Part shown: one piece after another, positions 1 to 29,079 of the stretch
Layout: the number at the start of each line of letters is the position of its first letter
Position numbering within the stretch: position 1 is the stretch's first letter
DNA from: a virus
Strand: one strand, 5' to 3'
IMG/VR virus record: IMGVR_UViG_3300017764_000064
Span: 1-29,079 of that record
Length of the DNA stretch: 29,079 nt
Notes under the pieces: generated by a model
What the model was told of the DNA's origin: nothing
The model's input: the letters and a program-made list of their open reading frames with translations, nothing else
The model's database searches: none
Position numbers and translations under genes: made by a program

Positions 1-566
1 GTAACAGTGTCAATTACATTGTTTGATTCTGCAAGTTGTATAGCAGTAATTTTTGCACTATTTGCAGGAGCAGAATTAAATGTTAATGTTTCACCAGAAA
101 CTGTATAATCATTTGATGCACCATATACTTGAAAAGTTCCATTCACAAAAACAATCATATTTACAGCACCAGCTACAGAAGGTGTTCTTGTTAATGTAAA
201 TGCAGTAGTAGAACCGTTTCCTATAAAATCTGCTGGATGTGATTTAGTAGAATCAGCAGCATCAATATGTGGAGAAGAAAGTGCTGTAGTTGATGTGAGC
301 AGTTGTCTACCCATGTATGTAATAAAAATTCTACTTTCGTTGTCAGGGGCTTCAGAAAAGTTTATTTTACTTGTGGAACTTCCAAACGTGATTGAGTATG
401 AATATTCAGGCTCTTGAATAACACCATCAATAGAAACAAGCAATTGTGTAGAAGTGCTTACAGTATAATCTAAATCGTATAATGTTGTTGACCCATCACC
501 AGCTAAAACTTGTCTTTGAAATATTCCATATGCCGGTGATGCACCAAGATAATTGCTGCTATCCAT
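1..566 (-). CDS. Structural/appendage protein, C-terminus beyond window edge (partial)
   Basis: An open frame of 188 codons runs from an ATG at 566 off the left edge, so the C-terminus is missing. The product starts MDSSNYLGASPAYGIF. It then holds two copies of a roughly 70-residue beta-rich module: a 'GDGSTT' or 'GNGSTT' lead, a hydrophobic 'V.IDGV.QEP' or 'VFVNGTFQV' strand, 'Y.VSG.TLTF' and 'F..AP.....I'. This module is common in marine T4-like virion and tail-fibre proteins. A GGA lies 11 bases before the start, and a TATAAATA late box ends 31 bases upstream. It is the first gene after the chaperone-like gene, so a fibre or appendage role is likely. The exact structure it belongs to is not visible. 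Confidence 0.7.
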   Translation of the reverse strand, partial: MDSSNYLGASPAYGIFQRQVLAGDGSTTLYDLDYTVSTSTQLLVSIDGVIQEPEYSYSITFGSSTSKINFSEAPDNESRIFITYMGRQLLTSTTALSSPHIDAADSTKSHPADFIGNGSTTAFTLTRTPSVAGAVNMIVFVNGTFQVYGASNDYTVSGETLTFNSAPANSAKITAIQLAESNNVIDTV

Positions 567-596
567 TTATTGATTCCATTGTTGTTATTTGTATAA

Positions 597-604
597 TATT
601 TATA
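597..604 (-). promoter_or_regulatory. T4-type late promoter box
   Basis: An exact TATAAATA is read on the minus strand, 31 bases upstream of the start at 566. It lies across the last codons of the preceding gene, which ends at 600. Known: T4 late promoters are recognised through this single -10-like element. The spacing matches the other late boxes here. Confidence 0.65.
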
Positions 605-1157
605 CTGTTGGTTCAGTAGGCCAATCATTAATTGGTGCATTTCCAGTGGGATTTCCATCACTGTCTACGGGGGCATCATATAGTGCCATGAAGGCATCCA
701 AATCTGCCGCAGCTGTGATAGATTGTTCAATGGTATTAGATGCACTTCTTACAGCTGTACGATATGTTGCAACAGACTCTGGCATTGCCTCACTTGTTTC
801 TGCTTCCTTGATTGCATACCAATCATACTTTGCAAGCATGTTATGAGCTGATTGTTTTGTGTTTTCAATTGCATTATACTTTAGTCCATGCTGAACCATT
901 TGATTTCCGTCTATATCCATAACAGGATTTCCATCTTTATCAACTACATTTACATCTGCTAATGGTTTTGGATTATCTGCTGAATAGTAAAATCTAGAAT
1001 CATAAGCTGCAGGAGGAGCTGGTGGTTCTTCCCATACAAGACCTACTCCTGCTTTGTCTTCATCAGACATTCTATTCCATGACCAAGGCCATTGAGTGCC
1101 TTCATCATCAACCCAAGAACGTCCTACTTGAATTACTCTGTCTTTATATTTCCACAT
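600..1157 (-). CDS. Tail fibre assembly chaperone-like protein
   Basis: 185 residues. The N-terminus (MWKYKDRVIQVGRSWVDDEG) is rich in Trp and is followed by a Pro-rich 'EEPPAPPAAYDSRFYY' stretch and a 'DKDGNPVMDIDGN' turn-rich segment. The second half contains 'NMLAKYDWYAIKEAE....YRTAVRS'. This follows the L-x-x-x-D-W ... Y-R-x-x-(L/V)-R pattern of the phage tail assembly chaperone / DUF4376-like group that accompanies fibre genes. It lies directly downstream of the LamG/DUF7483 fibre genes, as such chaperones do. I infer a role in folding or attaching the distal fibre. It could also be a minor virion protein of the same family. Confidence 0.6.
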   Translation of the reverse strand: MWKYKDRVIQVGRSWVDDEGTQWPWSWNRMSDEDKAGVGLVWEEPPAPPAAYDSRFYYSADNPKPLADVNVVDKDGNPVMDIDGNQMVQHGLKYNAIENTKQSAHNMLAKYDWYAIKEAETSEAMPESVATYRTAVRSASNTIEQSITAAADLDAFMALYDAPVDSDGNPTGNAPINDWPTEPTV

Positions 1158-1185
1158 AGTTTTATTTTCCTTTTACTATATTATA

Positions 1186-3054
1186 TTATCTAGCGACTGC
1201 ATATTTTTGGGGAATTTCTGCAAATGCTGCGAATACATAAGTTTTCTCATCAGTATTGCAACCACCCCCAGAATTCATTATACGGAACCCATTAGATAAA
1301 AAATCGATACCTTCATTATCTGGGTCTTCTGCTAATGACGAATCTGGGAAAAGTCTATTATCTGCTGAATTAAAAGTATCTCTAGCATTATCTCTAATTT
1401 CCCAGCTATTTGTACCGTCCGTAGTTCGTTTCACCAACACCCATGCTGGCTTAAATCCGGTTGCAATGAACGGCCCTGCTGTAGCTGAACCGTTGCCAAC
1501 ATACGATGAAAATAAACTGTAGCCGGGAATTTCTGTCCAAATATATGCTACGAAATTTTTACCGTCTAGCTGCAACGCCCCATCATTATTAACTGTAAAA
1601 TATTTATTAGTCGGTTCAGTGTCATTCCAATCGTAAATACGATCTGCTGCAGCAGCAGCTGAATCCAGTATTAATGAGTGAGTCGCACCAATAGATTTAT
1701 GATAAACTCGCCAAGAATACCCACTGTCCGTAAGTTGCTTGAAAATTGCAAAATCTGGTTTTTTATTCAGCCCATGTGGTATTCTGCGGTAAGTGTTAGT
1801 CCCGTGTCCTTGGTACGTTAAAATTGAAAAGCCTGACTGTTGATTAATCGACATCGCTGAAGGAGTATACATATGATTTGCTGTATCCTCACTAGGATTA
1901 CTACTGCCCCCCAATGCGTCATTTCGTATCGCTTCACAACTAGTATGGTCTTGTGTGCCACTACTATTTATTCGTTTAGCAGACCCAGTAGCTGATGTTG
2001 CTCCACTTGGCGAACCACCGGCACGGAAGCACCAAGCTACATAATTAGTAGTATTAGGATTATTAATATTATTATCTGTGCCAATTGTGAACCCAGTTGA
2101 ATTAACTGTTTTAACAGCAGTAGATTCTGTATTTTCAGCGCCAGTTGTGTTAGATCTTAAAACTTTAGTGATTCCTCTTACCGAATCATGTAATTGATTA
2201 TCCGTAGAGGCAACATTTCTACGTTTATTCCAAATTAAATCCGGCTGAAACCCAATAGTTATCTGTCTGTTATCAGTGCTGTTACCCGTCCAAGACACAC
2301 ACTTGAAGAAATCTTCTGGATTATCATCAGCAACATTAGGAGTGAAGTCAGGAAGATTGGCTGTGCATAGTGCTTTAGCACCACTAGGAGGAGTATAATA
2401 AAAATCACCGATACCGCTAGCGTCAGGAGCATAAGCTGACCCGCTTGTTTTATTTCCTCCAAAGGTTGAGTCTTGGCCAAAATTTACAACCCAAGTGTCA
2501 CTTTGTGTGTATACTTCTACACAAAAATTGAGATTTTTATAATCACCAGATATACTAGCTACAGATGAACCACTATTTAATAAAGTGCCATTTTTTCCAA
2601 ACCAAACTTCTCCTGTTGAAGCTTTAAATAGAATTTGCCATATTCCAGATGTATCTGGCGCACTGAAACTAGTTGTAATGCTAAACACATTTGTGTTATT
2701 ACTGACAATATTGGTGCCTGATGCTCCAAACCCAATCCCATTACTATTTACATGAGGTTTTGATTGGGCACCTGTGTTTGTTGGTTGATAATTATCTGTG
2801 GCAACTGCTAATTGAAAATAACCTGTGGAATTGAAAGAATTCAGCATAGCAAACTCTGCATAGTAAAGGTTACTGTCAGATATATCAGCATGTATAGATG
2901 ACAAAATACCACCATAATAAAAACCACCAGTATGACCAGTAATTTTTAAATTACCTTGAGTTGGATTATTATGTGAAGAATTCAAATTTAAACTATTAAG
3001 AGTAGCAAAATTATTTGTTGGTGAATCTTTTTTAATATGGTCAGCTATTGCCAT
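1186..3054 (-). CDS. Tail fibre/appendage protein: SPRY-like and DUF7483-like domains
   Basis: 622 residues. The N-terminus (about 11-45) contains 'DSPTNNFATLNSLN', a linker usually found inside longer marine phage fibre proteins just after a LamG domain. Residues about 45-215 look SPRY/concanavalin-like ('GIWQILFKASTGEVWFGKNG', 'VVNFGQDSTF'). Residues about 235-350 and 405-620 are two copies of a DUF7483-like unit: 'F.CVSWTGN....I..GFQPDLIW.K' and 'ILTYQGHGT..RRIPHGLNKKPDF', then '..FVAYIW' and 'YVGNGSA.....TGFKPAWVLVKR'. Such domains occur in receptor-facing fibres. The ribosome site is AGG 11 bases before ATG. The LamG part is encoded separately just upstream, suggesting a fission of one long fibre gene. 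Confidence 0.75.
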   Translation of the reverse strand: MAIADHIKKDSPTNNFATLNSLNLNSSHNNPTQGNLKITGHTGGFYYGGILSSIHADISDSNLYYAEFAMLNSFNSTGYFQLAVATDNYQPTNTGAQSKPHVNSNGIGFGASGTNIVSNNTNVFSITTSFSAPDTSGIWQILFKASTGEVWFGKNGTLLNSGSSVASISGDYKNLNFCVEVYTQSDTWVVNFGQDSTFGGNKTSGSAYAPDASGIGDFYYTPPSGAKALCTANLPDFTPNVADDNPEDFFKCVSWTGNSTDNRQITIGFQPDLIWNKRRNVASTDNQLHDSVRGITKVLRSNTTGAENTESTAVKTVNSTGFTIGTDNNINNPNTTNYVAWCFRAGGSPSGATSATGSAKRINSSGTQDHTSCEAIRNDALGGSSNPSEDTANHMYTPSAMSINQQSGFSILTYQGHGTNTYRRIPHGLNKKPDFAIFKQLTDSGYSWRVYHKSIGATHSLILDSAAAAADRIYDWNDTEPTNKYFTVNNDGALQLDGKNFVAYIWTEIPGYSLFSSYVGNGSATAGPFIATGFKPAWVLVKRTTDGTNSWEIRDNARDTFNSADNRLFPDSSLAEDPDNEGIDFLSNGFRIMNSGGGCNTDEKTYVFAAFAEIPQKYAVAR

Positions 3055-3095
3055 TTTGTTTTTTACCTAAAGAAAAATTAATTATTATTGTTATT

Positions 3096-3827
3096 TTAAA
3101 ATCCGCTTGCAGTCCAATGATTTCCTTGCCCAGAAGAATCATTTGCTGGATTTGATGAATCACTGAAGGTCAATCTAAATCCGTTAGTGCCATATTGATT
3201 AGATGAACCTGACGGTTTATATTCTTTGGGAACCCACACACCATTTTTTGTTTCGCCAAAATCACTATAAGTTGCTACAGTAGATCCTGTTTTGTAACCG
3301 TCTATAAAATTTACTTCAGCTAAATATCCTTTTAAAGTGACAACAGATGTTGTTCTGCCTCCAATTCTCATTTCATAGCTAGAGTGATTATATTTGCTAG
3401 TGGTAAATGACTGAGAATTAGCTGAAAAACTAATGACAGACCCATTTACATAAATTTTTATCTTATCTGTACTGAGTGATGAATCCACAACTACAACTAT
3501 ATGATAAAAAGCAGAAGTGTCTCTAAATAACATTGATGATTCTACATTAAAATTATTTCCACCATTATCAAAAAACTGAAGTTCTCCAGCAGAAAATCTC
3601 ATATCTGACTGCCAACTGCCTGGACTTGCTCCAAGCAATAAGCCATCACTAAAATCTGACAGTTTAACCCAAACTGAATATGTCCATAATCCAGAATTAG
3701 TATTGCTTGAAGGAGTAAAAGATAAAATACTACTCCCATCAAACATCAAGCTCTGACCAATAGGAAAATCATAGAAAGCTGAACTTCCAGTTGTTGATAT
3801 TGCTGCACTTCCAGAAATAATACTCAT
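3096..3827 (-). CDS. LamG/concanavalin-fold fibre protein
   Basis: 243 residues. From residue about 28 the sequence has a LamG-like jelly roll: 'LMFDGSSILSFTPSS', 'WTYSVWVKLSD', 'WYHIVV'-type 'FYHIVVVVDSS', 'KIYVNG' and 'MRIGGRT....GYLAEVNFIDG'. It ends with 'NGFRLTFSDSSN..NDSSGQGNHW', which in longer phage fibres links LamG to the next domain. Here the frame stops right after 'HWTASGF', and the next gene resumes with the typical continuation. Role: probably surface-exposed glycan-binding fibre. The ribosome site is AGG with a long 12-base A-rich spacer. Confidence 0.75.
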   Translation of the reverse strand: MSIISGSAAISTTGSSAFYDFPIGQSLMFDGSSILSFTPSSNTNSGLWTYSVWVKLSDFSDGLLLGASPGSWQSDMRFSAGELQFFDNGGNNFNVESSMLFRDTSAFYHIVVVVDSSLSTDKIKIYVNGSVISFSANSQSFTTSKYNHSSYEMRIGGRTTSVVTLKGYLAEVNFIDGYKTGSTVATYSDFGETKNGVWVPKEYKPSGSSNQYGTNGFRLTFSDSSNPANDSSGQGNHWTASGF

Positions 3828-3853
3828 TTTTTTTATTTACCTGTTTTTTTATA

Positions 3854-4840
3854 TTATGCTAATTTTGCAGAAGCCACTACATATATTGCAGTTGATGATA
3901 TACAAATATAACTTAACCAATATACACCAGCTGCTGCATTAATTGTTCCCAATCCTCCATCTGGAGAAGTACCATTTGCAATTTTAGTATTTGCATGAGC
4001 TGTCACTGTTCCTCCAGTTGTAGTCAATATAATATTTCCAGATTGTCCCACTGCTGAAGCTGCATTAGAAAAAGTAATAGCTTGCGTTCCTGTTGAAATT
4101 GAAGCAGTAAAATTGTTAGTAACTGCTAAATCAAAAGTTAAACTTTCTGCTGTATTTGCTGTTACTGAACCCCTGTTTGCAGCAAGAAATGTTTGGTCTT
4201 CTGCAAGCCCTGCAAGTGTTTGTGCTGTACTATTAGGGAATGTGATTGCGTTTCCCCCACTTGTAACTGATGTAATAACTGGAGCTGTTAGAGTTTTGTT
4301 TGTAAGTGTATCAGTTGAACTTGCAGTAATAAAGGTTGATAGGTCACTTGTAAAAGCAACTGTTCCTGTTGCATCTGGAAAAGTAATTGTTCTGTCAGCT
4401 GTTGCATCTGTAATTGCAAATGTAGTTTCAAAATCATTGTCTGTTGCACCTTCAAATACTAAAGGACTTGCTCCAGTAATAGCTGCACCAGTTAAATTTA
4501 AAGTTCCTGTTACTGTAGTTGCAGTTGTTAAAGTTTTACTATCAAGAGATGTTGGAGCTGAATCAGCAGAAAAAGAAAGAACCCCGTTACCATCTGTTTT
4601 TAGAACATTACCAGATGAACCATGAGCAGTTGGAAGAGTGAATGTTACACTTGATGATACAGCTCCAGATTTTAAAACAGTTCCTGCTGTATTTCCTGCA
4701 TTATTCAAAGTGATTTGTCCAGTTTCAGAACCCCCATCACCTTTCAATGTTATAGCATCACCGGCGGCAAGTTCACCTAAACTAGTAACTACACCTCCAG
4801 CTTTAATTGCTTTTACTATTTCTTGATTTGTTATTGCCAT
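3854..4840 (-). CDS. Modular tail fibre-like protein with TNKTLT repeats
   Basis: 328 residues, rich in Thr, Ala, Gly and Ser. The N-terminal half carries 'ITLNNAGNTAGTVLKSG' and 'VTFTLPTAHGSSGNVLKTDGNG', followed by 'DATADRTITFPDATGTVAF' and 'STDTLTNKTLTAPVITS'. These are standard building blocks of marine phage fibres. The C-terminal ~120 residues ('DQTFLAANRG...' to '...YVVASAKLA') form a separate beta-rich unit ending in a predicted hydrophobic strand. The ribosome site is AGG 8 bases from ATG. It belongs to the cassette of fibre genes between 1186 and 6967. Which fibre or whisker it forms cannot be told from sequence. Confidence 0.7.
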   Translation of the reverse strand: MAITNQEIVKAIKAGGVVTSLGELAAGDAITLKGDGGSETGQITLNNAGNTAGTVLKSGAVSSSVTFTLPTAHGSSGNVLKTDGNGVLSFSADSAPTSLDSKTLTTATTVTGTLNLTGAAITGASPLVFEGATDNDFETTFAITDATADRTITFPDATGTVAFTSDLSTFITASSTDTLTNKTLTAPVITSVTSGGNAITFPNSTAQTLAGLAEDQTFLAANRGSVTANTAESLTFDLAVTNNFTASISTGTQAITFSNAASAVGQSGNIILTTTGGTVTAHANTKIANGTSPDGGLGTINAAAGVYWLSYICISSTAIYVVASAKLA

Positions 4841-4845
4841 TTTAT

Positions 4846-5214
4846 TTACCTTACCTTATAGTTTATTGTTGACCCACCGGCTTCTGTGAATTTAATATTT
4901 CCGTTTTGCATAAGAATGGGAGAAAAGGTTGAATCTGCAAGATAGAATGGAAGACCAGCAAAAGAAATGCTATGTGTAGTTCCTCCTACATCTGTGAAAT
5001 CTACTGTATTACTTCCACCAATTGAACCCCAATCATTTCCAGTATAACCTTCAAATTTGGATTCATCTGTATTAAATCTAAACATTCCAGCTTCTGGTGC
5101 TGAAATATTATTTGTTCTGTCAGCAGTAGAACCTGTCGGCACTCTAACAAAGTCACCTTCAAATCTTATATTGAGTGCTTGTTCTGTAGAATATGGGTAT
5201 CCTATGTATGCCAT
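4846..5214 (-). CDS. Small fibre-domain protein
   Basis: 122 residues beginning MAYIGYPYS. The central part 'PEAGMFRFNTDESKFEGYTGNDWGSIG' is the well-known fibre element that reads roughly 'G.iRfNt.t..fEgY.g..W..i'. It usually sits near the C-terminus of larger phage fibre proteins, and here it forms most of a stand-alone gene. The C-terminal 'LPFYLADSTFSPILMQNGNIKFTEAGGSTIN' is beta-rich. The start has a GGAGGG ribosome site 11 bases upstream. It is separated by one base from the stop of the gene before it, so translation is likely coupled. Probably an appendage subunit. Confidence 0.6.
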   Translation of the reverse strand: MAYIGYPYSTEQALNIRFEGDFVRVPTGSTADRTNNISAPEAGMFRFNTDESKFEGYTGNDWGSIGGSNTVDFTDVGGTTHSISFAGLPFYLADSTFSPILMQNGNIKFTEAGGSTINYKVR

Positions 5215-5215
5215 T

Positions 5216-5824
5216 TTAACTTACACCCTCCAAGACTGATGCGATTACATCACAAGTTCCAGCACTTGCATATGCATAAAACTTATCGCCTCCGTTGAGA
5301 ACTATTTTTTGACCGGAAACAACTTTAAGTGTAGAGCCTGCTGGAATTGGTGCATCTTTTATAATATGATGTGCTCTATAGATTACAATGGTTCCTGCGG
5401 CAGTACCATCTGCTGCACTTGAATTTTGTGCATAGGTAAAAGTTGTTGTAGATGGTACAGATGCTACCTTATATACACCATTTACATATGCTGCTGTTGA
5501 ACCAGTAATATGTACATATTGTCCCACTTTTAATCCATGAGCAGCTCCAACTGTAACTGTTGCGACATCACTTGCTGATATAACACTAGTGATACTTCCC
5601 AAAGTTGAACTTGTATCTTGAATGAAAGAAGTCAAAGTAATAGCAGAACTTCCGGTATTTGAAGCATCTACTTCAATCAAAATAGAATTCACATCTGTGC
5701 TTCCATCGTTTGCAGTATAAATCATTTGTGGGCCCGTATGATTATCAGTGGCACTGCCGGTCACTTGATAATATTCACCAGCTCCTACAATTGTTGCAAA
5801 ACTATTTTTAAAGTTATTTGCCAT
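5216..5824 (-). CDS. Virion structural protein with 'AHGLKVGQYV' bundle-type module
   Basis: 202 residues. It starts MANNFKNSFATIVG, and the first half has an Ig-like beta pattern with 'NSILIEVDASNTGSSAITLTSFI'. Residues about 85-150 contain 'VGAAHGLKVGQYVHITGSTAAYVNGVYKV' followed by 'STTTFTYA', a module common in marine myovirus structural proteins. The end ('GGDKFYAYASAGTCDVIASVLEGVS') resembles the closing strand of decoration or appendage proteins. An AAGGA ribosome site and a late box (5847-5854) lie upstream, so this gene probably opens the last fibre transcription unit. The exact position in the virion is unknown. Confidence 0.6.
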   Translation of the reverse strand: MANNFKNSFATIVGAGEYYQVTGSATDNHTGPQMIYTANDGSTDVNSILIEVDASNTGSSAITLTSFIQDTSSTLGSITSVISASDVATVTVGAAHGLKVGQYVHITGSTAAYVNGVYKVASVPSTTTFTYAQNSSAADGTAAGTIVIYRAHHIIKDAPIPAGSTLKVVSGQKIVLNGGDKFYAYASAGTCDVIASVLEGVS

Positions 5825-5846
5825 TATTCCTTTTCCTTTATAGTTC

Positions 5847-5854
5847 TATTTATA
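5847..5854 (-). promoter_or_regulatory. T4-type late promoter box
   Basis: An exact TATAAATA on the minus strand lies in the 36-base gap between two fibre genes. It ends 23 bases before the ATG at 5824, with an AAGGA ribosome site in between. Confidence 0.75.
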
Positions 5855-5860
5855 TTATTT

Positions 5861-6967
5861 TTATCCCAAAGCAACAGACATTGCAATAGAAAATCCTTCT
5901 GTCCCAAATGGTGTACTTCCTGCAATTGAAATATTTGAACCTGCAACAATGCTTCCACCTACATACAAATCTTTCACAACACCAGCACCTCCAGCAACAG
6001 TCACAGCTCCAGTAGTTGAAGATGTTGATTGACCTGTTCCACTCACCACAAGATTATCGGTAACTGTCACATCATCACCAAATGATGCATCACCAGTAAC
6101 ATTTAAAGTTTGTGTTACTCCTAGAGTTGTCGAGATAGTTGCAGCACCTGTGACTGCAAGAGTAGTTCCATCATAAGTTAGACCAGCACTATCTTCTAAT
6201 TCACCAGCAGTCCCTGCTAAAAGAATTCTACCAGAAGTTAAATCTGAAACTTTTGCACTTGCAAAAGTTGCTGCTGTCCCTACTGAAAGATTCGTTGTTG
6301 TAAGAGTTGAACCGGAGAAAGTTAAATCAGTATCTCCAGCAAGAAGTCCAGCTGTTCCAGCAATAGGTATTTGTCCAGAACTAATATTAGAAACTTTTGC
6401 AGTTGCAAGAGTTGCTTCTGTTCCTACCGAAATATTTGCAGCTGTTAATGTAGTTCCCGAAAATGTTAAATTTGTATTGTCTTCTAATGCACCATCAGTA
6501 CCAGATATTACAAGTCTACCGGATGTTAAATCAGAAACTTTTGCACTTGCAAGAATTGCTTCTGTTCCAATATAAATGTTTCTCCAATTTTTTGTTGAAG
6601 AACCAATATCTTTTGCATTCGTAGCTTCTGGAATTAAATCACTCTCTAAAGTTGCATTAACAGTAATTCTATCACTTGCAGCATTATCTCCAATTGTAAT
6701 TAATCCACCTATTGTGAGATTTCCCGTAATATCAACATTACCACCAAAAGTTGCATTACCAGTAAAATTGTGTGTACCATTTATAATGTTGTTTACATCA
6801 GTAACAAGTGCTTCTAAAGCAGTTTCGACAGTTGTGTATGTAGAAGCTCCAGAAGGAACACTACCAGTAATACCAGCACTAATATCACCAACATCAGTAG
6901 CTAACTCATTAAATTCAACACGCCATTGTTCAAATGTAAAATTAGAAGTTGCGTTTCGGATTGCCAT
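5861..6967 (-). CDS. Repeat-built tail fibre protein
   Basis: 368 residues. The N-terminal ~60 residues ('FEQWRVEFNELATDVGDIS', 'VETALEALVTDVNNI') look helical and resemble the attachment segment of marine phage fibres. 'NFTGNATFGGNVDITGNLTIGG' and 'IGSSTKNWRNIYIG' follow. Residues 133-276 are three consecutive 48-residue repeats around 'AKVSDLTSGR....GT.G.LED...LT..GTTL'. The C-terminus has 'TGAVTVAGGAGVVKDLYVGGSI', another standard fibre element. The stop of the preceding small gene overlaps this start (TAATG), so translation is coupled. Probably a trimeric beta-structured fibre. Repeat number may vary between relatives. Confidence 0.75.
   Translation of the reverse strand: MAIRNATSNFTFEQWRVEFNELATDVGDISAGITGSVPSGASTYTTVETALEALVTDVNNIINGTHNFTGNATFGGNVDITGNLTIGGLITIGDNAASDRITVNATLESDLIPEATNAKDIGSSTKNWRNIYIGTEAILASAKVSDLTSGRLVISGTDGALEDNTNLTFSGTTLTAANISVGTEATLATAKVSNISSGQIPIAGTAGLLAGDTDLTFSGSTLTTTNLSVGTAATFASAKVSDLTSGRILLAGTAGELEDSAGLTYDGTTLAVTGAATISTTLGVTQTLNVTGDASFGDDVTVTDNLVVSGTGQSTSSTTGAVTVAGGAGVVKDLYVGGSIVAGSNISIAGSTPFGTEGFSIAMSVALG
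6140..6571 (-). repeat. Three tandem 144-base (48-residue) coding repeats
   Basis: Translated units occupy 6428-6571, 6284-6427 and 6140-6283. All start (I/V)GT.A....AKVS and share '.G.L......LT..G.TL'. They are diverged at the nucleotide level, so they are old duplications rather than fresh ones. Confidence 0.8.
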
Positions 6968-7203
6968 TAATTTCTATCCATTAATTTTTGAAGAAGAATT
7001 TTTATCTCTTGCATATCAGACTTTAAATCATCAATGTCATGTATAGCATGTTTTAAAGATTCACTTTCTTGCTTACTTTTATTTACTCTTTTCATATAAG
7101 AAACATATGCTGTTTTATCAGTATTAACAATTGCTGTTGTTTCTGTATTTCTTACAAGAGAAGAATGTCCTTCTACTTTTATTAGATTAGATTGCTGATT
7201 CAT
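6967..7203 (-). CDS. Small coiled-coil protein conserved in T4-like marine phages
   Basis: 78 residues. The N-terminus 'NLIKVEGHSSLVRN...AIVNTDKTAYVSYM' and the C-terminal heptad-rich helix ('LKHAIHDIDDLKSDMQEIKILLQKLM') match, from memory, a small conserved hypothetical next to baseplate/fibre genes in T4-like cyanophages. The function is not known. Its start overlaps the stop of the 2081-residue gene (ATGA), and its stop overlaps the next start (TAATG). It therefore sits in a tightly coupled unit with structural genes and may be a connector or assembly factor. Confidence 0.6.
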   Translation of the reverse strand: MNQQSNLIKVEGHSSLVRNTETTAIVNTDKTAYVSYMKRVNKSKQESESLKHAIHDIDDLKSDMQEIKILLQKLMDRN

Positions 7204-10200
7204 AAGGCTAATGCAAGTGTTCTTAAATCTTTAATTCTTGGTGGATATGCAGGATTAGTTCCCTTCATTACAATCTTTATTTGAAAAGAAGTAAATTCTG
7301 GTATTCCAGATTCACTAAATTTATATTCTGAAAAATCAGTTCTAAAGTCTGCATTATATGGCGACTGTGAACGATTTGAATTTGGTGGAGGAACAATATC
7401 TGCATTCAATTTTACATAAGGTATTTCTCCCATTCTTAAAGAATCCTCTGGAGATTTTACTTTTCTAAATACTTCAATTTCAGATTCTGGAGGAACTGAA
7501 GCTGAAAGTCTTACATCAAGAGCTGTAGAAGGATTGTTTAAAACAATTTCTTTTGTTAAATATTTTGCAAGAGCACTTCCACCTTGTGCATTTGTTTCTG
7601 GTACAAATTGGTCATCTAAAAATGCAGTAATAGATTTACTATTAGTTAATGTTATTGAAGATGTAAATGTTATACTACTTTCACTTGAAGAAGTTGAAAT
7701 AGTAAATGCAGTTGTAATATTACCATCAAAGGTAACTGTTAAAAGTTCTTCTTCACTAGCAGTCAATATTCTATCTAAAGTATATGTTGTTGCCGGTGTA
7801 CCAGAAGAAGCAGTTGTTGTATCTAATACTTTATTTGCAGTAAGATTGTTTATTCTATTGTTTACAGCAAGAACAGCCACTTGATTTAAATCTAAAACTG
7901 GACTAGTATTCTCATCAAATGTTGTCATAGAAATTCTATAAACAAATGATTTAGTATTATTTAGGTATGTAGTCTCATTAATTGCAGATAAAATAGACCT
8001 ATTAGAAGTATAATAATAACTTTCATTTGGAATCAATGTTCTAAATGATGTATCAAAAGTATATGGTGTTTCAGAGCCTTGGGGAGAACGTGCTGATGTA
8101 GTTTTTACACTATGATTTAATTTTCCAGTATCATAAGTCATTTGACCAATGACAGGCCTAATTAATTGGAAATTATTTTCTCTTGTTGCTGTTATATTAG
8201 AACCACCCACTCTTCCAGATGCAGTTGCAGCTGCACTGTTTTTTGCAGAAATAGTATAAGAATCTGCTGTTACATTACTAATATCAAAAGTTCCTTCTAA
8301 ATTTGTAGAAGCAATACCATTGTATGTATTTGAAGCAACATTTGCAATTGTAACTTTACTTGGAGATGCAAAATTCATTCCATGATTTTTATGATGCACT
8401 CTTACAATATTTGGATTAAATCCAAACTTTGTTCCAGTACCTGCTGAACTACTTGTTTCAAATGGATTGTTATCTAAAGTATCAACAGGAATTACTGTAT
8501 TTTGAAGGTCAATATTTCCAGTTGTGGCTGTTGTAAATTTTGCTTTATATATGGTAAATTTCAAATCTTCATATTGGTCTTCTGTCCATACAGAAGCATT
8601 CTGTGACCTAAACAACGAACCTAGTAATGGTTGCTGAGTAATTCTTTGTGTTGTTCCTAATTGATTTTGACCCAATCTTGAAACCCAAGCTTCATAATCT
8701 GTATTATCTGGTTTTAACACAATTGAATATTCTTTATTCGGCATCAAATAAATTGGACTAGGAAATGTTACAGTTGTAACTGCTGATGCATCTTCAGAAA
8801 CATTTACTTGAGAAGATTCCAATGTTACAGAACTAAAAGGAACTTTAGCCTTTGTAGGTCTACCACCATTTGTTGGCGTCATATAAATTTCAATTGGAAG
8901 TGTATCATGTTTCTTTTTAAAATACAAATCAATTTTAGTAACAAAGGAACCAGATGCATCACCAGGCTGACCATTTAAGAATGTTTGTGCAAGTGGATCT
9001 CTGTTTCTAACTGGCGGTGGAGGAGGTGGCCAAAGAAATCTATTTATACCAGCAAGATTACCAGCATTATTCTGTATATTATCTCTATTTTGATTTATAT
9101 TAGTAGAATTATCTCTTACTCTTTGAGATAAATTATCTATCAACCCTTGTTGTGTTTCATTAGTTTCTTCTAAGTTGGTTATAGATTCTATAATACCATC
9201 TGCTGATGCATTCACACTAATATTATCAATAGTAGTTCTAGTATCAGTTTCTGTGACTGAAGTTTTATTTATTTGTGGAACTCTTGTGGATTGCACAGTT
9301 TCTTGTGTAGTAACTCTCAATCCTCTTGCAGTATAAGTTGCATCAGCAAAAGTTTCTACTTCATCATCAGTTAAAGATGTTCCAGTAGAATTTGCTGATG
9401 AACTAGTTAATCTAAATACTCTGTCACCTGTTCTAAACTTAGGATTACCAGAAGCATTTGGGTCTGGAATAGTAAATGTTCCTGTGAGCTTTCCAGATGC
9501 ATCTGTTGTTCCAACTCCTACTGTAGTATTATCAGTTGTTACTCCAGAAACAGTACAGAATGATGAAACTGGTTCTTCATCAAAGAATGCAAACAATCTT
9601 GTATTAGGTTTCATTCTTGTTGCAGTAAAAGTAAGTGTTCTAGTACGCATGAATGAAGCTAAACTAATATCAACAACTCTTTCACCAAAACTTTGTTGTT
9701 GAGTTGTAAACCCTCCAAGAGTTCTACCAGTTCCAGCTCTTGTTCTAGTTTCAGTGCTTCTTTGAATAGTGGTTTCTACTTCTACATCGCCTGGAGATAT
9801 TTGTGTATCATTTGTTGTTCCGAAATCTGTTGTCTCCCAGCCATTCCAAACTGTGCCTAGATTGCCCTGACTATCACCTAACTGTGTCACAGTATCAAAT
9901 AAAGCATCATTAGTAACATTTAAAGTTTCTCTTTGTGTTTGATCTCTCCAATCATCCAAATCTGGGTCAAGTTCAATTGCACCCACATATTGAAAAACTA
10001 AAAACGGATTACAGTTAACAGCTTTAGATGCAAATAAATTTTGTGCTAAATTTGCATGAGTATATGGAAGAGTAATTAGTTTACCTGTTTTTTGATAACC
10101 ATTAGATGTTCTAGTAGAATCTGTAGTATTAATTTCTTCTAGCTCAACAAATTTTTCAGCAAAAGGCGGTCTAAGTTCTCCCTCCGTCATATCTATTGAG

Positions 10201-13200
10201 CATTGATGGTCAAATGCAGTTGTCTCTGCTATATTATGCCCCTCAAATGTATCAACTAATATTCCGTTTTTAAATCTACTATTACCCGATGAATCTAAAA
10301 CTTCTGAATTTAAAGCATTTTGCTCTAGAAAAGAAAGTTGAGTATAATATTCTACATTCCTCAATCTCTGCTCTAATCTACCAATATCTCGCATGGTATA
10401 TCTGCGATTATTAATTGGTGTAATCTTTACATTATTAGTAGTGAATGTATAAGGTGGTATATAAAGATAATATAAGTTCATTACATTATCTAAAGGTTTA
10501 GGTCTTTGTGGGTCAAGAGATGGAACACCTTTTGAAGCTTTAAACTGGCCATGAATATTAATACCAATAGAATCAATTCTTGCAAGATAAAATTCAAAAT
10601 CACATATAAAATCACTTCCAGGCTTTGGAGTATTCACAGGGGAACCATTAGTACCATCAAAATCTTTTGCCCCTGTTGCATCACCATCAAATCCGATAAC
10701 ATGAGAATCATCACTTACTCTTGGTCTAAAATCAATACAATCTCTGAGATTTAATGTTCCTTTTGTTGAACTACTAAATGTTGGTATTGTTGTGTAATCA
10801 ATAGAATAACTATCAACTGAAAAATAATCTCCAGCACCATGAGTAAAATGGTCAAAATTAATTAGTAAAAGTCCAGTAGGAACTTCTGCTCCGGGCTTTA
10901 AATTTATTCTTGCTATATCATAATAACTTTCACGTTGACCGTCATCAAAGTCAAATCTGCTAGTAATATCAGTATCAGCAGTTGTTGCAGAAGTTGCAAA
11001 ATCAGCAGACATATGAACTGAATTTAATTTAAATCCATCTGCTTTTCCTAAACTTATGGAAGAACTTTGAACAAGAATTTTATTATTTGCAGTATTCGAA
11101 GCCCCTGCTGTTCCTATAGATGTTGTTGCTCCTGACTGAAGATTTTTAGATTTTTCTTGAGTAACAGACCTTGTAATTGTTGCTGTAAATTTAACTTTTG
11201 CACCATTAAAATTTGCAGAAGTGGTTGGCATAGTAATTGTTATAGTATTTCCAGATGGATTACCACCAATAGAAACTGAACCTAATGTAGATGTAGCAGC
11301 ACCTGTTGTTAAGTTTATTATATCACCTACTGTTCCAGATGATGCACCAGCAGTCATAATAGAAAGAGTGTAATCAATAGGTGAATAAGCTACAAAAGTT
11401 TCGTTTGAACTAGCAGAAAAAGAAACTTGTCCGTTACTACCAATTGTGCCAACAAATGTTCTTCTAACTTTATGTAATGTATCGGCAACACCACTATTAA
11501 CAGTTGTTTTTAATGTTTTTATTACTCTTTGTGGAAGTTTATATATTGGACATGTTGTGTCTAAACTATCTAAAGTTGCATTTGAGTTTGTTAATACCGT
11601 ATCTGCTGTAAAAGTAGGAGAACCAGCCATTGCAACTTGTTTAACATCTTTAAATGTGAATGGATTTGATACAGCAGTAATGGATGCTTTTGCACCCCTT
11701 GTTAATACTGGAGTTATAACATTACTAATAGTTTCTCTTCCAGTAGAATCAAATACAAAAGTATTTTCATCAGCTGTTGATGTTACAAAATTCCCTTTTA
11801 CATTTGAAAGAATATATACTCCGGCTCCACCAGTAGATGCATTTGAAACACCTTCAATTACACCAGAAGCACCAGTTGAAGGCTGTGTTAATATTTTTCC
11901 TTTGACAGAGTTAATATTAAAAGTTATTGTAGAATCATTTTCATCTTGTCCAGCTGTAACTTGAGCAACTGTGAGATGTGTAAAAAACTTAATATCAAAT
12001 AAACCTAGTTTATATACCGATGTTGCATTTGATGCTGATGCCCCAACAGTTCCAGAAACAAATTCAAAGTATCTAGGTCTAGCTGTTCCAATTGTATTTA
12101 ATCCTGTTCCAGTACCAGCATTTGCTGTTCCTCTTGTTGATGTTGCTGCCTTAAATAAAGTTAATTCTTTATATGTTTCTGTCTCTCCAGTGTTTACAGA
12201 TAAATCTGGAGAACCATAAATCTTTGTAACATTTGTAGAGTTGCCTAAAGATAAACGTGTAACTGAGTTTTGAATAGTTTCAAAATCTCTACCTTTTGAA
12301 ACAGTAACAAATCTTTGAGAAGTTGTTTCGTTTTCATACCCTTCAACATATGCTTTGCCTGGGCTCATTCCAACTGCAAGAAGTCCATCTGATTCTGCTT
12401 GCGTGTAAATTCTTTCAAATTTTGAATCAGAATCTGCACTATAAATACCACGATTATTTCCATTTTTTCTGTGTTCACGAATATCAATTTCAAAGTTTTT
12501 AATTACATAATTTCCACTTTCATCAAATGTTCTTCTAGCTAATGTTTCTTCTAAAAGATTGTAATCTGGTCTATCAACTATAATTTCTTTTTCACCAGTA
12601 TTAACTTGTAACAATTCTACAAAATCTGTATCATCCGTATCACTAATTGATTTCTTAGCTAGTGCTAAAGAAATAGAATATCTATCTGCCCCAGGCGCAT
12701 TTAAATTTGAAGTTCCTGTTGCGTTATCGTTTAAAGATGGGTCTGTAAAAGAATTTACAAAAGACTGAGTAATTAAAAATCCAATTTTATATGATGGAAC
12801 ATTGAAATATTTGTCTAGTATTAAAGTTTCAGAAGTATTCTTAACAAAAAATCCATTTATAAAAAATACACCTTCTTCAATTGTAACAGCAGAACCTTGA
12901 CCAGCAACTGGAAGAATTGCATTTAAATTTGTTGCTTCAACTTGTAATCCACCAGTAAGTGTTGTTCCACCTGACAGAACACAAGTAATAGTTTCATTTG
13001 CTGCAAACCTTGCAACATTATTTGTGGTATCTGAACCTTCATATTGAACAAAAATTGTTGGAGGGTCTGTAGTAGTAGCATCAGCAGTATTCTTAATTAC
13101 AGCAGTAACACCATTTGCACCAGTTAATTTTGCATCAATTAAATCTGAAAGAGCAGTAATATTTTCAGAAGGAAAATCTAATTTTCCAGTAGATGTTCCT

Positions 13201-13445
13201 TTCTTTTGTAAACGTACATATTCATATGTTGTATTAACAGTGATAGTGCCTGGTATTACCATTGAACCATCTTTAAAGATGTGTTCACCAAAACTACCTA
13301 ATTGATTTTGAAGTATGCTTTGAAGCTGTGTTAATTCTCTTGCTTGAATTGCATATGCAGGCCTAAAAAGAATTTTATAAAACTTTTTTAAAGCATCATA
13401 ATCATCATTATAAGGTTGTACATTAAAATTAGACGTTGTGGGCAT
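7200..13445 (-). CDS. Giant virion structural protein (DUF4815-type), baseplate/appendage
   Basis: 2081 residues, the largest gene here. The N-terminus 'NFNVQPYNDDYDALKKFYKILF' followed by 'QARELTQLQSILQNQLGSFGEHIFKDG' is the signature of the DUF4815 structural proteins of marine T4-like phages. The middle is beta-rich. Around residues 1415-1467 there is a polar coiled coil ('NLEETNETQQGLIDNLSQRV'), then a six-proline hinge (nt about 9012-9029) and a 'RDPLAQTF...G.FVTKIDLYFKKK' domain in the last third. Its position right after gp8 suggests it replaces T4 gp9/gp10/gp11-type peripheral baseplate proteins (inference). The start has GGA 9 bases upstream and a near-consensus late box at 13479. 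Confidence 0.75.
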   Translation of the reverse strand: MPTTSNFNVQPYNDDYDALKKFYKILFRPAYAIQARELTQLQSILQNQLGSFGEHIFKDGSMVIPGTITVNTTYEYVRLQKKGTSTGKLDFPSENITALSDLIDAKLTGANGVTAVIKNTADATTTDPPTIFVQYEGSDTTNNVARFAANETITCVLSGGTTLTGGLQVEATNLNAILPVAGQGSAVTIEEGVFFINGFFVKNTSETLILDKYFNVPSYKIGFLITQSFVNSFTDPSLNDNATGTSNLNAPGADRYSISLALAKKSISDTDDTDFVELLQVNTGEKEIIVDRPDYNLLEETLARRTFDESGNYVIKNFEIDIREHRKNGNNRGIYSADSDSKFERIYTQAESDGLLAVGMSPGKAYVEGYENETTSQRFVTVSKGRDFETIQNSVTRLSLGNSTNVTKIYGSPDLSVNTGETETYKELTLFKAATSTRGTANAGTGTGLNTIGTARPRYFEFVSGTVGASASNATSVYKLGLFDIKFFTHLTVAQVTAGQDENDSTITFNINSVKGKILTQPSTGASGVIEGVSNASTGGAGVYILSNVKGNFVTSTADENTFVFDSTGRETISNVITPVLTRGAKASITAVSNPFTFKDVKQVAMAGSPTFTADTVLTNSNATLDSLDTTCPIYKLPQRVIKTLKTTVNSGVADTLHKVRRTFVGTIGSNGQVSFSASSNETFVAYSPIDYTLSIMTAGASSGTVGDIINLTTGAATSTLGSVSIGGNPSGNTITITMPTTSANFNGAKVKFTATITRSVTQEKSKNLQSGATTSIGTAGASNTANNKILVQSSSISLGKADGFKLNSVHMSADFATSATTADTDITSRFDFDDGQRESYYDIARINLKPGAEVPTGLLLINFDHFTHGAGDYFSVDSYSIDYTTIPTFSSSTKGTLNLRDCIDFRPRVSDDSHVIGFDGDATGAKDFDGTNGSPVNTPKPGSDFICDFEFYLARIDSIGINIHGQFKASKGVPSLDPQRPKPLDNVMNLYYLYIPPYTFTTNNVKITPINNRRYTMRDIGRLEQRLRNVEYYTQLSFLEQNALNSEVLDSSGNSRFKNGILVDTFEGHNIAETTAFDHQCSIDMTEGELRPPFAEKFVELEEINTTDSTRTSNGYQKTGKLITLPYTHANLAQNLFASKAVNCNPFLVFQYVGAIELDPDLDDWRDQTQRETLNVTNDALFDTVTQLGDSQGNLGTVWNGWETTDFGTTNDTQISPGDVEVETTIQRSTETRTRAGTGRTLGGFTTQQQSFGERVVDISLASFMRTRTLTFTATRMKPNTRLFAFFDEEPVSSFCTVSGVTTDNTTVGVGTTDASGKLTGTFTIPDPNASGNPKFRTGDRVFRLTSSSANSTGTSLTDDEVETFADATYTARGLRVTTQETVQSTRVPQINKTSVTETDTRTTIDNISVNASADGIIESITNLEETNETQQGLIDNLSQRVRDNSTNINQNRDNIQNNAGNLAGINRFLWPPPPPPVRNRDPLAQTFLNGQPGDASGSFVTKIDLYFKKKHDTLPIEIYMTPTNGGRPTKAKVPFSSVTLESSQVNVSEDASAVTTVTFPSPIYLMPNKEYSIVLKPDNTDYEAWVSRLGQNQLGTTQRITQQPLLGSLFRSQNASVWTEDQYEDLKFTIYKAKFTTATTGNIDLQNTVIPVDTLDNNPFETSSSAGTGTKFGFNPNIVRVHHKNHGMNFASPSKVTIANVASNTYNGIASTNLEGTFDISNVTADSYTISAKNSAAATASGRVGGSNITATRENNFQLIRPVIGQMTYDTGKLNHSVKTTSARSPQGSETPYTFDTSFRTLIPNESYYYTSNRSILSAINETTYLNNTKSFVYRISMTTFDENTSPVLDLNQVAVLAVNNRINNLTANKVLDTTTASSGTPATTYTLDRILTASEEELLTVTFDGNITTAFTISTSSSESSITFTSSITLTNSKSITAFLDDQFVPETNAQGGSALAKYLTKEIVLNNPSTALDVRLSASVPPESEIEVFRKVKSPEDSLRMGEIPYVKLNADIVPPPNSNRSQSPYNADFRTDFSEYKFSESGIPEFTSFQIKIVMKGTNPAYPPRIKDLRTLALAL

Positions 13446-13478
13446 TATAACATTCCAGTTGTTTAATTATTCTTTTTA

Positions 13479-13486
13479 TATTTATC
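13479..13486 (-). promoter_or_regulatory. Probable late promoter box (GATAAATA)
   Basis: GATAAATA on the minus strand is one base from the T4 late consensus. It lies in the short gap after the displaced gp8 stop (13488), 34 bases before the ATG of the 2081-residue gene. Confidence 0.5.
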
Positions 13487-13487
13487 G

Positions 13488-13708
13488 TTAAAATTCTATT
13501 GTTATCTTAACATCTTCTGTTTGGTCTGCAGCTCTTGAAATAGGTCTTCTATTTTCTATGTATAAAATATTTCCAGAGTCTGGTTGTAATTCTGGATTTG
13601 CATATCCAGTGGCACTAAATGTAATGGTATTGCCACCAGCTAACGTAACTGTATTTGCATCGCCTGGAACATCTGATGGTGTTCCTTGTGCATTTGAACT
13701 AGCACCAG
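13488..13708 (-). pseudogene. Displaced C-terminus of the gp8-like gene
   Basis: No intact frame with its own start covers this stretch. In the frame one base back (-1) from the gp8-like ORF, it is open from 13724 to a TAA at 13488-13490. It reads '..NQITGASSNAQGTPSD...' and ends 'SGNILYIENRRPISRAADQTEDVKITIEF'-like, split here as GNILYIENRRPISRAADQ and TEDVKITIEF. From memory this closing motif ('(I/L)Y.ENRRP.SRA.DQTED.K...EF') is the standard end of cyanophage-type gp8 proteins. It has no ribosome site or start codon of its own near the front. It is therefore the lost end of the upstream gene, not a separate gene. Confidence 0.85.
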
Positions 13709-15040
13709 TTATTTGATTTGCACACTAAATGCAACATATTTATTTACTGTTCCAGATGAATTGCTTGTTCCGTATGTTGGATGTTTTTCTTGAACATAAT
13801 ATAATACATTATTTACGGAATCCCATTCTACTACTCTACCTACAGCCCCAGTTGTTGCTTGTGTAATTTGTTCGTCTGGTATAAAATTAGTTGATGAAGG
13901 AGAGCCAATATACAAAGCATATGTTTGTCTCCTTGTTGTTTCAGTTGCCACTGTAGTTGTTCCATAATTAAATGGGTCAACCATAATACCCAATTGTCTA
14001 AAATCGTTTGCCACAGTAATATCATCACCTTCTGATTGAAGAAGTTTTGCGTTTACCATTACAAAATGTGCTCCTAATTCATCTATTGCATCTTTACCAT
14101 GACCATCTCTTGGTGGAATAATTGGCTCAACTTTACCGTCAGTTCCTGACCCAATAGTGGTTGTAGAACTTAAAGCAGAGTCTGTATATACATTAGCTAA
14201 ATCTACAAATCCATAGGTATATCCAGTTCCAGCAGCATGAATATCAGTGTTAGTTGAAGAGCCCGAACTAAAAGCTTGTATGGAACTTCCACTTACAACA
14301 ATTTTTGCAATCCCATTAGAACCATCACCATTAATAGGAGAATAATAAGTTCCATCTGAATAACCATTTCCACCTGTTACTCTTAATACTTCTATGTTTC
14401 CTGCAACAGCAGCATTTGAAACAGTAGTGTCTGTTGTCACAGGAATAAATGTTGTAGTTAAAAATTTATCTATCTGATTAACAGAAAGAGTAAACATATA
14501 TTTTAAATAATATCCACCTTGAACAAAAGGAGTATTAGATGTAGAAGACGGTTCAGCACCACTATATGCAGTTCCACCATTATTATCTAAAACTTTATAC
14601 ACTTTGTATTCAGATGTAATAAAGAAATAAGTAGAAGACCAAAGAGCTGTTTCACCGCTTGTAGAAGGATTTCCAGCAGTATCTAATCCAGAAGGAGGGC
14701 GTACATCATGTTGATACATGTCATAGGTTGTATTGTTTGTCCAGTTTCTTCTTGGTGCAACAAAAGTAACATCTGATTCTGTAATTCTTTTTGCTGCTAA
14801 CATTGAATCCCAATTGTAACTTTCTCTTGTTACATCATCTTGAGGAACAGGAGGAACACTATCACTTACTGAATTGACAACACCATAATTGTCACCATCA
14901 ATGTATGAATTATTTTTTCCAATAAAAAGATAATAATTAGAATCTAATGCTTCACTACCACTTGCACCAGTTTCATTAAAAGATTCTTTAAATTGTTTTG
15001 CATTGTGCATTCTAAATTTTTCTGTGACTATAGCTGACAT
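13709..15040 (-). CDS. 8: Baseplate wedge gp8-like protein, frameshifted near its end
   Basis: 443 residues as it stands, about 516 if the frame is repaired. The N-terminus 'KFRMHNAKQFKESFNE...YYLFIGKN' and 'YNWDSMLAAKRITESDV', followed by 'RRNWTNNTTYDMYQHD' and later 'YFFITSEYKVYKVL' and 'GGYYLKYMFTLS', are typical of gp8 of marine T4-like phages. T4 gp8 joins gp7, gp10, gp6, gp53 and gp25 in the baseplate wedge. The frame ends '..VNKYVAFSVQIK*'. Removing two bases of a GTGT at 13721-13726 would give '..AFSANQITGASS' and run on to the family C-terminus at 13488. The start has AAGG with a spacer of about 11 bases. The indel could be a real mutation or an assembly error. Confidence 0.82.
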   Translation of the reverse strand: MSAIVTEKFRMHNAKQFKESFNETGASGSEALDSNYYLFIGKNNSYIDGDNYGVVNSVSDSVPPVPQDDVTRESYNWDSMLAAKRITESDVTFVAPRRNWTNNTTYDMYQHDVRPPSGLDTAGNPSTSGETALWSSTYFFITSEYKVYKVLDNNGGTAYSGAEPSSTSNTPFVQGGYYLKYMFTLSVNQIDKFLTTTFIPVTTDTTVSNAAVAGNIEVLRVTGGNGYSDGTYYSPINGDGSNGIAKIVVSGSSIQAFSSGSSTNTDIHAAGTGYTYGFVDLANVYTDSALSSTTTIGSGTDGKVEPIIPPRDGHGKDAIDELGAHFVMVNAKLLQSEGDDITVANDFRQLGIMVDPFNYGTTTVATETTRRQTYALYIGSPSSTNFIPDEQITQATTGAVGRVVEWDSVNNVLYYVQEKHPTYGTSNSSGTVNKYVAFSVQIK

Positions 15041-15056
15041 TTTTTATGTTACCTTT

Positions 15057-16292
15057 TTAAATAATATTAATTGTTCCAACCATTGCAACTGTTACTGTTG
15101 ATTGATATACTAAAGTTGTGTCAGACGGAACCATTGGAACTATAAACTTTATTATTCCTGTTGATGGAGAACTTATTCCTTCTGTTACAGCAGCACCATC
15201 ACTTGATACTCTTATTTGCATCGGCTCTGTTGAATTAAAAGATGAATTATCAAATATATATGTAAACCCACGATATAAATTAAATACTGGATTATTATCT
15301 GTTGCAGTTATTCCTGGCCCAGTAAATCTATATCCGTTTGTAGAACTAGCAGTGTTTGTAGTATACAACAAAGTTGGTGAAGGAGAAGAGTAATTAGTAA
15401 CAGGCCCATCACTTATATCTGTTAAAACTTTATGCCATGCACCTCCATGTGCATAATACAATGCTCCTGTCCCATGCACATGAGCAACCATTCCATGATA
15501 TGTTGATGCACTAGGCAACTCTCCTTCAACTGAATACACATTAGAATACTTAATTTTATTTGAACCAAAGTCTACATCAACTGTTGGTGTAATAGTAATA
15601 TCACCAGAAGTATTTGTAATTGCATTACCATTTACATCAAGATTTCCACCAAGCTGAGGAGTAGTATCTTCTACCACATTTGCAATTCTAGCAATTGTTG
15701 CAGGAACAAATTTAGATGTTCCATCCCATGCTAGAACTTGATTAGATGTAGGAGCAGATGTTGTAATATCTACATCAGACATATTATCAATAGAAATTGT
15801 AATAGTGTTTCCAGATGCTGCAATTGTTTTATTTGTAAGTGTTTCATTTCCAGCTAATGTTGCAAAACTTCCATCACTTAATGCAGAATTGAACTGTGCA
15901 GTTGTTCCAATAAGAGAAGTATTACTATCTGCTAAATCAAATGTAATTGTATTACTGTCTGTATTAATTACTTTATTTGTGAGAGTAACTGCCCCTACGT
16001 CTGTTACAAAATTTCCATCACTCATCGCACTATTAAATTGTGCAATAGTTCCGGTTACAGATGCTTCGGACAAATTAACCGTAAGTGTATTATTGCTTGA
16101 ATTGATAGTTTTATTAGTAACAGTTTGAGTTGCATCTTTTAATACAACAACATCAGAAGTTAAATTAGTACCATTACCAAGTAATGTATAAAGTTCTGAA
16201 AAGTTACTATTTACTTTTGCAGCACCAGCTCTTAGGTCATCACCAGTGCCGTCATTTGCTGTACTGCCTCTACCAATAGACTGATAAGCCAT
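15057..16292 (-). CDS. Fibre-like structural protein with repeats and a degenerate cupredoxin-like C-terminus
   Basis: 411 residues. The start 'MAYQSIGRGSTANDGTGDDL' followed by 'KVNSNFSELY' is the classic phage fibre N-terminal motif. Residues about 50-170 hold three diverged repeats with 'TVTNKTI', 'TLTNKVI' and 'TLTNKTI', two of them separated by 'TAQFNSALSDG'-type segments. 'EDTTPQLGGNLDVNGNAI' follows at 208-225, then 'MVAHVHGTGALYYAHGGAWH' at 268-287. The last ~90 residues ('NPVFNLYRGFTYIFDNSS...FIVPMVPSDTTLVYQS') resemble the small cupredoxin-like unit ending many marine phage proteins. Here the usual Cys and His near the end appear replaced. It lies between gp7-like and gp8-like genes, and a late box lies upstream. 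Confidence 0.7.
   Translation of the reverse strand: MAYQSIGRGSTANDGTGDDLRAGAAKVNSNFSELYTLLGNGTNLTSDVVVLKDATQTVTNKTINSSNNTLTVNLSEASVTGTIAQFNSAMSDGNFVTDVGAVTLTNKVINTDSNTITFDLADSNTSLIGTTAQFNSALSDGSFATLAGNETLTNKTIAASGNTITISIDNMSDVDITTSAPTSNQVLAWDGTSKFVPATIARIANVVEDTTPQLGGNLDVNGNAITNTSGDITITPTVDVDFGSNKIKYSNVYSVEGELPSASTYHGMVAHVHGTGALYYAHGGAWHKVLTDISDGPVTNYSSPSPTLLYTTNTASSTNGYRFTGPGITATDNNPVFNLYRGFTYIFDNSSFNSTEPMQIRVSSDGAAVTEGISSPSTGIIKFIVPMVPSDTTLVYQSTVTVAMVGTINII
15780..16150 (-). repeat. Coding repeats with TNK(T/V)I core
   Basis: Three diverged units of roughly 45-48 residues in the 411-residue protein, centred on the TNK(T/V)I motifs at residues 57-63, 103-109 and 151-157. The same motif recurs in the separate 328-residue fibre gene (3854-4840), pointing to shared modular ancestry. 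Confidence 0.65.
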
Positions 16293-16321
16293 ATCTGTCT
16301 GCTCCTAAAATTCTTTTATAC

Positions 16322-16329
16322 TATTTATA
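16322..16329 (-). promoter_or_regulatory. T4-type late promoter box
   Basis: An exact TATAAATA on the minus strand overlaps the stop codon region of the gp7-like gene. It ends 30 bases before the ATG at 16292, with a TAGGAG ribosome site in between. Confidence 0.72.
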
Positions 16330-19300
16330 CACTATCATCAAACGTAAATGTAGTATTTCTATCGAAAGTAATTCCTAGTTCACTAAACCTTGCAATTGTT
16401 GCAGCATCCAAAGTTCTTGACCGTTTTCTTAATATTATCTCGCCTGGAGGCGGAACATTTATTTGTGTTGCATATGCTGAATCTGGAATATCAAATATGT
16501 CAGACTTTAAAAAACTATTTGATGGAGAAAATATTATTTGTTTGATAGAATAATATCCAGAACCTGTTCCACCTAATTCAGTTCCTAATATATATTTTGT
16601 GCTAGAATTAGGCTGATAATATCCTTGTTGAAAAAAGGAATCATCTGTTGTAGTCAATATCGTTTCACCATTCCATTGAATTATATTTGAATATTCCCCA
16701 CCCGATATTTGAAATCTAAACCAACTGTGTTGTGCAACTGGAAAAGTTGTTGTACTAAAAATAAACCCCGAATCTGTATTAATATTATCCTCTAAAATTA
16801 TTTTTCCAGTATCACCATATAAATTTATATCATACAAATCACCTTCTTCTAATTTCATATAACCAACATCACATACATCAGTAATTTTTATATCTCTAAA
16901 TTGTCCTATAGTATAATATTCTCCATCAACTATACTTTTATTTAGTTCTGTTATTGATTTTGTTCTATTTAATCCATACCAATTTGATGCAACATCAGAA
17001 GAATCTAACCTTGGAACAGCAAATGCATAAATAGGTAGATTAGCTAATGTTCCATATTTCCTCTTTAATGCAGAGCGTGCTGTCTTCATTTTTACACTTA
17101 CATCACTTGTAAGTGTAACAGCTCTCAAAATTGCTTCACTTATGAGTTTACCAGATTGGTCTTCAAAAACTATTCTACCACCAGATTCTAGATTAATACT
17201 TTCATTCCTAATATCACTCAATGTTCCTGCAACATTTGCAGGAGAGCCAACTACTCCTTGATGTATCGTTCCTAGTCTTCTTCCAAAAACAGAACCAAAA
17301 ATAATAGCACCAAAGTCTGCGCCTGGAAATCCTCCAAGAGATGTTGTTGTTCTTGTAATAGAACCAGATACAGAATTAGAAATAATAATTTCACCAAAGA
17401 CATTCCATCCAGCTGGATGAATTGCTCTCTTTACACTATTTCTCCATACATTAATTGATTGGCCAATTTTAACCACATAAGAATAATCTTGATAATAATT
17501 ACTATCTTGTATTCTGTTTGAAACTTCAGAAATTTTACTTCTATCAGTTACATATCTTCCAGAGGTTGTAGCAACTGCACCAATCGTTGCTCTTAATGAT
17601 GCAGGATTAGCAAAATGAACTATTGCAGTTGCACTAGAGGAAGTTGTTATTTTATCATTTGCAGGAAAACTTGTTGCAGTTGTTGTGACTTGTAATATAC
17701 TTAATGAAGAATTATAATTTGATATTGTTCCTGTTGCCCCAGAAACTGAAGTAAAGGAATCACCCACATTAATACTTCCTGTCACATTCTTAACAAACAT
17801 ATTTACGGGAAGAGTGACCGTAGGAACTGTATCATAATTTAAACCAAAACTTAGCATTGATACACCATTAACAGAGCCAATGCCTGGGCTTTGATTAGAA
17901 ATCGCAACTAGAGAAGCACCTGTTCTTCCATCAGCAGTTTCTTGTATGCTTACCGTTGGAAGACTTGTATATCCTACACCTCTATTTGTTAAAACAACTT
18001 TTCTAATTTCATTACTTTCATTTGGAACATTTAATCCAGCTGTTCCGAAAGTTCCGTTATTAGGAAAGTTTTCAATAATAATTTCATCAGCAGTTTCTGA
18101 TAATAGTTTATTGTTTTGATTTTCTTGAAGGTCTAATTGAATATTTGTATCAACAGAAAAAGTAGTATTTTCAAATTGTAAAACATCACTGGAACTAACA
18201 ATACCATTTTCATTTTCATTTACAATTTTTGCATTTGGATTATCTTCTAAAATTATTGTTCCATTTGTTTCAAGAAGAACTGCGCTAGGGTCATCAACTC
18301 CTCCTGTTCCAGTTTCTGCTATTATATTAGAAATATCTGTACTAATATTGTCAGGAAAAGCAAAATCTTCTAAAAGAAAAGAGCCTCCTACAATACTTAC
18401 TTTACCTCTAGCATCTACACCATTTGTATTAAGATTATTAAATATAACAGTATCATTTACTTGATAATTCTGTCCACCATTTAAAACTAAAACTTCATCA
18501 ATTGAACCAGAAGATACATCAGTAACTACACCAGAACTTGCTCCATTTCCTATATTTTGAAAAACTAATTTATCATCTCTTACATAATTAAATCCTCCAT
18601 TTTCTACTTGAACACCTGTGACTATACTTTTAATTGTAGAGCTAATTTCTAAATCTATAGTTGGGTCTATTCCATATAAAATTTCATCAACAGCAAAACT
18701 GCCTTGTATAGATTCTATGTCAACAGTTAATTCAGTAACTACAGTTGTACTTTCACGAAACCTTGTGACATTTGTAACATATATACTAGATTTTATTTCA
18801 TCAGTTGATGTTAATGTATAAACTGTTTGGCCCACAAGATTAATAAAATCTGATGTACCATTTTCTACAACTCTGATGACTGTATCTTTTGACCACTGCC
18901 CATCTGATAATTTTATTATACGTTCTCTTGGATATATTATTTCAGCAGTTTCATCAAAAAGAGCTCTGAAAAATAATTTATGTGCATTTGCAGTTCCTTT
19001 TGCACTATATAAATCTTTTATATTTTTTACTAGCTGTCTTTTTAAAATATCTTCAGCAAGAGTATTTGGTATTGCTTCTAAAAATCTATCTCTAAACTTA
19101 TCAAGTAAAGAAAAAATAGTTGTGTCTATATCAGACAAAGAAATAAATTGCTGTATTCCTTGAACTGGATTTGTAAAATATGAAGTAATAGTTGCTTCTG
19201 CATTAGAAGTTTCCCCAACTATCCTCTCACCAATTACAAACCCACTATTAGATGTGATATATAGACTTTGATTAGTATCAAAACTTTGAACTAATACTGT

Positions 19301-19594
19301 AGCAGTTGCATTTGAAGTTTGTCCACGAATAATCTCATTATTAATAAAATTACTTGTTGAAGTTTCTAATAATATATTTTCAAAATTTTCATCAAGAACA
19401 AAATTTATAGAATTTGTTTCTTGAGTTAAATAGTGATTTGTTCCATTAATAACTATCTTAGCAGATTCAAGATACTTATAATATGCTTCAATAAATTCTA
19501 TGTAAACAGGATGGTCAACTTGTATAAAATCTGGAAGATTATATTTTACAGTAGACTTTATAGATTTTTTAAATTCTTTATTACTTTCTAACAT
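16325..19594 (-). CDS. 7: Baseplate wedge protein, gp7-like
   Basis: 1089 residues, close to T4 gp7 (about 1030). The N-terminus 'NKEFKKSIKSTVKYNLPDFI' followed by 'HPVYIEFIEAYYKYLES' and, at about 185-215, 'LVKNIKDLYSAKGTANAHKLFFRALFDE' then 'IIYPRERIIKLSDGQW' match the large protein encoded after gp6 in T4-like cyanophages, annotated as gp7 or a structural protein. The middle repeats a 'G.GY..LPTV' / 'GGFNYVRDDKLVF' beta motif. In T4, gp7 is the wedge scaffold that binds gp10 and gp8. Order gp25-gp6-this-(fibre)-gp8 fits. The gene follows gp6 by 13 bases. The assignment rests on position, size and recalled similarity. Confidence 0.72.
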   Translation of the reverse strand: MLESNKEFKKSIKSTVKYNLPDFIQVDHPVYIEFIEAYYKYLESAKIVINGTNHYLTQETNSINFVLDENFENILLETSTSNFINNEIIRGQTSNATATVLVQSFDTNQSLYITSNSGFVIGERIVGETSNAEATITSYFTNPVQGIQQFISLSDIDTTIFSLLDKFRDRFLEAIPNTLAEDILKRQLVKNIKDLYSAKGTANAHKLFFRALFDETAEIIYPRERIIKLSDGQWSKDTVIRVVENGTSDFINLVGQTVYTLTSTDEIKSSIYVTNVTRFRESTTVVTELTVDIESIQGSFAVDEILYGIDPTIDLEISSTIKSIVTGVQVENGGFNYVRDDKLVFQNIGNGASSGVVTDVSSGSIDEVLVLNGGQNYQVNDTVIFNNLNTNGVDARGKVSIVGGSFLLEDFAFPDNISTDISNIIAETGTGGVDDPSAVLLETNGTIILEDNPNAKIVNENENGIVSSSDVLQFENTTFSVDTNIQLDLQENQNNKLLSETADEIIIENFPNNGTFGTAGLNVPNESNEIRKVVLTNRGVGYTSLPTVSIQETADGRTGASLVAISNQSPGIGSVNGVSMLSFGLNYDTVPTVTLPVNMFVKNVTGSINVGDSFTSVSGATGTISNYNSSLSILQVTTTATSFPANDKITTSSSATAIVHFANPASLRATIGAVATTSGRYVTDRSKISEVSNRIQDSNYYQDYSYVVKIGQSINVWRNSVKRAIHPAGWNVFGEIIISNSVSGSITRTTTSLGGFPGADFGAIIFGSVFGRRLGTIHQGVVGSPANVAGTLSDIRNESINLESGGRIVFEDQSGKLISEAILRAVTLTSDVSVKMKTARSALKRKYGTLANLPIYAFAVPRLDSSDVASNWYGLNRTKSITELNKSIVDGEYYTIGQFRDIKITDVCDVGYMKLEEGDLYDINLYGDTGKIILEDNINTDSGFIFSTTTFPVAQHSWFRFQISGGEYSNIIQWNGETILTTTDDSFFQQGYYQPNSSTKYILGTELGGTGSGYYSIKQIIFSPSNSFLKSDIFDIPDSAYATQINVPPPGEIILRKRSRTLDAATIARFSELGITFDRNTTFTFDDSV

Positions 19595-19607
19595 TTACAA
19601 AATCCAG

Positions 19608-21548
19608 TTAATAAGAAGATGAAGAAGAACTAGAACTTGAGCTCGATGATGAAGTGGTTCCTGTTATATAATTTCTTACATCAACAATAGAGTTCGCAAA
19701 AAGGTCGCCTTGTGTAATATTTAAAGTTGAAAATAAACCTGAGAATGAACTTTGTGCTGTTGTTTGTTCAAAATTATCCACAATTCCAGATACAATAAGA
19801 TTAGATAAATCAATTGTAATAACTTGTTCTCTTGTAGGAACAACATCGTTTGAATTAGGTATAGCTAAAATTCTAATAGTTCCATCAGTATTAGAAACTG
19901 ATGTAATATTTACAGAAGATATAACAAGTTTTCCAGTTAAGTAATCTACTGTTCCAAACAAACTGTTCGTATATGTTTTAGTTGTTCCAACTAAATTATA
20001 TAATCTAAGATTTCCTTTACCATCATCATCTATATAATGGTCTATAGTTGAGCCTGTGACTTTAAAAGGTGTGGATGTTATTACAGAAGTGTGCCCTTCG
20101 TGTGGATTAAATAACGCATTATGAAAATTAATTGTATATGACTGAGCTGTAGACAAAGTTGGAGAAATAGAAGTTGACATATTTAATCTAATAACATTAG
20201 AAAGAATAGAATCATCACAGTTATCAATCAATCTGCTAACTTCTGAAAATCTAAACATCTTATCAAACATTTCTAAATCACTTACAACATAGCTTGTAAT
20301 TTTATCTTGCACCCCTTTAACTAATTGTGTAGAAGTTTTAGAAGTTAAGTTTTCATCATATCTAAAAACAACATCCATTAATACAGAAACTATTTTTGGG
20401 TCAACAATCACCGGCTGAGTTGAAATTACAGAATAATCTTTTAATGAATCAACTACAATTTGCTTTTGAGATTCAGTCAATCCCGTCCCACTAAAGGGTT
20501 TTACCCCTATATAAATTTTTCCATAGTTGGGAGGGTCATTATCTTCACCTCCCCAAACTTTTACTGATTGAGCATTAGCATAAACTTTTGGAACTAATGT
20601 TCTATAATCTTGTGCAGTAACTGCTCGATTTTGAGATGCATAATTTAAGGGAGCAAAATATTTTATAGATTCAATTGTTTCTGGAAATGCACCACCTGCT
20701 GCAGCAGCAACAGTTGAAACTGTAACATTTGTAACACCATCAACAGCTGTTGTGGTAAAATTGCTAGCACTATTTGGTTTCTCTTCATTACAAATAATAT
20801 ATTCTAATGTAACTATATTACCATCAGATAATTTTTTACCTATTACCCCATCACCAAAATATATTTCAAAAAAACCATCTTCTACTTCTTGTAAAAAATA
20901 AACTTCTGATATATCTGTAACTTGACTTATATCAGTTGCATGTTTATATGTTCTAATATTAGTATCAGTTGCTGATGTTTTAACGCTAACTGCTAGAGTT
21001 GTAGTATCAGCTAAGTTATCTGTTAATAAAAACTTTTGATTTATATTTTTAGTATTAACAACATATTCTGTTTTTATAGATGTTCCTTCATATATTAAAA
21101 TATTATTAAATGTTAATACTCCAGCATTTATATTAGTCGAATAATCTTGATTTGTTATAAACGCAAATGATTGACCGTCAATGTTTGTTTTAAAAACCTG
21201 ACCTTTTGACATTGATGCTGTTGTTTTTGTTGTATTATTCAATGTAACATTTACACTTGCAACAGCAGAGCGAGAAGACCTTGGAACGTAACCTAAAGCT
21301 TTAGACTGTGACACCACAGATGAGCGTAAAATTGCACTGTCCAAAAAAGATTCATTGACAGCCATGTTTAAATTATATGCTAAATAATGTGTGTTGTAAG
21401 CCAAGGTATCTAACAATATATTTAATCCAGAACCTTCAAAATTATAATCTGTAAAAGTATCTTGACCATTTAAAAATATTTTTAAATTGGTTTTTATGTC
21501 ATCAAAATCTAATTCTGTAACTCTTAATCTAGATGAATTAACTGCCAT
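19608..21548 (-). CDS. 6: Baseplate wedge protein gp6
   Basis: 646 residues, near T4 gp6 (660). The N-terminus 'SSRLRVTELDFDDIKTNLKIF' followed by 'FTDYNFEGSGLNILLDTLAYNTHYLAYNLNMAVNE' and 'AILRSSVVSQSKALGYVPRSSRSA' is diagnostic of gp6/J-like wedge proteins of marine T4-like phages. 'SIKYFAPLNYASQNRAVTAQDY' in the centre is the conserved baseplate_J core. Two gp6 chains form the iris of each wedge that opens on contraction. The C-terminus is a run of 13 serines followed by Tyr, encoded with mixed TCA, TCG, TCT, AGC and AGT codons. The start lies 2 bases after the gp25 stop, with AAGAG about 10 bases upstream, so gp25 and gp6 are coupled. Confidence 0.94.
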   Translation of the reverse strand: MAVNSSRLRVTELDFDDIKTNLKIFLNGQDTFTDYNFEGSGLNILLDTLAYNTHYLAYNLNMAVNESFLDSAILRSSVVSQSKALGYVPRSSRSAVASVNVTLNNTTKTTASMSKGQVFKTNIDGQSFAFITNQDYSTNINAGVLTFNNILIYEGTSIKTEYVVNTKNINQKFLLTDNLADTTTLAVSVKTSATDTNIRTYKHATDISQVTDISEVYFLQEVEDGFFEIYFGDGVIGKKLSDGNIVTLEYIICNEEKPNSASNFTTTAVDGVTNVTVSTVAAAAGGAFPETIESIKYFAPLNYASQNRAVTAQDYRTLVPKVYANAQSVKVWGGEDNDPPNYGKIYIGVKPFSGTGLTESQKQIVVDSLKDYSVISTQPVIVDPKIVSVLMDVVFRYDENLTSKTSTQLVKGVQDKITSYVVSDLEMFDKMFRFSEVSRLIDNCDDSILSNVIRLNMSTSISPTLSTAQSYTINFHNALFNPHEGHTSVITSTPFKVTGSTIDHYIDDDGKGNLRLYNLVGTTKTYTNSLFGTVDYLTGKLVISSVNITSVSNTDGTIRILAIPNSNDVVPTREQVITIDLSNLIVSGIVDNFEQTTAQSSFSGLFSTLNITQGDLFANSIVDVRNYITGTTSSSSSSSSSSSSSY

Positions 21549-21550
21549 TT

Positions 21551-22021
21551 TTATATTGCTCTTTGTATAATGGTTTCATATTCTATTAAATCTGTCACTG
21601 CATTTTTAATATAAAATTCTATTTTTATTCTAATCTCATTCGATTGGTCTCCAAAAAAATCTTTAGCTTCTCCAGAGAATGCTTCAACTTTTTCAAGAAT
21701 AATTCTTGGTTCATAATTTTTTAATGTATCTATTATTCTATTTTCCATAACATTTAAAGAAAATGTATCATTAGGTTCAAACAAATTATCATTAATAGAT
21801 GCACCTATTTCTGGATGAAAAGGCTTTTCATGCTTACCATGAAGATTTAAATTAATCAAATTCCTTACACTTCTTTTGATTGCCGATATGTCAGAAAGAG
21901 TAGAAACATCTTTTTTAATTGGATGCAAAGAAAAATTTAAATTTAAATCTTTGTAAATCTGTGCTGACCTATCTGATAAATTATTAGACTCTGCATCATA
22001 TTTACTGGTAGCTACTGTCAT
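21551..22021 (-). CDS. 25: Baseplate wedge protein gp25
   Basis: 156 residues; T4 gp25 has 132. The core 'KDVSTLSDISAIKRSVRNLINLNLHGKHEKPFHPEIGASI' followed by 'LFEPNDTFSLNVMENRIIDTLKNYEPRI' is the gpW/gp25 family signature, including the conserved 'EPR' loop that in T4-like baseplates contacts gp6 and gp53 and begins sheath polymerisation. 'FYIKN' and 'I.YETIIQR' form the last strands. The N-terminal ~30 residues are an extension. The ribosome site is AGGG, 13 bases from ATG, and an AATAAATA late-like box lies 24 bases upstream. It is followed at once by gp6. Confidence 0.94.
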   Translation of the reverse strand: MTVATSKYDAESNNLSDRSAQIYKDLNLNFSLHPIKKDVSTLSDISAIKRSVRNLINLNLHGKHEKPFHPEIGASINDNLFEPNDTFSLNVMENRIIDTLKNYEPRIILEKVEAFSGEAKDFFGDQSNEIRIKIEFYIKNAVTDLIEYETIIQRAI

Positions 22022-22044
22022 ATTTTTTTATTCCCTATTAAATA

Positions 22045-22052
22045 TATTTATT
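22045..22052 (-). promoter_or_regulatory. Possible late promoter box (AATAAATA)
   Basis: AATAAATA on the minus strand is one base from the late consensus. It sits in the 31-base gap before gp25, 24 bases upstream of its ATG, at the same spacing as the better boxes. Confidence 0.4.
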
Positions 22053-22325
22053 CTAAGAAATCCATCTAACATTATTGTGCCAAGTATTATTATTAAAATG
22101 TGCATTTAATTTATCTATTTGGTCTTCATAGTAATACTCATTTCCTTCTTCATCCATTTCACCTATAATTATTCCGTTAAGACAGCTTGCCATAAACTCT
22201 GCATTCTCTATACAGAAAGCAGGAAATGTTCCACCATATCTCTTGCCTGTAACTATATCCTCAAGTATAATAATGTAATTAAATCTAGGACGTTTAGGAG
22301 GTCTTTTTATACGTTCTTTTATCAT
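22053..22325 (-). CDS. Small conserved hypothetical protein
   Basis: About 90 residues from the second Met (22325). The first possible ATG at 22331 abuts the AGGA ribosome site with no spacer, whereas the second has 6 bases. The N-terminus is very basic (KERIKRPPKRPRF). It is followed by 'YIIILEDIVTGKRYGGTFPAFCIENAEFMASCLNG', an alpha/beta pattern, and an acidic 'GEMDEEGNEYYYEDQID'. I do not recognise a family. It lies between gp5 and gp25 in a continuous baseplate run, so an assembly role is possible but unproven. Confidence 0.6.
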   Translation of the reverse strand: MIKERIKRPPKRPRFNYIIILEDIVTGKRYGGTFPAFCIENAEFMASCLNGIIIGEMDEEGNEYYYEDQIDKLNAHFNNNTWHNNVRWIS

Positions 22326-22335
22326 AATCATTCCT

Positions 22336-23523
22336 TTAGTTTAATTGAATGGTTGGAGCATCCATGTCTATTCCTGCACCACTTTGAAGCTTCCTATTTC
22401 CACTGACTGATGTAGATTGTTTACCCCCATAAGTTTCTTTTACATCACCACTTGTAGTTTCAGTTTTCTTTACATAATTTTCTTCTGTATCTCCTTCAAC
22501 CGTTTCAATTCTTTTTGCTGAAACTTTTGTGTTATGTGTATGTTCTTTTTTCTTGGTTCCATATTCTTCTGTAACATTTCCTTTAATAACTTCTTTTTTA
22601 TCACCATCAACTTGAATGTCCCAATTACCTTTAATATAAGTTCTACAATCAGCATCAACTGTAAGATTTACATTACCTTTAACATATACATAATCGTTAC
22701 CGTGAACAATTGTATAATTATCTTTTATAACTCTTGTTACTTTATTTCCATCTGCATCTATTTCTTCAAAAGTTCCTGTTCTATGTTTTCGATATAATCT
22801 TTCAGCAAATGGTGTATCATCTATTTCAAAGATATGTCCAGACTCTGATTCATAAACATCATTATAAGGATACTCTGGATTTCTTCTATTTGATGCACTT
22901 CTTGATGATAATGTTTCTACGTTTGTTGTGTTTGTAGCAGACTTTCCTCTTTCAGTTGGGTCTATTGTTTTTAATTCATTCCAAGCTGATTCTTTATCGT
23001 TTGCAACTTTAATTTCTTTAGATGCTTTTCCATCTCTTGCTGCAATTTCATCATGTGGTTTATATTCAGTTTGGTCTATAGATTTTTCACTTCTAGCTAA
23101 TCTAGAAGTGTCAGGTTCATCTATTCTATTTGGATGAGATTTACCATAAGGAGAATCCCAACCAACATTTAAGTCTCCATTTGGGTCATTAAACCCTTTT
23201 GTACTGTCTGGAGATTCAATAGGATAGCCGGGAATAATCCCTGTCACGATAGGTTCCTGCATGAATGCTGGGTCTTTCCAGAAACCCATAACCCACATTC
23301 CAGGCACCAGATTATGAAGTGCTCCGTAAGGAGCAGTAGGAGGTAGGATTACATGAGCCCAAGGTAGGTCTTCTGTAGGTATATCATCTTTGTTTTCTGT
23401 ATGATAACCTAGACACCTAACTCTAACCCTTCCAATTTTATCTGGGTCATTACGATCTTCAATAACACCAATCCACCAGACAAAACCATCTCGGCCCATA
23501 AAATGAGAAAAGTTGTTCATCAA
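22336..23523 (-). CDS. 5: Baseplate central hub/spike protein gp5, no lysozyme domain
   Basis: 395 residues. The N-terminal OB-fold is clear: 'WWIGVIEDRNDPDKIGRVRVRCLGYH' (16-41), then 'IPTEDLPWAHVILP' and 'LVPGMWVMGFWKD', close to T4 gp5. Residues about 100-210 are a polar linker where T4 gp5 carries its lysozyme domain. No lysozyme motif (such as E-x8-D-x5-T) is seen, as I recall is also true of gp5 in many cyanophage relatives. The C-terminus restarts with 'YESESGHIFEIDDTPFAERL' then 'HRTGTFEEID', followed by beta-helix octads ('YVKGNVNLTVDADCRTYIKGNW') that make the triangular spike. It ends 'IDMDAPTIQLN'. A gene for the PAAR tip is directly upstream. Confidence 0.93.
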   Translation of the reverse strand: MMNNFSHFMGRDGFVWWIGVIEDRNDPDKIGRVRVRCLGYHTENKDDIPTEDLPWAHVILPPTAPYGALHNLVPGMWVMGFWKDPAFMQEPIVTGIIPGYPIESPDSTKGFNDPNGDLNVGWDSPYGKSHPNRIDEPDTSRLARSEKSIDQTEYKPHDEIAARDGKASKEIKVANDKESAWNELKTIDPTERGKSATNTTNVETLSSRSASNRRNPEYPYNDVYESESGHIFEIDDTPFAERLYRKHRTGTFEEIDADGNKVTRVIKDNYTIVHGNDYVYVKGNVNLTVDADCRTYIKGNWDIQVDGDKKEVIKGNVTEEYGTKKKEHTHNTKVSAKRIETVEGDTEENYVKKTETTSGDVKETYGGKQSTSVSGNRKLQSGAGIDMDAPTIQLN

Positions 23524-23546
23524 AAAAACTCCCTATTATGAACAAC

Positions 23547-23554
23547 TATTTATC
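23547..23554 (-). promoter_or_regulatory. Probable late promoter box (GATAAATA)
   Basis: GATAAATA on the minus strand overlaps the PAAR stop codon and ends 24 bases before the gp5 ATG. It is the same one-base variant as at 13479-13486. Confidence 0.5.
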
Positions 23555-23885
23555 AGTTTGCGATTACATTTCCACTACCAGATGAAATTGGTGCAGCCCA
23601 TCCAGCAGTTCCAACTGTACTATCTCCAAGTCTAGCAATAGATGCACCGTTTACAAAAACTGTACCACTTCCAGAAACAATTGTTGCTGAAGGATGATGC
23701 CCGTCTGTTATTACTAGAGGATCACCAATCCTTGCAACAGATGCACCATTTGCAAATACGTTACCACTTCCAGAAGTAATAGTTCCAGTAACGCCTGGCA
23801 AAGGTTGTGTTCCAGATGCTCCAGAGTGATCTGCTGGACATGTGGCTGCCGAAGTTGGATCTCCAATTCTTGCTACACTAGGCAT
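23553..23885 (-). CDS. 5.4: PAAR spike-tip protein (gp5.4-type)
   Basis: 110 residues. Three pseudo-repeats of 'ARIGDP' / 'G..VFANGASVARIGDP' / 'G.VFVNGASIARLGDS' and 'SGSGNVIAN' at the end define the PAAR domain. Cys16 and several His (20, 62, 63) are available for the metal site at the tip. Known role: a small conical protein that sharpens the gp5 trimer spike for membrane puncture. The start overlaps the end of the 501-residue gene by 8 bases, and GGAA lies upstream. gp5 follows 29 bases later, the classic partner order. Confidence 0.95.
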   Translation of the reverse strand: MPSVARIGDPTSAATCPADHSGASGTQPLPGVTGTITSGSGNVFANGASVARIGDPLVITDGHHPSATIVSGSGTVFVNGASIARLGDSTVGTAGWAAPISSGSGNVIAN

Positions 23886-25383
23886 CTAATAAATTCCATA
23901 ACGAATCTTTTGCTATGTTAATTGGAGAAACATTTCCATAATTAAATATTCCCGTTCCTAATCTTTGTGACAAAATGCCTCTTCTAGTTTCATCAATTTC
24001 TATTGTTTTAATTGCATTATCTAAAGCTGTAATTGTGGAAGTTAATGTAGAAAGTAAAGTATTCAATCTATCAATACCATTCGGATTTTCTAATCCATTA
24101 AGTCCAATAATTGCTTCTGAATAACTAGCTGACCTTGTTTCACTATCAATTGATGTTGTTTTTATTTCGTCTCCATTGTCATCTAAAAGAACAACTCCAT
24201 CTGCATTAGTTTCTTTTAAAGTAAATAAAGTTGTTTTATCTTTTGACACAGTATGTAATGCATCTAAGAAAGTATTTCCACTTGAAAAAACTCCAGAACT
24301 AATCTCTGGAAACATGGCTGTTGTAGTAATTAAAGTATGCAAAGTTGTTAATACTGGATCTTTGAATCCAAGTGTTTTTTGTTCTGCTGTTGGAAGAGCT
24401 TGAAAATAACTAATTGCAATTGATGCCTTTCTAACCAATGACTGCATATTCTGAATAATACCATTAATAATATTAGAAGGATTTGATGTATCTCCAAATA
24501 TAGAATTATGATTGTCTGTATATTCTGTTACTTTTGTTTGAACAGTATTATTAATTGTATTTACATTTGTTGTAATATCAATGGATGATTTATGCACTGT
24601 TTGAGAACCAGCTGTTCCATCATGACTTCTCAAAGAAAGAACTTTTATTTGCCCTGGCATATTTAAGCTTGAGTTCGTACTTAAAAATGTTCCATCAGTG
24701 GGAACAGAATTTCCATTTGATGTTTCTACCATTCCAGTTGTAACCATCACTGGATTTTGTTCTCCACCCAAAACTACAGATATTTGGTCATTGTAATAAT
24801 TTGCATCAGATGTATCAGTATTATCTGAGAGCTCAAAACTTCCAGTGTGAGGATGAACTACAACAATATTATCTCTAATATCATATACCGTACCAATAGT
24901 AAATGTAGGAGGAACATGCTGAGGGGGGTCACTAACAGGGTCTGGCTCAACATATGCTCTAGAAGTTCTTTGATAAATTCTAGAACCTCTTGTGATTCTA
25001 GGAAACACATCATAGTTTACAGCATCAATGTCAGCTTGGTCTAATTCTAATCTTGTAAAATTATTTATTTTGGGAAGTAATTTATCTAAACTTTTTGGAT
25101 TACCAGACCTTAAAGTGTCAATTACTATTTTAAGTTCTTGCACACCTATTATAAATTCATCCCACTTTAAATCTATTCTACTTCCTATAGAACCATCTTC
25201 ACTTTCATTTGGTTTTGTTTTGGTAACAACTCCATCAGTTGTAGAAGATGAAACTGAATCACCAGAAAGTTCGCTTATGTTTGCAGCTAGTGTAATTGAA
25301 TCACTGAGAAGTTCATGATATAAATCTAGCTTAGCTTGTATTAATGCAGGCTGTGCATTTACTATATCAAAATTATGTGACAC
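23878..25383 (-). CDS. Probable baseplate-associated structural protein, unrecognised
   Basis: 501 residues from a GTG start that directly follows the pyrF stop (TAG). An AAGGA 8 bases upstream lies inside pyrF. The N-terminal ~120 residues look helical ('AQPALIQAKLDLYHELLSD', 'IIGVQELKIVIDTLRSGNPK'). Residues 150-260 are beta-rich with 'TIGTVYDIRDNIVVVHPHTG' and 'PGQIKVLSLRSHDG', resembling an OB-like or gp5-type hub fold. The C-terminal half is again helical ('LLSTLTSTITALDNAIKTI'). I do not recognise the family. Its position before PAAR and gp5, overlapping PAAR, argues for a hub or spike accessory, possibly filling the role of a missing wedge/hub protein. Confidence 0.6.
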   Translation of the reverse strand: MSHNFDIVNAQPALIQAKLDLYHELLSDSITLAANISELSGDSVSSSTTDGVVTKTKPNESEDGSIGSRIDLKWDEFIIGVQELKIVIDTLRSGNPKSLDKLLPKINNFTRLELDQADIDAVNYDVFPRITRGSRIYQRTSRAYVEPDPVSDPPQHVPPTFTIGTVYDIRDNIVVVHPHTGSFELSDNTDTSDANYYNDQISVVLGGEQNPVMVTTGMVETSNGNSVPTDGTFLSTNSSLNMPGQIKVLSLRSHDGTAGSQTVHKSSIDITTNVNTINNTVQTKVTEYTDNHNSIFGDTSNPSNIINGIIQNMQSLVRKASIAISYFQALPTAEQKTLGFKDPVLTTLHTLITTTAMFPEISSGVFSSGNTFLDALHTVSKDKTTLFTLKETNADGVVLLDDNGDEIKTTSIDSETRSASYSEAIIGLNGLENPNGIDRLNTLLSTLTSTITALDNAIKTIEIDETRRGILSQRLGTGIFNYGNVSPINIAKDSLWNLLDA

Positions 25384-26013
25384 CTATTCATCCTTATGAT
25401 TTAAAAAACTTCTACCCATAACTAAATAATCTGCACCATGTTCAATTGCATATTCTGGTGTGGAAACTCTAATTTGATCTTGAGAATTAAATACATCATG
25501 TCTTATGCCCGGACATATTTTTTTCAATCCATGAGAATCCGGCACATCTTTTTCTAGCAATATTAAATCTTTAGGTGAACATATCATTCCCCAAAAATTA
25601 TATTTTTTCATTATCCAGCTGGATCTTTTATAAACATTAAAAATACTTTGCTGAAAAACAGACCGCACATCATTATGTGACCAACTAGTTAAAAAAGTAA
25701 CACCAAGTAGTTTTATCTTGTCTGCATACTGAGATATTGCTTCAATTGAATCTGCACTATTACTCATGTGAACTGTTATCATTTCAGCTCCAGAATCAAT
25801 AGCACTTTCAATAACAGAACACATTGTATTTGGTATGTCGAACAATTTATAATCACAGAATATTTTATTATATTCTTTACCAATATAAGGATATAATGTA
25901 TGGTTCATTTTAAACCCATACACTTGATTGCAGTATCTTGCAATAATATCTCTTGCCATAGGAGCTGACATATTATCAAGTGCAACTATAATTTTAGATT
26001 CATAATCTTTCAT
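25384..26013 (-). CDS. pyrF: Orotidine 5'-phosphate decarboxylase
   Basis: 209 residues, slightly shorter than typical bacterial enzymes (about 230-245). It converts OMP to UMP, the last step of de novo pyrimidine synthesis. The catalytic layout is complete: 'IIVALD' with Asp13, 'GFKMN' with Lys35, 'FCDYKLFDIPNT' with Asp54-Lys56-Asp59, 'MITVHMS' at 78-84, 'CPGIRHD' at 167-173, 'DQIRVSTPEYA' at 179-189 with the phosphate-contacting Gln, and 'GADYLVMGRSF' at 193-203. The start overlaps the mazG-like stop (ATGA), and the next gene starts immediately after its stop. It would raise UTP/CTP/dTTP supply during AT-rich genome replication. A viral metabolic gene with intact active site; not a remnant. 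Confidence 0.93.
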   Translation of the reverse strand: MKDYESKIIVALDNMSAPMARDIIARYCNQVYGFKMNHTLYPYIGKEYNKIFCDYKLFDIPNTMCSVIESAIDSGAEMITVHMSNSADSIEAISQYADKIKLLGVTFLTSWSHNDVRSVFQQSIFNVYKRSSWIMKKYNFWGMICSPKDLILLEKDVPDSHGLKKICPGIRHDVFNSQDQIRVSTPEYAIEHGADYLVMGRSFLNHKDE

Positions 26014-26288
26014 TTTATTAATTCACTCCATATTTTTAATTTAGCTTTTTTAGCAATAACACGTTTTTCTAATTCATCCCAATTAGTAATGTTATGCTCT
26101 ACCATCAATCCAATCATACACAAAACATCACCAGCTTCTTCAATTAATTTAATTCTTTGCTCTTCTTCTATTTCACTTTTTAATTCATATCTCCTTAGTA
26201 TTTTGCTACATCTCTGTGTAAGTTCACCACACTCTTCAGCAGTTAATATCATTAACTGCTGTAATTCATTAATAGGACTATTTTTCAA
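26010..26288 (-). CDS. mazG: MazG-like nucleotide pyrophosphohydrolase
   Basis: 92 residues, a single all-helical domain. The metal-binding EExxE...ExxD signature is present: 'EECGE' (E18, E19, E22) and 'EEAGDVL' (E51, D54), as in MazG-type NTP/dNTP pyrophosphatases. The start is TTG with GAGG 5-8 bases upstream. The only nearby upstream ATG runs into a stop. Marine T4-like phages often carry MazG, thought to act on nucleotides or alarmone-linked pools; the true substrate is unsettled. The stop overlaps the pyrF start, so the two are translated together, forming a compact nucleotide-metabolism pair. Confidence 0.8.
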   Translation of the reverse strand: MKNSPINELQQLMILTAEECGELTQRCSKILRRYELKSEIEEEQRIKLIEEAGDVLCMIGLMVEHNITNWDELEKRVIAKKAKLKIWSELIK

Positions 26289-26294
26289 ATTACC

Positions 26295-26567
26295 TCATTT
26301 AGTAACTGAACCTTGCTTTCTATCTAAAATTTCTTTTAATAGAAATGTGTGCTCATTAAATACATTTTTCATATCACCCAAAATTTTATTTGAATCAGTA
26401 AGCAATTCTCTTAATGCTCTATCTGATTCGCTATCTTTATCCATCCATAATTTTCTCTCTATTTCATGCCTCTCACTTAAATATTTTATATACCAGAAAC
26501 AAGCTACTAGCGCTGTGATGGTGCCGCCGACATCTACTAACTGTTTAATCATGTCTGCTGTTTCCAT
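26295..26567 (-). CDS. Small one-TM, coiled-coil protein, holin-like candidate
   Basis: 90 residues. After a short N-terminus, 'VDVGGTITALVACFWYIKYL' (residues 11-30) is a membrane segment. It is followed by a charged helical tail ('RHEIERKLWMDKDSESDRALREL') that could be a coiled coil. This one-TM plus charged-helix plan is like BhlA/UviB-type holins and other small phage membrane proteins. No T4 holin (gpt) similarity is evident. A strong AAGGAG lies 9 bases before ATG. A late box at 26633-26640 inside the upstream gene could provide late expression, as expected for a lysis gene. The function remains a guess. Confidence 0.5.
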   Translation of the reverse strand: METADMIKQLVDVGGTITALVACFWYIKYLSERHEIERKLWMDKDSESDRALRELLTDSNKILGDMKNVFNEHTFLLKEILDRKQGSVTK

Positions 26568-26594
26568 AAAATAATACTCCTTTATGAAAGTTAT

Positions 26595-26969
26595 TTAACG
26601 CCGCATAGATGCAAGGTCTTTAGCGACATTATTATTTATAACAGGAACACTATTTGACTTATGCATTGTGCCTATTCCTTTAATAATTTTTCCCGTATAA
26701 ATTTTTGAATTGGTTGTATTTTTATTATCATGATGTTGTCCCAAGGTATTCATACTTGGTACAGAAGATTCTTCTCTTCTATATAAAGGCTGTTCTTCTG
26801 GAGTAGGTGCTTTTCTTTTCTTTGGCTTATACTTTCCATACTTATATGCAACATATTCATCAAATGATTTCTGAAGAAAATGCATTCCCATTTGCCGCAT
26901 TTCTTTATTATAAACTTTATGCTCACGTTGCAACTTATTTTTATCCACATCGTTTATTTTTCTTATCAT
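26595..26969 (-). CDS. Conserved small T4-like phage protein
   Basis: 124 residues, strongly basic in the first half ('YKYGKYKPKKRKAPTPEEQP'). The C-terminal 'YTGKIIKGIGTMHKSNSVPVINNNVAKDLASMRR', given here as GKIIKGIGTMHKSNSVP plus AKDLASMRR, matches from memory the end of a conserved hypothetical protein in T4-like marine phages. Its function is unknown. The N-terminal ~50 residues look helical. It is the first gene behind the consensus sigma-70 promoter at 27014-27042, with a weak ribosome site (AGAGA). That suggests early expression. Confidence 0.6.
   Translation of the reverse strand: MIRKINDVDKNKLQREHKVYNKEMRQMGMHFLQKSFDEYVAYKYGKYKPKKRKAPTPEEQPLYRREESSVPSMNTLGQHHDNKNTTNSKIYTGKIIKGIGTMHKSNSVPVINNNVAKDLASMRR
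26633..26640 (-). promoter_or_regulatory. Possible internal late promoter box
   Basis: An exact TATAAATA on the minus strand lies inside the 3' part of the 124-residue gene, 66 bases before the holin-like gene's ATG. It could allow late re-expression of the holin-like, mazG and pyrF genes, but its position in coding DNA leaves chance possible. Confidence 0.35.
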
Positions 26970-27013
26970 AATATAGTCTCTATATAAAGTTATCTACTAA
27001 AACCTACACTGCT

Positions 27014-27042
27014 AATATACCTCTATAGAATAGCATTGTCAA
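27014..27042 (-). promoter_or_regulatory. Consensus sigma-70 (early) promoter
   Basis: On the minus strand, TTGACA (27042-27037) and TATATT (27019-27014) are separated by exactly 17 bases. This is a full -35 match and five of six in the -10. The expected start near 27007 leaves a leader of about 37 bases before the ATG at 26969. The -35 overlaps the stop codon of the upstream gene. It is the only such host-type promoter I found, and it precedes the mazG-pyrF unit. Confidence 0.75.
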
Positions 27043-27422
27043 GTTCTTTTTGGCAGTCCCTCCTTTATTTCTAATCTCTCTTGCTCCTGAGATTTTTCCC
27101 AAGGCAAAGGATTCCAGCCGAGTTCTTTTAAGTCATCAATAATCCAATCTGTAACCGCACCTTCATTGACAAATCCTTCTTTTGAAAACAAAGAGCTTGA
27201 AAAATACCAATCAAGATAATCTCCTTCACCATTCATCTGTGCAACTAAACTTCCTGCATATCTCCATGAGCAATGCCATGCTTGGACAGAATCATCTTTT
27301 ACCCATTGCATGTTGCAGAGAGCTGCATACAAGTTTTGTGCATAGATTTCATTAGTTCTAACTTTCTGTTTTATTTCTTTGGATTCTAATAAATCATCTT
27401 CAAGGTCATTATGTCTTATCAT
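27039..27422 (-). CDS. Conserved hypothetical protein of T4-like marine phages
   Basis: 127 residues. 'EIYAQNLYAALCNMQWVKDD' followed by 'WHCSWRYAGSLVAQMNGEGDYLDWY' and 'GAVTDWIIDDLKELGWNPLPW' match, from memory, a conserved small protein common in T4-like cyanophages. Its role is unknown. The start overlaps the stop of the lipoprotein-like gene (ATGA), so translation is coupled. It is rich in Trp and acidic residues and has no membrane segment. It ends the unit read from the divergent late promoter. Confidence 0.65.
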   Translation of the reverse strand: MIRHNDLEDDLLESKEIKQKVRTNEIYAQNLYAALCNMQWVKDDSVQAWHCSWRYAGSLVAQMNGEGDYLDWYFSSSLFSKEGFVNEGAVTDWIIDDLKELGWNPLPWEKSQEQERLEIKEGLPKRT

Positions 27423-27712
27423 ATACTGCTATTAAAATAGAAGAACCACCCACTTGATTTATTGTCTGTAGAATTGTCAATCGTAGTATTATCATTTGCA
27501 GATGCAGTAGCTGTTGCAGAAGAATTATCATTCATTACAATAGTTGTGTTATCTGCATCATTTGAATTAATATTGTTTGTATTAATGTTTTCAATATTAA
27601 TATTAATTGGTGGAATCTTTTCCACATGTCTTCCTCTACTGTCTTCTACACCTTCATTGCTGCAACTTGCAGGAACAATAAACATGAATGCAGTTAAAAT
27701 TATTTTTTTCAT
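27419..27712 (-). CDS. Small secreted, probable lipoprotein
   Basis: 97 residues. The N-terminus MKKIILTAFMFIVPASC is a signal peptide with a Cys at 17 in a weak lipobox (V-P-A-S-C, where the usual Leu at -3 is Pro). The rest is polar and low-complexity, extremely rich in Asn, Asp, Thr and Ser ('NINTNNINSND', 'ATATASANDNTTIDNST'), ending in aromatic 'SGWFFYFNSSI'. AGGA lies 10 bases before ATG. A lipid-anchored periplasmic role is inferred; an outer-membrane spanin or an immunity-type lipoprotein are possibilities. No partner i-spanin is seen nearby. Confidence 0.5.
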   Translation of the reverse strand: MKKIILTAFMFIVPASCSNEGVEDSRGRHVEKIPPININIENINTNNINSNDADNTTIVMNDNSSATATASANDNTTIDNSTDNKSSGWFFYFNSSI

Positions 27713-27722
27713 TTTTCTTTTC

Positions 27723-28793
27723 CTATCTTAGTTTGTCAATTATTTTTGGAAGTAACTGATGAGAATCAGTTGCAATCTTTACTGGAAACTTAAAGTTATT
27801 TCTTCTGATTACTTCTTCCAATGAAGGAAGCTCATAGTCATCAATGGTAAAGTATGCATCATCTGGGTCACCAGAAAAATGCATGATAAAATCTTCTTCC
27901 ATATGGTCTTCAATATAGACTGCAACAATTTCAAAGTTGCCCATCACAAGCTCATCATAAGAATCTGCAACAGAATTCCAACTACTGCTTTGCTTCCTTG
28001 CCCAACCTATGTACATCTTTGCAAACACATCCTTGTGTTTCTTTAAAATCTTTTCTGTACCGTCAATATATTTCTTGATAAAATCTCTTTTAATGCTTCC
28101 ATTTACCAGAGGAGAAGAAGTGTCTATTGCACGCTCAACATATTTCTTTTCATCACCAATACTCTTTTTTCCCAATGCAACAAGATTGTTGATAATTGAT
28201 TTTCTGAATGTTAGCAAGTCCATCCACATTTTTTTGTATGCAGAACTTCTTACAACATCGTCATAGTCATATGCAAATGCAAGTTCGCTCTTCGGCCCAA
28301 GGTCTACTAGTCTTCTTCCTTGCTTGTCTACGATGCTCATGATGTCTGTGCTGCCTCCTGCATAGACATTTCCTTTAAGAATCGAATAGACACCTCCACC
28401 TCCATGCACACCGGATGTCATTCTTCCTTCTTCATCTGTAGTATATACAGAAACTTGCTTGCTTTTCTTACTCTGCAACTTCATCAAATTCTCAAGGTTC
28501 TCTGGACTGCTTGCATGTATTCCATAGGTCACCACTGAACCTACTACACGCTCAATCATTGCCGGAACCAGAGGAAGCTGATATCGAAAATCATCATCTG
28601 GAATTAGATAATACATTTTGTCTGCTTCTGGATTGTCACCTTTCAATGCTGCAAAAACTGATTTCTTTAAAAAGAAGTCATTGATTTCTTTATAAGGCAA
28701 CGTAAACAAATGGTCAAAAAGGCTGCGAGTCCATTTAACCTTTTCAGACAAAACAAAATTATTATTATATTCCCAGAAGCTATGCATGTTCAT
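27723..28793 (-). CDS. Unrecognised 356-residue phage protein
   Basis: The start is ATG at 28793 (MNMHSFWEYNNNF) because AGAGGA lies 5 bases upstream and a late box just beyond. The frame is open further but runs into the divergent gene. No signal peptide or TM is evident. Residues about 95-165 contain 'TYGIHASSPENLENLMKLQS', 'VSVYTTDEEGR', 'GVHGGGGVYSILKGNVYAGG', 'DIMSIVDKQGRRLVDLG'. I recall a similar pattern in hypothetical proteins of several large phages, without a known function. The C-terminal third is Lys/Asp-rich with 'FEIVAVYIEDHMEEDF'. Composition looks less AT-rich than the tail genes. It is head to head with the SbmA-like gene, sharing its control region. Confidence 0.7.
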   Translation of the reverse strand: MNMHSFWEYNNNFVLSEKVKWTRSLFDHLFTLPYKEINDFFLKKSVFAALKGDNPEADKMYYLIPDDDFRYQLPLVPAMIERVVGSVVTYGIHASSPENLENLMKLQSKKSKQVSVYTTDEEGRMTSGVHGGGGVYSILKGNVYAGGSTDIMSIVDKQGRRLVDLGPKSELAFAYDYDDVVRSSAYKKMWMDLLTFRKSIINNLVALGKKSIGDEKKYVERAIDTSSPLVNGSIKRDFIKKYIDGTEKILKKHKDVFAKMYIGWARKQSSSWNSVADSYDELVMGNFEIVAVYIEDHMEEDFIMHFSGDPDDAYFTIDDYELPSLEEVIRRNNFKFPVKIATDSHQLLPKIIDKLR

Positions 28794-28809
28794 TATTCCT
28801 CTTTTGGAA

Positions 28810-28817
28810 TATTTATA
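28810..28817 (-). promoter_or_regulatory. T4-type late promoter box, leftward half of a two-way promoter
   Basis: An exact TATAAATA on the minus strand ends 17 bases before the ATG at 28793. It overlaps the rightward box by four bases; together they form the perfect palindrome TATTTATAAATA (28810-28821). Confidence 0.7.
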
Positions 28818-28821
28818 AATA
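28814..28821 (+). promoter_or_regulatory. T4-type late promoter box, rightward half of a two-way promoter
   Basis: An exact TATAAATA on the plus strand lies 31 bases before the ATG at 28853 of the SbmA-like gene, with AAGG between. It shares the TATA centre with the leftward box. Confidence 0.7.
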
Positions 28822-28852
28822 GTGAATCCCCTATAAAATAAAAAAAGGCAAC

Positions 28853-29079
28853 ATGTTTCGATTCTTTCTTGACTATAAAAAATACGGATGGTGGAGCATC
28901 CTTGGTACATTGATTATCATTGCCGCCATGTGGAGCACCGTACAACTTGATGTACGGATTAATGAATGGTTTGGTGCATTCTATGATGCACTACAGAAAG
29001 CACTGACTACACCAGGCTCAGTGACTCTGACGGAATACTATGGATACATGCTGGACTTTGGATACCTTGCAGGAATCTA
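28853..29079 (+). CDS. sbmA: SbmA/BacA-like peptide transporter, partial (N-terminal 75 residues)
   Basis: This is the only plus-strand gene, cut by the right edge. The product starts MFRFFLDYKKYGWWSILGT. Residues about 13-31 are a membrane helix. 'WWSILGT', 'VQLDVRINEWFGAFYDALQK' and 'ALTTPGSVTLTEYY' align with the conserved core of SbmA/BacA ('YWSILGT', 'V.VAVNAWY.PFYDLIQ', 'ALS.P..VT..QFY'). That family comprises proton-driven inner-membrane dimers that import antimicrobial and other peptides. Compared with E. coli SbmA, roughly 80-90 N-terminal residues, including the first membrane segment(s), are missing upstream of 'WSILGT'. The start is fixed by AAGG 6-7 bases upstream. An ABC exporter of the YddA type is less likely given the 'AL..P..VT' segment. 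GC is about 42% over 28861-29079 by hand count, above most neighbouring tail genes. Confidence 0.82.
   Translation, partial: MFRFFLDYKKYGWWSILGTLIIIAAMWSTVQLDVRINEWFGAFYDALQKALTTPGSVTLTEYYGYMLDFGYLAGI

Follow-up and report, generated by a model that had tools for sequence, protein, structure and literature searches.

A T4-like phage fragment ends in an sbmA-type gene

What is a gene for an SbmA/BacA-type importer doing at the end of a T4-like phage fragment, and is it complete, functional and of use during infection? Microcins and proline-rich peptides enter cells through SbmA, and the natural substrate of SbmA/BacA in free-living bacteria is unsettled. The window (i.e. the whole stretch of DNA that was analysed) is a linear IMG/VR fragment of 29,079 bases in which an sbmA-type frame runs off the right end. 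Four of its features were central to the assignment of the gene and of the virus:

28853..29079, + strand: 5' end of an sbmA/bacA-like (SLiPT) gene, 75 codons, cut by the contig edge (translation and PF05992 match)
28845..28848, + strand: AAGG, a probable ribosome-binding site located 4 nt upstream of the ATG (inferred from sequence)
27723..28793, - strand: divergent neighbour encoding a protein of ~356 aa, family unassigned, with a promoter region in common with sbmA (ORF list)
19608..21548, - strand: T4-like baseplate wedge gp6 (profile and phage protein matches)

Translation of positions 28853-29077 yielded MFRFFLDYKKYGWWSILGTLIIIAAMWSTVQLDVRINEWFGAFYDALQKALTTPGSVTLTEYYGYMLDFGYLAGI, which contains all three of the family motifs that the first-pass annotation had placed soon after the Met at 28853. 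PF05992 matched residues 9-74 of this 75-residue piece with 71 bits (cut-off 24) and an E-value of 1e-19, a score so far above the cut-off that the match did not arise by chance. The gene had also been described as the sole opposite-strand gene of the window, and it was indeed the only credible gene on the + strand, all other + strand ORFs lying inside - strand genes. The remaining genes, on the - strand, make up a T4-like myovirus module for baseplate and tail (i.e. gp5-type hub/lysozyme, gp6, gp8-type and wedge proteins). The nearest relatives of the gp6 protein were those of Methylophilales phage Melnitz (51%) and of the Pelagibacter phages Mosig (48%) and HTVC008M (46%). Judged by these similarities, gp6 places the window virus near Melnitz and HTVC008M, both of which are classified in the Kyanoviridae. 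The divergent 356-aa neighbour had no match in Pfam, PHROG or INPHARED, and an Rfam scan of the window found no riboswitch or other RNA clues.

The complete gene encodes a short SbmA-type transporter

Three contigs (L002, L003 and L004) exhibited 99.9% identity to the window over 8.4-10.2 kb, and all contained the 327-aa frame in full, with no stop codon inside it, ruling out a truncated fragment with early stops. The complete gene was read as follows:

L002:10001-10984: complete sbmA gene, 984 nt / 327 aa (frame in a near-identical contig)

The full protein was compared with PF05992 and PF06472, as the first-pass annotation had proposed. PF05992 matched with 427.9 bits (cut-off 24; E 4e-128) over profile positions 2-313 of 315, whereas PF06472 gave only a weak match. 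NF009036 scored 403.2 bits (equivalog cut-off 385) over positions 1-321 of 326, and NF008306, the E. coli SbmA equivalog, scored 397.2 bits, which is below its cut-off of 492. The best PDB sequence match was E. coli SbmA (E 4e-93), and the ABC importer structure 6tqe matched weakly (E 1e-8). An AlphaFold (AF2) monomer model built from 47 relatives (pLDDT 86.6) was aligned by Foldseek to inward-facing-occluded SbmA (9g3g) with a TM score of 0.90 at 1.7 A and exhibited the TM1-6 core fold. An ABC exporter with a fused ATPase was ruled out, the protein having 327 aa and no ABC_tran domain. The full-length PF05992 match, the SbmA-like modelled fold and the absence of an ATPase domain bear out the initial reading of a phage-borne SbmA/BacA-like transporter. 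The best annotated viral structure matches in BFVD were distant ABC transporters with 9-12% identity, indicating that there is no SLiPT among those viral proteins.

The N-terminus of the phage protein had been described as shortened. As compared to E. coli SbmA this is correct, since the phage protein begins at about SbmA residue 73, retaining the transport core and lacking the peripheral TM0a/TM0b helices, for which a scaffold function has been proposed (PMC13316013). The short form is not, however, peculiar to phages: apart from two sequences truncated at the edge of a contig, the 80 top-scoring bacterial proteins (from SAR11, Rhodospirillaceae, Litorivicinaceae and others) begin at about the same position as the phage protein. 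A sample of Gammaproteobacteria contained frames of the short type (about 323-366 aa) as well as of the long type (about 419-495 aa); NF009036 is a 326-aa family of the short form, and PF05992 itself begins at about residue 9 of the phage protein. The short bacterial relatives and NF009036 indicate that the length of the phage protein is an ordinary bacterial variant and that the TM0 domain, also absent from the closest bacterial relatives, marks a long subgroup only. A phage-specific N-terminal shortening was thereby ruled out.

The glutamate ladder is conserved and the gene is under purifying selection

SbmA is proton-driven through a 'glutamate ladder' (E193, E203, E269, E276, E287 and E378) with a central gate at Y368 (PMC13316013). 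The equivalent phage positions (E122, E132, E198, E205, E216 and E307) were Glu in all 25 aligned phage rows, L002 included, and the gate position Y297 (equivalent to SbmA Y368) was Tyr in 21 rows and Phe in four. In the YddA outgroup, four of the six ladder sites (i.e. the E203, E269, E287 and E378 positions) had residues other than Glu. We infer from homology proton coupling, dimerisation and a peptide import direction for the phage protein. Pairwise dN/dS values between phage copies were 0.02-0.18, and phage sbmA is selectively maintained by purifying selection. Being intact, phage-encoded, of host type and subject to purifying selection, the gene has the features of a phage auxiliary gene, and in all likelihood its product is a working TM0-less SLiPT that serves auxiliary uptake.

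Phage lineages appear to have acquired sbmA several times

Relatives were encoded by at least 239 IMG/VR contigs, some of which may be cellular fragments. In 14 records, one of 376 kb, sbmA was found on one contig with T4 gp23 and/or terminase. A tree of bacterial and phage copies, also proposed at the outset, was constructed with 68 rows and scattered the phage rows among several clades. About five label changes were needed for the phage rows, at least three of them forced by strongly supported branches, with caution being due to several long branches in this tree. A single phage origin was not supported, and the topology suggests that phage lineages acquired sbmA several times. The window clade joined HIMB30/Litorivicinaceae and a Burkholderiaceae MAG (100/100), and a second phage clade joined another Litorivicinaceae type (100/100). 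GC content was near 0.49 for the HIMB30 locus, 0.33 for the window and 0.43 for phage sbmA, a pattern that is consistent with capture and falls short of proof.

No genuine phage with sbmA was found in INPHARED, the four matches being host chromosome or short unannotated fragments. CAKLQH020000002.1 ('Acinetobacter phage') was rejected because of its chromosomal neighbours (i.e. gatA, gatB and threonine dehydratase), and OR850887.1 and OR845400.1 (Salmonella and Escherichia records) were rejected as short, unannotated, host-DNA-like fragments; the Salmonella record contains an SbmA of the enterobacterial-type long form. A search of open-licence papers for phage- or virus-encoded SbmA or peptide transporters, or for phage BMP proteins, returned no relevant report. 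SbmA/BacA is an established family, and no record of marine T4-like phages repeatedly carrying it was found in INPHARED, BFVD or the open-licence literature.

Uptake and nucleotide genes accompany sbmA in related phages

The genes surrounding sbmA were examined in related contigs. In sister phages the distance between sbmA and gp32 is often no more than about 2.5 kb. One subclade (L015, L016, L018, L019, L021-L023 and L032) has sbmA followed by a gene for a BMP/PnrA-type nucleoside-binding protein, which in L019 and L021-L023 begins about 8-12 bases after the sbmA stop, and then, in contigs that extend far enough, by a 2OG-Fe(II) oxygenase gene. An NCS2 purine permease gene is located upstream of sbmA in L010-L014, most of which add a second permease-like protein. 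Adenylosuccinate synthetase (PurA) is encoded by L024 and L029, and L024 also carries RPE, RpiB and PyrF. None of these accompanying genes was found around the 80 bacterial sbmA genes, for which up to 5 kb was read. The company of uptake and nucleotide genes in relatives favours a role in nutrient uptake and gives a weak hint that nucleosides or compounds containing them are involved. An obligatory association of sbmA with the nucleoside-binding protein was ruled out, as only 12 of 80 phage BMP loci had sbmA within 10 kb and BMP plus oxygenase was the commoner pair. In the window species the stretch read around sbmA contained no directly flanking nutrient gene, the pyrF gene being 2.8 kb away:

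25384-26013, - strand: orotidine 5'-phosphate decarboxylase, pyrF, among the tail genes (PF00215, E 7e-30)

Several further observations were made on these contigs. Relatives of pyrF are also found near sbmA in L019, L024 and L029, and the window pyrF had only distant (<30%) matches in INPHARED. In L024 (8660-13846), RpiB, sbmA, ribulose-phosphate 3-epimerase and adenylosuccinate synthetase form a cluster for sugar-phosphate and purine synthesis. The BMP/PnrA-type protein has 432 relatives in IMG/VR, often paired with the 2OG-Fe(II) oxygenase (L015-L032 and L213-L289), and only distant matches among INPHARED phages. Tryptophan-halogenase-like flavoproteins recur in sbmA-bearing phage contigs (L008, L025, L030, L056, L079 and L082). 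The T4-like contig L031 contains an Alphaproteobacterial-type permuted tmRNA (8193-8520) adjoining a tRNA-synthetase-like gene and an NCS2 purine permease gene; the terms tmRNA and permuted also occur in the Melnitz paper (PMC9004378).

A late-type promoter may be particular to the window species

Control by a late-type box, as claimed for sbmA by the first-pass annotation, was assessed by a motif scan of the window, which gave the following in the 59-base gap between sbmA and the divergent 356-aa gene:

28814-28821 (+ strand) and 28810-28817 (- strand): T4-type late-like boxes TATAAATA
28810..28821, both strands: TATTTATAAATA palindrome, giving a late-promoter-like box TATAAATA on each strand

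Palindromes of the TATTTATAAATA type were expected at 0.03 per shuffled window. Five of the eight TATAAATA sites of the window lie no more than 60 bases upstream of a same-strand gene start, a zone that makes up 2.8% of positions (binomial P 9e-7, a figure that is somewhat generous owing to AT-rich gaps). The box at 28814-28821 is present and correctly placed, and late control of the window sbmA is plausible; the box is not specific to sbmA, as the palindrome serves both divergent genes. No late box was found upstream of any of the 25 other phage sbmA copies examined, indicating that 'late' may apply to the window species only. Good sigma-70-like promoters preceded sbmA in L010, L056 and L057, and in other phages the gene looks to be expressed early or to be read with its neighbours.

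Two sbmA alleles alternate at one Litorivicinaceae site

In Litorivicinaceae, sbmA occupies one chromosomal site with a conserved hypothetical gene on one side and an SDR gene on the other. This same site was observed to hold either of two alleles that are about 50% identical (L083, L084, L198-L205 and L207-L210). Trees of the flanking genes, based on a small sample, need 2-3 switches between these alleles, each of which has its own T4-like phage relatives. A third sbmA type (L195-L197) did not have the hypothetical/SDR flanks in the stretches read. A tentative and rather doubtful suggestion is that phages serve as an sbmA exchange pool, driving in-place replacement of an importer that is attacked by peptide toxins or phages.

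The phage transporter probably feeds the infected cell

The probable explanation for these data is that the gene encodes a functional TM0-less SLiPT, derived from a bacterium and serving as an auxiliary importer of nutrients in the form of peptides or organic solutes of a similar kind. The carrier would be a marine T4-like phage, a relative of Melnitz and HTVC008M, with sbmA as an auxiliary gene from a presumed donor of the Litorivicinaceae type, the clade observed in the tree. During infection the SbmA-type protein would be placed in the host inner membrane, and the peptides or comparable bulky organic solutes thereby taken up in larger amounts would feed phage synthesis, a step suggested by the BMP protein, the purine and other permeases, PurA, PyrF, RPE and RpiB in relatives. 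For the window species the promoter predicts late-phase expression.

The phage copy might instead replace or top up host SbmA after host gene shut-off, bringing in no added nutrient. This is unlikely, even though 15 of 25 genomes of Litorivicinaceae, the nearest bacterial clade, possess a chromosomal equivalent and the host protein shares its ladder residues and 73% identity with that of the phage: the other ten genomes, which may be incomplete, have no copy, and sbmA clusters with other acquisition genes in relatives. An altered permeability of the infected cell to antimicrobial peptides, bacteriocins or rival phages late in infection is a distinctly improbable role. The known function of SbmA as a gate for microcins and proline-rich peptides, the late-type box of the window species and the swapping of divergent host alleles at one locus, as expected for a gate under attack, would all agree with it, but an extra importer normally raises sensitivity and does not protect, the box is absent from the other phage copies checked and the neighbouring genes in relatives point to nutrition. 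We consider it very unlikely that sbmA is host DNA of recent capture with no role in the phage; its position at the contig end of the window with no conserved phage partner would fit, yet intact frames in multiple phage clades, contigs shared with gp23 and terminase and the purifying selection seen disfavour a passenger. It is barely credible that the protein is a YddA-like ABC membrane half with a separately encoded ATPase, as, despite the weak PF06472 match and the existence of YddA genes in split form (PMC13316013), the glutamate ladder is complete, PF05992 is far stronger than PF06472, the YddA outgroup is set apart from the sbmA clade at 100/100 and the sbmA-bearing phage records (incomplete contigs) had only weak short matches to an ABC ATPase (NBD) gene, none of them credible.

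Ocean phages appear to have captured this importer more than once and have kept it strongly conserved, in some of them near nucleoside- and purine-uptake genes, which indicates that it pays off during infection and offers a new handle on the natural substrate of SbmA/BacA.

Comparison with known transporters

The phage protein resembles E. coli SbmA (PDB 7p34 and 9g3g; a SLiPT) in its core fold, with about 47-48% core identity, and in possessing the full set of six ladder glutamates and the tyrosine position of the central gate; it differs in lacking the ~73-residue N-terminal TM0a/TM0b domain and in scoring below the NF008306 cut-off. Members of the short 'putative transporter' family NF009036/PRK12369 (i.e. 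the short SbmA of SAR11 and Litorivicinaceae) are alike in length, start and full-profile match, the closest exhibiting 61-75% identity, whereas the present gene is phage-borne, in a genome of ~33% GC and among other neighbours. The ABC importers YddA/BclA and Rv1819c have a homologous membrane core but, unlike the phage protein, possess fused ATPase domains and incomplete glutamate ladders. Cyanophage pstS is a phage auxiliary gene for nutrient uptake and likewise encodes a host-type uptake protein on a marine T4-like phage. Unlike pstS, the present gene would encode, by homology, a secondary peptide transporter and is absent from genuine phage records in INPHARED; a proton-driven importer would thereby join the short list of uptake genes by which phages feed infected cells.
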